A DNA stretch of 64,000 nt from positions 1 to 64,000 of the forward strand of contig JAFQZR010000005.1 in NCBI GenBank assembly GCA_017405785.1. Reading direction: 5' to 3'. The notes under the pieces were generated by a model that saw only the letters and a list, made by a program, of their open reading frames with translations, did not search any database and was not told the DNA's origin. The translations under genes and the position numbers were made by a program. Of the stretch, positions 1 to 64,000 are shown piece after piece. Source of the DNA: Erysipelotrichaceae bacterium (GTDB lineage: Bacteria > Bacillota_I > Bacilli_A > Erysipelotrichales > Erysipelotrichaceae). The number at the start of each line of letters is the position of its first letter. Position 1 is the first letter of the stretch.

Positions 1-91
1 CTGTTGTTTCTATATGGTTTGGTTTTTTTACCCGCTCTCCCTTAAGATACTTCTCGACACATTCTAATTTAAACTCCCAGCTATACTTCAT
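1..91 (-). CDS. IS3-family transposase OrfA, N-terminal 30 residues only (partial)
   Basis: Reading from ATG at 91 on the minus strand gives a 30-residue start, MKYSWEFKLECVEKYLKGER and onward, open to the window edge. The pattern S-[YW]-E-F-K-L-E-C-V-x-x-Y-x-x-G is typical of the N-terminal helix-turn-helix protein (OrfA) of IS3-type elements, which binds the inverted repeats. The start lies about 44 bases inside the putative terminal repeat, as expected for such an element. The frame continues leftwards, so the OrfB DDE transposase and completeness cannot be judged. Confidence 0.72.
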   Translation of the reverse strand, partial: MKYSWEFKLECVEKYLKGERVKKPNHIETT

Positions 92-135
92 ATGAAAACC
101 CCCTTTACTGGTGTTTGTCCAGTTTAGGGGGTACA
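1..135 (-). mobile_element. Left end of an IS3-family-like insertion sequence, cut by the window edge
   Basis: On the minus strand a probable terminal inverted repeat begins at 135 (TGTACCCCCTAAACTGGACA), followed after about 44 bases by a start codon and a transposase-like reading frame running off the window. The TG start, C-run and AAACTGGACA form resemble the ends of IS3-type elements (family knowledge). The end lies 22 bases from the stop of the MATE gene, so the element appears inserted just downstream of it. The other end and any target duplication are outside the window. Confidence 0.7.
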
Positions 136-157
136 TATCAAATAACGCTGTTTTGTG

Positions 158-1498
158 TTATCCTACATATCTCTTTCTGTTCTGAATGATAAACAGAACC
201 GTAAATATGAATGTCAGTGTCTCCGAGCAGGCAAAGGCAAACCAGATGCCTTTCAGTCCGAACATCCAAGGCAGGGCAATTACCGTCAGGTTGGAGAAGA
301 TGAAGTTCTCCAGGGCGGTCAGTATTGTGGAAGTACGGCTGTTATTGAGAGCGACAAAAGTATCTATTGTCAAAACGTTAAATCCGAAGAAGATGAAAGC
401 CAGAGGCGCAACTGTCAGACCGTAATCAGCCATGGAGCGGACATTGGCTGAAGCATCGCTCTTCAGATAAATCGATAACATGAAGTTCTTGGCAATCAGA
501 TAGGTGGCTATGATTATTACCGTTAATCCTGCTGTCAGTCTGATGACCTGGATTATTATCCTTCGTATCTTCTGCCTGTTTTCTTCACCAAAGGCATAGC
601 TGATTAACGGACATACCGCACCGGATAGTCCGAACAGGCTGCTGGTGAACATGAACTGAATGTTATTGACTATGGTATAGGCTGATACGCCTTCTTCATT
701 GCCGTAATGTAACAGTATCTGATTGGCAATATAGCCGTTAACTGCGATGGCAATGCAGGTGAAGAACTGCGGGAACCCTAATTTGAAGCACTGCTTCAAT
801 AGAGGCATGATGTTCTTTTCCGGGGAAGCGAAACGTACTTCAGCCTTTTTACTGTTGTAGAATATCAGACCGAAGATCAGGACCGCGATATGGCCGAACA
901 TGTTGGCGAAAGCGGCTCCTGACATGCCCCACTGCAGTCTGGCAATGAACAGCCAGTCAAAGAAGAAGTTGCATCCCGCTGACATCAGCATGGTTACCAT
1001 GGCATACTGCGGCTTGCCGGCAGTGACATAGAAACGGGAGAACAGAGCCTGTACCATCATCATCGGCAGATACCATCCCGCAATGCGGTAGAAATCCTTC
1101 AGATAAGGGTAGAGAACATCCGTGGCTCCCAGGCCATAGATAATAGGATCTTCAAATATCTTCAGTAAGGCTGTACACAGTAAGCCTGTACCTAATGCTA
1201 CCAGTACCACGGCAGTAAAGCTTCTGTTGGCTTCTTCGTTCTTTTTGGCTCCCATCTTGGTGGCACACAGAACGTTGACACCGCAGAACAGTTCGCTTAA
1301 GGCGTTGATGACCATGAAGACAGGGAAGGCGATGCTGAAAGCCGCCAGGGCATTCTGTCCGACATATCGTGACAAAAACAGGCCGTCATCCAGGGTCTGC
1401 AGTAAAGATAAAGCGAACTGGGTCAGTACCGGTGAAGATACAAATCTGATCAGTTCAAGTGTGGTATATTCCTTACCAATAGTCTTTGTCTCGCTCAT
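158..1498 (-). CDS. MATE family multidrug/Na+ efflux transporter
   Basis: A 446-residue polytopic membrane protein with about twelve hydrophobic segments, the usual size of MATE (NorM/MepA/DinF-type) exporters. These swap cytoplasmic drugs or metabolites for Na+ or H+. The N-terminal half contains a segment of the form LSRYVGQNALAAFSIAFPVF, typical of the first helices of the family. I chose ATG at 1498 because AAGGAG (1505-1510) sits six bases upstream; an in-frame ATG at 1537 has no such site. It is a single gene on the minus strand, bounded on the right by the rpmE terminator and on the left by an insertion sequence. Substrate cannot be predicted. Confidence 0.88.
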   Translation of the reverse strand: MSETKTIGKEYTTLELIRFVSSPVLTQFALSLLQTLDDGLFLSRYVGQNALAAFSIAFPVFMVINALSELFCGVNVLCATKMGAKKNEEANRSFTAVVLVALGTGLLCTALLKIFEDPIIYGLGATDVLYPYLKDFYRIAGWYLPMMMVQALFSRFYVTAGKPQYAMVTMLMSAGCNFFFDWLFIARLQWGMSGAAFANMFGHIAVLIFGLIFYNSKKAEVRFASPEKNIMPLLKQCFKLGFPQFFTCIAIAVNGYIANQILLHYGNEEGVSAYTIVNNIQFMFTSSLFGLSGAVCPLISYAFGEENRQKIRRIIIQVIRLTAGLTVIIIATYLIAKNFMLSIYLKSDASANVRSMADYGLTVAPLAFIFFGFNVLTIDTFVALNNSRTSTILTALENFIFSNLTVIALPWMFGLKGIWFAFACSETLTFIFTVLFIIQNRKRYVG

Positions 1499-1569
1499 TC
1501 CGTTCTCCTTAAGCCAACAGAAACTATTATGGCACATTAAATATATAAGTCAATCGTTTGGCATAAGAA

Positions 1570-1591
1570 AACCATGGCTTTCACCATGGTT
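1570..1591 (-). terminator. Intrinsic terminator of rpmE
   Basis: A perfect 8-bp stem (AACCATGG / CCATGGTT, six-base loop) is followed on the minus strand by TTCTTATG. It lies just downstream of the rpmE stop. Confidence 0.6.
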
Positions 1592-1600
1592 AACTGACTG

Positions 1601-1816
1601 CTAGTTATTATTGTTGTTGAGTCCGTATTTCTTATTGAACTTTTCAATACGGCCAGCTGCTGCCTGGAAACGCTGTCTGCCAGTGTAGAATGGATGGCAG
1701 TTGGAACATGTGTCTACTCTGATTTCCTTCCTGGTTGAATGAGTCATAAACTCACTGCCGCAGGATGTGCATGTTACCTTTGTTTCATAAGTTGCTGGAT
1801 GAATACCCTTTTTCAT
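1601..1816 (-). CDS. rpmE: 50S ribosomal protein L31, zinc-binding type
   Basis: A 71-residue protein of the large ribosomal subunit. Cys16, Cys19, Cys37 and Cys40 form the two CxxC pairs that bind zinc in the C+ form of L31, and the block from C37 through [10 protein letters not shown] is characteristic of L31. The start at 1816 is set by AAGGAGAG about eight bases upstream; an upstream in-frame start at 1852 would add non-homologous residues. The protein ends in five consecutive asparagines, an unusual tail. A promoter of its own lies at 1873-1881 and a terminator at 1570-1591, so it is probably a single-gene unit, allowing separate control of zinc-containing L31. Confidence 0.95.
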
Positions 1817-1872
1817 AAAACATCTCTCCTTCCGCCTTGGATATCTGATCAATCCAAAGTAAGTGCTTTTAT

Positions 1873-1881
1873 ATTCTATCA
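1873..1881 (-). promoter_or_regulatory. Extended -10 promoter for rpmE
   Basis: TGATAGAAT on the minus strand, leaving a leader of about 50 bases before the rpmE start. The same nine bases recur in front of tsaC, the MFS gene at 3697 and parA. Confidence 0.5.
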
Positions 1882-1904
1882 GTTAATCGTCCTTATTGCA
1901 AGGT

Positions 1905-2357
1905 CTATTTATATAATATATTAAATGATTCTCTGAGCGCTTCAATCTCAGTACCTTCAGCCTGTGAAAGCAGGCTTTTTACTGCTTTATCAAGCTCTTC
2001 GGTATCTTCAACAAACTGTTTGAGCCAGTTATAACCGCAGGTTTCATTGCCTTCCAGAAGCTCTTTAAGCAGTACCAGAAGCTCGTTTTCTTCAGGTGTG
2101 TAATTGCCTAAAAGATCAATGAAATGCTCTGTATAAAGCGGCTGGAAGTCCTTGGCCTCTCTTATGATGGTGAACAGTCTGGACAGGGGAACCTCGTTAT
2201 TTATAGAGTCAACCACGAACTCCTTACGCCACTGTTCCAGGGTTTCGGCCGGGATGTACATGTCCTCAAATTCATTGAACAGTCCGCTTTCGGCCCATAA
2301 TCTGTACATGCTGCCATCATATCTGACAAACAGTTCTCTGGCTTCTTCCAATGTCAT
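1905..2357 (-). CDS. Conserved-looking hypothetical protein coupled to murA
   Basis: A 150-residue, acidic, probably cytoplasmic and alpha-helical protein that I do not recognise. It starts MTLEEARELF and has no signal peptide, membrane segment or metal-binding motif. A run rich in Trp, Tyr and Phe near residues 15-50 and alternating Glu/Leu stretches later suggest a helical bundle. Its ATG overlaps the last four bases of murA (ATGA-type overlap), so the two are translationally coupled and share the murA promoter. A role near cell-wall synthesis is only guilt by association. Confidence 0.75.
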   Translation of the reverse strand: MTLEEARELFVRYDGSMYRLWAESGLFNEFEDMYIPAETLEQWRKEFVVDSINNEVPLSRLFTIIREAKDFQPLYTEHFIDLLGNYTPEENELLVLLKELLEGNETCGYNWLKQFVEDTEELDKAVKSLLSQAEGTEIEALRESFNILYK

Positions 2358-3619
2358 TCTTCCACCTTCTCACGCCAGATCCTGGCACCGACATTCTTCA
2401 GTTTGCGGTCAAGGTTCTCATAGCCTCTGTCAATGTGATAGACATCATCGATGGTGGTAATGCCTTCAGCCAGTAAACCCGCGACGACCAGTCCGGCTCC
2501 GCAACGTAAGTCAGTAGCTCTGACCTCGGCTCCCTTTAACGGATTGCCGCCCTTAATGGTTGCCTTAGGAGGTGTGACGGAAACATCTGCGCCCATCTTA
2601 TTCAGTTCGTTACCGAGCTTGAATCTTTCCGGGTAGATGGTTTCAATGATGTGTGATTCACCCTGGGCCTGAGTCAACAGGCTCATAAACGGTGACTGCA
2701 GGTCAGTGGCAAATCCCGGATAAGGCGAAGTCTTGATGTCGACAGGCTTCAGTTCGCTGGAACGGTATATGTCGACATAGTCGATCTTGGAGTCGATGTA
2801 TACACCGGCTTCCTTGAGCTTGCTCATGAGAGATTCAAGGTGGTATGGGATGACGTTTTCCAGTCTGACATGGTCGGCCATGGCTGCAGCCAGGATCATG
2901 AAGGTTCCGGCTTCAATGCGGTCAGGAATGATTTCGTGGAAGCATCCCGTAAGTTTATCGACACCGTCGATGGTAACGGTACTGGTACCGGCACCCCTGA
3001 TCTTGGCGCCCATCTTGTTGAGAAGGGTGATAACGTCAATGATCTCAGGTTCTCTGGCGGCATTCTCTATAATTGTACGGCCTTCGGCGTAGACGGCTGC
3101 CATGATGATGTTGATGGTTGCGCCTACTGAAGCGAAGTCCAGGTTGATTCTGGCACCGACCAGTCGGTCAGCTTTCATGTGAATGTATTGGCCGTTGTCG
3201 TCAATGACGGCACCTAATGATTCAAAGCCTTTCAGGTGCAGGTTAATCGGTCTTGGACCGAGGTTGCAGCCTCCCGGCATCTTGATGTTGACTTCCTTAT
3301 ACTTGCCTAACAGGGCTCCCATGAAGTAGTAGGAAGCTCTTAAGCGACTGACAGCTTCAATGTCCAGTGACTTGTTGGTCATGTGGGAAGGGTCAATGTA
3401 GATCTCGTCTTCATTATCGCTGCGGACATCGACATCAAGGTATTCCAGAAGTTCTTTCAGTGAGCCGACATCGGAAATGTTAGGGATTCCGACCAGTTTT
3501 ACCGGTTCGGTTGCCAGAACGGAAGCCGGGATCAAAGCTACGGTAGCGTTCTTGGCACCGGATATGCGGATGGTACCGTTAAGACGGTGTCCGCCTTCTA
3601 TTTTAATTACTTCTTTCAT
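2354..3619 (-). CDS. murA: UDP-N-acetylglucosamine 1-carboxyvinyltransferase
   Basis: MurA (421 residues) transfers enolpyruvate from PEP to UDP-GlcNAc, the first committed step of peptidoglycan synthesis in the cytoplasm. Visible features are the N-terminal GAKN motif (Lys23, Asn24), which contacts the sugar nucleotide, and the loop GGCNLGPRP with Cys118, the residue attacked by fosfomycin in the enzyme family. The sequence GPRPINLHLKGFE resembles the Bacillota MurA/MurZ forms. ATG at 3619 is preceded by AAGGAG at good spacing; a start at 3655 would add twelve unrelated residues. It heads a two-gene operon with the 150-residue protein, behind an extended -10 promoter at 3657-3665. Confidence 0.95.
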   Translation of the reverse strand: MKEVIKIEGGHRLNGTIRISGAKNATVALIPASVLATEPVKLVGIPNISDVGSLKELLEYLDVDVRSDNEDEIYIDPSHMTNKSLDIEAVSRLRASYYFMGALLGKYKEVNIKMPGGCNLGPRPINLHLKGFESLGAVIDDNGQYIHMKADRLVGARINLDFASVGATINIIMAAVYAEGRTIIENAAREPEIIDVITLLNKMGAKIRGAGTSTVTIDGVDKLTGCFHEIIPDRIEAGTFMILAAAMADHVRLENVIPYHLESLMSKLKEAGVYIDSKIDYVDIYRSSELKPVDIKTSPYPGFATDLQSPFMSLLTQAQGESHIIETIYPERFKLGNELNKMGADVSVTPPKATIKGGNPLKGAEVRATDLRCGAGLVVAGLLAEGITTIDDVYHIDRGYENLDRKLKNVGARIWREKVEE

Positions 3620-3656
3620 AATTGTAATTCTCCTTGGAAGGGGTTCTTCAAGCATA

Positions 3657-3665
3657 AGTATAACA
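3657..3665 (-). promoter_or_regulatory. Extended -10 promoter for murA
   Basis: TGTTATACT on the minus strand, giving a leader of roughly 30 bases that contains the AAGGAG site. No convincing -35 hexamer is seen. Confidence 0.45.
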
Positions 3666-3681
3666 CAATGAGTAAGGATAA

Positions 3682-3690
3682 TGATAGAAT
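3682..3690 (+). promoter_or_regulatory. Extended -10 promoter for the MFS gene, predicting a leaderless message
   Basis: TGATAGAAT ends six bases before the GTG at 3697, so transcription would begin at or next to the start codon. Confidence 0.45.
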
Positions 3691-3696
3691 GGAGTC

Positions 3697-4860
3697 GTGA
3701 AGATAACCAGACAGATCATTTTGTTTTTTACTTATTATTTCATCCTGTACTTCGCTCAGGCTATTGCGTATGTTCTGCTGATCTCATTTCTGACAGGACT
3801 GGGATATACGGCCACACAGAGAAGCGTCTTTTTCGTGGTCGATGCCATAGCGGGAATGATCTTGCAGGTAGTAATAGGTTATCTGTGTGACAGGCATCAG
3901 AAGATCAAGCCTTATCTCTACATTGTCAGTATATTCTACGCAGTAGGTACCTATTTCATGTACAGGACCACAGCCATGCAGTTCTGGCTGCACATGTTAC
4001 TGGTTACCCTGATTTCCAGCATGACCAGACTGACAATGTCACTTTCTGACTCCATCACGATCGAAACAAGTACGGAGACCCGTGATAACTATGGAGTGAT
4101 CCGTCTTTTTGGCTCAATAGGATGGGCAGTAGGATCACCGATTACCGCCATACTGGCTGAGAAATTCGGATATCCGTTCCTTGGTATAGCATTCATCTTC
4201 GTCATTGTCCTGTCATTTGTGGTACTCTGGGGTATCAGAGATGTCAACAAGGTCAAAAGTAGTGAACCTGTCAGCCTGAAGGATGTCAAGGCACTGCTGG
4301 CCAACAGAACCTACCGGTTCATGGTAATGGTGCTGTTTCTGATCAACATCGTTGACATGACGCAGAGCTACAGTGTCGTTGATAAGATGTGGTATCTTAA
4401 CGGCAGTGAAAGGGATATCGGTAATTACTGGCTTATGGCAGCCATGATGGAACTGCCTCTGTTCTTCCTGGGAGGCTGGCTGGTTAAGAAATTCGGGGCT
4501 GTAAAGCTTCTGATCATCTCCGGTATATTCTATACCTTAAGATATGTAGTATATGGTATAGCCGGTTCAATAGTGATGGTATTTGTAGGAGGACTGTTAC
4601 AGGGTCTGACCTATCCGCTATTAATGGTTTCCAGTAAGATCCTTATCGATGATGAAAGCCCTGATAACATGAAGACCAGCGGTCAGCAGGTTGCTAATTC
4701 GATCTACGGCGGCGGCAGTGCCATGATCGCTCCGGTACTGGTTGGCGTTCTGGAAGACGGACTGGGAATCAATCCTTCACTGTTTGCGATTGCGGCTCTG
4801 GCATTATTGCCGACAGTGATGATGCTGTTCTACCATAAAAAAACAGAAAAAGTGCTGTGA
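3697..4860 (+). CDS. MFS transporter of the LacY/nucleoside-symporter-like type
   Basis: A 387-residue transporter with about twelve membrane segments and no signal peptide. The stretch containing RLFGSIGWAVGSP (around residue 132) matches the R-x-[FW]-G-S-I-G-W motif of the LacY/XapB-like MFS_1 group, whose members mostly import sugars or nucleosides with protons. The start is a GTG at 3697. Only a GGAG two bases away precedes it, too close to act normally, while an extended -10 lies six bases upstream, so initiation may be leaderless. It converges with the metallo-hydrolase gene downstream, seven bases away, and shares a terminator hairpin with it. Substrate is unknown. Confidence 0.82.
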   Translation: MKITRQIILFFTYYFILYFAQAIAYVLLISFLTGLGYTATQRSVFFVVDAIAGMILQVVIGYLCDRHQKIKPYLYIVSIFYAVGTYFMYRTTAMQFWLHMLLVTLISSMTRLTMSLSDSITIETSTETRDNYGVIRLFGSIGWAVGSPITAILAEKFGYPFLGIAFIFVIVLSFVVLWGIRDVNKVKSSEPVSLKDVKALLANRTYRFMVMVLFLINIVDMTQSYSVVDKMWYLNGSERDIGNYWLMAAMMELPLFFLGGWLVKKFGAVKLLIISGIFYTLRYVVYGIAGSIVMVFVGGLLQGLTYPLLMVSSKILIDDESPDNMKTSGQQVANSIYGGGSAMIAPVLVGVLEDGLGINPSLFAIAALALLPTVMMLFYHKKTEKVL

Positions 4861-4870
4861 AGCACTTTTA
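4847..4870. terminator. Bidirectional terminator embedded in two convergent stop regions
   Basis: AAAAAGTGCT GTGA AGCACTTTT forms a hairpin spanning the stop codon of the MFS gene (4858-4860) and reaching the stop codon of the minus-strand gene (4868-4870). Each strand ends in a short T run. Confidence 0.65.
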
Positions 4871-6205
4871 ATCTGCCTTGGTCAGGATACCGTCCTGTAA
4901 GATGTATTCACAGCCTTCTGTCGGGAAGAACTGAATACTGTTGACCGGATCCAGTTTTTCCGGATTGCGGGAGTGAACCGCCACAACGGTTTTGGCATTA
5001 ATCTTCTCAACCATGTTGCGTAAGTGTTCAGGATAAGCATGGGAGAAGGAATACAGATTGGTATAGGAACTGAACTCCCAGTTCAGTTTTTTAATGACGT
5101 TAAGCATGATGCCGTATTCCTTGGCCCCGGCAACCAGCGGTTCGCCAAACAGATGGAAATACTTGCCCGGTATGCCATCGAAATCAGTCAGAGTCAGTAT
5201 GTTGCCGTAACTGTTCTGTAACAGGTATTTATCCGGATGAGCTTTTATTTCATCTGCGGTAACCTGCGGCCAGCCGGTCATTTCCTTAACGTATTGCGGA
5301 TGTTCACGTAAGTCAGGAAGCAGTATCGGAGCCTTATAGCCATACAGAGCGTTGAGAATATAAGCGTATGCCGGTTCAAAGACGGTGATACGGTTCAGTC
5401 TCTGTCCGATCTGAACCATGCGGGCCATCATGGCGACGTCACGGTCATACTGGTTGAAGACACCTAAGCCTCTAAAGCCATTAAGCAGATAGGCGGCATC
5501 CTTATAGATGCCCATCTCGGTGATCAGTTCACCGGTAAATTCAGCCGGGGAAGTGGTGGTAGCATCAACGATCAGCAGATCTGTTTTGATATTGCTGAGT
5601 TCATCAAGTTCCTTCAGAGCTTTCTGACTGTTAAGTCCGTGGAAACGGATGTCACCGCTGTAGTAAATGGTACTGTCAGGTGTTTCAATCAGGAATCCTG
5701 CTGAACCCGGACACGGATGATCGGAGAAATAAGGAGTAACGGAAATGTTACCGATTGTGATCTTTTCATGATATCTGAAAGCTGAGAATCTGCGGTGAGT
5801 TTTTTCTCTGCCGACAGTGCATAAGGCATCAAGCAGTTTCAGACCGTCTTCGTGAATGTAAACAGGGATCTGCGTTGCGATCTTATCGGCTTCACTCATG
5901 TGGTCCAGATGCAGGTGGCTGATGAAGACAGCGGTATTGAGATCACTGTCTTCAAAGCTCTGACAGGAAAGATCCTGCAGGTCTTCTCTGGTGAAAATAC
6001 CCGGTACGGCAGGAATTCTTTCCAGCAGTAAGGCGTCTTTTACCCTGTTACGGAATCTCGGTTTTACCGTTCCGTCATATATTTCTGATAAAGGAGTAAA
6101 CGGTGCACCGAAGTCCAGGATGACACGGTCTTTGTCATAGGTAACGCTGATGACGACACCCATCCCCTGGGTTCCGCGGTAGAAATTAACCATTGTATTA
6201 CTCAT
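4868..6205 (-). CDS. Metallo-beta-lactamase-fold hydrolase, beta-CASP/RNase J-like (second of a tandem pair)
   Basis: A 445-residue cytoplasmic protein. HLHLDH at 97-102 is the metal-binding HxHxDH signature of the metallo-beta-lactamase fold. A later YSGDIRFHG segment supplies the bridging aspartate, and a C-terminal block with SHAYPEH and VHSRNPE resembles beta-CASP motifs B and C of RNase J/CPSF-type nucleases. Those motifs suggest a nucleic-acid nuclease, but the protein is divergent and shorter than RNase J (about 555 residues), so the substrate is open. Its ATG overlaps the upstream paralogue's stop by eight bases, with AAGGAGG well placed, so the two are translated together. Confidence 0.75.
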   Translation of the reverse strand: MSNTMVNFYRGTQGMGVVISVTYDKDRVILDFGAPFTPLSEIYDGTVKPRFRNRVKDALLLERIPAVPGIFTREDLQDLSCQSFEDSDLNTAVFISHLHLDHMSEADKIATQIPVYIHEDGLKLLDALCTVGREKTHRRFSAFRYHEKITIGNISVTPYFSDHPCPGSAGFLIETPDSTIYYSGDIRFHGLNSQKALKELDELSNIKTDLLIVDATTTSPAEFTGELITEMGIYKDAAYLLNGFRGLGVFNQYDRDVAMMARMVQIGQRLNRITVFEPAYAYILNALYGYKAPILLPDLREHPQYVKEMTGWPQVTADEIKAHPDKYLLQNSYGNILTLTDFDGIPGKYFHLFGEPLVAGAKEYGIMLNVIKKLNWEFSSYTNLYSFSHAYPEHLRNMVEKINAKTVVAVHSRNPEKLDPVNSIQFFPTEGCEYILQDGILTKAD

Positions 6206-7613
6206 AGTCTACCTCCTTGAGAGTGTTGTTTTCACGGTCGTAGACGTACGTTTTCTTATGCTGAGCATGATAATACGGGACTGTCAGATTAGCTTCCATG
6301 GCAGCACGGTTGCTGCTGTGGCAAGGCACTGTTAAACGGGCATTGACCATGTTGATATAGGCTAAAATCTGGCAGGTTTCCGCATGCGGAGAGAAATAGC
6401 CGTCTTCACCGAAGTAGGTTTTGACATAATCCATGTTGCACAGTTCAATGATCTTTTTCATCTTTTTGAGCTTAGGGTCAAAATCTCCCAGCGGCGGTCC
6501 GGAATGGTGCAGATACAATGTCTGGACATTGCGGTAATCCAGCAACTCTAATATGGTTGAATAGGTGTTCTGTACCATGTAGTGAGTTGGATCGGCAATG
6601 ACCATGTCCTTGGTTATAAGCCTGTTATGGCTGACAACATCTTTAACATATTCAGGTATTTCTTCATAGGTATCAGGTATCATTACATTTACCCGGTAAC
6701 CGAAGAAACTGTTAACGATATGAGCGCTTTCCGGTTCATAGACCAGTTCTCTGTTACAGCTCTTCGCTGTTTCTTCAAATAACAGGACATCGCTCATTTC
6801 TCTTTCATAGTAGTCAAACATGATCAGACCAGGATAACCGGAAACCGTTTCCCTGATTCTATCCTTCAGCCTGTCAAAGGTTATCATGCCTTCAGGAGGG
6901 CTGAAACAAGGTTCCACTTTTTCTTCCGGTTTCATTGAAGAGAAGAAACGGGTGCCTTCGCATACCAGAATATCGACGTTCTTTTCGTTGAGACACTTTA
7001 TTTCATTAAGGATGTTCTGTTCGTATTTGCCATAGACAAAGACGTCACCGGTGTGATGGATGGTCAGATCAGGTGTTTCGATCAGGAAGGAATAATCCTG
7101 ATAGGAATCGTCATTGAGGATAAACCTGGTCACGTGAATGTCACCGACCCAGCTTTCATCAGGAATGTCGGTATAGCTGAAGCCTCTGACAGATTCAACA
7201 CCCTGACCGACTTCTTCCAGAGCTTTTTCAATGATCTTGGCCGGATTGGAGAGGTGTACTCTGACCAGCGGTGATATCATTCCCATCAAACGCATGTGAT
7301 CCAGATGCAGATGGGTGATGTAGAAGGCCTGATCTGTTATTTGAAAGTCTTCGGCACTGATCAGATCAGGATATTTCCCGGCAATGTCTTCCTTGCGGTA
7401 GATGCCGTCTATTTTCGGTATTTCACCGGTCCACAGGTAATCGGATATGAAATTACGGCGCAGACTGACTTTGCCGTCAAACATGTCAAAGGCCGGATTA
7501 TAGGCTGTTCCGGCTTCAAAGAAGGCACGGCAGTCATTATACCTTACTTCCATTATGACTCCTCCGATGGTATCCAGTCCGCTGTGGAATGTTATCGTGG
7601 TTCTGTCTTTCAT
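6198..7613 (-). CDS. Metallo-beta-lactamase-fold hydrolase, beta-CASP/RNase J-like (first of a tandem pair)
   Basis: A 471-residue paralogue of the following gene. HLHLDH lies at 101-106, HHTGDVFVYG supplies the later aspartate, and SPHAETCQ plus PCHSSN near the C-terminus correspond to the beta-CASP histidine motifs. The two proteins share layout throughout (a YDG/FDG turn near 45, an NSY/NTYS-type segment before the C-terminal block) but differ in most residues, so the duplication is old. ATG at 7613 follows GGAGGTGAAGAA; the alternative at 7631 lacks such a site. It is divergent from tsaC, with a promoter at 7635-7643. RNA processing is a guess from the fold. Confidence 0.75.
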   Translation of the reverse strand: MKDRTTITFHSGLDTIGGVIMEVRYNDCRAFFEAGTAYNPAFDMFDGKVSLRRNFISDYLWTGEIPKIDGIYRKEDIAGKYPDLISAEDFQITDQAFYITHLHLDHMRLMGMISPLVRVHLSNPAKIIEKALEEVGQGVESVRGFSYTDIPDESWVGDIHVTRFILNDDSYQDYSFLIETPDLTIHHTGDVFVYGKYEQNILNEIKCLNEKNVDILVCEGTRFFSSMKPEEKVEPCFSPPEGMITFDRLKDRIRETVSGYPGLIMFDYYEREMSDVLLFEETAKSCNRELVYEPESAHIVNSFFGYRVNVMIPDTYEEIPEYVKDVVSHNRLITKDMVIADPTHYMVQNTYSTILELLDYRNVQTLYLHHSGPPLGDFDPKLKKMKKIIELCNMDYVKTYFGEDGYFSPHAETCQILAYINMVNARLTVPCHSSNRAAMEANLTVPYYHAQHKKTYVYDRENNTLKEVDYE

Positions 7614-7634
7614 TTCTTCACCTCCGAGCATTAT

Positions 7635-7643
7635 ATTATAACA
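7635..7643 (-). promoter_or_regulatory. Extended -10 promoter for the metallo-hydrolase pair
   Basis: TGTTATAAT on the minus strand, 21 bases before the start codon at 7613. No clear -35 element is present. Confidence 0.5.
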
Positions 7644-7680
7644 TATCTTTTTTCCGGACTGATTATCAGGAAAGATATTC

Positions 7681-7730
7681 TGTTATAATGATTAAGAAGA
7701 GTTTTATCACGGCCAAAAGTGTGATAGAAT
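7681..7730 (+). promoter_or_regulatory. Two candidate extended -10 promoters for tsaC-glyA
   Basis: TGTTATAAT at 7681-7689 and TGATAGAAT at 7722-7730 both point toward tsaC. A transcript from the second would start about 7737 and carry only a 16-base leader, containing GAGG, before the ATG at 7753. Confidence 0.45.
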
Positions 7731-7752
7731 TTAACAGAGTATGAGGCGTACA

Positions 7753-8355
7753 ATGACGAAAGTGCTTTGGAAGAAAAACCTTGAAGAAACAGCTTGCCTT
7801 CTGAAATCAGGGGCTATTGTCGCTTTTCCCACCGATACCGTTTTTGGTATCGGTGTTATTTATAATGACAGAGAAGCTGTTGAAAGAATGAAACAAGCCA
7901 AGGGCAGAGATGCCTGCAAGCCTTTTCCGTTAATGGTTGCCAGTGTAAGACAGCTGGAAGAAGTAGCCTGTCTTACCGACAGGGAAAGAAAGATAGCCCG
8001 CAGATTCACGCCGGGTGCTCTGACTCTGGTACTGAAAAGAAAGGATACCGTTGATAAAAACCTGGTTAATGGTTTTGATACCATTGCGGTAAGAATTCCC
8101 GATGACCGGTATGTGCTGAAACTTTTAAGAAAGACCGGTCCGATGTTTGTGACCAGCGCCAATCTGTCATCTCAGCCCCGGGCTAATAATGAAAAAGAAG
8201 TATTAGCTCAGCTGGACGGGCGCATTGAAGCAGTTGTCAGAGGCAAGGCTAAAAGCGGTGTTGCCAGTACCATAATCGACTGTACGGGAGAACGTATCAA
8301 GTGTTTAAGAGAAGGAACCCTGAGTTTTAAAGAGATTGAAGACTATGTTAGATAA
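7753..8355 (+). CDS. tsaC: Threonylcarbamoyl-AMP synthase (TsaC/YwlC, YrdC-domain)
   Basis: About 200 residues forming a single YrdC/Sua5 domain. It makes threonylcarbamoyl-AMP from threonine, bicarbonate and ATP for the t6A37 modification of ANN-decoding tRNAs. Family hallmarks are visible: [11 protein letters not shown] near the N-terminus, [25 protein letters not shown] and the [11 protein letters not shown] segment. It lacks the C-terminal Sua5 domain of YwlC-type proteins, so it is the short TsaC form. I prefer ATG at 7753 (GAGG six bases before) over ATG at 7741. It overlaps glyA by 11 bases, a Bacillota-like neighbourhood of translation and one-carbon genes. Confidence 0.93.
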
Positions 8356-9568
8356 GGAAACCCAACTTGCGATAGAGCATGAATTGAAAAGGCAGAGAAG
8401 CAACATTGAACTGATTGCTTCGGAGAACTATGCTTCACCTGAAGTGATGGAAGCCAACGGATCGGTACTGACCAATAAGTATGCCGAAGGCTATCCGGGC
8501 AGAAGATACTACGGCGGCTGTGTCAATGTTGATACAGTTGAAGACCTGGCCAGGGAAAGACTGATGAAGCTGTTCAATGCGGAACATGCCAATGTGCAGC
8601 CTCACTCCGGAAGCCAGGCCAATATGGCGGTATACTTCACAATACTGCAGCCGGGCGATAAGGTGCTGGGCATGGATCTGGCAGCAGGTGGACACCTGAC
8701 TCACGGACATCCGTTAAGCTTCTCGGGCAAGCTGTTCCAGTTTGAAGGATATGGTGTTGACAGGGAAACGGAAACCATCGATTACGACGCTCTGGAAAAG
8801 AAGGCTCTGGAGTTCAGACCAAAACTGATAGTGGCAGGCGCATCCGCATATTCCCGCATTATCGACTTTGCCAGGATCAGAGAGATCTGTGATGAAGTCG
8901 GAGCATACATGATGGTTGACATGGCTCACATTGCCGGACTGGTGGCAGCCGGTTTGCATCCGAATCCGTGTGAATATGCCGATTTCGTTACGACAACTAC
9001 TCATAAGACTTTAAGAGGTTCCAGAGGCGGAGCAATCCTTTGTAAGGCCGAATATGCCAAGGCTCTGGACAGAACGGTATTCCCTGGCATTCAGGGCGGA
9101 CCGTTAATGAATACCATCGCCGGTAAGGCCGTATGCTTCTGGGAAGCCCTGCAGCCTGAGTTTAAGGAATATCAGAAACAGGTGATCCTCAACTGCAAGG
9201 CCATGGAGCAGCAGTTAAAAGAAGAAGGGTTCAGACTGGTATCAGGTGGAAGCGATAACCATTTGTTACTGGTAGATGTCAAGCACTCCTGCGGCATAAC
9301 AGGCCGAAAGGCTGAAAGCCTGCTGGATGCGGTGAACATCACCTGCAATAAGAACTCCATTCCGTTTGATGAGGAAAAGCCGGCCTACTGTTCAGGTATC
9401 AGGATCGGAACACCGGCCATGACAACCAGAGGCTGCAAGGAAGAGGACTTCAGAAAGATAGCGCACTGGATTGCGCTGATATTAAAGAATCCGGACGATG
9501 AAGAAATCGCCGGACAGGTAAGAGATGAAGTGGCTGAACTGGTCAGCAGACTGCCGCTTTATGAATAA
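8345..9568 (+). CDS. glyA: Serine hydroxymethyltransferase
   Basis: The 407-residue PLP enzyme interconverts serine and glycine while charging tetrahydrofolate with a one-carbon unit. Lys221 in [14 protein letters not shown] is the Schiff-base lysine. IASENYAS near 25, [13 protein letters not shown] near 46 and the PHSGSQAN segment near 86 are signature blocks. Length is close to the bacterial norm (about 415). ATG at 8345 overlaps the end of tsaC; a TTG at 8336 is also in frame but less likely. It is followed 21 bases later by upp, as in Bacillus. Confidence 0.97.
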
Positions 9569-9589
9569 GTATTTAAGGAGGAAACTGAA

Positions 9590-10210
9590 ATGTTACATTT
9601 AATTGACCATCCAATGATCAAAAGCAAGCTCACTATCATGCGTAAGATTGAAACAGGAACCAAGGATTTCCGTCAGAACCTGGACGAGATTGCCGGACTG
9701 ATGGCTTATGAAATTACCAAGGATCTGCCGACAAAAGACGTCAACATCGAAACACCGATGGGCAAGTGTGTCGGCCAGGAACTTGACTGCCGTGTAGTTC
9801 TGGTCCCTGTATTAAGAGCCGGACTGGGAATGGTCAACGGCATTCAGAACCTGATTCCTACGGCCAAGGTCGGCCATATCGGCTTATACCGTAACGAAGA
9901 GACTCTGGAACCGGTTCTCTACTATGCCAAGTTCCCTAAGAATATGGAAGAATCCGTTGTTCTGATTCTTGACCCGATGCTGGCAACAGGCGGCAGCGCC
10001 AAAGCAGCCATCGACATAGTCAAGCAGCATGGTGCCAAGGAAATCAAGCTGGTCAACCTGGTTGGTGTCCAGGAAGGCATTGATGTCATCGAAAAGGCTC
10101 ATCCGGATGTCGATATCTATCTGGCAGCCAAGGACGAAAAGCTTAATGAAATCGGCTATATCGTACCTGGTCTGGGCGACGCCGGTGACAGAATTTTCGG
10201 CACAAAGTAA
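9590..10210 (+). CDS. upp: Uracil phosphoribosyltransferase
   Basis: A 206-residue cytosolic salvage enzyme that makes UMP from uracil and PRPP. DPMLATGGS at 128-136 is the PRPP-binding loop, and the C-terminal YIVPGLGDAGDR block binds uracil; both are intact. Length equals the family standard (about 208). AAGGAGGAAACTGAA precedes the ATG. It sits between glyA and an atpI-like gene, the same order as in Bacillus subtilis, where upp precedes the ATP synthase operon. Confidence 0.97.
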   Translation: MLHLIDHPMIKSKLTIMRKIETGTKDFRQNLDEIAGLMAYEITKDLPTKDVNIETPMGKCVGQELDCRVVLVPVLRAGLGMVNGIQNLIPTAKVGHIGLYRNEETLEPVLYYAKFPKNMEESVVLILDPMLATGGSAKAAIDIVKQHGAKEIKLVNLVGVQEGIDVIEKAHPDVDIYLAAKDEKLNEIGYIVPGLGDAGDRIFGTK

Positions 10211-10213
10211 TTA

Positions 10214-10549
10214 ATGGAGAAAAAGATCCTTCATATTTCAGAAATCTGTGGCTTGGTAATAGCTGCACTTTTCTGTTTCTTCAACTGGAGAATATCCCGG
10301 GGCATCGTTCTGGGACTGGCATTCTTCAGACTTTACTTTTTCCTTCTTTCCACCAGCATGTCTGAGGCCATGTCAGAGCAGTCTGCTTCAGCAGGCACTG
10401 TGTTGATATACTCCATTGGCCGCATGGTGGCAATGGCCTTGCCGTTACTGATAGGAGTACTGCTGCCGCAGTATTTCCACATCATTGGATGCTTCATTGG
10501 ATTTATGATATTCAAGATAGCTGCCATAATCGCAGCTGTAAGGAAATAA
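10214..10549 (+). CDS. atpI: ATP synthase subunit I (AtpI-like) membrane protein
   Basis: A 111-residue protein with four hydrophobic segments, located immediately after upp. The spacing of helices, and the segment LPQYFHIIGCFIGFMIFKI near the C-terminus, compare with PEYFH-x-x-x-x-x-IG in Bacillus AtpI. AtpI assists c-ring assembly or Mg2+ supply for the Fo sector (family knowledge). The start lies three bases after the upp stop with no clear ribosome binding site, so translation is probably coupled. Unlike the usual arrangement, it is cut off from atpB by a terminator and two other genes. Sequence similarity is weak, so the call rests partly on position. Confidence 0.7.
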   Translation: MEKKILHISEICGLVIAALFCFFNWRISRGIVLGLAFFRLYFFLLSTSMSEAMSEQSASAGTVLIYSIGRMVAMALPLLIGVLLPQYFHIIGCFIGFMIFKIAAIIAAVRK

Positions 10550-10552
10550 ACT

Positions 10553-10580
10553 AAAGGGTTCTGTGTTTACAGAGCCCTTT
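10553..10580. terminator. Bidirectional terminator between atpI and the M24 peptidase gene
   Basis: A 12-bp stem (AAAGGGTTCTGT / ACAGAGCCCTTT with one G-T pair) and a GTTT loop. A short T-rich tail follows on both strands. It ends the tsaC-glyA-upp-atpI unit. Confidence 0.7.
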
Positions 10581-10592
10581 ATGTTGATGTTA

Positions 10593-11336
10593 TCAGAGTT
10601 TTTTAATTCTTCCGTTTACATAGAAATACATGTTTTCATGTTTTATGCCATATTTACCGTTTTTCTTACATATGTGCGGTTCAAATGTGATTGGCTTATT
10701 ATATTCGGAAATGATTAAATCTGAAGTATTGATAATTGTTATTCGATCTTCTGGCCTGTTCTCAATTGAATGGCCGAAATTACCGTGATAGTCAAGATTG
10801 ACATACCCATGACTGGTAAGATAGTCATCCGTAATCTTGTAGATATCCGCAAAAGTCGTATCATCCTTGACGCTTCTGACAAATAGTTCATGAAGCTTCA
10901 TTTCCATTTCCATGCCTTCTCTGATCTCCGGATTCTGGCAGTCTTTCCAACTGACGAGTCTGCCGTTTTCCATGATGTAGGATCTGGCCATGTCTCCCCA
11001 GCCCGTACCAATGGCCGGGGCAGTATCAATGGTAATCAAATCGTTTTCCCGTAATGTCATGCCATCGTATAGTGAACCGGGGCTTTCGTGAGCTGAGTAT
11101 TTCGTCAGGTCACCGAAAAGAATCAGAGCGGCGTCGTTATGGGTCCAGAAACTCTCGGCACCTTTACTGAGCATGAACCTCTCGCATTCCTCATGAATCT
11201 GTTTCTGAGTCAGACCGGGACGCAAAAAAGTCTCCATATGTTTATGGCAGGCTTTGGCTATTTTCTGGGCAGCATATATCTTTTCTGCCTCAACACCGGT
11301 GTTTTTGAAATGATCAATGAATATGTCTTTGTTCAT
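10593..11336 (-). CDS. M24 family metallopeptidase (Xaa-Pro dipeptidase/creatinase-like), single-domain
   Basis: A 247-residue cytoplasmic protein with the pita-bread fold of methionine aminopeptidases and Xaa-Pro peptidases. The five expected metal ligands can be traced: Asp104 and Asp115 (IDTAPAIGTGWGD), His189 (GNFGHS), Glu219 (ITFEPH) and Glu234 (KHENMY). It has no N-terminal creatinase domain, so it is half the length of a typical prolidase. No ribosome binding site is visible before ATG at 11336, so initiation may be leaderless or weak. It is a monocistronic gene pointing away from nanE, inserted between atpI and atpB. Its substrate is not predictable. Confidence 0.82.
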   Translation of the reverse strand: MNKDIFIDHFKNTGVEAEKIYAAQKIAKACHKHMETFLRPGLTQKQIHEECERFMLSKGAESFWTHNDAALILFGDLTKYSAHESPGSLYDGMTLRENDLITIDTAPAIGTGWGDMARSYIMENGRLVSWKDCQNPEIREGMEMEMKLHELFVRSVKDDTTFADIYKITDDYLTSHGYVNLDYHGNFGHSIENRPEDRITIINTSDLIISEYNKPITFEPHICKKNGKYGIKHENMYFYVNGRIKKL

Positions 11337-11483
11337 GTTTTAGTTTTATCACGAATACGTGTTTTTCCACAATCATTATAATGCCAAAACATGACATTAT
11401 GTTAATCAATAACCGATCAGTGAGTTATAAGGTATAATAAATATATAGCATGTAGACCGTAAATAAACAGGAGGAACAATATC

Positions 11484-12185
11484 ATGAAGGATGTAGTTAA
11501 GAAGCTGCTGGGGCAGGTCATCGTATCCTGTCAGGCATATGAAGATACACCGTTATACGGGGCTGAAAACATGAAGATCATGGCTCAAAGTGCCTTAATG
11601 GGCGGTGCGAAAGCCATCAGAGCCTGCTGGGCGCAGGACATTAAGGCCATAAGAACGCTTGGTGATTTCCCGATAATCGGACTGAATAAGGTTCTTGATC
11701 CCAACCGTGAAGACATGGATTACATCTATATTACTCCGACCTTTGAATCGGCGGTAAGCGTCATAGAAGCAGGCAGTGACATACTGGCCATAGACTGCAC
11801 CTTACGTCCGGAAAGAGGGAAGAAAGAACTGAAAGCCCTGCTTAAGCAGATAAAGGACGCATATCCTGACCTGGCAATCATGGCTGACTGTGAGACTCTG
11901 GAAGATGCAGTCTTTGCGGAAAGCACTGGCATGGTTGACATTCTTTCCACGACCCTGGCAGGCATTCACAGACCGCTTAAGCATCCTGATGTTGAATTGG
12001 TTAAGGCATTTAAGGAACACTGCAGTCTGCCGGTCAATGCCGAAGGGGCTATCTGGGAACTGGCCGATCTCAAGGCAGTAATGGACGCCGGAGCAGACAT
12101 GGCCTGCATCGGAACAGCCATAACCAGACCGCATCTTATTACCCGGAGATTCATAAACTATAACGAGGAACTGAAGCAGCATTAA
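11484..12185 (+). CDS. nanE: N-acetylmannosamine-6-phosphate 2-epimerase
   Basis: A 233-residue TIM-barrel enzyme converting ManNAc-6-P to GlcNAc-6-P in sialic acid and N-acetylmannosamine catabolism. Recognisable family blocks are IVSCQAYEDTPLYG at the start, MGGAKAIRA, PIIGLNK with its lysine, ITPTFESA, and NAEGAIW followed by CIGTAITRP near the C-terminus. AGGAGG (11469-11474) lies nine bases before ATG. It stands alone: no nanA, nanK or sialic acid transporter is nearby, so it may serve ManNAc from elsewhere or belong to a scattered regulon. A terminator overlaps its stop codon. Confidence 0.92.
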   Translation: MKDVVKKLLGQVIVSCQAYEDTPLYGAENMKIMAQSALMGGAKAIRACWAQDIKAIRTLGDFPIIGLNKVLDPNREDMDYIYITPTFESAVSVIEAGSDILAIDCTLRPERGKKELKALLKQIKDAYPDLAIMADCETLEDAVFAESTGMVDILSTTLAGIHRPLKHPDVELVKAFKEHCSLPVNAEGAIWELADLKAVMDAGADMACIGTAITRPHLITRRFINYNEELKQH

Positions 12186-12195
12186 GTTGCTTTTT
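12175..12195 (+). terminator. Terminator overlapping the nanE stop codon
   Basis: AGCAGC ATTAA GTTGCT followed by TTTTT: a 6-bp stem with one wobble pair whose loop contains the nanE stop. It separates nanE from the ATP synthase operon. Confidence 0.5.
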
Positions 12196-12233
12196 CCCTG
12201 GCTTGGACCCGATCGATTTTGGGTGCCGATATC

Positions 12234-12263
12234 TTGAAAATATATATTAAAAAATAGTAATAT
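12234..12263 (+). promoter_or_regulatory. Candidate promoter of the ATP synthase operon
   Basis: TTGAAA at 12234-12239 and TAATAT at 12258-12263 with an 18-base spacer, about 55 bases before the atpB start and downstream of the nanE terminator. Confidence 0.45.
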
Positions 12264-12318
12264 TGTAAGGTAAATTATCAGTTAAGGGAGTTTACATCAA
12301 GGGGAAGGAGTGAGGAAA

Positions 12319-13002
12319 ATGGCAGGCTTGCAGACAACAGTATTCAGCATACTGATCATCACTGCGGTCATCATTGTTTTCCTCATTTTTATTAACGGAA
12401 AACTGAAGAAATTTGACCCGATGGATGAGCCTAAGGGCATTGTCCTGTTAATGATGGTGGCTGTTCAGACGATTGACAACATGGTCAAAGAGAAGACCAA
12501 CGAAAAGGTTGCCAGAACGCTGACACCGTACATGTTGACAGTGGCACTGTACCTGTTTATGGCTAACATTTCGGGTCTGTTTGCTTTGGAAACACCGACT
12601 TCCAACTATTCAGTAACTCTGGTACTGGCAGCTATTACCTGCATACTCATTGAGGTATATTCAGCCAAGGCCAGAGGAACCAAGAGCTACATAAAGACCT
12701 GGTTTGAACCGTTTGCGCCGTTTGTAGTTCTGAATCTCTTCAGCAAGATGTCCACCTTGCTGTCGCTGTCACTGCGTCTGTTTGGTAACATTCTTTCCGG
12801 AGGTATCCTGATGTCGGTCATTTACCAGATGCTGGCATCTGTATCAAAGATGATACCTTTTATGGGAGAATTCAACATCCTTGGCGTTGTGGTAGCTCCG
12901 GTCCTGCATTTCTATTTCGACCTGTTCTCAGGTGCAATGCAGGCATTCATCTTCATTACATTAACAATTTCATTCATCGGTAAGGAATTACCGAAAGAAT
13001 AA
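12319..13002 (+). CDS. atpB: F-type ATP synthase subunit a
   Basis: A 227-residue polytopic Fo subunit that forms the ion half-channels beside the c-ring. Arg153 in SLSLRLFGN is the essential arginine of helix 4. The C-terminal segments around FYFDLFSGAMQAFIF fit the last two helices. ATG at 12319 has AAGGAG eight bases upstream; a GTG at 12310 overlaps that site and is unlikely. It is the first gene of atpB-E-F-HA-G-D-C. Given the two-carboxylate c subunit, this a subunit may conduct Na+, but nothing in this sequence alone settles that. Confidence 0.95.
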   Translation: MAGLQTTVFSILIITAVIIVFLIFINGKLKKFDPMDEPKGIVLLMMVAVQTIDNMVKEKTNEKVARTLTPYMLTVALYLFMANISGLFALETPTSNYSVTLVLAAITCILIEVYSAKARGTKSYIKTWFEPFAPFVVLNLFSKMSTLLSLSLRLFGNILSGGILMSVIYQMLASVSKMIPFMGEFNILGVVVAPVLHFYFDLFSGAMQAFIFITLTISFIGKELPKE

Positions 13003-13014
13003 GGGAGGAAAAAT

Positions 13015-13245
13015 ATGGAAAAAGCATTAATCGCATTTGCAGCTACACTTTGTGTTCTCGGTGGCTGTATCACCGGTCTGATGGAAGGCAAGATCGCCAT
13101 CAAGGCAGTTGAATCAATCGGAAAGAATCCGGATGCTGCTGACAAGGTCCAGTCCATGGCCATCATCGGTGCTGCCATTTCAGAAACATGCGCTATTTAC
13201 TGTCTGCTTGTTGCATTCCTGATCATCTTCATTTTAGGAGCATAA
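13015..13245 (+). CDS. atpE: F-type ATP synthase subunit c with two membrane glutamates
   Basis: A 76-residue hairpin of two helices that builds the rotor ring. The expected ion-binding Glu57 lies in helix 2 (ISETCAIY). Helix 1 carries a second acid, Glu24, in GLMEGKIAIKAVES. Counting back from KAVES, Glu24 occupies the place of Gln32 in Na+-type Ilyobacter c and of Glu32 in the two-carboxylate Na+ c-ring of Fusobacterium nucleatum, and the 24-57 spacing (33 residues) is the same. Thr58 sits where Ser66 binds Na+, but Cys59 replaces Thr67. This points to Na+ coupling (inference). GGGAGGAAAAAT precedes the ATG. Confidence 0.95.
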   Translation: MEKALIAFAATLCVLGGCITGLMEGKIAIKAVESIGKNPDAADKVQSMAIIGAAISETCAIYCLLVAFLIIFILGA

Positions 13246-13246
13246 G

Positions 13247-13756
13247 ATGCAGATTGTAGACATTCTGAACCTGCTGGTACCAAATGTCTGGACATCAATT
13301 ACACAGCTCTGCGCTACAGCCGTGCTGTTTTTTGCGCTTTACAGGCTGGCATACAAACCGGTAAGAAAAATACTGGATACCAGAAGTGAATATGAGCAGA
13401 ACAAGCTGGCAGAAGCTGATGCTCTGAAAGCAGAAAATGAAGCACTGAGAAAACAGCTTGAGGATGAGCTGGCCAAAGCTGACGTTACAGCCAGGGAAAC
13501 CATTGAAAAAGCCCGGACTGAAGGCAGACGGCTTAAGGAAAGCCTCATATCCGAAGGCAAGGAAAGAAAAGAGCAGTTACTGGCAGATGCCCAGGCTGAT
13601 ATTGACCTTCAGAGAAGCAAGATGCTTGATGAGGTTCAGCGGGATATCGTTGACGCAACCATTTCAGCAACCGAAAAGCTGCTGAATGAAAAACTTGATG
13701 AAGCCGCAGACATGCGGATCATTGATGACTTTATTAAGGAAGTAACTAAGAGATGA
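13247..13756 (+). CDS. atpF: F-type ATP synthase subunit b
   Basis: A 169-residue peripheral-stalk protein. One N-terminal membrane helix (about residues 12-32) is followed by YKPVRKILD and a long, highly charged coiled coil to residue 150, the standard b layout and length. It starts two bases after atpE, with TAGGAG inside the end of atpE. Its last four bases overlap the next gene (ATGA). It links the membrane sector to the delta part of the fused delta-alpha protein, which is the next reading frame. Confidence 0.94.
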
Positions 13757-15790
13757 GTTTAAATACCAAACGTTTTGCCCAGGCCCTGATCGACATGTCC
13801 TACAGTGAAAACGGGGAAGACATTTACTTCAATACGTTAAGAAAAGTAAATGATCTTTTGAACAGGGACAGCGAATTAAGGCGGTTTATCGATGACTATG
13901 ATAATTCTCCTGAGGAAAAGGCTGAAAAGCTGGGGGAAACTTTTGGTAGTGATCAAGACAGACGAGTTATTAATGCATTTTTCCAATTTAACAGTACGAT
14001 CGGCCGCAGACAGACCGAACTGGCACTGCTCCATGATTTCATGGAACTTACCTACGCCAATAACGGCATCTTCTTCGGACAGCTGTATTCAGCCAGACCT
14101 CTGGATAAGAAGACCATCCGCAAGATCGAAGGTGCCATTTCCTATACCATGGAACACAGAGTTGCTCTGGAGAACATTCCGGATGAGAAACTGCTGGGTG
14201 GTGTCAAGGTTGTTGTCGGTGAGTATGTCTGGGACGGAAGTTATAAAACCAAATTAGAAAACTTAAGAGAAGACCTGCTTAAGAAAGAGGACATGAATAT
14301 CGCTGATGCGATGAAAGAGGCTGATCTCAGCAAGGTGTCCGTTAAAAATGGCGATACGGTTGGTCATATCACCATGGTAGCTGACGGTATCATCAAAGTA
14401 TCAGGTCTTAACAAGGCCATGTCAGGCGAACTGCTGCAGATAGGTGAGACCAGTGCGATGGTCATGAACCTGGAAGAGGGCAGCATCGGTGCCGTTGTCT
14501 TAGGCAATGAAAAGAAGATCATTGAAGGCATGGAAGTTCAGGCAACCGGCAGAATCGTTGAGGTTCCGGTAGGTGATGCCTTACTGGGCAGAGTCGTTGA
14601 TGCCTTGGGCAGACCGATTGACGGCAACGGTGCCATCAAGCCTGATACCTATTATCCAATCGAAAGAAAAGCACCGGGTGTCATTGAGCGTCAGTCCGTA
14701 AATGAACCTCTGGAAACCGGCCTGAAGGTTATCGACTCCATGATTCCTATCGGCAAGGGCCAAAGAGAGCTCATTATCGGTGACAGACAGACCGGTAAGA
14801 CAGCCATCGCCATCGACACCATTCTTAACCAGAGAGGTAAGAATGTTAAGTGTGTTTACGTAGCCATCGGTCAGAAGAACTCAACCGTGGCTCAGATAGT
14901 GGAAAAACTGAGACAGAACGATGCTCTGAGATATACGACCATCGTCTGTTCCGGTGCTTCCGAACTCGCTTCATTACAGTATATTGCACCGTATGCCGGA
15001 TGTGCCATCGGTGAGTACTGGATGGAGAAGGGCGAAGACGTGCTGATCGTCTATGATGACTTAAGCAAGCATGCCATTGCCTACAGAACACTGTCACTGC
15101 TGTTAAGGAGACCTCCGGGAAGAGAAGCTTATCCGGGTGACGTCTTCTATCTGCATTCACGTTTGCTGGAAAGAAGCGCCAAGCTGTCAGAAGCCAGAGG
15201 AGGAGGCAGCTTAACGGCTTTGCCAATTGTTGAAACGCTGGCAGGCGACATCAGTGCCTACATTCCGACAAATGTCATTTCCATTACGGACGGTCAGATC
15301 TTCTTACAGACCGAACTGTTTAACAGCGGCTTCAGACCGGCAGTTGACAGCGGCTTATCTGTCAGCCGTGTCGGCAGCGCTGCTCAGAGCAAGGCCATGA
15401 AAAAGGTTTCCGGTTCTCTTAAGCTCGATCTGGCCCAGTACCAGGAAGTTCTGGATTTCGCTCAGTTCGGCAGTGACCTGGATGCTTCAACCCAGAAGAC
15501 CATCAATCACGGCAAGCGTTTAATGGCTTTACTGAAACAGCCACAGTACTCACCAATGACGACAGTTGATCAGGTATTACTGTTACTGGCAGCTCAGAGA
15601 GGCTATCTGGAAAACATTGAACCTGACAGGATCCGGGCTTTTGAGAGAATGATGCTTGACCATCTGCATACTTCCCACACTCTGCTGGTAAAACAGCTCA
15701 GTGACGGACTGGTAATGGATAACGATCTGGCTGATGCACTGGAAGATGCCATCTATGAGGCTAACATAGCTTTTACTACGGGTGAACAGA

Positions 15791-15810
<20 letters not shown>
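13753..15810 (+). CDS. Fused F-type ATP synthase delta-alpha subunit
   Basis: One uninterrupted 685-codon frame. Residues 1-180 are a complete delta subunit (the start [16 protein letters not shown]; the end [17 protein letters not shown], as in delta C-termini). Residues 181-685 are a full-length alpha subunit with GDRQTGKT at 343-350, the [15 protein letters not shown] block, and SVSRVG with the arginine finger. No linker exists: alpha's expected first Met is residue 181 (14293). Its first 20 residues diverge from the usual delta-binding helix of alpha. One delta normally serves three alphas, so the fusion poses a stoichiometry problem. AAAGAGG two bases before 14293 could allow some internal initiation. 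A sequencing error changing a stop to GAG remains possible. Confidence 0.85.
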
Positions 15811-18029
<2,219 letters not shown>

Positions 18030-18030
<1 letters not shown>

Positions 18031-18428
18031 TGTTTACACTGGAACTCATTACCTATAAGGGCGTATACAGAAGGATAACGGCTGCCAGCATCAACCTGCC
18101 GACGCCAGATGGCAGAAGAGGCGTACTGCCTAATCACATGCCGATCATGATGCCGGTATCCATCGGTGTTGTCTCTGTGTTACAGGATGGCAGAAGAAAA
18201 AAATACACCGTTTCTGAGGGTATATTCTACTTTGAAAACAATAAGGCCACATTATTGGCCGACAATATCGAGGATGTCGATACCATCGACCTTAAGAGAG
18301 CCAGGGAAGCTGAAGCCAGAGCCCGTGAACAGCTGCTCAACAGTGTCAAGGACAGCGATATCCACAGAGCTGAAGTGGCATTAATGAAGGCCATCAACCG
18401 CATCAATGCCAAGGAAAATGATGAATAA
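18030..18428 (+). CDS. atpC: F-type ATP synthase subunit epsilon
   Basis: A 132-residue subunit with the N-terminal beta-sandwich (LELITYKGVYRRITAASINLPTPDGRRGVLPNHMP) that contacts gamma and the c-ring, and a C-terminal two-helix hairpin (ALKRAREAEARAREQL-like, here DLKRAREAEARAREQL) that can inhibit hydrolysis. The start overlaps the atpD stop. An intrinsic terminator follows directly, so it closes the operon. The family normally has LPGxxGxxGxLPxH; here the first glycine loop reads PDGRRGVLPNH, within known variation. Confidence 0.94.
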
Positions 18429-18450
18429 CGGGAAATGATCCCGTTTTTCT
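18428..18450 (+). terminator. Terminator of the ATP synthase operon
   Basis: ACGGGA AATGA TCCCGT followed by TTTTCTTTT: a 6-bp GC-rich stem and T tract beginning at the atpC stop. Confidence 0.75.
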
Positions 18451-18460
18451 TTTGAATACA

Positions 18461-18485
18461 GAAAAGCCGGGAACAGTGTCCCGGC
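18461..18485 (-). terminator. Terminator of the MarR-family gene
   Basis: On the minus strand GCCGGGA, a six-base loop, TCCCGGC, then TTTTC. It faces the ATP synthase terminator. Confidence 0.7.
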
Positions 18486-18528
18486 CATTTATTATAAGGC
18501 AGTGATTTGATTCACCGCTTGCCCTTAC

Positions 18529-19095
18529 TTAGAATCTGAAGTTTCTGCCGTGGCGCTTGAATTCACCGCCGAAACGAGGGTTTTCATTTGGCGTTTCATC
18601 GTCATCATCTACTGAGAAATAGTCCATGAATGCCTTGCGTCTGGCATGCTGGTGCTGTCTGTGATGATGGTCCTCAAACTTAGGGCTGTTTTCAATGATC
18701 TTGTTCAGCAGTGCGCTTAACTGATCCTTTTCCTCATCGCTGAGGCAGTCAAAGACACTTGCCTGTTCTCTTGAATTAGCGATCTTGACGCTTTCGGCCT
18801 TGCCTGAATCAGTCAGGTGAAGCCTGTGTGCACGTCCGTCGTTCTCATCAGCGGTTCTGGTTACCAGGCCATTGGCTTCCAGCTTTCTGACGATCTCTCC
18901 GGATGACTGAGGTCTGATCCCCAGAATATAGGCCAGTTCTTTCTGGGAAATGCCGTCATTCATTGATAATACGGTCAATACTCTGTTCTGTGTATCAGGA
19001 TAGTTGCCGTTGGTTCTTTCCATTCTCTTTCTTCTCATCAGTGCACTTACTTTTCTGTAGTTTTCGCTTAATAATCTGTTCTTCTCGTTATACAT
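18529..19095 (-). CDS. MarR-family transcriptional regulator with a His/acid-rich C-terminal tail
   Basis: A 188-residue protein. Residues about 30-115 form a winged helix-turn-helix (GISQKELAYILGIRPQSSGEIVRKLEANGLV; then DGRAHRLHLTDSGK as the wing), typical of MarR regulators that repress nearby genes until a small ligand binds. The last 50 residues are unusual: HHHRQHQHARR, then DDDDE and basic patches, which might bind metal or nucleic acid. ATG at 19095 follows AAGGAAGTG. Two AGGTACCT palindromes flank its promoter and are the obvious operators, so it is probably autoregulated. The divergent DUF4139 gene is a possible target. Confidence 0.87.
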   Translation of the reverse strand: MYNEKNRLLSENYRKVSALMRRKRMERTNGNYPDTQNRVLTVLSMNDGISQKELAYILGIRPQSSGEIVRKLEANGLVTRTADENDGRAHRLHLTDSGKAESVKIANSREQASVFDCLSDEEKDQLSALLNKIIENSPKFEDHHHRQHQHARRKAFMDYFSVDDDDETPNENPRFGGEFKRHGRNFRF

Positions 19096-19120
19096 ACTGA
19101 CACTTCCTTTCTTTTCTGAT

Positions 19121-19180
19121 AAGGTACCTTCAAGCATATTATATATTATTGTAATGGGTTGTCAATATATGTAGGTACCT
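19121..19180. promoter_or_regulatory. Promoter of the MarR gene flanked by two AGGTACCT palindromes (putative operators)
   Basis: On the minus strand TTGACA (19160-19165) and TATAAT (19138-19143) with a 16-base spacer form the best sigma-A promoter in the window. AAGGTACCTT at 19121-19130, downstream of the -10, and AGGTACCT at 19173-19180, upstream of the -35, are perfect palindromes with centres 51 bp apart, about five helical turns. That is consistent with two dimers of the adjacent MarR protein. The divergent gene starts about 65 bases to the right. Confidence 0.65.
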
Positions 19181-19211
19181 TTTTTATGTTTTTTTTAATT
19201 ATTTAGTGTTA

Positions 19212-19217
19212 TATAAT
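19212..19217 (+). promoter_or_regulatory. -10 element for the DUF4139 gene
   Basis: TATAAT, 27 bases before the ATG at 19245 and just beyond the second AGGTACCT palindrome, so MarR binding there could also affect this promoter. No clear -35. Confidence 0.4.
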
Positions 19218-19244
19218 GTCTGTAGAAAGAAAAAGGTGATAATA

Positions 19245-20753
19245 ATGAGTAATACACAGGTAAAAGAAGTAACAGTTTACCGCAACGGAGGGTTCGTCAA
19301 GAGAAGAGGAACCGTAGAGCTTAAGAAAGGAAAACAGACCATAACGATTGAAGATCTGCCGTCAACACTGGACAGATCAACTGTCAGACTGGCTTTATCA
19401 GCCGGAGTTACCGGTAATAATATCCAGGTCCTCGTTCTGAACAACGAGCAGAAGAACGAAAGGACCGCAGAAATCAGAAATAAGATCTCCAGAGTCGAAA
19501 ACATGCTGAAGGTCAGACAGAATCAGATCGAACTGCTGAACCGGAACGCTGATTTCACCGGTAAGGAAAACATCAATGTCAAGGAAGTTGTCAGCTACAT
19601 CAGCATTCTGCCTCAGTATCTGGAGAAGGTTTATGATGAAATAGACAGCTTAAATGAAGAGAAGAAAGGTCTTAATAAGGAACTGACCGAACTGAACAAG
19701 AAGAATAACTGCTTCTTACTGACGGCTGACTGCGATGCCGTGGAAGACGGAACATATGTCGTTGAGGTGCGTTACTATGATCACAGTGTCTGGTGGAATC
19801 CTGTATATGAGATCTATACATCAGATGATGATGAAAGCATGAACGTCAAGCTGAAAGCCGAAATCGGACAGAATACCATTGAGAACTGGGAACAGGTAAA
19901 GGTAACTCTGGTTACCGGCAATCCGCAGGTTTCCGGTGATATTCCTGTTCTGTATCCGCAGTATCTGAACTTCTATCAGAAGACATATGCCGCAAGAAAA
20001 GCGATGATGGGTGGTATGAAGGCAAGCGCCAACATGGCTTATGATGAAGAGGTGTTGGAGGAAACAGGTGCTGTTGAAATGGAAGCTCCGATGATGATGG
20101 CTGCTCAGATGTATGACACGGATAACGGAAGTGCCAATGTAGTCCAGAATGACACCATGATGGAATACGTACTGGAAGGTCTGTGGGATGTAACCAACGA
20201 CAACAAGACCAATGCCGACCTGTCTAACAAGACCGTGGCATGCCGTTATCATACCGTCGCCGTTCCTAAGCAGGATGATGTCGGTTATCTGGCCGGTGAA
20301 GTAAAGACTGCAGACATTGAAGAACTGCTGCAGAGCCAGGCTGCCATCTATCACAAGGGGACCTACATGGGCAATATCTATCTCAACGCTGATCTCAGTA
20401 AGGAAACCTATGATATTTCCTTAGGCAGAGATGAAAGTGTCAGATTAAAGAGAGAACAGAAGAAGAGATATACTTCCAATGTGCTGCTCAAAAACCGGAA
20501 GAAGACGGAATTCGGTTATGAAATTAAGGTAACTTCTTCCAAGAACAAGCCTTGCCAGATCACTCTGATCGACCAGATCCCGGTATCTCAGGATAAGACG
20601 ATCACTGTTGACAGGGAAAATGTCAGCGGTGGTACCGTAAATGAGAATACCGGTGAGGTCAAGTGGGAATTCGAATTACAGCCAACCGAAACCAAGCAGC
20701 TGGATCTGTATTATTCCGTAACCTGGCCGAAAGACAAGACCGTAAACATGTAA
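19245..20753 (+). CDS. DUF4139/DUF4140 domain protein (MuiA-like family)
   Basis: A 502-residue protein without a signal peptide or membrane helix. It starts with the DUF4140-like VKEVTVYRNGGFVKRRGTVE segment, continues through a coiled coil (about residues 75-150), then the DUF4139 beta-rich part with VVEVRYYDHSVWWNPVYEIY and a C-terminal KRYTSNVLLKNRKKTEFGYEIKV. The family is widespread but of unknown function; one member is annotated as a mucoidy inhibitor. A Met-rich low-complexity patch (around 245-290) interrupts the domain. ATG at 19245 has AAAGGTGATA upstream. It diverges from the MarR gene and ends at a terminator. Confidence 0.85.
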   Translation: MSNTQVKEVTVYRNGGFVKRRGTVELKKGKQTITIEDLPSTLDRSTVRLALSAGVTGNNIQVLVLNNEQKNERTAEIRNKISRVENMLKVRQNQIELLNRNADFTGKENINVKEVVSYISILPQYLEKVYDEIDSLNEEKKGLNKELTELNKKNNCFLLTADCDAVEDGTYVVEVRYYDHSVWWNPVYEIYTSDDDESMNVKLKAEIGQNTIENWEQVKVTLVTGNPQVSGDIPVLYPQYLNFYQKTYAARKAMMGGMKASANMAYDEEVLEETGAVEMEAPMMMAAQMYDTDNGSANVVQNDTMMEYVLEGLWDVTNDNKTNADLSNKTVACRYHTVAVPKQDDVGYLAGEVKTADIEELLQSQAAIYHKGTYMGNIYLNADLSKETYDISLGRDESVRLKREQKKRYTSNVLLKNRKKTEFGYEIKVTSSKNKPCQITLIDQIPVSQDKTITVDRENVSGGTVNENTGEVKWEFELQPTETKQLDLYYSVTWPKDKTVNM

Positions 20754-20767
20754 TTGAATGACAACAG

Positions 20768-20797
20768 AAAGCAGAAATACTCTGCTTTTTGTCTTTT
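20768..20797 (+). terminator. Terminator after the DUF4139 gene
   Basis: AAAGCAGA AATAC TCTGCTTT, then TTGTCTTTTT: an 8-bp stem with a T-rich tail. Confidence 0.75.
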
Positions 20798-20802
20798 TAG
20801 GG

Positions 20803-20808
20803 TACAAT
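20803..20808 (+). promoter_or_regulatory. -10 element giving a probably leaderless glycosylase message
   Basis: TACAAT ends seven bases before the ATG at 20816, so transcription would start at or beside the start codon. No Shine-Dalgarno sequence exists between them. Confidence 0.45.
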
Positions 20809-20815
20809 ATCAGTA

Positions 20816-21307
20816 ATGGAAAAGAAAACGACTTTACATCCGATACCGCCTGTCTTTGACGAAAACTCCAGAATACTGATCCTGGGCAGTTTTCCTTCGG
20901 TCAAGTCAAGAGAAACAGGTTTCTTCTACGGCCATCCTCAGAACAGATTCTGGAAAGTGCTGGCCAGGGTATTTGATGATAATGTACCTGAAGATATACC
21001 TGAAAAGAGGGATTTTCTGTTAAGGCATCAGGTTGCGGTATGGGATGTAATAGCTTCCTGTGACATCCGGGGTTCTTCCGATGCATCAATTACCAATGTC
21101 GTAGTCAATGATCTTTCAGTAATACTGAATAAAGCTGATATTAAGGCCATATACGTCAACGGAACCAAGGCATATAAGCTTTATATGAGATATATGGCCA
21201 GGCAGACTGATGTCAGCTGCACAAAACTGCCTTCCACCAGTCCGGCCAATGCAGCGTGGGGACTTGAACGTCTTTATGACAGCTGGAAAGTCATTAGGGA
21301 AAAATAA
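20816..21307 (+). CDS. Hypoxanthine (deoxyinosine)-DNA glycosylase, UDG superfamily family 6
   Basis: A 163-residue base-excision repair enzyme that removes hypoxanthine arising from adenine deamination. Diagnostic blocks are ILGSFPSVKSRETGFFYGHPQNRFW (near residues 22-45) and the C-terminal LPSTSPANAAW; the latter replaces the HPSPLS motif of classical UDG. Length matches the family (about 160-170). No ribosome binding site precedes ATG, and the terminator of the previous gene and a -10 box lie directly upstream, so it appears to be a leaderless single gene. The acyl-CoA synthetase gene follows behind its own promoter. Confidence 0.88.
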   Translation: MEKKTTLHPIPPVFDENSRILILGSFPSVKSRETGFFYGHPQNRFWKVLARVFDDNVPEDIPEKRDFLLRHQVAVWDVIASCDIRGSSDASITNVVVNDLSVILNKADIKAIYVNGTKAYKLYMRYMARQTDVSCTKLPSTSPANAAWGLERLYDSWKVIREK

Positions 21308-21314
21308 AGTGTGA

Positions 21315-21323
21315 TGTTATAAT
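21315..21323 (+). promoter_or_regulatory. Extended -10 promoter for the acyl-CoA synthetase operon
   Basis: TGTTATAAT, 29 bases before the ATG at 21353, just after the glycosylase stop. Confidence 0.5.
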
Positions 21324-21352
21324 TAATTTGTTTTTAGTAGGAAGTGTATTGT

Positions 21353-23023
21353 ATGGAAATGAAACAGCATCTGGAATACCCGGATCTTACCATGTATCAG
21401 ATGGTTGAAAGGGCAGCTAAGCGCTATCCTGATGAACCGGCTTATGAACTGTATGGCAGAAAGACCAGCTACAGTCAGTTTGTTGAAAGGATTGAAAAGG
21501 CGGCCAGGGCTTTTATAGCCGTTGGCATCAACAGGGATGACAGAGTAACCATCTGCATGCCTAATGTGCCTCAGGCACTGGACTGCTTCTACGGACTGAA
21601 CCGTATCGGAGCAGTAGCCAACATGATCCATCCGCAGTCTGCCCAGAATGAGGTAACATTCTATCTGAACATCTCCCAGAGCAAGGTCATTCTGACGCTT
21701 GACATGTTCTATGAAAAGGTCATGGCTGCCTTGGAAAATGTTGACCATGAGGTCACGGTCCTGGTTGCCAGGATCCAGGATGAACTGCCTGTGCATCTGG
21801 CAGCGGCCTATGTTATAAAAGCCGGTAAAGGCTATCTGAGGTTTCCTTTAAAAGGCAAGGGTATTCTGTGGAAGAACTTCCTGAAAAAGGGAGAAGGTAT
21901 TGCCCTGGAAGAAAGCATCTTTGACAGGGACCATACAGCGGTCATTCTCTACAGCGGCGGTACCAGCGGTACACCTAAGGGAATCTGTCTGACCGATCTC
22001 AACTTCAATGCCTGCGGTTTACAGGCCATGGAAGCTATGGGCTTTGAGTTCCGCAAGGGGCTGAAAATGCTTTCATGCATGCCGTTATTCCATGGGTTTG
22101 GCTTAGGCATCAACCTGCATACGGTACTGATACAGGGAGCCTGCTGTGTTTTAATGCCTACCTTCACTCCGAAAACTTATGCAGAGATGATCAATAAGAA
22201 ACAGCCTAACTTTATTGCAGGAGTACCGACCATCTTTGATGCCTTATTACATATTCCGCAGCTGGAAAAGGCTGATCTGAGTTTCCTGATGGGTATGTTC
22301 TGCGGCGGAGACTCATTAAGTGTTGAACTGAAAAAGAAGATAGATGCTTTCCTGAAGGAGCATGGAGCTACCATCCAGGTCAGAGAAGGATACGGTTTGA
22401 CAGAATGTGTTACTGCCAGCTGTCTTACTCCTAAGGACAGCTACAGGGAAGGCAGCATAGGCCAGCCATTCCCGGATACGGTTTATGCAATAGTGGAACC
22501 TGATACCGACGATATCCTGCCTTATGGCGAAGAGGGAGAAATAATCTTAAGAGGGCCTTCAGTCATGAAAGGCTATCTCAATAACGAAGAAGAAACAGCC
22601 AGAACCTTAAGAAAACTGGCTGACGGCAATATCTGGCTTTATACCGGAGACTTGGGTAAGATGGACGAAGACGGTTATGTCTATTTCCGTCAGAGGATCA
22701 AACGCATGATCATCACCAACGGCTACAATGTCTATCCGGGACAGCTGGAAAACATCATTGACGGGCTGCAGGAAGTTGCTTACAGCTGTGTCATCGGTGT
22801 AAAGGATCCAAAGAGGATGCAGAGAGTCAGAGCATATGTAGTTCTCAACGAAGGATACAAGGCTGACAATAAGATGAAGGAAACGATCATGCAGGCATTA
22901 AGACTGCAGATTGCCCAGTATGCACTGCCTAAGGAGATCATATTCAGAGATGAACTGCCTAAGACTCTGGTAGGAAAGGTTCATTACCGCCTGCTGGAGG
23001 AAGAGGCCAACAGAGAAGGCTAG
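21353..23023 (+). CDS. AMP-dependent acyl-CoA synthetase/ligase (ANL superfamily)
   Basis: A 556-residue adenylate-forming enzyme that activates a carboxylate as acyl-AMP and passes it to CoA or another thiol. YSGGTSGTPKG (around 200) is the P-loop, EGYGLTE (around 345) the A5 motif, YTGDLGKMDEDGYVYF and RMIITNGYNVYP the A7/A8 hinge, and LPKTLVGKVHYR the A10 lysine region. It has no membrane helix. ATG at 21353 has AGGAAG eight bases upstream; a GTG at 21344 is less likely. It is co-transcribed with an E2-like acyltransferase 15 bases downstream, suggesting that the acyl group made here is handed to that protein. Confidence 0.9.
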   Translation: MEMKQHLEYPDLTMYQMVERAAKRYPDEPAYELYGRKTSYSQFVERIEKAARAFIAVGINRDDRVTICMPNVPQALDCFYGLNRIGAVANMIHPQSAQNEVTFYLNISQSKVILTLDMFYEKVMAALENVDHEVTVLVARIQDELPVHLAAAYVIKAGKGYLRFPLKGKGILWKNFLKKGEGIALEESIFDRDHTAVILYSGGTSGTPKGICLTDLNFNACGLQAMEAMGFEFRKGLKMLSCMPLFHGFGLGINLHTVLIQGACCVLMPTFTPKTYAEMINKKQPNFIAGVPTIFDALLHIPQLEKADLSFLMGMFCGGDSLSVELKKKIDAFLKEHGATIQVREGYGLTECVTASCLTPKDSYREGSIGQPFPDTVYAIVEPDTDDILPYGEEGEIILRGPSVMKGYLNNEEETARTLRKLADGNIWLYTGDLGKMDEDGYVYFRQRIKRMIITNGYNVYPGQLENIIDGLQEVAYSCVIGVKDPKRMQRVRAYVVLNEGYKADNKMKETIMQALRLQIAQYALPKEIIFRDELPKTLVGKVHYRLLEEEANREG

Positions 23024-23037
23024 AAAGGAAACTTATC

Positions 23038-23922
23038 ATGGCAGAAAAGAAGAAAAGAAAATGGGGAGACCGCAGGGATGCACGATATGTCAAGGCACCT
23101 GGCTTACAGACTATCATGTGCTATCTGTGGCCTAAGAGAACGGACTGCGAAGTATATCTGAACGATACAATTGACGCAACTGAGCTGGTGAAATACCTGG
23201 AGAAGAAGAACGCTTCCCAGGATTACAGAACCACCATTTTCCACTGTGCTCTGATTGCGATGGCCAGAATGATAAAGGAAAGACCGATGATGAACCGCTT
23301 CATTCAGGGTTACAGAATGTATGAAAGAGATGAGATCACCTTAAGCTTCGTTGCCAAGAGAGTGTTTGCGGACGGAGCAGATGAATCACTGATGACCCTG
23401 ACAGCTCATGACGATGACAATATTGACACTTTCAGTAAGAAGATCGTCGGTGATATCACGGAGATGAGAAAGAGTGAGCATTCAACCGGAGGCATTGACG
23501 AGGTTCTCGACAAGTTTGCCGCTTTGCCGCGTATTGTTCTGATTATTGTGGTCAGGATCATCCGCTGGCTGGATTTCTGGGGACTTAACCTTGATGCCCT
23601 GACTGAAGGGGATCCTAACTATACCACCATCCTGGCCAGCAACCTGGGTTCCATAAAGTGTCCGGCAGTATACCATCACCTTAACAACTACGGTACTAAC
23701 AGTATTCTTATAACCATCGGTACCCTGCACAAGGAGGAAGTGCTGATGGAAGACGGACATAAGGAGATCAGAGATGTTGTCGATGTCGGAGCAACTCTTG
23801 ATGAAAGAATTGCGGACGGCTTCTATTTTGCCAGAAGCCTGAAGCTGATCAAGTATATATTTGCTCATCCGGAAATGCTTGATCAGCCGTTAAGTGAACC
23901 AAGCGGCTTTGACTATAAGTAG
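23038..23922 (+). CDS. 2-oxoacid dehydrogenase E2/CAT-like acyltransferase with altered active site
   Basis: A 294-residue protein resembling only the catalytic domain of E2 acyltransferases and chloramphenicol acetyltransferase; it has no lipoyl or peripheral-binding domain. SNLGSIKCPAVYHH and ITIGTLHKEEV match the core strands. At the place of the catalytic H-R-x-x-D-G motif it reads DERIADG (255-261), so the general-base histidine is replaced by Glu256. The neighbouring acyl-CoA synthetase suggests an acyl-CoA donor. It could be an acyltransferase with different chemistry or an acyl-binding protein. AAAGG precedes ATG at normal distance. Confidence 0.78.
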   Translation: MAEKKKRKWGDRRDARYVKAPGLQTIMCYLWPKRTDCEVYLNDTIDATELVKYLEKKNASQDYRTTIFHCALIAMARMIKERPMMNRFIQGYRMYERDEITLSFVAKRVFADGADESLMTLTAHDDDNIDTFSKKIVGDITEMRKSEHSTGGIDEVLDKFAALPRIVLIIVVRIIRWLDFWGLNLDALTEGDPNYTTILASNLGSIKCPAVYHHLNNYGTNSILITIGTLHKEEVLMEDGHKEIRDVVDVGATLDERIADGFYFARSLKLIKYIFAHPEMLDQPLSEPSGFDYK

Positions 23923-23935
23923 AAAGAGGTAAACC

Positions 23936-24106
23936 ATGAGATTCAATCCACCGACAAAATCAACCTGGGGTATCAGTGCACTGCTGATACGGGCAGGCAT
24001 AGTATGCAGAATCATCACCATTCCTGTTCTGAGTGACTTCAGCTTCCTGATGGTAACAGCAGGAGGAGTTCTGATGTTACTGGGCACAATGTTCAGCAAG
24101 CTTTAG
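23936..24106 (+). CDS. Small 56-residue membrane protein
   Basis: A short frame with GAAAGAGGTAAACC immediately before ATG, 13 bases after the acyltransferase gene, so it is very probably translated as the third member of that operon. It begins MRFNPPTKSTWG and then has two hydrophobic stretches (about residues 13-34 and 37-54) with few charges, fitting a two-helix hairpin or an inner-membrane microprotein. I recognise no family. It could anchor or regulate the acyltransferase at the membrane; that is inference from position only. Confidence 0.65.
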   Translation: MRFNPPTKSTWGISALLIRAGIVCRIITIPVLSDFSFLMVTAGGVLMLLGTMFSKL

Positions 24107-24200
24107 GCAATAATCTTCATTTTCTAAAGAAAATAAGACTAATTTGAAATACAAACCCGCCTGTTAATCGGTACAATAGTATTGATGGGTGGGTTTTTCT

Positions 24201-25364
24201 ATGAGCAATAAAGAAGAGAGAATATTTACGCTTCCGTTCTGCATGATACTGATCATGAGTGTCATCAGCGGTTCCGCATCCTACATGGTCAATCCGGTAT
24301 TGCCTGATTTTCTGGTGTCACGCGGAGCACCGTTAGAGATAACCGGTATCATTTCATCTCTCATGAGTCTGGTAGCTCTGTTTGGCAGACCGTTTGCCGG
24401 TGCTGCCAGTGACCGCTTCAATAAGAAGATCCTCATGGTCATTTCCTATGTCCTGTCCATCGGCTGTTTATATCTGTATTCCATATCCAATACCGTTCCG
24501 ATGATCATCTTTGTCAGAATACTTCACGGCATTGCGTTCAGTCTGTCAGGTACGGTATCCATGGCCTTCGGTGCGGATTTTCTACCTTTAAGCCGTTTAG
24601 GTGAGGGCATGAGCTATATAGGAATCGGTACAGTTGTGTCTACCATGATCGGACCGCAGTTAGGTGACTTTGTCGGAAACCGTTTCGGCATTGAACAGAT
24701 CTTCATCTGGGCCGGTGTTCTGAATCTGATCTGTGCAGTAGGCACTTATCTGATACCTTATCATCCAACTAACCTGGGCGGAAAGGAAAAGTTCAAGTTC
24801 AGATTTGCGGATTTCTTCGCCGTGGAATTACTGATTTACGTTTTCCTTATCGGCATGTTGTCAGTGGGCAACGGCATCCTGCTGTATTATCTGAAGGACT
24901 ACGGTGCCAGCCGCAACATTGCGAATATCTCCCTGTACTATACAGTAAGTTCCATAACAACCATTCTGACCAAACCGTTCACCGGCAGATGGCTTGATAA
25001 GAAAGGCATTGCCTATACTCTCTATCCGGCCTTTGTCATTTCGGCCGTCTTTGCGGTTTGTTTTGCCCAGGCTCAGGCCTTACCGCTGGTGCTGTTTGCG
25101 GCCGTACTTAAAGCCATCGGTCAGGGCAGCGGCTCTTCAGCCATCCAGGCTGAAACTGTCAGGGAACTTGGTCTGAAAAGAAGCGGTGTTGCCTCCAGTA
25201 CCTGTTATATCGGCATGGACTTAGGTAATGTCTTAGGTCCTGCAATCGGTGCCTTTGTCATTTCTGATGCAGGATACGGTCCGTTATTCAACATATATGC
25301 AGTACTGCTGCTGTTATGCATTCCAATCTACTGGCTATACAGCAGAAGGACAAAGAAAGCCTGA
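24201..25364 (+). CDS. MFS transporter, paralogue of the gene at 60.6 kb
   Basis: A 387-residue major facilitator with twelve predicted helices. NPVLPDFLVSRGAPLEITGIISSL near the start, GRPFAGAASDRFNKK (motif A region) and KAIGQGSGSSAIQAE late in the protein are repeated almost unchanged in the MFS protein at 60565, showing common descent. The family is typical of drug or metabolite exporters, but the substrate is unknown. ATG at 24201 gives MSNKEER; a GTG at 24189 is also in frame, and the ribosome binding site is poor for both. A TACAAT box lies at 24172-24177. It ends at a strong terminator. Confidence 0.87.
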   Translation: MSNKEERIFTLPFCMILIMSVISGSASYMVNPVLPDFLVSRGAPLEITGIISSLMSLVALFGRPFAGAASDRFNKKILMVISYVLSIGCLYLYSISNTVPMIIFVRILHGIAFSLSGTVSMAFGADFLPLSRLGEGMSYIGIGTVVSTMIGPQLGDFVGNRFGIEQIFIWAGVLNLICAVGTYLIPYHPTNLGGKEKFKFRFADFFAVELLIYVFLIGMLSVGNGILLYYLKDYGASRNIANISLYYTVSSITTILTKPFTGRWLDKKGIAYTLYPAFVISAVFAVCFAQAQALPLVLFAAVLKAIGQGSGSSAIQAETVRELGLKRSGVASSTCYIGMDLGNVLGPAIGAFVISDAGYGPLFNIYAVLLLLCIPIYWLYSRRTKKA

Positions 25365-25370
25365 TATGAT

Positions 25371-25400
25371 AAGCTCTCCCGGTGTGTGGGAGAGCTTTTT
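25371..25400 (+). terminator. Strong terminator after the MFS gene
   Basis: AAGCTCTCCC, seven-base loop, GGGAGAGCTT, then TTTCTG: a perfect 10-bp stem. Confidence 0.85.
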
Positions 25401-25512
25401 CTGTTAAAAAGACAGGTGTGAGTTTATAATGGTTTTATAAAGCTGTTCAATAATAATGAAAACGACGGTATGTGAAAAGGGGTTCATGTACCGGGAAAGG
25501 AGATACTTTTTT

Positions 25513-27522
25513 ATGACATCACAGCGGAAGAAATCCCTGATACTGATGGTTATCAGCGTACTGATAGCCTTTTTCTGCATGTTCTCAGCCAATATCGTTC
25601 AGACTGACAGCGGCAACATAAAGATCACCACGGGAACCATACAGACAGACGTAGGAGACATAGCCTACAAACTGTATACTCCAAAGACGGCGACAGCTGA
25701 AAACAAGGCACCTGGTGTCCTGTTACTGCATGGTTACCAGAATGACCATGAAACAAATGCCGCCTATGCCATTGAACTGGCCAGAAGAGGCGTGGTTGTC
25801 CTGTCAATTGACGAATACGGTCACGGCAAGACTGAACCGGGCTTGCTGGAAAGAGGCTTTGTCAACCATAAGGTGAGTGTAAACTTCGGTGAGGAAAGCG
25901 AAGCAGACAAGACCTATAAGAAAATTGGCGGTACTAACCGTTATAAGATACTGATGAACTTCTCCAACCTGTCATTCTTCAAGGAGTACTATTCAAAGGA
26001 TGAAGACGGTAACTCCATCAAGAATTCAGCCGAAGGTGGAATTGAAGGATACAAGTGGTTAAGCGAACTGGAATATGTTGATCCGACCAGACTGGGTGTA
26101 TCGGGTCACTCCATGGGTACCTGGGCTTCCTGGTCAGTAACGGCAGCTTATTCCGGAGCCAGAAACTCTGCAGGTAAGGACATTTCGCCTAAGGCAACGG
26201 TATTACAGTGCGGCGAGCTGTTCCGTGACAGCGTTTATGATTCATCTGTCTATTTCAACAATGTCCTGTTATTACAGGCTAAGTATGATGAATTCTCATA
26301 TTTCCGTGACTATCAGCACACCGTATCTGACAAGCTGTTATCCACGGCTTTAAGAAAAGAATTCCTGGGCATAACTCAGGACGGAAAGTGGAATACCACC
26401 TACGGCAGTTTTGATAACGGCACAGCCAGAAGAATGGAACTGCTGTATACCAACCACAGACTTACAACTCATGATTCTCATGGCTTAAGAGTAGCCATTG
26501 AATGGTTTACTGAAGCCCTGGATATCAAGACCGACCTTGCCAGCAGTAATCTGACTGCCATGAATAAGGAATGGCTCAACCTGGCAGCACTGTTACTGAC
26601 AATAGTGGGAATGCTGGCGTTCATGTCTTTTCTGGTGGAAACCAGGGTATTCGCTTCCGTTGTTCAGGATAAGCCGGGAAAAGACGGAATTCTGAAAGGC
26701 AAGAAGTGGTTCAATAGCGCACTTATCTCCATCCTGGTAGGCGGCATCCTTTATCCGTTTGCCACTCAGCTAGGTCATGCTCTGGTACCTATTCCGGAGA
26801 ACATTTTCCGTATGACAGTCGGTGACGGCTTGATTACCTGGTACATGTTTGTCCTGTTGTTTACCCGGATTATCAACGGCATAATTGCCCTGAAGAACAA
26901 AAAGAAGACCACAGCTAAGAAGTCTCTGTTTGAAAGAGGCTGGTCAACACCGGAGCATGAAAACTCCATTGATGTACTGCACATTCTCAAGTCAGTTGTA
27001 CTGGTCATGGTAATGGCACTGTTTGTTTACTTCTTCGTGGCTTTATACAACCTGTTATTCAAGCTTGACCTGCGTATCATCTGGCCTATGTTATCAACAT
27101 TCAACATGATGCGTCTGGGACAGTTTGCTGCATACATCCTGTTCTTTGCGGCATATTTCCTGGTAGTTGAACAGAAAGCCCTGGTTACCTTAAGAACCAA
27201 GGCAACCTACCAGAAAGGTGCAGTTGGTTTCTTGAGAACCTGGCTGCGTACGGCCTTTGTCATGTGTGGCGGCATCATTCTGATTGTGCTGATCGAATAC
27301 ATCCCGTTCTTTGCGGGTGTCGGACCTGGTGCTGACCTGCTGTTTGGTTCAACCTTTGGCGGACCGTTTATGTCATTGATGATCCTGTTACTGCCACAGA
27401 TCATTGTCTACAGCGCCATCGGTTCATACATTTACCGCAAGACCGGTAACATCTATGTCAGTGCTCTGATGTGTGCTGTCCTGGCCTGCTGGATCGTAAC
27501 CGGAGGATCATCATTCATTTAA
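25513..27522 (+). CDS. Alpha/beta hydrolase fused to a polytopic membrane domain
   Basis: 669 residues. A signal-anchor helix (about 8-27) leads to an extracellular alpha/beta hydrolase domain (about 45-355) with HGYQND near 73, a GHSMG nucleophile elbow at 198-202 (Ser200) and a possible catalytic His in HDSHGLR. From about residue 365 to the end there are roughly eight to nine hydrophobic helices. Such hydrolase-membrane fusions are uncommon; the membrane part could be a channel or a dock for lipid or cell-wall substrates. ATG at 25513 has AAAGGAG ten bases upstream. A kinase-like gene follows after one base. Confidence 0.75.
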   Translation: MTSQRKKSLILMVISVLIAFFCMFSANIVQTDSGNIKITTGTIQTDVGDIAYKLYTPKTATAENKAPGVLLLHGYQNDHETNAAYAIELARRGVVVLSIDEYGHGKTEPGLLERGFVNHKVSVNFGEESEADKTYKKIGGTNRYKILMNFSNLSFFKEYYSKDEDGNSIKNSAEGGIEGYKWLSELEYVDPTRLGVSGHSMGTWASWSVTAAYSGARNSAGKDISPKATVLQCGELFRDSVYDSSVYFNNVLLLQAKYDEFSYFRDYQHTVSDKLLSTALRKEFLGITQDGKWNTTYGSFDNGTARRMELLYTNHRLTTHDSHGLRVAIEWFTEALDIKTDLASSNLTAMNKEWLNLAALLLTIVGMLAFMSFLVETRVFASVVQDKPGKDGILKGKKWFNSALISILVGGILYPFATQLGHALVPIPENIFRMTVGDGLITWYMFVLLFTRIINGIIALKNKKKTTAKKSLFERGWSTPEHENSIDVLHILKSVVLVMVMALFVYFFVALYNLLFKLDLRIIWPMLSTFNMMRLGQFAAYILFFAAYFLVVEQKALVTLRTKATYQKGAVGFLRTWLRTAFVMCGGIILIVLIEYIPFFAGVGPGADLLFGSTFGGPFMSLMILLLPQIIVYSAIGSYIYRKTGNIYVSALMCAVLACWIVTGGSSFI

Positions 27523-27523
27523 C

Positions 27524-28303
27524 ATGAATTATTTCATTGAAGGTCTGCAGGGAAGCGGAAAAAGCACCCTGACGGACAGGATCGCGGAGAAATATCCTGA
27601 ATACATATCTGTAAAAGAGGGTGATTACTCTCCGGTTGAACTGGCCTGGTGTGCCAGGGTCAGCCAAAAGGAATATGAAGCCATTCTGGAAAAGTATAAT
27701 GAACTCAGAACGGAAATAGAGAATAAAAGTTACAGGGAAGAGGACTGTATCATAATCTGCTATACAAAAATCAGAACTGACAACAGAAATTTCTACAGAG
27801 ATCTGGAACAATATGAGATCTATAACGGACGTGTTCCTTATGATGAATTCAAAAAGATCATTTTAAACCGTTTTGAAAAATGGAACTCAGATAACATGAT
27901 ATTTGAATGCTCATTATTCCAGAACATAGTTGAGGACATGATCCTGTTCCGTAACGCTTCTGACCGGGACATACTGGATCTATACAAAAAGATCAGTAAA
28001 ATCATAGATAAAAAGCCGTTCCATATTATCTATCTTAAGACAGATGACATACCTTCCAGCATAGATACAATACGCAGGGAAAGAACTGATCAGGATGGTA
28101 ATGAATTATGGTTTCCTCTGATGATGCAATATTTTAACGAGTCACCATATGCCAGCAAGCATGGATTCTATGGTGAGGCAGAACTGTATAAACATCTGAA
28201 ACACCGACAGCAGCTGGAGTTAAGAATATGTCAGGAAGTGTTTCCGGACAGATATACTGTACTGCCATCAAAGATATATCAGAATATCGATTTTCCGGAT
28301 TAA
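27524..28303 (+). CDS. P-loop nucleoside-triphosphatase / kinase-like protein
   Basis: A 259-residue soluble protein beginning MNYFIEGLQGSGKSTL, a textbook Walker A at residues 7-15. A lid-like basic segment (TIRRERTDQDGNELW, near 187) resembles small-molecule kinases. No assigned family comes to mind; similar short P-loop proteins phosphorylate nucleosides, sugars or antibiotics. The start lies one base after the hydrolase stop, with only a distant GGAGG, so translation is coupled and the two products may work together. Its codon usage is more AT-rich than that of its neighbour. A terminator follows. Confidence 0.7.
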   Translation: MNYFIEGLQGSGKSTLTDRIAEKYPEYISVKEGDYSPVELAWCARVSQKEYEAILEKYNELRTEIENKSYREEDCIIICYTKIRTDNRNFYRDLEQYEIYNGRVPYDEFKKIILNRFEKWNSDNMIFECSLFQNIVEDMILFRNASDRDILDLYKKISKIIDKKPFHIIYLKTDDIPSSIDTIRRERTDQDGNELWFPLMMQYFNESPYASKHGFYGEAELYKHLKHRQQLELRICQEVFPDRYTVLPSKIYQNIDFPD

Positions 28304-28310
28304 AAAACAG

Positions 28311-28341
28311 AACCTGCCGGCACATGCCGACAGGTTTTTTT
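28311..28341 (+). terminator. Terminator after the P-loop kinase-like gene
   Basis: AACCTGCCGGC ACAT GCCGACAGGTT with one internal mismatch, followed by a run of T. Confidence 0.8.
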
Positions 28342-28387
28342 GGACCAGAAAAGGCAGTTTTATATTTAATAATATAAGAAAAAAAAG

Positions 28388-28393
28388 TATAAT
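28388..28393 (+). promoter_or_regulatory. -10 element of the ABC importer operon
   Basis: TATAAT in a very AT-rich leader, 47 bases before the start of the binding-protein gene. A weak TTTAAT lies 17 bases upstream. AGAGGAGG precedes the ATG. Confidence 0.45.
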
Positions 28394-28440
28394 ATACATA
28401 GACAAGAAATTTGTTCATAAAATTTTAAGAGGAGGAAATT

Positions 28441-29697
28441 ATGAAAAAATTCTTAATCATGCTTCTGACTGCTCTTATGGTTTTATCCTTCACAGGATGC
28501 AACAAGCCACAGGAAGAAGAAAAGGCATCAGAAATCGTGTTCTGGCACACACTGACAGACCATGACGAACAGATGGTTCGGGAAATTGTTGATGCATTCA
28601 ACGCCGAATACGAAGGCAAGTATCATGTTACACAGGAAACTCAGCCATTAGACGGATTCTCTGGCAAGGTTTACGAAGCAGTTACCAACGGTGTAGGACC
28701 TAACCTGGTTTGGTTATATCCAAATACAGCTCAGGACTATATCGATGCAGGCCTGTCACTGGATTACTCTAAGTATTTCTCAGATGCAGACTATAAGAAC
28801 CGCGTTAGCGCTGGTGTATATGCTGCTTCAACAGAATACGCAGATGGCGGCTTACATGCTGTAATCGCAACAATCACTGGTTCCATCATGTTCTACAACA
28901 AGGAATTACTTGAAAAGTATAACCTTGAAATTCCAACAACATGGGATGAACTGTTAGCTGCATGCAAGACAGTAGTTGACGGTGAAAAGGCTGAAGGCAA
29001 TGACATCATGGGCTTCGGACCAGACTCAGTTGACGTTGTAGGTATCGTTGTTCTTGAACAGTTAGGCTTAAAATACATCGACAGCAAGCACACAGCAGCA
29101 GACTGGACAAATGAAAAGTTTGCTAACTGGCTGAAGTGGTGGAAGGAAGCTGAAGATGCTGGTTACTTCCAGTTAGTTGATTCCGAAGGCTACCATTCAG
29201 GTCCATTCGGCAACCAGAAGTATTTCTGCTACATGGGTTCATCAGCAGGTATGGGCTACATCACACCTAACGGTTTCACAATCGTAACAGGACCTGTTCC
29301 ACAGGTAGCTGGCGGCAAGCAGTACACAGAAATCACTACACGTGCATTAGTTGGCTTCACAAAGGATGATGCTACAGATGCAGGCACTGCTGAATTCGTT
29401 AAGTTCTTCACTAAGGCAGAGAACAACTTACCATTCTGCCAGAAGTACAGCGCATCAACTCCATACAAGGATGTTGAGGAATCTGCAGTTTACAAGGACT
29501 ACTTCAACAACAGTATCGCTAACCAGGCTCTGGCAGGCATGTTATCATATGCCGGCACACGTCCATCTGTATCAGGTGAAGGCGGAGCTAAGGAAGCATT
29601 AGTTGCAGCACTCAGAAAGATCATCATCGACAACGCTGACGTTGCTTCAACATTAGCTGATGCACAGGCTACAGCCAACGCTGCATTAAGCGACTAA
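28441..29697 (+). CDS. ABC transporter substrate-binding lipoprotein, family 1 (UgpB-like)
   Basis: 418 residues. The N-terminal signal ends in LSFTGC, so Cys20 would be lipidated and the mature protein anchored outside the membrane. VFWHTLTDHDEQMVREIVDAFNAEY and the TGSIMFYNKELLEKYNL block are typical of family-1 solute binding proteins for sugars and glycerol-phosphate compounds. It heads an operon with a phosphodiesterase, an ATPase and two permeases. Synonymous codons are distinctive: CCA and ACA dominate, whereas the neighbouring genes and the ATP synthase genes favour CCG and ACC. The ligand is unknown; a phosphodiester such as glycerophosphocholine is plausible given the next gene. Confidence 0.9.
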   Translation: MKKFLIMLLTALMVLSFTGCNKPQEEEKASEIVFWHTLTDHDEQMVREIVDAFNAEYEGKYHVTQETQPLDGFSGKVYEAVTNGVGPNLVWLYPNTAQDYIDAGLSLDYSKYFSDADYKNRVSAGVYAASTEYADGGLHAVIATITGSIMFYNKELLEKYNLEIPTTWDELLAACKTVVDGEKAEGNDIMGFGPDSVDVVGIVVLEQLGLKYIDSKHTAADWTNEKFANWLKWWKEAEDAGYFQLVDSEGYHSGPFGNQKYFCYMGSSAGMGYITPNGFTIVTGPVPQVAGGKQYTEITTRALVGFTKDDATDAGTAEFVKFFTKAENNLPFCQKYSASTPYKDVEESAVYKDYFNNSIANQALAGMLSYAGTRPSVSGEGGAKEALVAALRKIIIDNADVASTLADAQATANAALSD

Positions 29698-29736
29698 TTC
29701 TAAACAATAATTAATTTGACCTAAGGAAATAGAGCA

Positions 29737-31044
29737 ATGACAAGAAGAAAACTGTTTGTATTCATGATGGATGCTCTCGCTTCATATGATATTGAGAGTA
29801 TGAAGAAATTGAGCAGCTTCTCATGGATGCTTGAAAAAGGATCATATGTTAAGCATATTGAACCGATCTATCCCAGTTATACTTACCCTTGTCATTGCTC
29901 TATTATCACTGGTAACAGAGTAAAGAAGATCGGAGTACCGCATAATGCGATACTTGAAGTAGAGAACCGGAATGTTCCATGGTATAACCAGCGTTCCGAC
30001 ATTAAATGCCCGACCATATTCGACTATGCTGCTGAAGCAGGATATCAGACCTGTTCTCTCAGCTGGCCGGTAACAGGAGGGGATAAGAACATCCACCTGA
30101 ACATGCCTATGATCGTACCGGCCAAATACATTGGCGAGGATCCGGGGCAGTTTCTGGTAAATAACGCTTCCGATGAACTGATGGAAAAGTATTTCTGGAA
30201 GTACGGACGTTATCTGATGGGCAGGGACAGAAGCCTTGACCTGTATACGATGGCACTGGCACCGGACATCATCCGTGATTACGGCCAGCCGGATGTCATG
30301 TTTGTAAAGATGTGCGACCTCGACAGCGCCAGACATGTAAACGGCGTTTACAGTGAGGAAGCACGGGAACAGCTTAGAAAGCACAGTCACGAATTCGAGG
30401 TACTGCTGGAAAGCATACGTCGATACGGTGACTTTGAGAATACAGACTTCGTGATCATGGGGGATCACGGTCAGCAGAACATAACCATGAATATCAACAT
30501 GAATGTACTGCTGAAGGAAGCCGGATTCATCCGTACTGATGAAGAGGGCAAGCTCACCGACTGGGATGCTTACTGTCATTCCGTTTCCCTGTCAGCCTGG
30601 GTTCAGTTAAGAAATCCTGATGATGAGGAAATGAGAAATAAGGTATACACATTCCTGAAGTCATTAAGAGATGACCCTAAATACAATATCGGTTATCTCT
30701 ATACTAAGCAGGAGGCTGAAGACCTGTTCGGACTGGTGGGACCATTGGACTTTGTTGTTGAAGGCAGAGAGCCGATGTCCTTCTCCAGTACTCTGGCAGG
30801 CAGAGATGCCTTCGAGAAGTATCTGCCGAAAGGCATGCATTCATCAAAAGCCAGCCATGGACATCTGCCATGGCGTGACGAAACTACAACCTTCATAGCC
30901 TGCGGCCCGCATGTAAAACAGGGCGTAGTCGTTGAAAGAAGCAGCATGGTAAACATGGCACCGACCATGGCAGCGATGCTGGGACTGGAAATGAAGGATA
31001 TTGATGGAGAAGTAATTGAGGAAATCATAAACAGAAATGTTTAA
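29737..31044 (+). CDS. Type I phosphodiesterase / nucleotide pyrophosphatase family enzyme (alkaline phosphatase superfamily)
   Basis: 435 residues, no signal peptide, so it acts in the cytoplasm. Two-metal site elements can be traced: Asp12 in MMDALAS, the nucleophilic Thr49 in PSYTYPCH, DLDSARH (around 190), GDHG (around 242) and a late SHGHLPW histidine. These match NPP/phosphonoacetate-hydrolase-type enzymes, which cleave phosphodiesters, pyrophosphates or C-P bonds. It lies between the binding protein and the ATPase of an importer, so it most likely cleaves the imported compound. AAGGAAATAGAGC precedes ATG. Confidence 0.85.
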   Translation: MTRRKLFVFMMDALASYDIESMKKLSSFSWMLEKGSYVKHIEPIYPSYTYPCHCSIITGNRVKKIGVPHNAILEVENRNVPWYNQRSDIKCPTIFDYAAEAGYQTCSLSWPVTGGDKNIHLNMPMIVPAKYIGEDPGQFLVNNASDELMEKYFWKYGRYLMGRDRSLDLYTMALAPDIIRDYGQPDVMFVKMCDLDSARHVNGVYSEEAREQLRKHSHEFEVLLESIRRYGDFENTDFVIMGDHGQQNITMNINMNVLLKEAGFIRTDEEGKLTDWDAYCHSVSLSAWVQLRNPDDEEMRNKVYTFLKSLRDDPKYNIGYLYTKQEAEDLFGLVGPLDFVVEGREPMSFSSTLAGRDAFEKYLPKGMHSSKASHGHLPWRDETTTFIACGPHVKQGVVVERSSMVNMAPTMAAMLGLEMKDIDGEVIEEIINRNV

Positions 31045-31057
31045 GGGAGAATAATTT

Positions 31058-32107
31058 ATGAAAATCAGATTAGAGAACATTGTTAAGAGATTCCGGGACA
31101 ACACAGCTGTAGACCATTTCTCAGCTGAAATTGAATCCGGAGAACTTGTTACCCTGCTGGGCCCTTCCGGCTGCGGTAAGAGTACAATGCTGAACATGCT
31201 TTCAGGCATTCTTTATCCGACTGAGGGTAAGATCTACTTTGATGAAGATGACGTAACATTTGTATCATCTGAGAAGAGAGGCATCGGTCTGGTATTCCAG
31301 AACTATGCTCTTTATCCTCACATGACAGTACTGGAAAACATCTGTTTCCCACTGGAAATCAAGAAGGTTCCAAAGGCTGAAAGAATTGAAAAAGCAAAGA
31401 AGATGGCAGAACTGGTACATGTTGACACCATGCTTAACCGTAAGCCTGGCCAGCTGTCAGGCGGTCAGCAGCAGCGTGTTGCCATTGCCCGTGCTCTTGT
31501 TAAGGAACCAAGACTTCTGCTTCTGGACGAACCTCTGAGTAACCTCGATGCCAGATTACGTATTGAGATGAGAGAAGAGATCCGCCGTATTCAGCTTGAA
31601 ACAGGCGTAACAACGATCTTCGTAACCCATGACCAGGAAGAAGCCATGAGTATTTCCGACCACATCATTCTGATGAAGCTCGGTGTACTCCAGCAGTTTG
31701 ACAAGCCGCAGTATCTGTATGACCAGCCGGCTAACTGCTTCGTTGCTGACTTCTTAGGTAACCCTCCAATCAACAAGGTTGAAGCTGTTGTCAAGAATGG
31801 GAAGGTCATTCTGGCAGATGGCTCTGACAGCGGTGTCAGACTGGAAGGCCATGATGATCAGAAGGTATGGCTGTCATTCAGATCTGAAAGCGTTCTGTAT
31901 GAACCGGACAGCCAGCTGAAGGCAACCGCCATCATGACATCTGTCATGGGTAAGGAAAAGATTACCGCCTTTGACCTGGCCGGTAAGGAAGTACGTGGCT
32001 ACTTCGACAGCAGCCTGGACTTCGAAAGAGGTCAGGAAGTCGGAATCGGCTTCAAGAAAACAGGAGTATTCGTCTTTGACTACGAAAGTGGTGAGCGTTA
32101 CTTATGA
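31058..32107 (+). CDS. ABC transporter ATP-binding protein (UgpC/MsmK-like)
   Basis: 349 residues. Walker A GPSGCGKST at 35-43, signature LSGGQQQRVAIARAL near 134, Walker B LLLLDEPLSNLDARLR and H-loop VTHDQEEAMS are all intact. A C-terminal regulatory (TOBE) domain of about 110 residues follows, as in CUT1-type sugar and glycerol-phosphate importers. It energises the two permeases encoded directly downstream; its stop overlaps the first permease start by four bases. The family often serves several importers. Confidence 0.93.
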   Translation: MKIRLENIVKRFRDNTAVDHFSAEIESGELVTLLGPSGCGKSTMLNMLSGILYPTEGKIYFDEDDVTFVSSEKRGIGLVFQNYALYPHMTVLENICFPLEIKKVPKAERIEKAKKMAELVHVDTMLNRKPGQLSGGQQQRVAIARALVKEPRLLLLDEPLSNLDARLRIEMREEIRRIQLETGVTTIFVTHDQEEAMSISDHIILMKLGVLQQFDKPQYLYDQPANCFVADFLGNPPINKVEAVVKNGKVILADGSDSGVRLEGHDDQKVWLSFRSESVLYEPDSQLKATAIMTSVMGKEKITAFDLAGKEVRGYFDSSLDFERGQEVGIGFKKTGVFVFDYESGERYL

Positions 32108-33027
32108 TTAAAAGGCCATTCTTTGAGAGAATAAAACCGCTGCTTTATCTGCTGCCGTTTATCATCTCTGTTGTGATATTTACGCTGTACCCGATCGTAA
32201 ACGTCATCAGAATGTCCTTCCTGGAAGGATATAAATATCTGACCGGCGCTTATACGGGTGTAGGTCTGGAAAACTACCAGAAAGTATTTGCGGACCCTTA
32301 TTTCAGACAGGCACTTGGCAATACATTCAAATATGTATTATGTGTTGTACCTATTTCAACCGCAATCGCTGTTGTTCTGGCTAACCTGCTTAACCAGAAG
32401 ATCAAGTTCCAGGCTTTCTTCCAGACAGCATACTTCCTGCCAATGGTTACATCATCACTGGCTGTAGGTCTTGCCTGGAGATTCATGTTTAACGATAAGA
32501 TCGGTATTCTTAACTACATACTTGGTCTGATTGGCTTGGAACCGGTTAACTGGCTGGGTCAGTCCTCCGGTAACTTCATGGCAGTTGTAGTATTCGGTAT
32601 CTGGTCAATTCTGCCAAATACCATCATCCTGCTTCTGTCAGGTCTGCAGAACATCGACCCGATGTACTATACTGCAGCTAAGGTTGACGGAGCCAAGACC
32701 TTACGTATATTCTTCAGAATCACCGTTCCATTACTGGCACCGACAATCATGCTGGTAATCATCATCAACTCAATTAATACATTCAAGATGTATCATGAAC
32801 TGTTCCCTCTGTTCTCCGGTCCTGGTGTTGCCTACAACCTGTTTACCGTTGTTTACTACATCTACTACGAGTTCAGAGTACTCACACCTCCGAAATACGG
32901 CCTGGCTTCAGCAGCCGCTGTCATGCTGCTGATCACAGTATTCGGATTCACAATGCTGCAGCGTGCCGTTCAGGCATGGGCTAGAAGGGAGAGAGGCGAA
33001 GATGGCAAAGACAAGAAGCGTAAATAA
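32104..33027 (+). CDS. ABC transporter permease (UgpA/MalF-like)
   Basis: 307 residues with six membrane helices. The cytoplasmic loop YYTAAKVDGAKTLRIFFRITVPLLAP is the EAA motif (E-A-A-x3-G-A) that docks onto the ATPase. It belongs to the CUT1-type binding-protein-dependent permeases. The start overlaps the ATPase gene and the end overlaps the next permease by 26 bases, so all are co-translated. Confidence 0.92.
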   Translation: MIKRPFFERIKPLLYLLPFIISVVIFTLYPIVNVIRMSFLEGYKYLTGAYTGVGLENYQKVFADPYFRQALGNTFKYVLCVVPISTAIAVVLANLLNQKIKFQAFFQTAYFLPMVTSSLAVGLAWRFMFNDKIGILNYILGLIGLEPVNWLGQSSGNFMAVVVFGIWSILPNTIILLLSGLQNIDPMYYTAAKVDGAKTLRIFFRITVPLLAPTIMLVIIINSINTFKMYHELFPLFSGPGVAYNLFTVVYYIYYEFRVLTPPKYGLASAAAVMLLITVFGFTMLQRAVQAWARRERGEDGKDKKRK

Positions 33028-33874
33028 TGAAGAAGCGCAGGTCAATAAAGAACCGTTCTCCTTTGGCAGATTATTAATGTATGTCGTTCTGATCATCGGT
33101 GCCGTCATCATGATCTTCCCGTTCTACTGGATGATCACCGGCGCCTTCAAGAGTAAGATCGAGGTTAACCTGATGCCTCCTACTCTGTTCCCTCAGAATC
33201 CATTGAACTTTGAAAACTTCATTTATGCCTTCCAGACTGCACCGTTTGGCAAATACTTTGTCAACTCTCTGCTGGCTCTGATCGGCTGTATAACCACATG
33301 TTCATTCACAACCATACTGGCAGCGTTCGCATTCTCCAGACTGAGATTCCCGGGAAGAGAACTGATCTTCTCACTGCTGCTGTCACTTATGATGGTTCCG
33401 TATGAAATGATCATCATTACCAACTACCGTACAATAGTACAGTGGGGTCTCCATGACAAGATCTGGGCACTGATCCTTCCGTTTATGTCCAGTATCTTCT
33501 ATACCTACATCCTGAAGGGCTTCTTCGACAGCGTACCTGATTCACTGTATCAGGCAGCCAAGGTTGACGGATGCTCTGACTGGAAGTATCTGTGGAGAGT
33601 AATGGTACCAATGGCCAAGTCATCACTGGCAACTATCATCCTTCTGAACTCAATCGCAACATGGAACTCATTCCTGTGGCCTATGATCGCGACTAACTCA
33701 AAGGACGTAAGAACTCTGCCGTTTGGTCTTTATGCCTTCATGACAGAAGGTGGCCAGAGAAACGAAAGAATGATGGCTGCCGCAACCATCGTCGTCTTAC
33801 CAATGATCATCATCTTCCTGTTTGCCAGAAAGTACATCATCAGCGGTATGTCCCGTGGCGGTATCAAGGGTTAA
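33002..33874 (+). CDS. ABC transporter permease (UgpE/MalG-like)
   Basis: 290 residues, six membrane helices, with the EAA motif YQAAKVDGCSDWKYLWRVMVPMAK near 195. NSLLALIGCITTCSFTTILAAFAFSRL is the typical helix 2-3 region of MalG/UgpE permeases. ATG at 33002, inside the preceding gene, follows GAGAGAGGCGAAG; upstream in-frame starts would only extend into overlapping sequence. A terminator closes the five-gene operon. Confidence 0.92.
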   Translation: MAKTRSVNNEEAQVNKEPFSFGRLLMYVVLIIGAVIMIFPFYWMITGAFKSKIEVNLMPPTLFPQNPLNFENFIYAFQTAPFGKYFVNSLLALIGCITTCSFTTILAAFAFSRLRFPGRELIFSLLLSLMMVPYEMIIITNYRTIVQWGLHDKIWALILPFMSSIFYTYILKGFFDSVPDSLYQAAKVDGCSDWKYLWRVMVPMAKSSLATIILLNSIATWNSFLWPMIATNSKDVRTLPFGLYAFMTEGGQRNERMMAAATIVVLPMIIIFLFARKYIISGMSRGGIKG

Positions 33875-33891
33875 TCTGATTATCTGATACA

Positions 33892-33922
33892 AAAAGCCGG
33901 TTTTCATTGAATACCGGCTTTT
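33892..33922. terminator. Bidirectional terminator between the ABC importer operon and prmC
   Basis: AAAAGCCGG, 13-base loop, CCGGCTTTT. It can serve the plus-strand operon and, in reverse, the minus-strand prfA-prmC unit. Confidence 0.75.
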
Positions 33923-33960
33923 ATAATGCCTAATAAATAATGAATATATAATAAAAAAGG

Positions 33961-34815
33961 TCAGATGCCGTGATATATGAACAGCATTCTGTCCTTTTTA
34001 TTAATGTCTTTTAATACTTCATAGCGGTCTTCCGGGAAATACCTCTTTACTTCCTCAATGATTGCATCCTTCTCATCATAACCTATCTCAAAAGCCAGGA
34101 AGCTCTTATCTTTTATGACCTTATGAGCATTCTGGAATATCCGGCGATAAAACTTCAGCCCGTCATCACCGCCGAATAAGGCGACATGAGGTTCGTATTC
34201 ATCAACGCTCTTCTGGATTTCCTGTTCTCTGGGAATATAAGGAGGATTGGATACCAGAATATCGAGTTTTATGCCTTTATCGATCAGAGGCTGTAACATG
34301 TCTCCCTGATAGAAGGCAACTTCAACACCGAGATCTCTGGCGTTTTCTTCGGCTACCGTCAGAGCTGTTTCCGAAATATCGGTGGCACACATTCTGAATT
34401 TTGGTTCTTCCATTTTTAACGCCAGGGCGATAGCCCCTGATCCGGTTCCCACGTCAGCAATGTCAATGACATCCTTATCCGGGAAATAGTAATCACTGTC
34501 AGCGAGGACATTGGCTACCAGTTCTTCGGTCTCGTAACGAGGTATGAGGACTTCTTCATTGACCTTGATCTTATAACCGTAGAACCACTGATATCCCAGG
34601 ATATACTGCAGAGGTTCATTGTGCAGAAGACGCTGGACACCTTCATCGAACTTTTTCTGTAATTCTTCGGGCATTTCCTTATCGTAGTTCAGAAAGAGAT
34701 CATTATGACTCATGTTGCACAGTTCCAGCATCAGTATCTGAACCGCTTCATCTGAGACATCGGTGTCTTTCAGCTTGCGATAGGTGTCCCATAATACATC
34801 ATGATAACTTGGCAT
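33961..34815 (-). CDS. prmC: Peptide chain release factor N5-glutamine methyltransferase
   Basis: 284 residues. An N-terminal helical domain is followed by a Rossmann SAM-binding domain with ADVGTGSGAIALAL (near 118) and the NPPY motif (near 190) that holds the target glutamine. It methylates the glutamine of the GGQ motif of release factors. It overlaps the prfA stop by one base, the conserved prfA-prmC order of Bacillota and Proteobacteria, so enzyme and substrate are made together. Confidence 0.95.
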   Translation of the reverse strand: MPSYHDVLWDTYRKLKDTDVSDEAVQILMLELCNMSHNDLFLNYDKEMPEELQKKFDEGVQRLLHNEPLQYILGYQWFYGYKIKVNEEVLIPRYETEELVANVLADSDYYFPDKDVIDIADVGTGSGAIALALKMEEPKFRMCATDISETALTVAEENARDLGVEVAFYQGDMLQPLIDKGIKLDILVSNPPYIPREQEIQKSVDEYEPHVALFGGDDGLKFYRRIFQNAHKVIKDKSFLAFEIGYDEKDAIIEEVKRYFPEDRYEVLKDINKKDRMLFIYHGI

Positions 34816-35879
34816 TACCGTTCTCCGGCAATCTTGGCTTTCTGATCAGCGTCAAGCAGGGCTGCGATGATGTCATCGAGCTTGCCTTCCATAACGCGGT
34901 CAAGCTGCTGAATGGTAAAGTTGATTCTATGGTCGGTGACTCTGTTCTGCGGATAGTTATAGGTTCTGATCTTCTCGGAACGATCACCGGTACCGATCTT
35001 ACTGCGTCTTTCCGCACCTTTTTCAGCTTCCGCTTTCTGCTGATAGTAGTCATAGACACGGGCAGTGATGATTCTCATGGCCTGTTCACGGTTCTGGATC
35101 TGGCTTCTGCCGTCCTGGCAGTTGACAGAGATACCGGTAGGCTTATGGGTGATTCTGACAGCCGAGTCAGTCTTGTTGATATGCTGACCGCCGGCACCGG
35201 ATGCACGGTGAGTTTCAATTTCCAGATCGGCCGGATCGATCTCAATGGCTGCATCATCGACGTCTGGCAGTACCAGTACGGTTGCGGTTGAAGTATGAAC
35301 ACGACCTGCTGATTCGGTCTTCGGAACACGCTGAACACGGTGAGCACCGGATTCAAACTTCATTTCCTTATAGACTTCATTGCCCTTTACCAGGAAGCTG
35401 ATCTGGGAGAAGCCGCCGGCTTCACTTTCTTCAGCATCATATAATTCGATTTTCCATCCCTTGGTTTCAGCGTAACGGGTATACATTCTGTAAAGGTCAC
35501 CGGCAAAGATGTTTCCTTCATCGCCGCCGGCTGCGCCTCTGATTTCAAAGATGGCATTGCAATCATCGTTAGGGTCCTTTGGTATTAACAGTACTTCCAG
35601 ATGATCAATCAGCTGCTGTTTTCTTTCTCTCAGTTCTTCCAGCTCCATCTCGGCCATTTCTCTTAAGTCAGGATCATGAAGGAGTTCTTCATCATCGCTG
35701 ATATGATTCATTACCTTAATGAGTTCACGGTAGGCATTGACAGGAGCCTGCAGGGAGGACTGTTCCTTACTGAGTTTGGCATATTCACGGTTATCGGAAA
35801 AAGATCCGTTGATTAACAGAGCGTTTATTTCCTCGTAGCGTTTATCCATGTTTTCCAGTCTTGCCAGCATTTTATCCAT
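34815..35879 (-). CDS. prfA: Peptide chain release factor 1
   Basis: 354 residues. It recognises UAA and UAG on the ribosome. The GGQ motif (230-232, in SGAGGQHINKTDSAVR) triggers peptide release, and VPKTESAGRVHTSTATVLVLP with the adjacent region covers the conserved core before it. Length is normal for RF1 (about 355-360). GGGGGAAT precedes ATG. It forms an operon with prmC. Confidence 0.97.
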   Translation of the reverse strand: MDKMLARLENMDKRYEEINALLINGSFSDNREYAKLSKEQSSLQAPVNAYRELIKVMNHISDDEELLHDPDLREMAEMELEELRERKQQLIDHLEVLLIPKDPNDDCNAIFEIRGAAGGDEGNIFAGDLYRMYTRYAETKGWKIELYDAEESEAGGFSQISFLVKGNEVYKEMKFESGAHRVQRVPKTESAGRVHTSTATVLVLPDVDDAAIEIDPADLEIETHRASGAGGQHINKTDSAVRITHKPTGISVNCQDGRSQIQNREQAMRIITARVYDYYQQKAEAEKGAERRSKIGTGDRSEKIRTYNYPQNRVTDHRINFTIQQLDRVMEGKLDDIIAALLDADQKAKIAGER

Positions 35880-35949
35880 ACTATCAAATTCCCCCGTTCA
35901 TTCTAAATTATACACGTAAAAGAAAGTGGCCGCAAACGGCGAATAATAT

Positions 35950-35955
35950 TATAAT
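35950..35955 (+). promoter_or_regulatory. -10 element of the L,D-transpeptidase gene
   Basis: TATAAT, about 30 bases before the start; GAGGG precedes the ATG. No clear -35. Confidence 0.4.
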
Positions 35956-35985
35956 AGAAATATGTAAAAATAGCGAGGGTTCACA

Positions 35986-37275
35986 ATGATAAAGAAATTG
36001 ATATTAATAGGAGTATTATTGTTAGCGGTCTTATATGGGGCTGGCGTTGTTTATTCTGACACCCATTTTCTGCCTAACACCTATGTAGACGGAGTACGTC
36101 TGGATGGGCAGGGGACTGAAAAAGAAACAACCGTTAACGGGAATGCTCCGGTGCTGACAATTGTCCAGAACAGCACAACGGGTGAACAGATCAAACAGAC
36201 TATTGATCTGGCTGATGCCGGATATAATGCGACATATAAGGTACGGGATCTGCTGGCAGGACAGAATCATCTGCTGTGGTTCAAGTCTTTATTCAGCAAG
36301 ACCGAACTGACCGGTGTTGAGAAAGCTGCCGGTTACAACACTTCCAGATTGCTTGATAAGCTAAATGAACTGTACAGTTTCAAGGAAGAAAACATCATTG
36401 AACCTGTTGATGCTCATGTTGAAATACAGGATGGCGTTCTGGTACTGGTACCTGAAGAAAACAACCTGATGATAGATAAAGAAGCTGCCCAGAAAGAGAT
36501 AACCGATGCAATCGCTGCCATTATCAGCGGTGAAAGCGTTAAGGAGATCGATCTCACTGATAACTATGCCCAGGCAACTGTCAAGGTCGCTGATATCGAG
36601 AGCATATTTGCTCAGATGGTACAGGAACTGACCAAGAAGGTAACCATCACCATAAGCGACAGTAAAAGCGAGGTTCTGGAAGATAAGGATCTGAAGAATC
36701 TGTATATCATTGAAAACAACGAACTGGCTGTTGATCAGGATAAGCTCGATACTCTGGTTAACAGAATCCATGATGATAACTACGTTTCCAATAATGAATT
36801 CATCAATAAGAGCAAGCTGAAAAACGATCTGGAAGAAGCGTTAACCACTTCCGGAGATCAGACTGTCAGTGTTGACTGGATAGAAACCGATACACCTTCA
36901 TATGTTAATAACCGCATTGAGGTCAGCATTTCCAAGCAGACATTATACTACTATGAAGATAATGAACTGATCTTTACTTCGCCGATAGTATCAGCGGCTC
37001 CGGGAGTAACTCCTCTGGGAACATTTGAAGTTACCAAGATCGACGGTTCTTCAATTCTGAGCGGACCTACCTGGGAAGAGAGAGTTGAATACTGGATCGG
37101 ATTTGACCCTACCGGTGTTCATAAGGGTTTCCATGATGCTTCCTGGAGAGATGAATTCGGCGGGGACATCTATCTGACAGATCCGTCACACGGTTGTGTC
37201 AACATGCCGACAGATATGGTTGCCAGACTCTGGGATCTGGTTCATCTCGGAACCCCGGTAATCATCTACAATTAA
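35986..37275 (+). CDS. L,D-transpeptidase with YkuD domain
   Basis: 429 residues. An N-terminal signal-anchor helix (about 3-22) places the protein outside the membrane. A long middle region resembles the peptidoglycan-binding/linker domains found ahead of YkuD in Gram-positive enzymes. The catalytic YkuD domain covers about 310-429, with HDASW near 385 and SHGCVNM containing Cys404 and His402. These enzymes make 3-3 peptidoglycan cross-links or attach proteins, and resist most beta-lactams. The two genes downstream also encode membrane-anchored surface proteins. Confidence 0.92.
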   Translation: MIKKLILIGVLLLAVLYGAGVVYSDTHFLPNTYVDGVRLDGQGTEKETTVNGNAPVLTIVQNSTTGEQIKQTIDLADAGYNATYKVRDLLAGQNHLLWFKSLFSKTELTGVEKAAGYNTSRLLDKLNELYSFKEENIIEPVDAHVEIQDGVLVLVPEENNLMIDKEAAQKEITDAIAAIISGESVKEIDLTDNYAQATVKVADIESIFAQMVQELTKKVTITISDSKSEVLEDKDLKNLYIIENNELAVDQDKLDTLVNRIHDDNYVSNNEFINKSKLKNDLEEALTTSGDQTVSVDWIETDTPSYVNNRIEVSISKQTLYYYEDNELIFTSPIVSAAPGVTPLGTFEVTKIDGSSILSGPTWEERVEYWIGFDPTGVHKGFHDASWRDEFGGDIYLTDPSHGCVNMPTDMVARLWDLVHLGTPVIIYN

Positions 37276-37281
37276 TAAGGT

Positions 37282-37303
37282 GTCAGCCCTGCTTCAGGGG
37301 GAC
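37282..37303 (+). terminator. Weak terminator-like hairpin after the L,D-transpeptidase gene
   Basis: GTC-AG-CCCTG CTT CAGGG-G-GAC followed by TGTTTAAGTTTT. The stem is interrupted, so termination may be partial. Confidence 0.35.
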
Positions 37304-37328
37304 TGTTTAAGTTTTACGGAAATTGTTA

Positions 37329-37334
37329 TATAAT
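37329..37334 (+). promoter_or_regulatory. -10 element upstream of the repeat-protein pair
   Basis: TATAAT within TTGTTATATAAT, 26 bases before the start codon at 37361. AAGGAGGAAGACTAG precedes the ATG. Confidence 0.4.
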
Positions 37335-37360
37335 TATCATGCCGCAAGGAGGAAGACTAG

Positions 37361-38152
37361 ATGAGCGAATCAAAAGGACAGAAAAAAGTCGCTTTAGGAT
37401 TGATTTTGTTAAGTCTAGGGGGGTTATTTCTGGGAGGCATAGCCGGTTTCCTCGGAACCACGGCTTATGCCAACAACCGGGTTCTTGCCGATCTTAAGAA
37501 GGAAGGATATGTCATTTCCGATGATGCTACTGCCACGGCGGCTGACATCGTTGAAGGAAAGACAGCCTACGTTCAGGGGAAAATGGTCGTGGGAACCATG
37601 GAAGTACTGGATACCGGTGATGCCACCGCATCCAGTGACCGTATCATCAAGGGAAAGACAGCCTATGTTAACGGAGAACTGGTTGTCGGTACCATGGAGA
37701 TTCTGGAGGGAAGAAACTATGTTCCTTCTACCCGGAATCAGGTAATTACCTTGAAGGGATACGTCCAGAACGATATAGTCATTAAAGGTGATGCTAATCT
37801 GAGACCGGAAAACATCAGGGAAGGCATCAACATTTTCAACGTGACCGGAACCTTTGCCATGCCAAAGGTATATACAATTACATACATACTGGGTGAAGGC
37901 GGTGTCAATGACCCTGACAACCCGGATACCTATACAAATAAAGACGCAACGATCGTATTAAAGGATCCTGTCAGAGAAGGATTCATTTTCCTGTACTGGG
38001 AATGCAACGGTGTGGAGAATAACACTATTCCATCCGGGTCTGCTTCCAATAAGACCTTCATTGCGATATGGCAGGAAGTTGAACCTGAGCCTGAGCCGGA
38101 ACCTGATCCGACACCGGATGAACCTCCGGTAATTGACGAAGGAGGCGAATAA
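37361..38152 (+). CDS. Membrane-anchored protein with tail-fibre-like GKTAYV repeats and a Listeria-Bacteroides repeat
   Basis: 263 residues. A lysine-rich start and one helix (about 12-37) anchor it. Outside are two copies of a unit ending GKTAYVxGxxVVGTM (near 68 and 101) and an INIFNVTGTF unit (near 158). These resemble the short beta repeats found in phage tail-fibre and tail-associated proteins. A TITYILGEGG...FLYWECNG segment follows, like the Listeria-Bacteroides (InlB B) repeat, then a Pro/Glu-rich tail. There is no LPxTG. The function is unknown; adhesion or wall interaction is a guess. The next gene shares the repeats. Confidence 0.72.
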   Translation: MSESKGQKKVALGLILLSLGGLFLGGIAGFLGTTAYANNRVLADLKKEGYVISDDATATAADIVEGKTAYVQGKMVVGTMEVLDTGDATASSDRIIKGKTAYVNGELVVGTMEILEGRNYVPSTRNQVITLKGYVQNDIVIKGDANLRPENIREGINIFNVTGTFAMPKVYTITYILGEGGVNDPDNPDTYTNKDATIVLKDPVREGFIFLYWECNGVENNTIPSGSASNKTFIAIWQEVEPEPEPEPDPTPDEPPVIDEGGE

Positions 38153-38154
38153 AC

Positions 38155-38856
38155 ATGCCAATGCCTCTGTTCGGTAAAAGAAACATCAGAAAAGATGAAA
38201 TAAAAGCCAATGAAAATCTGGTAGAAGAGATCCACATTCCGGCACAGCAGGAAGCTGAAGTCGAAGAAGAGAGAACCAAAGGTATTGAAACCATCCGGGA
38301 AGCAACCACGGATACCCAGTCTCTGGTAACGGAAGAAGAGGAAGATGAAGAGTACGAATATGTGACTCCGAATTATACATTACAGGCTATCATGATGGTA
38401 ATGGGTTCAATGTTGCTGGGTGCAGTAATCGTATTTGCGGTTACCAGCGGTATGATGAAGGACAAGGCCAGACAGATTTATCTGTCTCAGGGTTATGTCC
38501 AGACCAAGAATGCCGTTGCCCGCAGTGAAGACATTGCCATGGGTAAAACTGCTTATGTCAACGGAGAACTGGTAATTGGCAGTTATGTAGAGGTCGATAC
38601 ATCCAAGGCTACAGCTACCGCCAATGACGTATTAAAGGGTTATACCTGCTATGTCAACGGTGAGAAGATCACCGGAAGCATTCCGACTTTCACGGCCGAA
38701 AGCTATAACGGTGACACCAGGGACAAGGTAATACCTAAGGGTTATTATCTGGACGGTACTCCGATAAACATTGCCGGAGCTGCCAATCTGGTGAAGCAGA
38801 ACATCAAGGAAGGTGTAACCATCTTCGGGGTAACAGGAACCTATACAGGTGATTAA
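38155..38856 (+). CDS. Membrane-anchored protein with tail-fibre-like GKTAYV repeats, acidic cytoplasmic N-terminus
   Basis: 233 residues. The first 80 are very acidic (runs of Glu/Asp near 60-66) and cytoplasmic; one helix follows at about 80-100. The outer part has GKTAYVNGELVIGS and GYTCYVNGEKITGS units plus a C-terminal KEGVTIFGVTGTYTG, the same repeat family as the preceding gene. It is probably a paired partner: the start is two bases after the other gene's stop, with AAGGAGG upstream. The acidic N-terminus could bind cytoplasmic proteins. No enzyme motif is visible. Confidence 0.72.
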   Translation: MPMPLFGKRNIRKDEIKANENLVEEIHIPAQQEAEVEEERTKGIETIREATTDTQSLVTEEEEDEEYEYVTPNYTLQAIMMVMGSMLLGAVIVFAVTSGMMKDKARQIYLSQGYVQTKNAVARSEDIAMGKTAYVNGELVIGSYVEVDTSKATATANDVLKGYTCYVNGEKITGSIPTFTAESYNGDTRDKVIPKGYYLDGTPINIAGAANLVKQNIKEGVTIFGVTGTYTGD

Positions 38857-38858
38857 GT

Positions 38859-38883
38859 AAGGCTGGCACTGCTGGCCTTTTCG
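38859..38883 (+). terminator. Probable terminator after the repeat-protein pair
   Basis: AAGGC with an 11-base loop and GCCTT, followed by TTC; a modest stem. Confidence 0.4.
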
Positions 38884-38913
38884 ATGAAAAGGGAACATAT
38901 TGAGGTAACGAAT

Positions 38914-39630
38914 ATGCTGAAAATAAAACACTTAACAAAAAAATATGGTGATAAGGTCGCTGTTGATGATCTTTCACTGGAAATAGCTCACGGTGAAGTT
39001 TACGGTTTCATCGGACACAACGGTGCCGGAAAGACCACGACTATCAAGTGCTGTGTAGGTCTATTGGACTTTGATAACGGTGAGATCTATATTGACGGAA
39101 TATCCATCAGGGATGACTTGATGGCCTGCAAGAAAAAGATAGCTTACATTCCTGACAATCCAGTCCTTTTTGAGTACCTTTCCGGTATAGACTATCTGAA
39201 CTTTGTGGCGGATGTATATCACATCGATAAGGAAACCCGTCAGCAAAAGATTAAACAGTACGCTGAGATATTTGAACTTACTGCTGATCTGGCACAGCCT
39301 GTTTCCGCCTATTCACACGGTATGAAGCAGAAACTGGCCATCATTGCAGCTCTGATCCATGATCCTGAACTGATCATCCTGGATGAACCTTTTGTCGGTC
39401 TGGACCCGATTGCGGCCTTCAAGTTCAAGGAGCTGATGCGTGAAGTCTGTGATAAGGGCGGAGCAGTGTTCTTCTCAACCCATGTTCTTGATGTGGCTGA
39501 AAAGCTGTGCGATAAGATCGCCATCATCAAAAACGGCAAGCTGATCAGAACCGGTACGATGGAAGAGGTCAAGGGCGACGCTTCTCTGGAAGAGACTTTC
39601 CTGGAACTGGAGAAGGATGCCAATGTATAA
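38914..39630 (+). CDS. ABC-2 type exporter ATP-binding protein
   Basis: 238 residues. Walker A GHNGAGKTTT near 35, a degenerate signature YSHGMKQKLAIIAAL in place of LSGGQ, Walker B LIILDEPFVGLD and H-loop STHVLD. The YSHGM form of the signature is common among ATPases of ABC-2 exporters and bacitracin- or lantibiotic-type efflux pumps. ATG at 38914 has GAGGTAACGAAT upstream, better than the in-frame ATG at 38884. Its end overlaps the permease gene. Confidence 0.9.
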   Translation: MLKIKHLTKKYGDKVAVDDLSLEIAHGEVYGFIGHNGAGKTTTIKCCVGLLDFDNGEIYIDGISIRDDLMACKKKIAYIPDNPVLFEYLSGIDYLNFVADVYHIDKETRQQKIKQYAEIFELTADLAQPVSAYSHGMKQKLAIIAALIHDPELIILDEPFVGLDPIAAFKFKELMREVCDKGGAVFFSTHVLDVAEKLCDKIAIIKNGKLIRTGTMEEVKGDASLEETFLELEKDANV

Positions 39631-41182
39631 GATACTTTTTAAAACGGATATTAAATCCATTTTCCGCCGTAAGAAGAAATCGAAAATGCCGTCATGGATG
39701 AGCTATCTGCTGATAGGAGCTTTCTGCTGCGCATCATTTTACATGATGTATTATGAGATGGCAGTCGTAATGGCTCCGTTATTCTACGGGGACATGTACT
39801 TCACCATGATAGGCTCCACGATATTTTCCCTTCTGTTTTTCACTGATGTGACACTGGCGCAGAACCAGCTGTTTGAATCCAAGTACAACGACATGTTACT
39901 GTCGATGCCGATCACGGCTGATGACATTCTGATCAGCAGAATACTTGTGATGCTGTGCTATAACTATTTCATGGAACTGCTGTTTGCGGTTCCGGGATAT
40001 ATAGCCTGGGTAATTGTTTACGGTTTTGAACCGCTGGTACTGGTGATGCTTGTGGTGATACTGCTGATATGGCCTTTACTGGCCATGACTCTGGGTATCC
40101 TTGTCGGTTATGTTCTGATGCGCATCACTGCCAGGATGAAGCACAAGAATCTGTTCAGACTTATTCTGTTTATCGGGTTCATGGTCATTTACTACTTTGC
40201 GGTTATCATTGCCCCAAACAAGCTTCAGGAAATCTTTATCAACAGCGGTATCATGGAAGAAGGTTCCTCTCTGTCATTTATCAACTGGTTTGGCAAGGCG
40301 GTATGGTTGCAGGATATTCCTTCAATTATCAAAATCGTACGGATCAGCATCATTCCGTTTGCCATAGTATTCCACATCGTCAGAAGGAATTTCTTCAAAA
40401 CCATTTCTCTGTCCAAGGACACTGTCAGAATAGAGTATAAGGAGAAGGAACTGAAGACTCATTCCATCACGTTCTCACTGCTTTACAGAGAATGGAAGAG
40501 AATGTTCAACTGCTTTGTATATCTGACAAACAATTTCATTTCCGTAATAATGGCATACATCGGATGTGTTGTCCTGTTTGTCGGATGGGATAAGGTATGG
40601 GCTGACGTTCTGCCTTATGTCGGAACTGAACTTGCAGCCGTAATGGCTCTATTGACGGGTCTGTTTGTCCTGAGTGCCTATATGGTATCTGCTTCCTCCA
40701 TATCTTTGGAAGGGCAGTCACTGGATGCACTGAAGACCTTCCCGATCGATACGGTGGAAATTATCAACAGTAAGCTCCTGTTCCACTATCTGTTCATGGG
40801 ACCATGTGCCATACTGTTCTCATTTGTTCTGATAATAAAGGGACAGCTGGGACTGTCAATGTCACTGTCTGCCCTGATACTGCCTACGGCATTTCTGATA
40901 TTCACTGACTGTCTGGGTCTGTGGTTCAATCTGAGACATCATAAACTGGACTGGGCCAATGAAGCAGAAGTAGTGAAAAGAGGATTACCGGTATTTCTGG
41001 TAATGCTGGTCGGAATGGGAGTAATAGCCTGCGGGGCAGCAGTATATCTGCTCTGGGCATATAAGATCATGAACTATGATGTCTATTTGCTGATATGTTC
41101 AGGTCTGATTACCATGGCGGCAATAGGTTTCTATTTGTTAGATGTAACAGTTGGTGTTAAGATATTTAATAGAATAAGTTAG
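39623..41182 (+). CDS. ABC-2 type exporter permease
   Basis: 519 residues with about twelve hydrophobic segments, grouped as two blocks around a charged middle loop (near 250-285). The N-terminus KILFKTDIKSIFRRKKKSKMP is basic and cytoplasmic. It pairs with the ATPase just upstream. I start at ATG 39623 because GGAGAAGG lies six bases upstream; ATG 39617 is two codons earlier and possible. Substrate unknown; the pair may export a peptide, lipid or polymer precursor. Confidence 0.82.
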   Translation: MYKILFKTDIKSIFRRKKKSKMPSWMSYLLIGAFCCASFYMMYYEMAVVMAPLFYGDMYFTMIGSTIFSLLFFTDVTLAQNQLFESKYNDMLLSMPITADDILISRILVMLCYNYFMELLFAVPGYIAWVIVYGFEPLVLVMLVVILLIWPLLAMTLGILVGYVLMRITARMKHKNLFRLILFIGFMVIYYFAVIIAPNKLQEIFINSGIMEEGSSLSFINWFGKAVWLQDIPSIIKIVRISIIPFAIVFHIVRRNFFKTISLSKDTVRIEYKEKELKTHSITFSLLYREWKRMFNCFVYLTNNFISVIMAYIGCVVLFVGWDKVWADVLPYVGTELAAVMALLTGLFVLSAYMVSASSISLEGQSLDALKTFPIDTVEIINSKLLFHYLFMGPCAILFSFVLIIKGQLGLSMSLSALILPTAFLIFTDCLGLWFNLRHHKLDWANEAEVVKRGLPVFLVMLVGMGVIACGAAVYLLWAYKIMNYDVYLLICSGLITMAAIGFYLLDVTVGVKIFNRIS

Positions 41183-41195
41183 CGGAGGGAAACCT

Positions 41196-42011
41196 GTGAA
41201 TCGAGAAGAATTACAAGAACAACTGGAGTATTATAAAGCACTGGGACATCAGGTTCCGAAAATGAAATACATCAAGACTCCTGAACAGATCGAAGGCATC
41301 AGGGAAGCAGGAAGGATCAATTCTGCGGTTCTTGATTATGTCAGTGAAAGAATAAAGGCAGGAATCTCTACACAGGATATTGATGACTGGGTAGCGGAAT
41401 GTACAGCCCGGCATAATGCCATCTGTGCTCCGCTGAATTATCAGGGCTATCCGAAACATGTCTGTGTTTCCGTTAATGACGTTGTCTGTCACGGCATCCC
41501 GAGCAAGAAGAAGATCCTGAAAGAGGGAGATATCGTTAACGTTGACTGTACGACTATCTATAACGGTTATTACGGTGATGCCAGCCGCATGTTCATTATT
41601 GGTCAGACAAAGCCGGAATACGAAAGACTGGTACGTGTCACCAAGCAGTGTCTGGACATCGGTCTGGAAGCAGTAAAACCATGGGGGTTCCTCGGTGATG
41701 TCGGTTATGCCATTGAACAACACGCTTCCCGCAACGGCTTCAAGGTCGTCAGGGACTATGGCGGACATGGCTGCGGCATTGAATTCCATGAAGATCCGAT
41801 GGTACTGCATTACGGCAAGAAGGGCAAGGGATGTCTGATCGTTCCGGGAATGACCTTCACCATTGAACCGATGATCAACATGAAGAAATCAGGAGTCAGA
41901 ATAAGCGCTCTTGACGGCTGGACAGCTTATACCAAGGACGGTCTGCCAAGTGCCCAGTGGGAATACACCATTGCGGTATTTGAAGATCATGTTGAAATAC
42001 TTTCAAAATAA
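41196..42011 (+). CDS. map: Methionine aminopeptidase, type I
   Basis: 271 residues. It removes the initiator methionine from new proteins. The metal ligands are visible: VDCTTIYNGYYGDASR (two Asp), GGHGCGIEFHE (His), TIEPM (Glu) and WEYTI (Glu); VCHGIP supplies the substrate-site His. A 25-residue N-terminal extension makes it longer than the 250-residue minimal form. GCGGAGGG precedes the start. It lies downstream of the exporter genes and ends at a strong terminator. Confidence 0.95.
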   Translation: MNREELQEQLEYYKALGHQVPKMKYIKTPEQIEGIREAGRINSAVLDYVSERIKAGISTQDIDDWVAECTARHNAICAPLNYQGYPKHVCVSVNDVVCHGIPSKKKILKEGDIVNVDCTTIYNGYYGDASRMFIIGQTKPEYERLVRVTKQCLDIGLEAVKPWGFLGDVGYAIEQHASRNGFKVVRDYGGHGCGIEFHEDPMVLHYGKKGKGCLIVPGMTFTIEPMINMKKSGVRISALDGWTAYTKDGLPSAQWEYTIAVFEDHVEILSK

Positions 42012-42045
42012 AAAGAATCCACAGAGAAAACTGTGGATTCTTTTT
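42011..42045. terminator. Strong bidirectional terminator after map
   Basis: A perfect 14-bp stem (AAAAGAATCCACAG / CTGTGGATTCTTTT) with a six-base loop and flanking A/T runs. It serves map and the convergent membrane-protein gene. Confidence 0.9.
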
Positions 42046-42063
42046 ACTTAATGAGTTTGCAGT

Positions 42064-42897
42064 TTACAGGAAGAGATTGCTGGCAACCATGGCCAAAGCA
42101 GCCAGTACCAGAATCATGCCCAGTATGCGGAAGAGCTTAAGTACCTTGTCGGAACGCTGAGCCAGAATGAGTATGGTGCTGTTTTGCGGATGAGACGGAT
42201 CAAGACTGATCTGAACAGTCTGGGTTCTCCTGAATTCATTGCGGTTTTTCTGAGATACGTTGCTGGTAGCAGTGTATTCAACTCCGCCATATGTGTATTT
42301 ATAAACAGGGAAATAGACATTGCCGTCATCAGTATGATTGATTTTGTAGTCAATGATGGTAGCATCTGTTATGTAGGTGTTCTGTTCCTTCTTGCGGTCA
42401 TCTCTTTTCTGAACAATGTCAGCGACCATGTAGAAGCTGGCACCAATTGTGAACATTACAAGAGCACTGGCCAGATACGGATTAGTTGGCATTAATCTGA
42501 TTATGAAATAGACACAGATGAAGAACATCCCGACAAAGATCCGCAATTCAATACCGGTATTATCGTATTTATAGGTGCGGTCGCTGTCAGTCATCGCAAT
42601 CAGCAGTTCTTCATCATCGACGAACAGATCATATTCTCTGCCGACGATGAATTCATCTTTTTCCGTCGGACGGTAATAAGGAAGATCATAGGTTCTTTCA
42701 CCGTCATTAATGGTAAACAGCGGGATAAAGGTGTTATCTCTGGTAGTCTGGATCTGACTGACGGTTCCCTTGACATACTTACTGCAGCGGGAAGCCATGA
42801 AGTCAAATTCTTCTTTTCTCTTTTTTTCGTTGGCAGCCAGTACCGTTACACCGACAACTGCCAGTAACAATATAATAAACAGGAATATATTCTGCAT
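42064..42897 (-). CDS. Membrane protein with DUF3592-like domains
   Basis: 277 residues with an N-terminal helix, two central helices (about 118-160) and a C-terminal helix. Both soluble parts have the pattern of DUF3592: a KGTVSQIQ or ATIIDYKIN strand, then YFPVYKYTYGGVEYTATSN and a VQISLDPSHPQNS stretch. The protein may be a tandem duplication of that domain. Function is unknown in the family. ATG at 42897 follows GAAGGAGG; an upstream ATG at 42918 overlaps that site. The gene lies downstream of parB beyond a terminator. Confidence 0.75.
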   Translation of the reverse strand: MQNIFLFIILLLAVVGVTVLAANEKKRKEEFDFMASRCSKYVKGTVSQIQTTRDNTFIPLFTINDGERTYDLPYYRPTEKDEFIVGREYDLFVDDEELLIAMTDSDRTYKYDNTGIELRIFVGMFFICVYFIIRLMPTNPYLASALVMFTIGASFYMVADIVQKRDDRKKEQNTYITDATIIDYKINHTDDGNVYFPVYKYTYGGVEYTATSNVSQKNRNEFRRTQTVQISLDPSHPQNSTILILAQRSDKVLKLFRILGMILVLAALAMVASNLFL

Positions 42898-42916
42898 ATA
42901 AAGTCCTCCTTCAGTC

Positions 42917-42941
42917 AAAATGATGGACTAGCCATCATTTT
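42917..42941 (-). terminator. Terminator after parB
   Basis: A perfect 10-bp stem (AAAATGATGG / CCATCATTTT) with a five-base loop, between parB and the membrane-protein gene. Confidence 0.65.
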
Positions 42942-42971
42942 AGACAAATCTTAAAGTTTGATTCAGGGTCA

Positions 42972-43850
42972 TTAATCCTGATGGTATCCGATCAGTTCCA
43001 GAATTCTGTTGAGGTCTTCAACGTCGCTGTAGCTGATAGTGATGGTGTTTTTGGAAATCTTGACACGGGTCTGCAGCTGATGCTGGAGATTTCTTTCGAC
43101 TTCGTTGGTTGCGCTGTCCTTGACGTAAGGTTCATAGTGCATGGTCGGTCTGCGGAAGCTCTTGATCAGCTTCTCTACCTGTCTGGCTGATAAGCCTTCA
43201 TCAACGATCTTATCGGCGATCTGATTGGTCTTGGCTTCATCATCCAGAGTTACCAGCGGTCTGGCCTGACCCATGGTCAGCTTCTGCTGCTGAATGAGAT
43301 CCTGAACATGTACCGGAAGTTTCAGAAGTCTGAGAATGTTGGAAATATGTTCTCTTGACTTGCCGACTCTCTTGCCGAGTTCTTCCTGGGTATAATGCAG
43401 GTTATCCATCAGCTGTTTGTAACCGTTAGCTTCTTCAATGGCGCTGAGGTCTTCTCTCTGAACGTTTTCCAGCAGGGAGATCTCCATCATCTGATCGTCA
43501 GTAAATTCCATTACGATGGCAGGGATGGTAGTATTACCGGCCATTTCAGCGGCACGGAGTCTTCTTTCACCGGCAATCAGCTGATAGCCGTCAAAGCTTG
43601 GACGAATCAGAATCGGAGTGAATACTCCGTGTTCCTTAATTGACCGGGCCAGTTCTTCCAGTTTATCCTGGTCAAATACTCTTCTTGGCTGATAAGGGTT
43701 GGTGTGGACTTCGGAGATGTTTACTGTGGTCTTATAACCGTATTCGTCACCGGCAGCGCTGTTCTGAATGTCATCAATGATGCTGCTGAGTTCCGGTCCG
43801 AAAAGGGCATCTAACCCTGAACCTAATCCTGACTTTTCATCTTTTGGCAT
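42972..43850 (-). CDS. parB: Chromosome partitioning protein ParB (Spo0J)
   Basis: 292 residues. It binds parS sites near the origin, clamps DNA with CTP and loads SMC. The N-terminal SGLGSGLDALFG recruits ParA, IAGERRLRAAEMAG near 93 is the CTP/arginine patch, and TQEELGKRVGKSREHISNILRLLKLP is the DNA-binding helix-turn-helix. A C-terminal dimer domain ends the protein. Gene order rsmG-noc-parA-parB is the classic oriC-proximal cluster of Bacillota. Confidence 0.96.
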   Translation of the reverse strand: MPKDEKSGLGSGLDALFGPELSSIIDDIQNSAAGDEYGYKTTVNISEVHTNPYQPRRVFDQDKLEELARSIKEHGVFTPILIRPSFDGYQLIAGERRLRAAEMAGNTTIPAIVMEFTDDQMMEISLLENVQREDLSAIEEANGYKQLMDNLHYTQEELGKRVGKSREHISNILRLLKLPVHVQDLIQQQKLTMGQARPLVTLDDEAKTNQIADKIVDEGLSARQVEKLIKSFRRPTMHYEPYVKDSATNEVERNLQHQLQTRVKISKNTITISYSDVEDLNRILELIGYHQD

Positions 43851-43861
43851 AAGTTACCTCC

Positions 43862-44638
43862 TTATGAATTCTTCTCAATTACTTCTTTAGCCAGTGAGGC
43901 ATATGCTCTGGCTCCTATGCAGGTCTTGTCATATTCAAAGATGCTCTTGCCATGGGACGGTGCTTCCGCCAGACGGACATTTCTCGGAATGTAGCTGCGG
44001 TAGACTCTTTCCTTGAAGTATTTTCTGACTTCCCGCTGTACTTCGGTTGACAGATTGGTGCGGGAGTCAAACATGGTAAGAAGGACACCTTCAATGTAAA
44101 GCTTGCGGTTGTAGTGTTTCTGGACATTGCGGATGGTTGATAACAGCTGGGTCACACCTTCCAGGGCATAGTATTCACACTGTACCGGAATGATGACGGA
44201 ATCAGCGGCTGTCAGGGCGTTGGCATTTAACAGTCCCAGTGAAGGAGGGCAGTCGATGATGATGAAATCATAGTTGTTTCTGATGACATCGAGCTTTCTC
44301 TTTAAGAAGCTTTCCTTGCCGCTGGTCCGGTTGACCATCTGATAATCGCTGCCGGCCAGATCGATGGTAGCAGGGATCAGATCCAGTGGAGGTATCGGCA
44401 GATGGATGATGCATTCTTCCGCGGATACGTTACCTAAAAGCAGTTCATATGCACTGTGAACCACATTGTTTTTCGCGTTTAAACCTCTGGTAGCGTTGCC
44501 CTGAGGGTCAAAGTCCACCAGTAATACTTTCTTTTTCAGATAAGCCAGTCCGGCTGCCAGGTTGACACTTGTGGTTGTCTTGCCGACTCCGCCTTTCTGG
44601 TTGGATACTGCAATTATCTTGCCCATATATTCATTCAC
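43862..44638 (-). CDS. parA: Chromosome partitioning ATPase ParA (Soj)
   Basis: 258 residues. The deviant Walker A KGGVGKTT near residue 15, DFDPQGNATRG and IIDCPPSLGLL (Walker B) mark the ParA/MinD ATPase family. It forms a nucleoid-bound gradient driving ParB-parS separation and, in Bacillus, regulates DnaA. The start at 44638 follows AAGGATGTGA; an ATG at 44626 is four codons later. It has its own promoter and lies 11 bases before parB. Confidence 0.96.
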   Translation of the reverse strand: MNEYMGKIIAVSNQKGGVGKTTTSVNLAAGLAYLKKKVLLVDFDPQGNATRGLNAKNNVVHSAYELLLGNVSAEECIIHLPIPPLDLIPATIDLAGSDYQMVNRTSGKESFLKRKLDVIRNNYDFIIIDCPPSLGLLNANALTAADSVIIPVQCEYYALEGVTQLLSTIRNVQKHYNRKLYIEGVLLTMFDSRTNLSTEVQREVRKYFKERVYRSYIPRNVRLAEAPSHGKSIFEYDKTCIGARAYASLAKEVIEKNS

Positions 44639-44653
44639 ATCCTTGTCTGTAAT

Positions 44654-44662
44654 ATTCTATCA
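44654..44662 (-). promoter_or_regulatory. Extended -10 promoter for parA-parB
   Basis: TGATAGAAT on the minus strand between noc and parA, 15 bases before the parA start. The message would carry a very short leader. Confidence 0.45.
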
Positions 44663-44670
44663 CAAATATG

Positions 44671-45432
44671 TTACTTTTTAATGTTTATTGTGATGGTATA
44701 GGTATCTTCGTTTTCACTTTCCTGCATCTCGACAGGAACATTGACTTCCTTGAGGCTGTTTACAGCCTTCTTGATGGTATTGACAGCGATTCTGGTGCTG
44801 ATACCGAAGCACTTGGCATCTGTCTTCTTTGGCTTTTCCTTAAAGGATCTTTCGATAAGTTTCTCGGTTTCCTTAACGGTAAGGTCTTTTTCTCTGACCT
44901 TCTCTAGTACCTGGATCTGCTGTTCATTACTTAGTTTTAACATGGCACGGCCGTGTCTTTCAGTAATCTGACGGCTGTTGATGGCCTGCTGAACTTCTTC
45001 ACACAGATTCAGTAATCTTATCTTATTGGCGATAAAGGGCTGGCTTTTGCCCAGTCTTTCAGCCAGCTGTTCCTGAGTGGAGTCAGACATGCGTAATAAC
45101 TGACGGTAGGCATTGGCTTCTTCAATGGCTGACAGGTCATCACGCTGCAGGTTCTCAATTAAGGCCAGTCGGGCCATCCGCTGTTCATCAGCATCCATTA
45201 TGACACATGGGGCTGCATACCACTGCAGCTGCTGAAGAGCTCTGTATCTTCTTTCTCCGGCGATGATCTCATAGTTAAAATCATCCTTCTGCCTGACGGT
45301 GATAGGCTGAATGACGCCGTTAAGATGAATGGACATGGCCAGTTCATTAAGGCTCTGCTCATCAAAGTTAACACGAGGCTGATAAGGATTTGAGTGGATC
45401 TGTGAGAGTGGAATGTATCTTACTTCGGACAT
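44671..45432 (-). CDS. noc: Noc-like nucleoid occlusion protein (ParB paralogue) lacking the N-terminal membrane helix
   Basis: 253 residues. The ParB-type N-domain (NPYQPRVNFDEQ, IIAGERRYRALQQ, ENLQRDDLSAIEEANAY) and an HTH (TQEQLAERLGKSQPFIANKIRLL) are intact, and it sits where noc lies in Bacillus, after rsmG. Bacillus Noc has about 35 extra N-terminal residues carrying an amphipathic membrane-targeting helix; here the protein begins MSEVRYIPLSQIHSNPYQPR, directly at the ParB fold. It may therefore bind DNA and CTP without tethering to the membrane as Bacillus Noc does. It could equally be called a second ParB. Confidence 0.85.
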   Translation of the reverse strand: MSEVRYIPLSQIHSNPYQPRVNFDEQSLNELAMSIHLNGVIQPITVRQKDDFNYEIIAGERRYRALQQLQWYAAPCVIMDADEQRMARLALIENLQRDDLSAIEEANAYRQLLRMSDSTQEQLAERLGKSQPFIANKIRLLNLCEEVQQAINSRQITERHGRAMLKLSNEQQIQVLEKVREKDLTVKETEKLIERSFKEKPKKTDAKCFGISTRIAVNTIKKAVNSLKEVNVPVEMQESENEDTYTITINIKK

Positions 45433-45445
45433 TATTTATCCTTTC

Positions 45446-46135
45446 TTATAACGGTTTCTTTTTGATCAGGGCATAGCGGCGCGGATAACCTGCCGGTGTT
45501 TCCTTGATCTTTTCTATGTCGATGATGTATCTTTCGCTTTCATCCGGTAACATGAGGTGAGCATTATCATAAAGCTTTCCTCCCAGTTTGCGGATGGCGT
45601 TTTCAGCTTCCTTCAGTTCTTCAGGGCCCTGAGAACCCTTCATGGCGATGAAGTGGCCGTTTACTTCCGTTAACGGCAGACACAGTTCGCTCAGAATATT
45701 GAGACGGGATACGGCACGGGCTGTTGTATAGGTAAACTTTCTGTCTCTGTATTCTTCCCGGCGGCAGTTAAGTACTTCGATGTTTTTCAGTTTGAGTTGG
45801 TTAATGGCTTCCTGCAGGAAAATGCATTTCTTGCCGGTCGGTTCCATCAGATAAACATGCAGCTGCGGATAGACGATTTCCAGAACAATGCCCGGGAATC
45901 CCGCACCGGTACCGATATCACATAATGTGTCTTCCTCTTTGAAGTCTCTTTTCAGTAACAGACAGTCATAGAAGTGTCTTATGAAAATGCCGTCTCTGTC
46001 GGTAATGGCGGTCAGATTGAACTTCTGATTCCACTCGACTAACAAATCAGCATATAAATCAAACTGAGCGAGCTGCTCAGGTGTTAATTCCATATCGATC
46101 TGTTTCAGCAGTGTTACAAATTCTTCGTTCACCAT
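45446..46135 (-). CDS. rsmG: 16S rRNA (guanine527-N7) methyltransferase
   Basis: 229 residues. It methylates G527 of 16S rRNA using SAM; loss gives low-level streptomycin resistance in other bacteria. YADLLVEWNQKFNLTAITDRDGIFIRHFYDCL and the SAM-binding DIGTGAGFPGIVL (near 89) are diagnostic, as is TARAVSRLNILSELCLPL. There is no ribosome binding site; a TGATATAAT promoter lies seven bases upstream of ATG, so the message is probably leaderless. mnmE and mnmG, usual upstream partners, are absent: the divergent tldD-like gene is next. Confidence 0.95.
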   Translation of the reverse strand: MVNEEFVTLLKQIDMELTPEQLAQFDLYADLLVEWNQKFNLTAITDRDGIFIRHFYDCLLLKRDFKEEDTLCDIGTGAGFPGIVLEIVYPQLHVYLMEPTGKKCIFLQEAINQLKLKNIEVLNCRREEYRDRKFTYTTARAVSRLNILSELCLPLTEVNGHFIAMKGSQGPEELKEAENAIRKLGGKLYDNAHLMLPDESERYIIDIEKIKETPAGYPRRYALIKKKPL

Positions 46136-46142
46136 ATATTTA

Positions 46143-46151
46143 ATTATATCA
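46143..46151 (-). promoter_or_regulatory. Extended -10 promoter for rsmG, predicting a leaderless message
   Basis: TGATATAAT on the minus strand; only seven bases separate it from the rsmG start codon at 46135. Confidence 0.5.
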
Positions 46152-46241
46152 TATATACACTGAAGTTTTATCGGCAGCCGGTATAAAAAACTACAGGAAG
46201 ATAGCTAATTGATGTAGAATGTTTACAGGAGGATTTTTCTT

Positions 46242-47660
46242 ATGATTGAAGCTAAACAGTCAGAATTCCTGCTTGGCTGCAGGGATAAGCTCAAAGAACT
46301 TATCGCAATTCTGGACCGTGACTTTGAATATGCTTCTGTTCTGGCAACGGATGTAACCGGATTGACTTATTCAGTCAACCAGAAAACAACATCTGTCAGT
46401 CAGCTCAGAGATTCTGAACGCGGTTTCGTGGTCAGAGTATATAAGGATGGGGGATACAGCGAATACTCATTCAATGAGATCGGTGATGTACACACACTGG
46501 CTGACAAGATCAGAAACAATCTGTTAAATCAGAGCCGGATCTTAAAGAATGCTGCCAAGCTTGATACACCTCTGCTTCATGAAGAAGCCGTCACCAGGGA
46601 ATTTGCCGGTGAGGTCAGTGAAGAGTTCTATGAACCAGACAATCAGATGATCCTGGGTAAACTGAAAAGGCTTTCCGATAAGGGTGCCAGCTATGACGGG
46701 GTTATCAACTGTTCCGTCACCTATAACATGAAACTCATCAACAAGATGTTCATTTCCCGCAATAAGAATCTCATTCAGGGATGGGGATATTCTCTGGTTT
46801 CCTGTTTCTTTGTGGTCATGAAGGATGAACAGACACAGTACAATTACTTCGGTGAAGAAGGATGGCAAGGCAGTGATATCATCGATAAGCAGTACGAGAG
46901 ATTCGAAGCTGCCTATGATGATGCCGTAGCGATGATCGGAGCCCCTAATATTGAACCGGGTGAATATGAGATCATCTGTACACCGCGGGCTGCCGGGCTG
47001 ATTGCCCATGAGGCTTTCGGACACGGTGTGGAAATGGATATGTTCGTCAAGGACAGGGCCATTGCCAAGCAGCACATGGGTGAGAAACTGGCCAGCACCA
47101 TAACCAACATGTATGACGGCGCTGAAGGTGTTAAGCAGACTGCTTCATATTTCTTTGATGACGAAGGAACCTTGGCACAGAAGACACAGATCATCAGAAA
47201 AGGATATCTGGTATCCGGTATCTGTGATGCCTTAAGCGCAGCCCGCCTGCATGTTCAGCCTACCGGCAATGGCAGGAGGGAATCCTTTGAAAGAAAGGCC
47301 TATACCAGAATGACCAATACCTATTTCGGTACCCAGGCCAATACTCTGGAAGAGATGATCAAAGCTACTCAATACGGTTTCCTGGTTGACGGAGTGGAAT
47401 CAGGCATGGAAGACCCTAAACATTGGGGCATTCAGTGCATGCTGGCCCGTGCCAAGGAGATCAGAAACGGTGTACTGACAGGAAAGGTCTTTACTCCGGT
47501 TGTGTTAACAGGATATGTTCCTGATCTTTTAAGCAACATTTCGATGCTGGGCACGGATATAGGGCTTGAAGGCAGCGGTTATTGCGGTAAGGGTTATAAG
47601 GAATGGGTCGTTGTATCAGACGGTGGTCCGTATTTGAAGACGAAAGTGAGGTTGGGATAA
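46242..47660 (+). CDS. tldD: TldD-type metalloprotease subunit
   Basis: 472 residues. HEAFGH at 256-261, within AAGLIAHEAFGHGVEMD, is the HExxxH zinc motif of TldD, the catalytic half of the TldD-TldE protease that degrades unfolded peptides and matures modified peptides such as microcin B17. The later segment GYCGKGYKEWVVVSDGGPYL is a conserved C-terminal block. CAGGAGGATTTTTCTT precedes ATG. Its stop overlaps the next gene by one base, and that gene encodes the likely TldE half. No peptide precursor gene is nearby. Confidence 0.88.
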   Translation: MIEAKQSEFLLGCRDKLKELIAILDRDFEYASVLATDVTGLTYSVNQKTTSVSQLRDSERGFVVRVYKDGGYSEYSFNEIGDVHTLADKIRNNLLNQSRILKNAAKLDTPLLHEEAVTREFAGEVSEEFYEPDNQMILGKLKRLSDKGASYDGVINCSVTYNMKLINKMFISRNKNLIQGWGYSLVSCFFVVMKDEQTQYNYFGEEGWQGSDIIDKQYERFEAAYDDAVAMIGAPNIEPGEYEIICTPRAAGLIAHEAFGHGVEMDMFVKDRAIAKQHMGEKLASTITNMYDGAEGVKQTASYFFDDEGTLAQKTQIIRKGYLVSGICDALSAARLHVQPTGNGRRESFERKAYTRMTNTYFGTQANTLEEMIKATQYGFLVDGVESGMEDPKHWGIQCMLARAKEIRNGVLTGKVFTPVVLTGYVPDLLSNISMLGTDIGLEGSGYCGKGYKEWVVVSDGGPYLKTKVRLG

Positions 47661-48940
47661 TGGAAAGAATCATCAATATCCTTAAGGAAGCACAGGTAAG
47701 TGATTTCCGTATCATGGAAGTAAAGAAAACATCCCATCAGGCTTTCTTTGTCAGACAGTTCCTGGATCAGCACCGCATAAGCGAGACCGTACATACCACA
47801 CTGGATGTATATATGGATACTGAGGAAAACGGTCAGAAGTTCAGAGGCAGAGCCAGCAAGGAAATATATCCCGGTGAAAGTGATGAAGAAATAAGAAAAG
47901 ATGTTGAACAGCTTAAGCTCAATGCCTCTCTGGCTAAGAACCCTTTCTATGAGATAGTAAAAGATGAGAAATACCGGGAAGAAGAAAAGGATTATGATCT
48001 TATGTCACTGTTAAGTGAAGTTGTTCAGGGTGTACAGAATGTCAGGGACACCGACAGCGAAAAGATCAATTCCTATGAAGTATTCGTAAACGGGTATTAT
48101 TATCATATTGTTAACTCACAGGGAACGGATGTTGCGTTCAACACCATGAATGAAGAGGTTGAAATTGTGATCAACTCTGTTGATGACGGTCATGAAATTG
48201 AGATATATCATGACTCAACCTTTGCGGGTAAGCCTATCAGCGAAATAACCGATGATATTCTGGAAGTCTTCAGAATAGCCAGAGACAGAACCAAAGCTGT
48301 TCCGACTAAGAAGATGATGAATGCCAGAGTACTTCTGTCAGGTGATTTCAATCCTGATTTCTTTGATTATTTCCTGACCAGAACCAACAGCAGATATGTA
48401 TTCTACGGTGAAAGCCAGACCAAGATCGGCGATGACTGTCAGAGGGAAAGTGAAGGCGATAAGATCACACTGAGACTGGTCAGTGAGCTTCCTCATTCCA
48501 GCGACAACATGCCGTATTCAAAAGACGGCAATAAGGCACTGGATCTGACGGTCATAGAAAACGGTATCTATCAGAACTACTGGGGCGATCAGATAACAGG
48601 ATACTATCTGGGAATGGAAAAGATCACTGACGCCAATAACTTTGTTGTTGAACCCGGTACAAAGTCCGTTGCGGAGATGAAGCAGGAACCTTATCTGGAG
48701 ATAATCAAGTTCTCAGATTTCGGCATGGATGGCATTACCGGTAATTTCGGCGGTGAGATCAGACTGGGATATTATTATGACGGTGAAAAGGTGATACCTG
48801 TTACGGGCGGTTCAATTACCTGCAACATGGAAAAGTCACTTAAGCATATTTATCTTTCACAGGAAACAAAGCAGTATGACAACTGCATTGTTCCGTGCAC
48901 AATTGAATTATTCGATGTAAATGTAGCAGGAGAACAGTAA
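47660..48940 (+). CDS. pmbA: TldE/PmbA-type protease partner subunit
   Basis: 426 residues. It has the TldD/PmbA fold but no HExxxH motif, as expected for the non-zinc partner. Matching blocks include VNSQGTDVAFNT, a middle ARVLLSGDF strand and the C-terminal GNFGGEIRLGYYYDGEKVIPVTGGSI. ATG at 47660 (TAATG overlap with tldD) has GAGG upstream; in-frame starts from 47603 lie inside tldD. It is diverged from typical PmbA. Confidence 0.82.
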   Translation: MERIINILKEAQVSDFRIMEVKKTSHQAFFVRQFLDQHRISETVHTTLDVYMDTEENGQKFRGRASKEIYPGESDEEIRKDVEQLKLNASLAKNPFYEIVKDEKYREEEKDYDLMSLLSEVVQGVQNVRDTDSEKINSYEVFVNGYYYHIVNSQGTDVAFNTMNEEVEIVINSVDDGHEIEIYHDSTFAGKPISEITDDILEVFRIARDRTKAVPTKKMMNARVLLSGDFNPDFFDYFLTRTNSRYVFYGESQTKIGDDCQRESEGDKITLRLVSELPHSSDNMPYSKDGNKALDLTVIENGIYQNYWGDQITGYYLGMEKITDANNFVVEPGTKSVAEMKQEPYLEIIKFSDFGMDGITGNFGGEIRLGYYYDGEKVIPVTGGSITCNMEKSLKHIYLSQETKQYDNCIVPCTIELFDVNVAGEQ

Positions 48941-48941
48941 A

Positions 48942-49442
48942 ATGGAAGACATCAGACAGAAAGAATTCAAGGCATTTGGCATGTTCAAGGATCAGTGGGC
49001 TCTGGCCACCGCCGGAACCATTGACAATTTCAACACCTGTACCATCGGATGGGGTTCAATCGGTACCATCTGGACCAGAGCAGCCGGCAATATCGTGACG
49101 ATATATGTCAATCCGGAACGCTATACCTGGGAGTTTCTGATGAACAATGACTATTTCACCGTCAGTTTCTTCCCGGAAGAATACCGTAAAGACCTGCAGT
49201 ATCTGGGTACTCACAGCGGACGTGATGAGGACAAGGTTGCCAAGACCAAACTGACACCGGTAAAAGCCGGGGAAAGTGTAAGTTTCAAGGAGGCCGAACT
49301 GACCTTTGTATGCAAGAAGATCTACGCTGCACAGTTTGACAAAGACAAGATGGATCCGGAAGTCTACCAGGCCGTTTACGGTTACAGAGACTGGATAACC
49401 CATTACGAATTCATCGGCACGGTCGTTGACGTAATCGAATGA
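48942..49442 (+). CDS. Flavin reductase-like FMN-binding split-barrel protein
   Basis: 166 residues. FKAFGMFKDQWALATAGTIDNFNTCTIGWGSIGTIWTRAAGNIVTIYVNPERYT fits the flavin-reductase-like domain (a split barrel binding FMN), with YFTVSFFPEEYRKDLQYLGTHSGRDEDKV as its second half. It may be a flavoredoxin or an FMN-dependent oxidoreductase. The start is one base after pmbA, with AGGAG ten bases upstream, so it ends that operon. A functional link to the protease is not evident. Confidence 0.85.
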   Translation: MEDIRQKEFKAFGMFKDQWALATAGTIDNFNTCTIGWGSIGTIWTRAAGNIVTIYVNPERYTWEFLMNNDYFTVSFFPEEYRKDLQYLGTHSGRDEDKVAKTKLTPVKAGESVSFKEAELTFVCKKIYAAQFDKDKMDPEVYQAVYGYRDWITHYEFIGTVVDVIE

Positions 49443-49450
49443 CAAGAAAT

Positions 49451-50970
<1,520 letters not shown>

Positions 50971-50985
50971 TTAATGATTAGAAAC

Positions 50986-51008
50986 AACCGGTTAACAGCC
51001 GGTTTTTT
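50986..51008 (+). terminator. Terminator after the beta-glucosidase gene
   Basis: AACCGG, seven-base loop, CCGGTT, then TTTTCG. Confidence 0.75.
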
Positions 51009-51119
51009 CGATGGCAAACATCCAAATGATAAATGTAACAGGTAAAATGTTCGGTTTACGTTTTGTAAATATAAATAATGTTATATATGTTATTATGAAG
51101 CTGAAAGATGGAGGGTGTT

Positions 51120-52118
51120 ATGATTAATTTCAACGAAGAGACAATTGTTAAGAATTATGAGTTCATTTACAACCAGAGAGAGACTATTGAAAAAATAGCT
51201 GATGAAGTATGTAAAGAAGGCTTTGACCTGTTATTCTTTACCTCATCAGGCGGTTCAAAGGCTATGATGGAGCCGTTCAATCACTATCTGAACGTCTATA
51301 CAAAACTTCCAACTGACAGCATGGTCTCAGCTGATTTCCTGCTGACCGGTTGTAACAGACTGACTAACAAGAGTGTTGCTTTCCTGACTTCCAAGAGCGG
51401 AGATACCAAGGAAACAATCAAGTGCGCTGAAAAGCTGAAGGAAATGGGTGTTAAGATCGTATCAGTATGCGGTGTTGAAAACAGCAAGCTCGCCTCATTA
51501 TCTGATTACAGCTTCGCTTATCTGGATGGCAGACCTCAGGAACTGGTCTTCTGGTTCATCATCGGCAAGATCATGTTCAACGAAGGCTATTTCCCTGAAT
51601 ATCCTGATTTCGCTGATAACCTGAAGAACTTAGGTAAGGCTTTGGCCAAAGTCAGAATTGCCTGCGATGAAAAGTGCAAAAAATATGCCGCTGATTACGG
51701 TTATGAGCCATACAACATCTGGATCGGTTCCGGCGACTTATGGCCGACAGCCTACTCATATTCAATGTGCGTTCTGGAAGAGTCATTATGGATCAGAACC
51801 AAGTCAGTTACTTCCGCTGAATTCTTCCATGGCACTCTGGAACTGGTAGACAAGGATGTCTGCGTTACGCTGATCTTAGGTGAAGGTGTAACCAGAAGCC
51901 AGGATGAAAGAGTTAAGGAATTCGTCAAGGACTTAAGCGACAAGTTCACCTGCTTCGATACCAAAGACTATGAACTTGAAGGTATCAAGGATGAATACAG
52001 AAAGTATCTTTCACCAATCGTTATGGCAGCCATTCTGCAGAGAATCGGCAAGAACGCTGAAGTTCTGATGGATCATTCTCTGGATATCAGAAGATACTAC
52101 AGAAAGAGCAATTATTAA
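51120..52118 (+). CDS. frlB: SIS-domain fructosamine deglycase (FrlB-like)
   Basis: 332 residues with two SIS sugar-phosphate isomerase domains. FFTSSGGSKAM (near 43) and FLTSKSGDTKETIKCAEKLKE (near 83) are the phosphosugar-binding loops. The whole resembles fructoselysine-6-phosphate deglycase, which splits phosphorylated Amadori products into glucose-6-phosphate and the amine. The next gene encodes an FrlD-like kinase, which supports the call. ATG at 51120 has GGAGGGTGTT upstream. No amino-sugar permease or GntR regulator is in this window, and a GTAAA/TTTAC repeat upstream may be an operator. Confidence 0.8.
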   Translation: MINFNEETIVKNYEFIYNQRETIEKIADEVCKEGFDLLFFTSSGGSKAMMEPFNHYLNVYTKLPTDSMVSADFLLTGCNRLTNKSVAFLTSKSGDTKETIKCAEKLKEMGVKIVSVCGVENSKLASLSDYSFAYLDGRPQELVFWFIIGKIMFNEGYFPEYPDFADNLKNLGKALAKVRIACDEKCKKYAADYGYEPYNIWIGSGDLWPTAYSYSMCVLEESLWIRTKSVTSAEFFHGTLELVDKDVCVTLILGEGVTRSQDERVKEFVKDLSDKFTCFDTKDYELEGIKDEYRKYLSPIVMAAILQRIGKNAEVLMDHSLDIRRYYRKSNY

Positions 52119-52119
52119 G

Positions 52120-52971
52120 ATGAAGAGCGTATGTGTCGGTGACAATGTCATAGATTACTATGTCAACAGTAAAAGGATGTATCCGGGCGGCAACAGCCTG
52201 AATGTATCCGTACATCTGGCCAGACTGGGTAATGAATCAACATATCTGGGAAATATCGGTGACGATAAGATGGCCGGCGTCATCCAGCGTGCTTTGGATG
52301 CCAACAATGTTGATCACAGTGAATGCGTGATCATCGAAGGCGGCACGACCAAGCACTGCAACTATGAGATAATTGACGGAGAGAGAAGATTCGTTAATGT
52401 AGTTACAGGTGACAAGTGGTCCGGACCGATGGATCTGACTCCTGAAAAGATCGAATACATCAAGGGCTTTGACGTAGTTATCTCCAACTGCAACGCCAAG
52501 ATGCAAGATGAGATGAAGAAGATCAGCCGGCTGGATAAGATCTATGTCTATGACTTCGGTGAAAAGGATAAATACCATGTTGAGGAATATCTGAACCTGG
52601 TATGTGACAATATGGATCTGGCAATGTTCTCCTTCCCTCATGTCAGTGAGGAAGTAATTGGGGAATTCGCTAAAAAGATCATGGCTCACGGTGTTGTCAA
52701 TGTACTGGTAACCATGGGTTCTCACGGTCAGTATCTTATCAATGAGAACGGTATCGTTCACGGTGAAGTCAAGTATGTTGAAGCCATTGATACTATGGGA
52801 GCCGGAGACTCCTTCCTGGCAGCCTTTGTCTCTGAGACTTTCAAGCAGGGCTGGGAAAAGGGAGAAGTACTGAGCAGAGAAAAGATTGAGCAGTCATTTG
52901 ATGTCGCTTCATCTTATTCCCGTGATAACTGCCTTAACGGTGGAGGATTCGGATACGAAATACTGCTGTAA
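52120..52971 (+). CDS. frlD: PfkB-family kinase, fructoselysine 6-kinase-like (FrlD)
   Basis: 283 residues of ribokinase fold. GGNSLNVSVHLARLGNESTYLGNIGDD is the first family motif, and DTMGAGDSFLAAF near 230 is the second, with the catalytic Asp. It phosphorylates the Amadori sugar before FrlB cleaves it. The gene begins one base after frlB. Its size and the short N-terminal stretch VCVGDNVIDYYV resemble FrlD. A terminator follows. Paralogous PfkB kinases for other sugars are the main alternative. Confidence 0.82.
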   Translation: MKSVCVGDNVIDYYVNSKRMYPGGNSLNVSVHLARLGNESTYLGNIGDDKMAGVIQRALDANNVDHSECVIIEGGTTKHCNYEIIDGERRFVNVVTGDKWSGPMDLTPEKIEYIKGFDVVISNCNAKMQDEMKKISRLDKIYVYDFGEKDKYHVEEYLNLVCDNMDLAMFSFPHVSEEVIGEFAKKIMAHGVVNVLVTMGSHGQYLINENGIVHGEVKYVEAIDTMGAGDSFLAAFVSETFKQGWEKGEVLSREKIEQSFDVASSYSRDNCLNGGGFGYEILL

Positions 52972-52997
52972 GAAGAATTGACAAAAAAACAAATATT

Positions 52998-53034
52998 AAA
53001 GGGATTTGCCTAAGTAATGAGTAATCCCTTTTTA
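52998..53034 (+). terminator. Terminator of the frlB-frlD unit
   Basis: AAAGGGATT, a 16-base loop, AATCCCTTT, then TTAT. The feoAB promoter lies just beyond. Confidence 0.65.
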
Positions 53035-53040
53035 TTATCT

Positions 53041-53049
53041 GTGGTAAAA
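53041..53049 (+). promoter_or_regulatory. Extended -10 promoter for the feoAB operon
   Basis: TGGTAAAAT, 21 bases before the start at 53071. No iron-box-like palindrome is evident beside it. Confidence 0.4.
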
Positions 53050-53070
53050 TGTTTTTGTGGAGTTAGCATT

Positions 53071-55410
53071 ATGAAACTGAGTGAGATAAAGACAGGACAG
53101 ACTGTTAGAATAACGGAAGTTGGCGGTGAAGGAGCCTTACGTCAGCACTTTTTGGACATGGGTGTCATTCCTGGTGCCGAAGTAACATTAATGAAGCTTG
53201 CACCTATGGGTGATCCGATGGAATTCAGGATCCATGGTTATGAGCTGACTTTAAGAGTGGCTGATGCCGCTGATATCACAGTTGAAGAAATAAAAGAAGT
53301 AAAAGAAAAAGAAAACAGAACCGTTAACTGGGGCAGAACTGAGCACCCTGGTCTGGGTGAGGAAGGCAAATACCATCCAAAGGGATCAGGCAATCCTCTG
53401 CCGGAAGGTGAGACTCTGACATTTGCGCTGGTCGGTAACCAGAACAGCGGCAAGACCACTTTATTCAATCAGTTAACTGGCTCCAATCAGCATGTCGGCA
53501 ACTTCCCTGGTGTTACCGTTGACCGCAAGGACGGTGTCATCAGAGGCCATGAGGACACTCTTATTACTGACCTGCCTGGCATATATTCAATGTCACCGTA
53601 TTCCAGTGAGGAACTGGTATCCCGTGATTTCGTATTAAAGGAAAAACCAAAGGCTATTATAAATATCGTTGATGTCACCAATATTGACCGCAACCTCTAT
53701 CTGACCATGCAGTTACTGGAGATGAAGACTCCGATGGTTGTGGCACTTAATATGATGGATGAAATGACCGGTAACGGCGGTTCCGTCAACATCAACCTGC
53801 TGGAGGAAATGCTGGGAGTACCGGTAGTGGCCATCTCAGCTGCCAAGAATCAGGGTGTTGATGAACTGGTAGCTCATGCCATCCACATTGCGAAATATCA
53901 GGAAATACCTGTTTATCATGATTTCTGTGACAACAGTAAAAACGGCGGTGCCGTACACCGCTGCATTCATGCGGTCATTCACCTGATTGAAGACCATGCG
54001 GTAAGAGCAGGCCTTCCGGTCCGTTTCGCTGCCAGTAAGATCATTGAAGGCGATAACCTGATCCTGGAACAGCTGCAGCTGGATACCAATGAAAAGGAAA
54101 TGCTGGAACACATCGTTCTGCAAATGGAAAAGGAAAGAGGACTGGACCGCAGTGCCGCCATGGCTGAGATGCGTTTCTCCTATATTTATAAAGTTTGCGA
54201 CAGCTGTGTCATAAAGCCTTCGGAAATGAAGGAACATAAGCGCAGTGAAAGAATCGATAACATCCTGACTGGCAAGTATACCGCCCTACCGATGTTTGCG
54301 ATTATCATGGGCCTGGTATTCTATCTGACTTTCGGATTGATCGGACCGTTCTTACAGGATCTGATGGAGCAGGGAATCGATGCTCTGAAGGGTATTGTTG
54401 AAACTCTGATGATTTCAGGTAATGTCAGCGAAGGACTGCAGTCACTGGTGCTGGACGGCATCTTTGAAGGTGTGGGAAGCGTTTTAAGCTTTTTACCTAT
54501 CGTAGTAACCATGTTCTTCTTCCTGTCATTACTGGAAGACAGCGGATATATTGCCCGTGTGGCTTTCTTCATGGATAAGCTGTTAAGAAAAATTGGCTTA
54601 TCAGGACGCAGCATTGTCCCGATGCTGATCGGCTTTGGCTGTACGGTACCGGCAGTAATGTCCACCAGAACTCTGCCAAGTGCTCGTGACCGTAAGATGA
54701 CAGTCTTACTGACACCGTTTATGTCCTGCACGGCCAAGCTTCCTATATACGGGTTCTTTGTGAATGCCTTCTTCCCGGGTTCGGGCTGGTGGATCATTAC
54801 TTTACTTTATCTGCTGGGAATCGTCATGGGAGTTTTAATGGCTCTGTTATTTAAGAATACCTTATTCCAGGGTGAAGCCGTTCCGTTTGTCATGGAGCTG
54901 CCTAACTACCGCATGCCTAGTCCGAAGAGCGTCATGTTACTGTTATGGGAAAAGGCTAAGGATTTCTTACAGAGAGCCTTCTCTGTCATACTGATCGCCA
55001 CTATCGTTGTCTGGTTCTTACAGAGCTTTGACTTCGGTTTCAACCTGGTATCTGATCCTCATGACAGCATCCTGGCTGTGATTGCCGGTTTAGTTGCTCC
55101 GGTAATGCAACCTTTAGGCTTAGGTGACTGGAGGATCGTTGTTTCACTGGTTTGCGGCTTTATGGCTAAGGAAAGTGTTGTCTCAACCATGGAGATGCTG
55201 TTTGCACCGGCAGGAGTTGCTCAGGCCATATCTTCTGCTACTGCTGCCTGCATCCTGGTATTCTCTCTTCTGTATACACCTTGTGTGGCTGCCATTGCGG
55301 CTATCAGAAGAGAACTTGGCCGTAAGTGGGCACTGTATGTCGTATTATGGCAATGCGGCATAGCCTGGATAATAACGCTTGTGGTAAAGCTTCTGGGGGT
55401 AGGGGCATGA
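53071..55410 (+). CDS. feoB: Ferrous iron transporter, FeoA-FeoB fusion
   Basis: 779 residues. Residues 1-75 form a FeoA SH3-like domain (MKLSEIKTGQTVRITEVGGEG, then EFRIHGYELTLR). The G protein domain follows with GNQNSGKTTLFN (122-133), DLPGIYS and NMMD. From about 395, eight or more helices form the Fe2+ channel with two GATE domains (including GFGCTVPAVMSTRTL and CTAKLPIYGFF). FeoA and FeoB are separate genes in most bacteria. ATG at 53071 has GGAG upstream. It starts a dense run: the small Feo gene overlaps its end and the J-TPR gene overlaps that. Confidence 0.94.
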   Translation: MKLSEIKTGQTVRITEVGGEGALRQHFLDMGVIPGAEVTLMKLAPMGDPMEFRIHGYELTLRVADAADITVEEIKEVKEKENRTVNWGRTEHPGLGEEGKYHPKGSGNPLPEGETLTFALVGNQNSGKTTLFNQLTGSNQHVGNFPGVTVDRKDGVIRGHEDTLITDLPGIYSMSPYSSEELVSRDFVLKEKPKAIINIVDVTNIDRNLYLTMQLLEMKTPMVVALNMMDEMTGNGGSVNINLLEEMLGVPVVAISAAKNQGVDELVAHAIHIAKYQEIPVYHDFCDNSKNGGAVHRCIHAVIHLIEDHAVRAGLPVRFAASKIIEGDNLILEQLQLDTNEKEMLEHIVLQMEKERGLDRSAAMAEMRFSYIYKVCDSCVIKPSEMKEHKRSERIDNILTGKYTALPMFAIIMGLVFYLTFGLIGPFLQDLMEQGIDALKGIVETLMISGNVSEGLQSLVLDGIFEGVGSVLSFLPIVVTMFFFLSLLEDSGYIARVAFFMDKLLRKIGLSGRSIVPMLIGFGCTVPAVMSTRTLPSARDRKMTVLLTPFMSCTAKLPIYGFFVNAFFPGSGWWIITLLYLLGIVMGVLMALLFKNTLFQGEAVPFVMELPNYRMPSPKSVMLLLWEKAKDFLQRAFSVILIATIVVWFLQSFDFGFNLVSDPHDSILAVIAGLVAPVMQPLGLGDWRIVVSLVCGFMAKESVVSTMEMLFAPAGVAQAISSATAACILVFSLLYTPCVAAIAAIRRELGRKWALYVVLWQCGIAWIITLVVKLLGVGA

Positions 55411-55574
55411 GTATCGGTGATATAATAATAGTAAGCATTATTGCGGTTCTGGTTGTAACCGCGATACGTATATTGAGAAAAAACAAGAACAGCTGTGCGG
55501 GCTGCATTCATGCCGACAGCTGTGTTTTGAAGGAAAGGGGAAAGTGTCATGTTCTGGAAAATACTGGGCATTGA
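55407..55574 (+). CDS. FeoB-associated Cys-rich membrane protein
   Basis: 55 residues. One membrane helix (about 4-22), a basic stretch RKNKNS, and then Cys30, Cys33, Cys39 and Cys47 in a CxxCx5Cx7C arrangement. Such small proteins are common after feoB and may aid iron handling (family knowledge). The start overlaps the feoB stop (ATGA), and the end overlaps the next gene by 26 bases. GGGGGTAGGGGC precedes ATG. Confidence 0.8.
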   Translation: MSIGDIIIVSIIAVLVVTAIRILRKNKNSCAGCIHADSCVLKERGKCHVLENTGH

Positions 55575-58500
55575 ACCTACCAAGGATAAGAAAGTCATTA
55601 CACAGGCATACCGTGAAAAGCTGATGCAGACCAATCCGGAAGAGAAGCCGGAAGAATTCAAGGAATTGCGTAATGCTTATGAAGAAGCCTTGAAGTATGC
55701 CGAAAACCAGGGACTGAAAACCGAGAAGACACCGGTGGATCTCTGGAGAGATAAGCTGGAAGAGCTCTACAATGATTTTCCAAGCCGTAATGACTTATCC
55801 TGCTGGCAGAGGCTGTTTAATGAAGATGTCTGTCTGGCCATAGACACCCGCATGGATGTTGAAGATGCCATGATGAATTTCTTCATGGACCATTATTTTA
55901 TAACACACGACGTCTGGGTGTATCTTGACACTCAGTTCTCTCTGTTGGAAAGACAGGAAGAACTGTATGAGAAATACCCTAAGGATTTCATAGATTATGT
56001 CATCATTAACGGTATTATTCATAATGATACCTTACCGATGAACATGTTCTATCCTGGAGTTGATGGTGAGTGCTGCCACAAGTATCTGGGAATCTATCTG
56101 CAGATCAGAAGGTTGACCAATGAAGAGGCCAGACCTCTGTTTGAAGAACTTATGGCTTTGCCGGAACAGCATCCATACGGTGATGCTCTTTATCTGTCCT
56201 TCCGCATCAACTATGACGATAAAGCCCTGATAAATGATCTTGCAGATTTATGTAATAAGTATCCGGATGATACGCATCTGGGACTGGTTCTGGCCAACGA
56301 TTATTTCTATCAGCAGATGTATGAAGAATGCTGTCAGCACTGCGAAAGCATGATCAAAAGAGGCATGGAACCGGAACAGTTGAAATGGACCTATGCCAAT
56401 GCCCTGGCTAATCTGGGAATGTATGATGAAGGCATCACACAGATCAATGAACTGATGAGAGCATCAGGCGGTGACAACCAGAAGATCAGCAATCTCAACC
56501 GGAAACGCCAGGAATGGAACGTCAAGGTCATTGAGCAGAAGGAAGAATATATAAAAGATCATCCCGAAGACGACCAGGCCAAGCTGGATCTTTCGTGGGC
56601 TTATCTGGAAAATGATAATACTGCCAGAGCTGCTGAACTGGCTTGGGCAGTCAGAAAGGAAAACGTCCATCCGTTTGACTACTACAACCTTTCCAGCAAC
56701 ATAGCCTTTGCCCAGGAGAATAAGGAACTTGGCATGGAATACCTGGATAATCTGATTGAAGTCATTAAGAATCTTCCTGATGACGGAGATGAAAAAACAG
56801 TCAAAAGAAAAGCCCGTCTGGGTGAAATGTATGCACGCAAGGGCTATTACTACTACAGCATGTTCAAGGACATGGATAAGGCCATGGAGGCTTTTGAAAG
56901 ATCCCTTGAAATCTCAAATGACAAGTCAGATGTCCTGACTCAGCTGACGCAGATATCCCTGGCGGAAAGAAAGTATGAGAAAGCCAAGGAGTATGCCGTC
57001 AGACTGACCAAAGCCAACCCTGATGCCTACCATCGGTATCTGTTATTGGCATATGCCTGCTTCTATCTGGAACATGACCGTGAGGCTTATGATGCGGTAA
57101 ACAAGAGTCTGGACCTGAACCGTTCCGATCTAGGATTATATATCCTCAAGATCAGGATCCTGATCAGAAACAGAGCTTATGATGAGGCTGATGAAGTCAT
57201 CGGTTTCCTGCTTGATAATAACCTTCAGGATGACGGCAGTGTCATGTATACTCAGGGATTATTGCGGGAAACCAGAGATAAGGACTATGATGAAGCTGTC
57301 CGTTATTACGAAAACGCCGATAAGGCTTTAGGTGAATATGTACATAATTATTCATTTGGTGCCGATCTGTATTACCGCTTACTGTGCTTAAGAGGTGAAA
57401 AGCTCAACGGCAGTATCAAGGAAGACCGTGACATCATGATGGAACTGGCTGACAAGGGTCTGAAGTGTGACAGTGAACACCATGCCCTGAAAGACTACAA
57501 GGCATGGCTGCTTTTGAAGGACAAACAGTATGAAGAGTCCTTGAAGATTTATAAGGAGCTTTCTGAACTGCCAAATCATCCGGCATCCGTCGATGCCCAG
57601 ATCGGATACATCTATTATCAGGATCTGGAACATGACGCAGATCTGGCTTTGGAGTATTATTTAAAATCATTACAGAGAAAAGGTGACCAGACCGGATATT
57701 TCTATGCCGGCATGTGCTGCATGTACATGGGCAATCTTGATGATGCCGAGAAATACTTCCTGAAACTGCAGGAATATGAACCTGACAAACTGGACAGCTA
57801 TTTCCGCCTGAGTTTCGTCTATGAAATGAAGGAAGATCTTAACAAGGCCCTGGAAAACATCAATAAGGTCATTAAGATCGTTGATCTCAACGCCAATGAC
57901 AATACCCGTTATTACTATCAGAAGGTCATGATTCTGCGCAGACTTGGCAAATACGATGAAGCTGTTGAACTGGTTAAGGAAATGGTCAGAAAGTTCAACT
58001 ACAAGTACGGCAATAATCTTATCTGCAAGATCTATCTGCAGGCCGGGCGCTATGAAGATGCCAGAAAGTGGCTGGCCAGCTGGAAGAAGGTCAGACCTGT
58101 TGACAATGCCTGCTACAGCCGGCAGGTAACGCTGGACATACTGGAAAGCAGTTTCCTGAAAGCCAAGTTTGACCGTGCCAATTTTGCCAATCAGATGGAC
58201 AGAAGCCGGTCTTTGGAATTTGAACATCTTATTGCTCTGAATGACGGTGATTATAAGAAGGAAATAAAGGTTCTGGAAAAGCTGTTGGAAGAAGAAGGCA
58301 AGAAAAAGGGAGATGTAACCAAGGTATTGGGTAATCTGGCCTATGCCTGTTTCCACCGGGGTGACCGTGATAAGCAGGTAGAGTATGCTGAAAAGGCCAT
58401 TAAGCAGCTGGATCTGAAGATCAATGAATACGGAGTCAACGGTTTACTGTATAAGACCCGCAAGGTCAGAGCACTGGCTCTGGCCGGAAGGATAAAGGAA

Positions 58501-58716
58501 GCCTTCAAGCTGATTGATGAGCTCAGAACCCACAGTCTGTGTGAATCCTGTCCGTACCGTTTCTGCAAGGATCTGGAATGCTTTGAAATGGAAGTACATG
58601 AAATAGCCGGCGATATGGGCATGGCTTATGAATTAGCGGTATTCGGCGCTAAGAGATGGCCTGATGAAGAATCATTTGTTATAATGGCTAATGTACTGAA
58701 GAAGAAGGTAAAGTAA
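55549..58716 (+). CDS. Large J-domain/TPR protein, likely co-chaperone of the adjacent Hsp70
   Basis: 1055 residues, soluble. Residues 1-52 look like a J domain (FWKILGIEPTKDKKVITQAYR ... FKELRNAYEEALKYA), but the essential HPD is replaced by NPE. From about 185 to 1040 the protein is built of helical TPR-type repeats (for example KAKEYAVRLTKANPDAYHRYLL, DAEKYFLKLQEYEPDKLDSYFRL). Near the end Cys998, 1001, 1006 and 1011 form CxxCx4Cx4C, a possible metal site. The next gene, four bases on, encodes an HscC-type Hsp70. In E. coli HscC the J partners DjlB/DjlC are encoded in the same locus, so the pair is probably a dedicated chaperone unit. Confidence 0.8.
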   Translation: MFWKILGIEPTKDKKVITQAYREKLMQTNPEEKPEEFKELRNAYEEALKYAENQGLKTEKTPVDLWRDKLEELYNDFPSRNDLSCWQRLFNEDVCLAIDTRMDVEDAMMNFFMDHYFITHDVWVYLDTQFSLLERQEELYEKYPKDFIDYVIINGIIHNDTLPMNMFYPGVDGECCHKYLGIYLQIRRLTNEEARPLFEELMALPEQHPYGDALYLSFRINYDDKALINDLADLCNKYPDDTHLGLVLANDYFYQQMYEECCQHCESMIKRGMEPEQLKWTYANALANLGMYDEGITQINELMRASGGDNQKISNLNRKRQEWNVKVIEQKEEYIKDHPEDDQAKLDLSWAYLENDNTARAAELAWAVRKENVHPFDYYNLSSNIAFAQENKELGMEYLDNLIEVIKNLPDDGDEKTVKRKARLGEMYARKGYYYYSMFKDMDKAMEAFERSLEISNDKSDVLTQLTQISLAERKYEKAKEYAVRLTKANPDAYHRYLLLAYACFYLEHDREAYDAVNKSLDLNRSDLGLYILKIRILIRNRAYDEADEVIGFLLDNNLQDDGSVMYTQGLLRETRDKDYDEAVRYYENADKALGEYVHNYSFGADLYYRLLCLRGEKLNGSIKEDRDIMMELADKGLKCDSEHHALKDYKAWLLLKDKQYEESLKIYKELSELPNHPASVDAQIGYIYYQDLEHDADLALEYYLKSLQRKGDQTGYFYAGMCCMYMGNLDDAEKYFLKLQEYEPDKLDSYFRLSFVYEMKEDLNKALENINKVIKIVDLNANDNTRYYYQKVMILRRLGKYDEAVELVKEMVRKFNYKYGNNLICKIYLQAGRYEDARKWLASWKKVRPVDNACYSRQVTLDILESSFLKAKFDRANFANQMDRSRSLEFEHLIALNDGDYKKEIKVLEKLLEEEGKKKGDVTKVLGNLAYACFHRGDRDKQVEYAEKAIKQLDLKINEYGVNGLLYKTRKVRALALAGRIKEAFKLIDELRTHSLCESCPYRFCKDLECFEMEVHEIAGDMGMAYELAVFGAKRWPDEESFVIMANVLKKKVK

Positions 58717-58720
58717 GGAA

Positions 58721-60430
58721 ATGTTAATTGGAATAGATCTGGGAACCACGAATTCACTGGCAGCCTGCTTCCGTAACGGCAATGCTGAGTTAATACCTAA
58801 CCGTCTGGGAAAGAAACTGACTCCTTCCGTCATCAGCGTTGATGATGATGGAAAGATCCTGGTAGGAGAGACAGCCAGAGAATACGGATATCTGCATCCT
58901 GACAGAACAGCCAAGGTTTTCAAGCGTACCATGGGTACCGACAGGGAATATGATCTGGCAGGCATGAAGTTCAGTTCGGAAGAACTGTCCGGTTTTGTGC
59001 TGCGTTCCCTGAAGGAAGATGCCGAAGTCTATCTGGGTGAACCGGTAGAGGAAGCCATCATCTCTGTTCCTGCTTACTTTAACGATAAACAGCGTAAGGC
59101 TACCAAAAGAGCCGGTGAGTTAGCCGGACTGACGGTCAGCCGCATCATAAACGAACCGACCGCTTCCGCCATAGCCTACGGTGTAGGTGAAGAGGGAGCC
59201 ATGGAAAGATGCATGGTCTTTGACCTTGGCGGCGGTACCTTTGACGTTACCATTCTTGAGTATTTCAAGAACATCATGGAAGTCTATGCCATTGCGGGTG
59301 ATAACTTCCTGGGCGGTGAAGATTTTACTCAGGTACTGGTTGAGATGTATCTGGGCAGACTGTTGGTTGCCAACATCAACATGCTGGACTTACGCACTCT
59401 CAGCAACATCTATAAGGCCGCCGAGGACTGCAAGTGCAGTTTCTCTCAGGGCAATGTATCCCATATGGGTGTTAACATCTTCGGTCAGTATCATGAAGAG
59501 GAATTCACCATTGAGGAATACGCTGAAGCCTGTGAACCGTTACTGGAGAAGCTAAGAAAGCCGATTGAAAAGGCTTTAAGGGATGCTAAGGTTACCCTGG
59601 ATGATCTGGACAGGATCATTCTGGTAGGAGGCGCCACCAAGCTGTCAATTGTCAGAGAATATGTTCAGAAGGTTACGGGAATATATCCTGAATGGTATGT
59701 TGATCCTGATACTTCAGTTGCGGTAGGAGCAGCTCTGCAATGTGCGATGAAAGAAAGAGACAAGCGGATCGAAGAAGTCATTCTTACCGATGTATGTCCG
59801 TTTACCTTAGGTACGGAAGTGGTCAGAGACATAGGAGCCTTTGAAGAGCCTGGTCATTATCTGCCGATAATTGAAAGAAATACTGTCATACCGGTAAGCC
59901 GTCGTCAGACAGTCTATACTGCTCATGACAATCAGAAATATGTTACAGTCAAGGTCCTGCAAGGTGAAAGCTACATGGCCAAGAACAATCTTCTGTTAGG
60001 TGAACTGACCGTTGAAGTGCCGGTAGGGCCTAAGGGCCAGGAAGCCATTGAGATCACATATACCTATGACGTGAACTCTCTGTTAGAGGTTGAAGTAAAA
60101 GTTCTGTCAACAGGACTGCAGAAAAAGGCGATCATTCAAAGCGAGGAGAATAAGATGTCGGAAGAAGAAGCCCGGCAGAGATTTGAAAGACTGCAGTATC
60201 TGAAACAGAATCCGCGTGATGATGAGGAAAACAAACTGGTCATTTACAGAGCCAGCCGCATGTATGAAGAAACATACGGTGCTGACAAGACAAAGATAAG
60301 CGACATGCTGGCTCAGCTTGATGAAGCGATGGCTAATAAGTCAAGGCTGGAGATCGAGATAGTCCGCGAGAAACTCACTGATCTTCTTGACAGCATTGAA
60401 CAGAAGGATTTCCAGGGATTACTGTCATAA
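58721..60430 (+). CDS. hscC: HscC-type Hsp70 chaperone
   Basis: 569 residues, shorter than DnaK (about 610-640). MLIGIDLGTTNSLAAC, DLGGGTFDVT and LVGGATKLSIV mark the actin-like ATPase. FKRTMGT, VLRSLKEDAE, AGDNFLGGEDFT, EEVILTDVCPFTLGTEV and PIIERNTVIPVSRRQT match E. coli HscC much better than DnaK. The lid is short and lacks the EEVD-like or Gly-rich DnaK tail. It follows the J-TPR gene after four bases, and GGAAATG spacing gives a weak ribosome binding site, so coupling is likely. A terminator ends the operon that starts with feoAB. Confidence 0.9.
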   Translation: MLIGIDLGTTNSLAACFRNGNAELIPNRLGKKLTPSVISVDDDGKILVGETAREYGYLHPDRTAKVFKRTMGTDREYDLAGMKFSSEELSGFVLRSLKEDAEVYLGEPVEEAIISVPAYFNDKQRKATKRAGELAGLTVSRIINEPTASAIAYGVGEEGAMERCMVFDLGGGTFDVTILEYFKNIMEVYAIAGDNFLGGEDFTQVLVEMYLGRLLVANINMLDLRTLSNIYKAAEDCKCSFSQGNVSHMGVNIFGQYHEEEFTIEEYAEACEPLLEKLRKPIEKALRDAKVTLDDLDRIILVGGATKLSIVREYVQKVTGIYPEWYVDPDTSVAVGAALQCAMKERDKRIEEVILTDVCPFTLGTEVVRDIGAFEEPGHYLPIIERNTVIPVSRRQTVYTAHDNQKYVTVKVLQGESYMAKNNLLLGELTVEVPVGPKGQEAIEITYTYDVNSLLEVEVKVLSTGLQKKAIIQSEENKMSEEEARQRFERLQYLKQNPRDDEENKLVIYRASRMYEETYGADKTKISDMLAQLDEAMANKSRLEIEIVREKLTDLLDSIEQKDFQGLLS

Positions 60431-60447
60431 AGAAAAGTATTATATAT

Positions 60448-60480
60448 AGGTTATTCGAAGGAAAAGAATAGCCTTTTTTA
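60448..60480 (+). terminator. Terminator after hscC
   Basis: AGGTTATTC / GAATAGCCT stem (one wobble pair) followed by TTTTTTA. The DNA becomes clearly more AT-rich after this point. Confidence 0.7.
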
Positions 60481-60564
60481 TGCATAATATTTAAATTTTT
60501 TTATCTAAAAAAAGGAATATAAAAAAACCAAATTTCCTTATATATTACATTTATAGAGGACAAA

Positions 60565-61806
60565 ATGGAAAACAAAAAAAAGAGTAAATTGTGGAGTTTC
60601 AGTTTCACAATATTGGTTATCATTAATTCGGTAAACGCTATTGTTTCATATATGATCAATCCGGTATTTCCGGATTTCTTGGTTTCAAATGGTGTTACTT
60701 TTGAACTTACTGGTATTATATCTAGCCTTTTATCATGGATTGCTCTGTTATTAAGACCGTTTGCGGGATATTACAGCGACAGAATGAATAAAAAACATTT
60801 GATGATTATTTCATATGTTGGGACTGCAATATGTGTATATGGTTATTCGCTATGTCATTCATTTGGCAGTGCACTGATTGTCAGGATTCTTAATGGAGTT
60901 TTCTTTGGACTCAGTGGAACTGTTTCCATGGCTTTTGCAGCATCTTTTGTTCCTGTGGAAAGGATGGCAGAAGGAGTAGGATACATCGGGCTGGCATCTT
61001 TGATTGGAAACCTGTGTGGCCCACGGCTTGGAAATGTTATAGGGGATGTATTTGGCATTAACATACTGTTCATTTTAGCGACAGTGGTAAGTTTGTTGTG
61101 TAGCCTGATCATCATTATGGTTCCATATAAGCACATTCAGCAGAAAACAGCTAGAAGCATCAATCTGTCAGGACTATTTGCCAAGGAGCTGACAGTATAT
61201 ATGTTGATTATTGGTTTATTCTCATTTGGTAATGGCATCATATCTTATTATCTTAGAAATATGGGTAATACCAGAGGAATTAAAAATATAAGTCTGTTCT
61301 TTACAGTTTATTCTATATGCATGTTGTTTATAAAACCATATGCAGGAAAGTTACATGATAAGAAAAACGTTAGTTTCATTTTGTTCCCGGCATTTATTTT
61401 ATATACTGTAGGAATTATAATATTGGCTAATTCGTATTCTCTGCTTCCTGTGCTCATTGCGGCTGTTTTTAAGGCAATAGGTCAGGGTAGCGGGTCACCA
61501 GCTATTCAGGCTGAAGGTATAAAGATTCTGGGCAAGGAAAGAAGCGGCGTTGCGTCCAGTACCATCATGATAGGCCAGGATATAGGAAATGGTCTGGGAC
61601 CAATATATGCCAGCAAGGTTATTAATAATATTGGTTACACAAATATGTTTTATGTTTACGCAGTGATGTTGATAACCGGCTTTGTTGGTTATTACATATT
61701 TATTCAAAAAAAGAGAGGAGATAAAAATGGCAAGCGCAGAATTGACAATTCGTTCAACGGTTTTGAATATGGACGTCAAAATCTCAGTGATTATTCCGGA
61801 AAGTAG
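60565..61806 (+). CDS. MFS transporter, paralogue of the gene at 24.2 kb, with an overlapping C-terminal tail
   Basis: 413 residues. NPVFPDFLVSNGVTFELTGIISSLLS, LRPFAGYYSDRMNKK and KAIGQGSGSPAIQAEG mirror the transporter at 24201, but the codons are far more AT-rich. About 26 residues past the end of its paralogue are hydrophilic and read through the start of the following esterase gene: the overlap is 80 bases, far longer than usual here. This suggests that a former stop was lost, or a frameshift. AGAGGACAAA precedes ATG. Substrate unknown; the two esterases downstream may process what it carries. Confidence 0.8.
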   Translation: MENKKKSKLWSFSFTILVIINSVNAIVSYMINPVFPDFLVSNGVTFELTGIISSLLSWIALLLRPFAGYYSDRMNKKHLMIISYVGTAICVYGYSLCHSFGSALIVRILNGVFFGLSGTVSMAFAASFVPVERMAEGVGYIGLASLIGNLCGPRLGNVIGDVFGINILFILATVVSLLCSLIIIMVPYKHIQQKTARSINLSGLFAKELTVYMLIIGLFSFGNGIISYYLRNMGNTRGIKNISLFFTVYSICMLFIKPYAGKLHDKKNVSFILFPAFILYTVGIIILANSYSLLPVLIAAVFKAIGQGSGSPAIQAEGIKILGKERSGVASSTIMIGQDIGNGLGPIYASKVINNIGYTNMFYVYAVMLITGFVGYYIFIQKKRGDKNGKRRIDNSFNGFEYGRQNLSDYSGK

Positions 61807-62473
61807 GAAGGATTATCATGACGATTTGAATGATAAGAAGTATCCATGTCTGTATGTGCTTCATGGAACAAGTGAAGATTGTTCTACATGGCTTAATTCA
61901 TCAACACTTTATTTGTTAGCCAGAGATCTTGACTTATTTGTAGTTATGGCAAGTGCTAATAACTGTTGTTATGTTGATACGGAATATGGGTTTAATTTTC
62001 AGACATTCCTTTCACAGGAACTGCCTTATAAGATGGAAAGGCTTTTCCCTATTTCAAACAAGAGAGAAGACAGATTTATCATGGGAGAATCCATGGGTGG
62101 ATATGGAACATGGTACACTTCATTAATGAATCCGGACAAATACGCAAAAGCTGTTCCTTTTTCAACAACAGGAATAAGGAATTTTAAACATGTTCTTGAA
62201 ACAGGTGCCCACAGTGTTGATGAGTTAGCGCTGAAAGTTAATAATTCTGGTCAACCGATTCCCGAATATCTTCTGATGTGTGGAACAGATGATATGTTAT
62301 ATGAAAAAGCAGTTGATTGGGAAAACTGGATGAGGGCAAACTGTCCTAATTTCAAAATACAGAGTTTTTATTATCCGGGAAAACATGATTTCTTCTATTG
62401 GAATCAGATGATCCCAAAAGCGCTGGAGTTTTTTGGGTTTAAACTGGATCCGGAAAAAGTAAAACAGATTTAG
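61727..62473 (+). CDS. Esterase D/tributyrin esterase-like alpha/beta hydrolase (first of a tandem pair)
   Basis: 248 residues, cytoplasmic. LHGTSEDCSTWL (oxyanion region), GESMGGYG with nucleophile Ser122, and a late GKHDFFYWN histidine are features of the putative-esterase (esterase D/feruloyl esterase-like) family, like lactococcal tributyrin esterase EstA. The start at 61727 is chosen because GAGGAGATAAAA is immediately upstream; it lies inside the MFS gene. A near-identical relative follows after ten bases. Likely substrates are short-chain acyl or acetylated sugars (inference). Confidence 0.85.
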   Translation: MASAELTIRSTVLNMDVKISVIIPESRKDYHDDLNDKKYPCLYVLHGTSEDCSTWLNSSTLYLLARDLDLFVVMASANNCCYVDTEYGFNFQTFLSQELPYKMERLFPISNKREDRFIMGESMGGYGTWYTSLMNPDKYAKAVPFSTTGIRNFKHVLETGAHSVDELALKVNNSGQPIPEYLLMCGTDDMLYEKAVDWENWMRANCPNFKIQSFYYPGKHDFFYWNQMIPKALEFFGFKLDPEKVKQI

Positions 62474-62483
62474 GAGGTATAGT

Positions 62484-63239
62484 ATGGCTTACGCACATTT
62501 AACAATAAGATCAACAGTTTTAAAAATGGATGTTAAGGTTACAGTTATCATTCCTGAAAGCAGAAAAGATTATCATCTAGATTCAATTGATAAAAAATAC
62601 AAGTCAATCTACATTTTACATGGCGGCGCAGAAGATAATTCAACCTGGTTGGCTATGTCCAACATCTATATGTTTGCCAGAGATCTGGATACTTTTGTAA
62701 TAATGCCAAGCGGATATAATACCAGCTGGGTTGATACTGATTATGGGATGAAGATGCAGACGTACATCTCTGAAGAATTACCGGCTAAAATGGAAAGACT
62801 GTTTCCTATTTCTAACAAAAGAGAAGACAGATTTATCATGGGCGAATCCATGGGCGGTTACGGAACATGGTATACATCTTTGTTACACCCGGATAGATAC
62901 TGCAAGGCAGTAGTCTTATCAGGATCAGGTTATGTACTGACGGGTGGTCCTATTGGTGGAACAGGTAGTGGTGCAAAAAGCTTGGATGTATTGGCAAAAG
63001 AGAGAAACGACAGTGGTGTTGATATGCCTGAATATTACTGCATGTGTGGAAATGAAGATCCACGTGTGGAAATCAGAAGAGAATTCGAACAGTTTATAAG
63101 AGATAACTGTCCTAATATTAAAATGAAAACTGAATACTGGCCTGGTAAGCATGACTTCTTCTTCTGGAATCAAGCTGTACCAAAAGCATTGGATTTTTTT
63201 GGATTTGAACTTGACCCGGAAAGAGTTTCTCAAATCTGA
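62484..63239 (+). CDS. Esterase D/tributyrin esterase-like alpha/beta hydrolase (second of a tandem pair)
   Basis: 251 residues, aligned without gaps to the previous protein for most of its length (LTIRSTVL, PESRKDYH, ARDLD, MERLFPISNKREDRFIMGESMGGYGTWYTSL). Ser122 sits in GESMGG, and GKHDFFFWNQ near 227 supplies the histidine. The region between about 140 and 175 differs most (a Gly-rich GGPIGGTGSG loop here), which may change substrate choice. TAGGAGGTATAGT precedes ATG. The pair arose by tandem duplication. Confidence 0.85.
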   Translation: MAYAHLTIRSTVLKMDVKVTVIIPESRKDYHLDSIDKKYKSIYILHGGAEDNSTWLAMSNIYMFARDLDTFVIMPSGYNTSWVDTDYGMKMQTYISEELPAKMERLFPISNKREDRFIMGESMGGYGTWYTSLLHPDRYCKAVVLSGSGYVLTGGPIGGTGSGAKSLDVLAKERNDSGVDMPEYYCMCGNEDPRVEIRREFEQFIRDNCPNIKMKTEYWPGKHDFFFWNQAVPKALDFFGFELDPERVSQI

Positions 63240-63323
63240 TATTCGTGCATATTTTTTATCGAAAAAGATTAAAAATAATAAATGGAAAACGCCTATTTAG
63301 AAAAATAGAATAAAGTTATAAAG

Positions 63324-63354
63324 TTACAGTTCACATCGGCCGAATGAACTGTAA
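63324..63354. promoter_or_regulatory. Perfect inverted repeat abutting the ribosome binding site of the PTS IIB gene
   Basis: TTACAGTTCA at 63324-63333 and TGAACTGTAA at 63345-63354 pair perfectly, and the 11-base centre contains the palindrome TCGGCCGA. The repeat ends two bases before GGAGG. There is no T run, so it is not a terminator; it may be an operator or an RNA hairpin controlling translation. Confidence 0.5.
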
Positions 63355-63367
63355 ATGGAGGAAGAAT

Positions 63368-63859
63368 ATGATTTTGCAGTTAAGAATTGATGAAAGATTG
63401 ATTCATGGACAAATTGCTGCTGCGTGGGGAAGGGCATTACCAATCAATGCAATAGTATGCGCGAGTGATATTGCTGTAAATGACCCGATTCGTACAAAAG
63501 TATTACTTATGGCAGCTCCTCCTGGAATAAAGGCCAGGATCAAGAGCACAGATGATGTCATAAAACTGCTGTCCGATCCGCGTGCTGATTCCATGAGAAT
63601 ACTACTGATCACTGATTCACCGGTTTCAGCATTGAAACTTGTTCAGAGTCTTGAGGTTCCTGAGGTCAATGTCGCTAATTATCATACCAAAATGGACGTC
63701 AATGACAGGAAAATCAAAATCTTTGAAACATGTGTAGTAGACGAAGAAGATTTAAAGGCATTTACGGAATTGGCCGAAGCATCTAAAGAAATCTACTCGC
63801 AGATGGTTCCTTCTGTTGAAAAGAGGGATTTCAGGTCAATGCTTAATTCTGCACAATAA
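63368..63859 (+). CDS. PTS mannose/fructose/sorbose family transporter subunit IIB
   Basis: 163 residues. LRIDERLIHGQIAAAWGR contains His13, the phosphorylated histidine of mannose-family IIB proteins. Later NYHTKMDVNDRKIKIF fits the conserved second half. It receives phosphate from IIA and passes it to the sugar bound at IIC-IID. ATG at 63368 has GGAGGAAGAAT upstream; an ATG at 63344 lies in the inverted repeat. The IIC gene follows and continues out of the window; IIA was not seen upstream. Confidence 0.92.
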   Translation: MILQLRIDERLIHGQIAAAWGRALPINAIVCASDIAVNDPIRTKVLLMAAPPGIKARIKSTDDVIKLLSDPRADSMRILLITDSPVSALKLVQSLEVPEVNVANYHTKMDVNDRKIKIFETCVVDEEDLKAFTELAEASKEIYSQMVPSVEKRDFRSMLNSAQ

Positions 63860-63882
63860 ACTGATGAGAGGAGAATAGAATA

Positions 63883-64000
63883 ATGAAAGAAGCATTATTA
63901 GTAGCTCTGGCCTACTGGGGAACATGGATGCTTGACAGTATTACCAGTAACCAGACATGTACAAGACCGATTGTTCTGGGAACAGTAACGGGATTGCTTT
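63883..64000 (+). CDS. PTS mannose-family transporter subunit IIC, N-terminal part (partial)
   Basis: The first 39 residues (MKEALLVALAYWGTWMLDSI ...) are hydrophobic and end RPIVLGTVTGLL, as at the start of mannose/sorbose IIC membrane subunits. AGAGGAGAATAG lies upstream of ATG. It begins 23 bases after the IIB gene and is cut by the window edge, so the full sugar channel and its IID partner are not visible. Confidence 0.85.
   Translation, partial: MKEALLVALAYWGTWMLDSITSNQTCTRPIVLGTVTGLL

What the first reader, a model, noticed from the sequence alone, without database searches (positions are those of the whole stretch)
13015..13245. Subunit c carries two membrane carboxylates (Glu24 and Glu57), a Na+-rotor signature
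Gapless comparison through KAVES and the second helix places Glu24 at the Gln32 position of Na+-type c subunits and Glu57 at Glu65, with 33 residues between them. The same Glu32/Glu65 pair defines the two-carboxylate Na+ c-ring of Fusobacterium nucleatum (recalled from the literature). Thr58 keeps the Ser66-type ligand, but Cys59 replaces Thr67, which makes the ion choice less certain.
Basis: partly seen in the sequence, partly recalled or inferred. Interest (0 to 1): 0.65.

Follow-up and report, generated by a model that had tools for sequence, protein, structure and literature searches.

The report
Two-glutamate ion site in ATP-synthase rotor
The rotor protein of this gut bacterium's ATP synthase really does carry two membrane glutamates, as in a known sodium-driven rotor, but proton-driven rotors carry the same pair, so sodium use is likely here without being shown; the same gene cluster also holds an apparently undescribed fusion of two other subunits.

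Summary
ORF 13015-13245 is AtpE (76 aa), and Glu24, Glu57, Thr58, Cys59 and Tyr62 align without gaps to positions 32, 65, 66, 67 and 70 of the Fusobacterium nucleatum and Ilyobacter c-rings. The pair is not chance: in 131 distinct relatives position 24 is only Glu (78) or Gln (53), and Glu57, Thr58 and Tyr62 never vary. "Na+-rotor signature" is too strong. The paper behind the comparison says the second Glu stays protonated, acts like Gln and also occurs in H+-driven enzymes. A Glu/Glu/Thr/Met/Tyr ring predicted to be Na+-type was measured as H+-selective. Cys59 breaks the published Na+ rule for position 67. For Na+: the family profile matches the three solved Na+ F-type c-rings best, and the genome has an oxaloacetate decarboxylase Na+ pump while Rnf, Nqr, Ech and complex I were not found. 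My estimate: Na+ 55%, H+ 30%, mixed 15%. A new member of a known kind, in an Erysipelotrichaceae bacterium. More surprising is a neighbouring gene: AtpH (delta) and AtpA (alpha) form one 685-aa reading frame in at least 36 related loci; the ten such genomes searched hold no separate copy of either. That lies outside the finding.

The parts
13015..13245 (+). atpE, F-type ATP synthase subunit c (76 aa)
   Evidence: ORF and translation; Pfam PF00137 52.3 bits against a cut-off of 24; sole rotor gene found in the genome
13084..13086 (+). Glu24 codon (position 32 of I. tartaricus / F. nucleatum)
   Evidence: Gapless alignment to 3zk1/1yce; only Glu or Gln in 131 relatives
13090..13092 (+). Lys26 codon, two residues after Glu24 in helix 1
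   Evidence: K/R at this position in 33 of 78 Glu24 sequences and 0 of 53 Gln24 sequences; few independent origins
13183..13185 (+). Glu57 codon, conserved ion-binding carboxylate (position 65)
   Evidence: Glu in all 131 relatives
13186..13191 (+). Thr58-Cys59 codons (positions 66, 67)
   Evidence: Thr58 invariant; position 59 is C 69, V 25, T 23, A 10, S 4
13198..13200 (+). Tyr62 codon (position 70)
   Evidence: Invariant in 131 relatives
12310..13002 (+). atpB, subunit a (230 aa); Arg156 in LSLRLFGN
   Evidence: PF00119 145.6 bits; Arg located
13247..13756 (+). atpF, subunit b (169 aa)
   Evidence: PF00430 71.7 bits
13753..15810 (+). atpH-atpA fusion: delta (OSCP) joined in frame to alpha, 685 aa
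   Evidence: PF00213 and PF02874/PF00006/PF00306 domains in one ORF; same ORF in relatives
15782..16630 (+). atpG, gamma subunit
   Evidence: ORF in operon position and recognisable sequence
16642..18030 (+). atpD, beta subunit
   Evidence: ORF; used for the family tree
18030..18428 (+). atpC, epsilon subunit
   Evidence: ORF in operon position

Best explanation
AtpE is an ordinary F-type c subunit whose ion site is the Gln/Glu32 kind, in its two-carboxylate form. Glu57 is the carboxylate that binds and releases the travelling ion. Glu24 most likely stays protonated and works as Gln does in relatives: one more oxygen ligand and a hydrogen-bond donor to Glu57. Thr58 and the backbone carbonyl of Ile55 complete the cage, Tyr62 locks Glu57, and Cys59 takes the place of the Thr67 that holds a bound water. 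The travelling ion is more likely Na+ than H+, with the gradient at least partly set by the oxaloacetate decarboxylase Na+ pump, but the sequence cannot settle it. Shown: residues, register, conservation, presence of the pump genes. Inferred: protonation of Glu24, geometry, ion.
For: Register and residues. Invariance of Glu57/Thr58/Tyr62 and the Glu-or-Gln restriction at 24 in 131 relatives, with at least 7 changes between Glu and Gln on the AtpD tree, as expected if the two are equivalent. The family profile ranks the solved Na+ F-type c-rings of A. woodii, F. nucleatum and I. tartaricus above every H+ ring. The genome encodes PEP carboxykinase, OadA (over the NF008985 cut-off), a biotin carrier protein and OadB (over the TIGR01109 cut-off) in one cluster, and no Rnf/Nqr, NADHdh/Ech or Proton_antipo_M subunit was found. 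Constitutive protonation of the second Glu: calculation, crystal structure and transport data in PMC3692424.
Against: Cys59: in Mulkidjanian et al. 2008 all predicted Na+ enzymes have Ser, Thr, Gln or Arg there. The B. pseudomallei ring with Glu/Glu/Thr/Met/Tyr is H+-selective. Order-level relatives have Val at that position with the same other ligands. The genome also has a membrane pyrophosphatase whose GNTVKAITKG motif looks like the K+-independent class, which I recall as H+-pumping. Association of Glu24 or Thr/Ser59 with Rnf or OadB could not be tested with power.
Confidence: 0.57

Rival explanations
1. H+-coupled rotor that has kept most of an ancestral Na+ site: loss of the Thr67 hydroxyl weakens the bound water and Na+ affinity, so the site carries two protons, one of them transported.
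For: Position-67 rule; H+-selective B. pseudomallei ring with nearly the same ligand set; second Glu found in H+-driven rings; position 59 varies freely among C, V, T, A, S with at least 14 changes.
Against: Thr58, Tyr62 and Glu/Gln24 are invariant or tightly restricted over the whole family, which H+ binding alone would not obviously require; no respiratory H+ pump found; profile affinity to Na+ rings.
Confidence: 0.3
2. Dual-ion rotor: H+ and Na+ compete at comparable occupancy under physiological conditions, as reported for Methanosarcina acetivorans.
For: Intermediate ligand set; that enzyme also has two predicted glutamates and couples to both ions (PMC3692424); the genome has a Na+ pump and a membrane pyrophosphatase.
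Against: No direct test; F. nucleatum with the same two Glu moves Na+ only.
Confidence: 0.13
3. Glu24 is not a mere Gln substitute: in this clade it is partnered by Lys26 in the same helix, so it could be ionised and charge-balanced, giving a site with altered electrostatics.
For: K/R26 occurs in 33 of 78 Glu24 sequences and 0 of 53 Gln24 sequences, in the fusion clade and in L159, L173 and L196.
Against: Residues i and i+2 lie on opposite sides of a helix, so Lys26 probably points to the ring lumen; only about four origins, which chance allows; some clade members have Leu or Ser there.
Confidence: 0.1

Closest known systems
Fusobacterium nucleatum c11 ring (PDB 3ZK1/3ZK2), two-carboxylate Na+ rotor
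   Same: Glu at 32 and 65, hydroxyl residue at 66, Tyr at 70, gapless register
   Different: Thr instead of Ser at 66, Cys instead of Thr at 67, Ile instead of Val at 63; glycine motif degraded (Ile19, Met23); Lys26; ion untested
Acetobacterium woodii c subunits (PDB 4BEM), Na+ rotor
   Same: Best sequence match in PDB; Glu-Thr at 65-66
   Different: Gln at 32 in A. woodii; Thr or Ser at 67; two kinds of c subunit in the ring there, a single c gene here
Burkholderia pseudomallei N-type ring
   Same: Glu/Glu/Thr/x/Tyr ligand set with a non-Thr residue at 67
   Different: Measured as H+-selective; N-type operon order with atpQ and atpR, not the order here
Holdemania and other Erysipelotrichaceae c subunits
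   Same: Same Glu24/Glu57/Thr58/Cys59/Tyr62 set (H. filiformis, H. massiliensis)
   Different: Phe at 26; delta and alpha are separate genes

Membership tests
F-type ATP synthase subunit c (PF00137) | Family profile over its cut-off, helical hairpin, membrane Glu/Asp in helix 2, gene between atpB and atpF | tested here: met
   52.3 bits against 24; hairpin model pLDDT 92; Glu57 aligned to the ion carboxylate; operon order
Two-carboxylate c-ring (F. nucleatum type) | Glu at positions 32 and 65 in one ion site | tested here: met
   Sequence and structural register
Two-carboxylate c-ring (F. nucleatum type) | Second Glu constitutively protonated and not co-transported | not testable with these tools
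   Shown for F. nucleatum in PMC3692424; needs structure or titration here
Na+-type c subunit | Gln/Glu32, Glu65, Ser/Thr66 and Tyr70 present | tested here: met
   Glu24, Glu57, Thr58, Tyr62
Na+-type c subunit | Ser/Thr/Gln/Arg at position 67 (Mulkidjanian et al. 2008) | tested here: not met
   Cys59, so it is not filed as a Na+ c subunit on sequence
Na+-type c subunit | Na+ protects against DCCD/NCD-4; Na+-stimulated ATPase | not testable with these tools
   Bench assay
N-type ATPase | Operon starting with atpD-atpC, with atpQ and atpR, lacking atpH | tested here: not met
   Order is a, c, b, delta-alpha, gamma, beta, epsilon, with an OSCP domain
Oxaloacetate decarboxylase Na+ pump (genome context) | OadA, biotin carrier and OadB encoded together | tested here: met
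   OadA and OadB over NCBIfam cut-offs; cluster in L072/L074

The most novel reading that the evidence does not exclude
The rotor belongs to an F-type ATP synthase built differently from known ones: delta and alpha are one polypeptide in the only operon, so each F1 head would carry three delta domains, or would need cleavage or an internal start to make free alpha. That enzyme would run, probably on Na+ from oxaloacetate decarboxylation, on a two-glutamate ring in which Lys26 sits beside Glu24 and Cys replaces Thr67.
Probability: 0.3. Interest if true: 0.75.

Novelty: new member of a known kind. Interest (0 to 1): 0.38.

Why it matters
For the rotor: the family offers a natural series (Gln/Glu at 32; Thr, Ser, Cys, Ala, Val at 67, with the other ligands fixed) for testing which residue decides between Na+ and H+, a question on which sequence rules have already failed once. 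If Na+ coupling holds, these rumen and gut Erysipelotrichaceae may link oxaloacetate decarboxylation to ATP synthesis without Rnf. The neighbouring delta-alpha fusion matters separately, because it challenges the fixed 3:1 ratio of alpha to delta.

Tried and rejected
Association of Glu24 or of Thr/Ser59 with Rnf or OadB: only 2 to 4 supported independent pairs, no power. Na+ riboswitch or other Rfam family in the window, the OAD locus or the pyrophosphatase locus: none at gathering threshold. AlphaFold model of the delta-alpha fusion: mean pLDDT 58, uninformative on the junction. Structural ranking of the c model: Z is similar for Na+ and H+ rings and for unrelated helical hairpins, so fold says nothing about the ion. 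Internal start of alpha at ATG 14293: rejected as a conserved mechanism, since several relatives lack an ATG there. Assembly error as the cause of the fusion: rejected, same frame in many independent genomes. Ion specificity of Pseudobutyrivibrio ATP synthases was looked up, but the paper held says nothing about subunit c. A first pass on the alpha/delta split used a wrong frame and was redone. Papers not held: PMC4640650, PMC2881411.

Full report
WHAT IS THERE. The 231 bases at 13015-13245 (+) encode a 76-residue protein over the Pfam cut-off for ATP-synt_C. It is the second gene of an atp operon: atpB 12310-13002, atpE, atpF 13247-13756, an atpH-atpA fusion 13753-15810, atpG, atpD, atpC. The genome, 1.96 Mb and 97% complete, has no other c or K subunit, so this is its only rotary ATPase as far as that search reaches. 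Named relatives place it in the Erysipelotrichaceae, mostly ruminant-gut metagenome assemblies.

REGISTER. phmmer against PDB sequences aligns residues 7-72 to 15-80 of both the F. nucleatum (3zk1) and I. tartaricus (1yce) c subunits without gaps. A profile of 26 relatives gives the same offset. An AlphaFold2 hairpin (pLDDT 92) aligns structurally over its whole length to 3zk1 residues 9-84. Glu24 is therefore position 32, Ile55 is 63, Glu57 is 65, Thr58 is 66, Cys59 is 67 and Tyr62 is 70.

CONSERVATION. I read atpE in the relatives found by whole-genome search and in 80 named loci: 131 distinct sequences. Position 24 is Glu in 78 and Gln in 53 and never anything else; 57, 58 and 62 are invariant; 59 is C 69, V 25, T 23, A 10, S 4. 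On an AtpD tree of 80 genomes position 24 changes at least 7 times and position 59 at least 14. Glu and Gln replacing each other and nothing else is what the equivalence stated by Schulz et al. predicts. It also means that Glu24 marks no separate ion specificity.

WHAT THE LITERATURE SAYS. In F. nucleatum both Glu coordinate Na+, the second Glu stays protonated through the cycle and protons are not co-transported; Thr67 and the Ala64 carbonyl hold the bound water (PMC3692424). The same paper expects the motif to work alike in H+-driven S. pneumoniae and M. tuberculosis enzymes. Two carboxylates therefore do not by themselves indicate Na+. Mulkidjanian et al. 2008 require Ser, Thr, Gln or Arg at position 67 for Na+ and find aliphatic residues in H+ enzymes (PMC2359735); Cys is neither. 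The nearest measured case to this ligand set with a non-Thr residue at 67, the B. pseudomallei N-type ring, was predicted to be Na+-type and measured as H+-selective (PMC5376962).

GENOME CONTEXT. The genome carries ATP-dependent PEP carboxykinase, OadA, a biotin carrier, biotin ligase and OadB in one cluster: a Na+-translocating oxaloacetate decarboxylase by family assignment. NQR2/RnfD/RnfE, NADHdh (complex I/Ech) and Proton_antipo_M families were not found. A membrane pyrophosphatase is present; its motif GNTVKAITKG has Lys where K+-dependent enzymes have Ala (from memory), so it is probably K+-independent and H+-pumping. All nine genomes of the genus lack Rnf, and seven of the nine have OadB; the two without it are 75% and 83% complete. 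A Na+ gradient is thus plausible, while H+ circulation is not excluded.

JUDGEMENT ON THE ION. For Na+: ligand set apart from 67, profile affinity to Na+ rings, Na+ pump. Against: Cys59, the B. pseudomallei precedent, Val at 59 in order-level relatives. I put Na+ at 55%, H+ at 30%, both at 15%; this is judgement, not measurement.

DEPARTURES FROM THE MODEL RINGS. The glycine motif is degraded (Ile19 and Met23 at the Gly27 and Gly31 positions); changes in that motif alter ring size in I. tartaricus (PMC3692424), so c11 cannot be assumed. Lys26, two residues from Glu24, is unusual for mid-membrane; Lys or Arg there occurs only with Glu24 (33 of 78 against 0 of 53), but the number of independent origins is small and the side chain probably faces the lumen.

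A FUSION NEXT DOOR. AtpH and AtpA are a single ORF in all nine genomes of the genus and in one further genus, and in 36 named loci, including some of the same genomes. Nine of these genomes (eight of the genus and G033) were searched together with two outside controls and none of the nine has a separate alpha or OSCP gene. Most other relatives have them apart. In a sample of 245 genomes of the phylum every listed OSCP match lay in an open frame of 295 aa or less; the list was cut short and did not reach the weakest matches. No conserved start codon exists at the junction. The only natural delta fusion I found in the held literature is delta with b in Mycobacterium and Gordonia (PMC5709465). 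An F1 head has three alpha and one delta, so this enzyme must either carry three delta domains or make free alpha by cleavage or a non-conserved internal start. This deserves its own investigation. (Where the summary says ten genomes searched, read nine with the fusion.)

Noticed in passing
window 13753-15810 (+); L126-L158, L161, L162, L164: AtpH (delta/OSCP) fused in frame to AtpA (alpha) in one ~685-aa ORF, in at least 36 Erysipelotrichaceae loci; nine such genomes were searched and hold no separate copy of either; no conserved internal start; conflicts with the 3:1 alpha:delta ratio.
   Followed up: partly
window 13090-13092; L126-L159, L173, L196: Lys or Arg at position 26, two residues after Glu24 inside helix 1, occurs only together with Glu24 and never with Gln24.
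   Followed up: partly
L074 11074-16535 (-): pckA-oadA-biotin carrier-birA-oadB cluster: Na+-pumping oxaloacetate decarboxylase apparently fed by PEP carboxykinase, in a genus without Rnf.
   Followed up: partly
L019 1501-1716 and about 1750-1965: Genome G016 has two tandem, nearly identical atpE copies about 33 bases apart.
   Followed up: no
L122, L123, L124: Genomes G009, G029 and G019 have a second ATPase operon with a 580-589-aa alpha-like ORF and a divergent c subunit; type not identified.
   Followed up: no
L083 / L159, delta ORF: In G023, a Rnf-less relative with Lys26, the delta ORF next to alpha is only 130 aa and matches just the C-terminal part of delta: truncated or frameshifted.
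   Followed up: no

Follow-up and report, generated by a model that had tools for sequence, protein, structure and literature searches.

Organization of the locus and architecture of the encoded proteins

Two genes of the same strand, here named A and B, lie side by side in the window (the whole stretch of 64,000 nucleotides that was analysed), with the start of B positioned 2 bases past the stop of A (Table 1). The two are probably co-transcribed. Scans for promoters and terminators returned counts equal to those of shuffled sequence (6 vs a shuffle mean of 5.8 and 2 vs 2.3, respectively), and therefore no promoter or terminator is claimed. Each protein was found by hydropathy to have a single strong hydrophobic stretch and to carry a module composed of (i) two 32-residue units of the pattern GKTAYV.G....G[TS]; and (ii) one closing unit with the pattern NIxxGVxIFxVTGT, or NI..G..IF.VTGT[FY]. 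The best identity of an internal 31-mer repeat was 19/31 in A and 14/31 in B, compared with a maximum of 11 in 200 residue shuffles of each protein, and A and B were 39% identical across the anchor and module. The open reading frames, coordinates, and repeats of the original prediction, which described two adjacent membrane-anchored proteins with GKTAYV units and a shared closing unit, were thus confirmed. AlphaFold monomer models (pLDDT 77.9 and pTM 0.34 for A; pLDDT 76.0 and pTM 0.36 for B) displayed one long helix, then a short helix and a hairpin in each unit, with residues 1-70 of B modelled at a pLDDT of about 45-55.

Outside the module, a Listeria-Bacteroides repeat (PF09479) was detected in A at 28.5 bits against a Pfam cut-off of 27, while B had no match. 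This domain and the Pro/Glu-rich tail had been predicted and are present in the A protein of the window; however, the domain was found in only 7 of 15 A proteins and was missing from the other 8 by alignment and length. The head of B, 77 residues in length, is acidic as anticipated (21 D/E and 8 K/R). The coding pattern of its DxEYEYxTPxY motif occurred once in the organism's own genome, and a head-plus-helix query of B against 272 genomes of the family recovered the 15 genomes with the pair plus four weak hits (E 0.001-0.008).

Table 1. Features of the A/B locus (positions within the window)
Feature	Position	Strand	Evidence
Ribosome-binding site of A, AAGGAGG	37346..37352	+	direct sequence reading
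A, 263-aa bitopic protein	37361..38152	+	ORF list; orthologues in 15 loci; dN/dS
A membrane helix core, residues 10-28	37388..37444	+	hydropathy; AF2 model helix 5-47
A unit 1, residues 48-79	37502..37597	+	alignment, profile
A unit 2, residues 80-111	37598..37693	+	alignment, profile
A closing unit, ends NIREGINIFNVTGTF	37694..37855	+	alignment; phage counterparts
A Listeria-Bacteroides repeat (PF09479), residues 171-235	37871..38065	+	Pfam
A Pro/Glu-rich tail	38072..38149	+	sequence
Ribosome-binding site of B, AAGGAGG, within end of A	38139..38145	+	direct sequence reading
B, 233-aa bitopic protein	38155..38856	+	ORF list; orthologues in 15 loci; dN/dS
B acidic, mostly disordered head, residues 1-77	38155..38385	+	charges; pLDDT
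B juxtamembrane motif DxEYEYxTPxY	38344..38376	+	invariant in 15/15 B
B membrane helix core, residues 78-96	38386..38442	+	hydropathy; predicted helix 74-111
B unit 1, residues 112-143	38488..38583	+	alignment, profile
B unit 2, residues 144-175	38584..38679	+	alignment, profile
B closing unit, ends NIKEGVTIFGVTGTY	38680..38844	+	alignment, profile
Methionine aminopeptidase (M24), conserved downstream neighbour, outside the device	41196..42011	+	family scan

Phage tail counterparts of the module

Among the PHROG profiles, phrog_38337 was matched across the module by A (1.2e-17) and B (2.1e-18), and phrog_13589 was matched as well (E 3.5e-10 and 3.1e-10, respectively); both are annotated as of unknown function in PHROGs. 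Alignment revealed the whole A/B module, beyond the motif alone, in phage proteins, with the same three-part organization matched residue by residue. When the structural models were compared with BFVD by Foldseek, entries named 'Tail protein' ranked first (B, E 2.1e-10; A, E 2.0e-9). Gene context was in agreement with the predicted phage-tail type of the units: (i) in an order-level relative (G050) a 195-aa module protein is encoded in two prophage-like regions, in one of which (L062) its gene follows the tape measure, Dit, and minor tail genes and precedes the holin and endolysin genes; and (ii) in phage PV036438 the module gene is flanked by tail protein genes and holin/endolysin. Among phages, the three-part module is frequent in tail genes placed between those for baseplate and holin. 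In another genus of the family (g48), three genomes were found to have matches, and the flanks of one locus read from each resemble by eye the tail ends of prophages. At the level of sequence, the soluble parts of A and B are homologous to phage tail proteins. Unlike A and B, which are anchored, the phage tail proteins have other N- and C-terminal domains and no membrane anchor: among the best 80 of 205 viral hits, an anchor before the module was scored in 1 of 79 loci, and the best match along the whole module was 48% identical.

A profile search did not place the repeat in an unrelated, well-described family, as no Pfam or NCBIfam model matched it in A or B, and Pfam held no family for it in ten phage and host relatives. 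Sequence profiles compared with solved structures gave nothing significant (best E 0.68), Foldseek gave no match to the PDB under E 1, and a second aligner returned one row at Z 3.4, from which no relationship is drawn. A literature search limited to the string GKTAYVNG and to titles on the A/B pair found neither.

Genomic neighbourhood of the pair

The ten neighbours scanned were of ABC transporter, PrmC, RF1, M24 peptidase, DUF3592, ParA, and ParB types. As predicted, no phage genes were detected among them, and the pair lies outside any phage structural module; therefore, the module at this locus is a homologue of the phage module and not a phage gene. The methionine aminopeptidase gene was found downstream of the pair on the same strand in 15/15 loci: it follows immediately in seven, lies beyond an ABC transporter pair in four, and is farther along the same contig in the other four. 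In two genomes of the family that have no pair (L284 and L286), a gene judged by eye to be prmC-like directly precedes the aminopeptidase gene. At another locus (L278, G004:C45:14430-15239) the aminopeptidase match reads through one TAA, possibly an assembly error. The original prediction had also drawn a cell-envelope role from the L,D-transpeptidase gene upstream; this link was not borne out, as the gene adjoins the pair only in the window, L142, and L143 (3/15 loci), with other upstream genes elsewhere, and A and B were not retained as candidates for L,D-transpeptidase-linked envelope proteins. The comparison of neighbourhoods kept the longest non-overlapping ORF, by which A and/or B were dropped in L142, L143, L152, and L153, although both genes are present there. 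Genes for ParB, ParA, and Noc/ParB-like proteins, and one judged by eye to be RsmG-like, are located near the pair, at 42972-46135 of the window, which probably places the locus close to the replication origin.

Distribution, phylogeny, and selection

Two module copies were detected in 8 of the 9 genomes of the organism's own genus and in 7/7 of genus g26. The ninth genome, which is 75% complete, has no pair and also no match to the downstream methionine aminopeptidase. A module profile was built from 16 of 18 module copies of nine genomes, and the family-wide profile search matched 18 of 272 genomes, comprising the 15 with the pair and the three of g48. In the organism's own genome, A and B are the only copies of the module. 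In a scan of public genomes (best 80 of 161 genome hits), each of the 14 best loci was a pair, and the records carried the names Erysipelotrichaceae, Erysipelotrichia, or uncultured Firmicutes.

Ratios of dN/dS, determined for 9 chosen pairs per gene of which several had dS >1, were 0.06-0.14 for A and 0.08-0.27 for B. In a tree of 37 rows (A and B plus hits that spanned no fewer than 96 model positions and scored >25 bits), B formed one clade (SH-aLRT 86) and A formed one group (SH-aLRT 97) that includes two long-branched viral rows. These values show purifying selection on a pair inherited along both genera. Based on the tree, the co-occurrence in two genera, and the low dN/dS, the A/B duplication most likely predates the split of the two genera, with the pair kept by selection. 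Since its two members have stayed together and resisted change in two genera, the pair looks like a real cellular device.

The module in other anchored bacterial proteins

An anchor was scored before the module in 45 of 78 genome loci, the 14 pairs included (best 80 of 161 genome hits, scored on the best ORF per locus; one of the 78, L182, had no ORF hit). Many of these proteins are from Clostridia assemblies and combine a helix, a GKTAYV unit, and a C-terminal domain. The stalk proteins of L160, L178, L181, and L195 resemble A and B in that GKTAYV units come after a membrane helix at the N-terminus; however, the terminal tip of several is an FGE-sulfatase-like or other domain, they have no acidic head, and no B-type partner was seen in the loci listed. 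The FGE-sulfatase match was above the cut-off in L195 and below it in two other anchored proteins. The L181 locus is a diversity-generating retroelement, with MutS-I, bAvd, and reverse transcriptase genes downstream of the anchored stalk protein. Its 120-base repeat, present at the C-terminal end of the protein gene and as a copy behind the transcriptase, has 22 differences, all at adenines of the second copy, the template. The setting of this retroelement (L181:7752-11480, contig CAKNIZ010000005.1) is chromosomal-looking, and the reverse transcriptase of L198 is 93% identical to that of L181. Membrane-anchored retroelement targets are a known class, described in PMC8144416. A and B themselves were rejected as targets of this type, with no FGE-sulfatase or Lcl match in either protein by Pfam. 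Numerous anchored stalk proteins, several of them from one assembly, were also observed in L160, L163, L168, L170, and many of L178-L214 (contigs CAKNIZ, CAKNJR, CALX, and others), which suggests a lineage-specific expansion of surface proteins in those assemblies. In addition, the unit was seen in proteins judged by eye to have a prepilin-like N-terminus (GITLVA...) at L184:334-1329 and L205:3635-4450.

Other anchored bacterial proteins hold tips on the module, one of them retroelement-diversified, and so the best and most economical view of the module, for phages and cells alike, is of a stalk by which a tip is presented. Capture of the module from a phage is plausible. As anchored proteins with the module are also numerous on bacterial contigs (45/78), the phage-to-host direction is not proven; capture is not the sole possible history, and the tree leaves the direction undecided. 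The earlier description of the repeats as domesticated fits their retention under purifying selection, but it shares this reservation about direction.

Possible functions of the pair

We tentatively favour A and B as a two-protein envelope scaffold or short surface appendage built on phage-tail-type stalks, a reading that leads the others while falling somewhat short of probable. The module would most likely derive from a phage tail gene that gained a membrane anchor by fusion, and the anchored module would have been duplicated before the two genera split, giving A and B. The stalks of A, and probably of B, would lie outside the membrane and pack together like fibre modules, and A and B may together make up a scaffold of the envelope, or a short appendage on the surface, that is hetero-oligomeric and permanent. 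In some species A would also bear an InlB-type domain with a tail serving as spacer, while the invariant DxEYEYxTPxY segment of B, beside the membrane, may bind a partner. Against this reading, neither protein has a recognisable ligand-binding tip apart from the InlB-type domain of 7/15 A proteins, and the structural models are of monomers, with a pTM of 0.34 and 0.36. Anchoring of a contractile injection system was rejected as a role: the sheath family PF04984 was not found in the organism's own genome (0/1; 97% complete), compared with 3 of 14 control genomes.

An adhesin pair, in which the stalks tether the bacterium to a neighbouring cell or some substrate and the InlB-type domain of A is the binding end, is unlikely. 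The above-cut-off PF09479 match in A is consistent with adhesion, as are the C-type-lectin-like tips that other anchored proteins carry on the same stalk, one of them retroelement-diversified; however, the domain is missing from 8/15 A proteins and B has no tip at all. Although A shares one domain with the InlB B-repeat proteins, it does so as a single copy, and no LRR family was detected among the Pfam matches of A and B up to E 10, by which an internalin-type surface protein was rejected. Adhesins usually vary fast, which also contrasts with the low dN/dS of both genes.

The charges flanking the helices raise an equally improbable arrangement, with the repeats of A outside, those of B inside, and the acidic head of B outside, thus placing the module on both membrane faces. 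In all 15 B proteins the helix is flanked by 0-1 K/R and 4-5 D/E on the N side and by 2-3 K/R on the C side, while in A the K/R count is higher on the N side in 13/15, with two ties. The positive-inside rule relates flanking K/R to helix orientation, and by this rule the K/R excess C-terminal of the B helix favours a head outside and repeats inside (N-out in 15/15), with N-in favoured for A. The cytoplasmic location originally given to the B head and the extracellular location given to the units are both inferential, and for B they are opposed by the charge pattern. Were the B repeats inside, the picture of a shared stalk would break. However, the rule is not a test, translocation of a head of 77-142 residues without a signal peptide is uncommon, and most B heads open with a basic run of the MKxPFxKK type. 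The fuller history, in which one captured phage-tail stalk was anchored and duplicated and gave rise to a two-protein trans-membrane device with oppositely inserted paralogues, with the module on both membrane faces and EYEYxTPxY at the membrane edge, is quite unlikely.

That membrane-tethered tail stalks poison or compete with incoming phage tails is very unlikely. Tail-protein homologues are encoded beside holin genes, which would suit such phage exclusion; however, defence genes are patchy and fast-evolving, unlike a pair with uniform presence, a conserved neighbourhood, and purifying selection, and the closest of the viral matches compared is only 48% identical over the whole module. A recent prophage remnant without cell function, to which the tail homology alone would point, is scarcely credible given no phage genes among the neighbours scanned, only two copies in the genome, and a conservation across 15 loci and two genera at low dN/dS that already contradicts a remnant.

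Overall, the pair in gut-type Erysipelotrichaceae is a real, conserved, paired membrane device of phage-tail-type stalk, which may function as the scaffold or appendage favoured above. The pair is a clear example of a phage-tail-type building block that cells have retained as a fixed membrane device of two proteins, and not as a prophage, tailocin, or defence gene. Furthermore, a small repeat for which Pfam and NCBIfam have no model appears to be a general stalk common to phage tails and bacterial surface proteins, one of which is retroelement-diversified.
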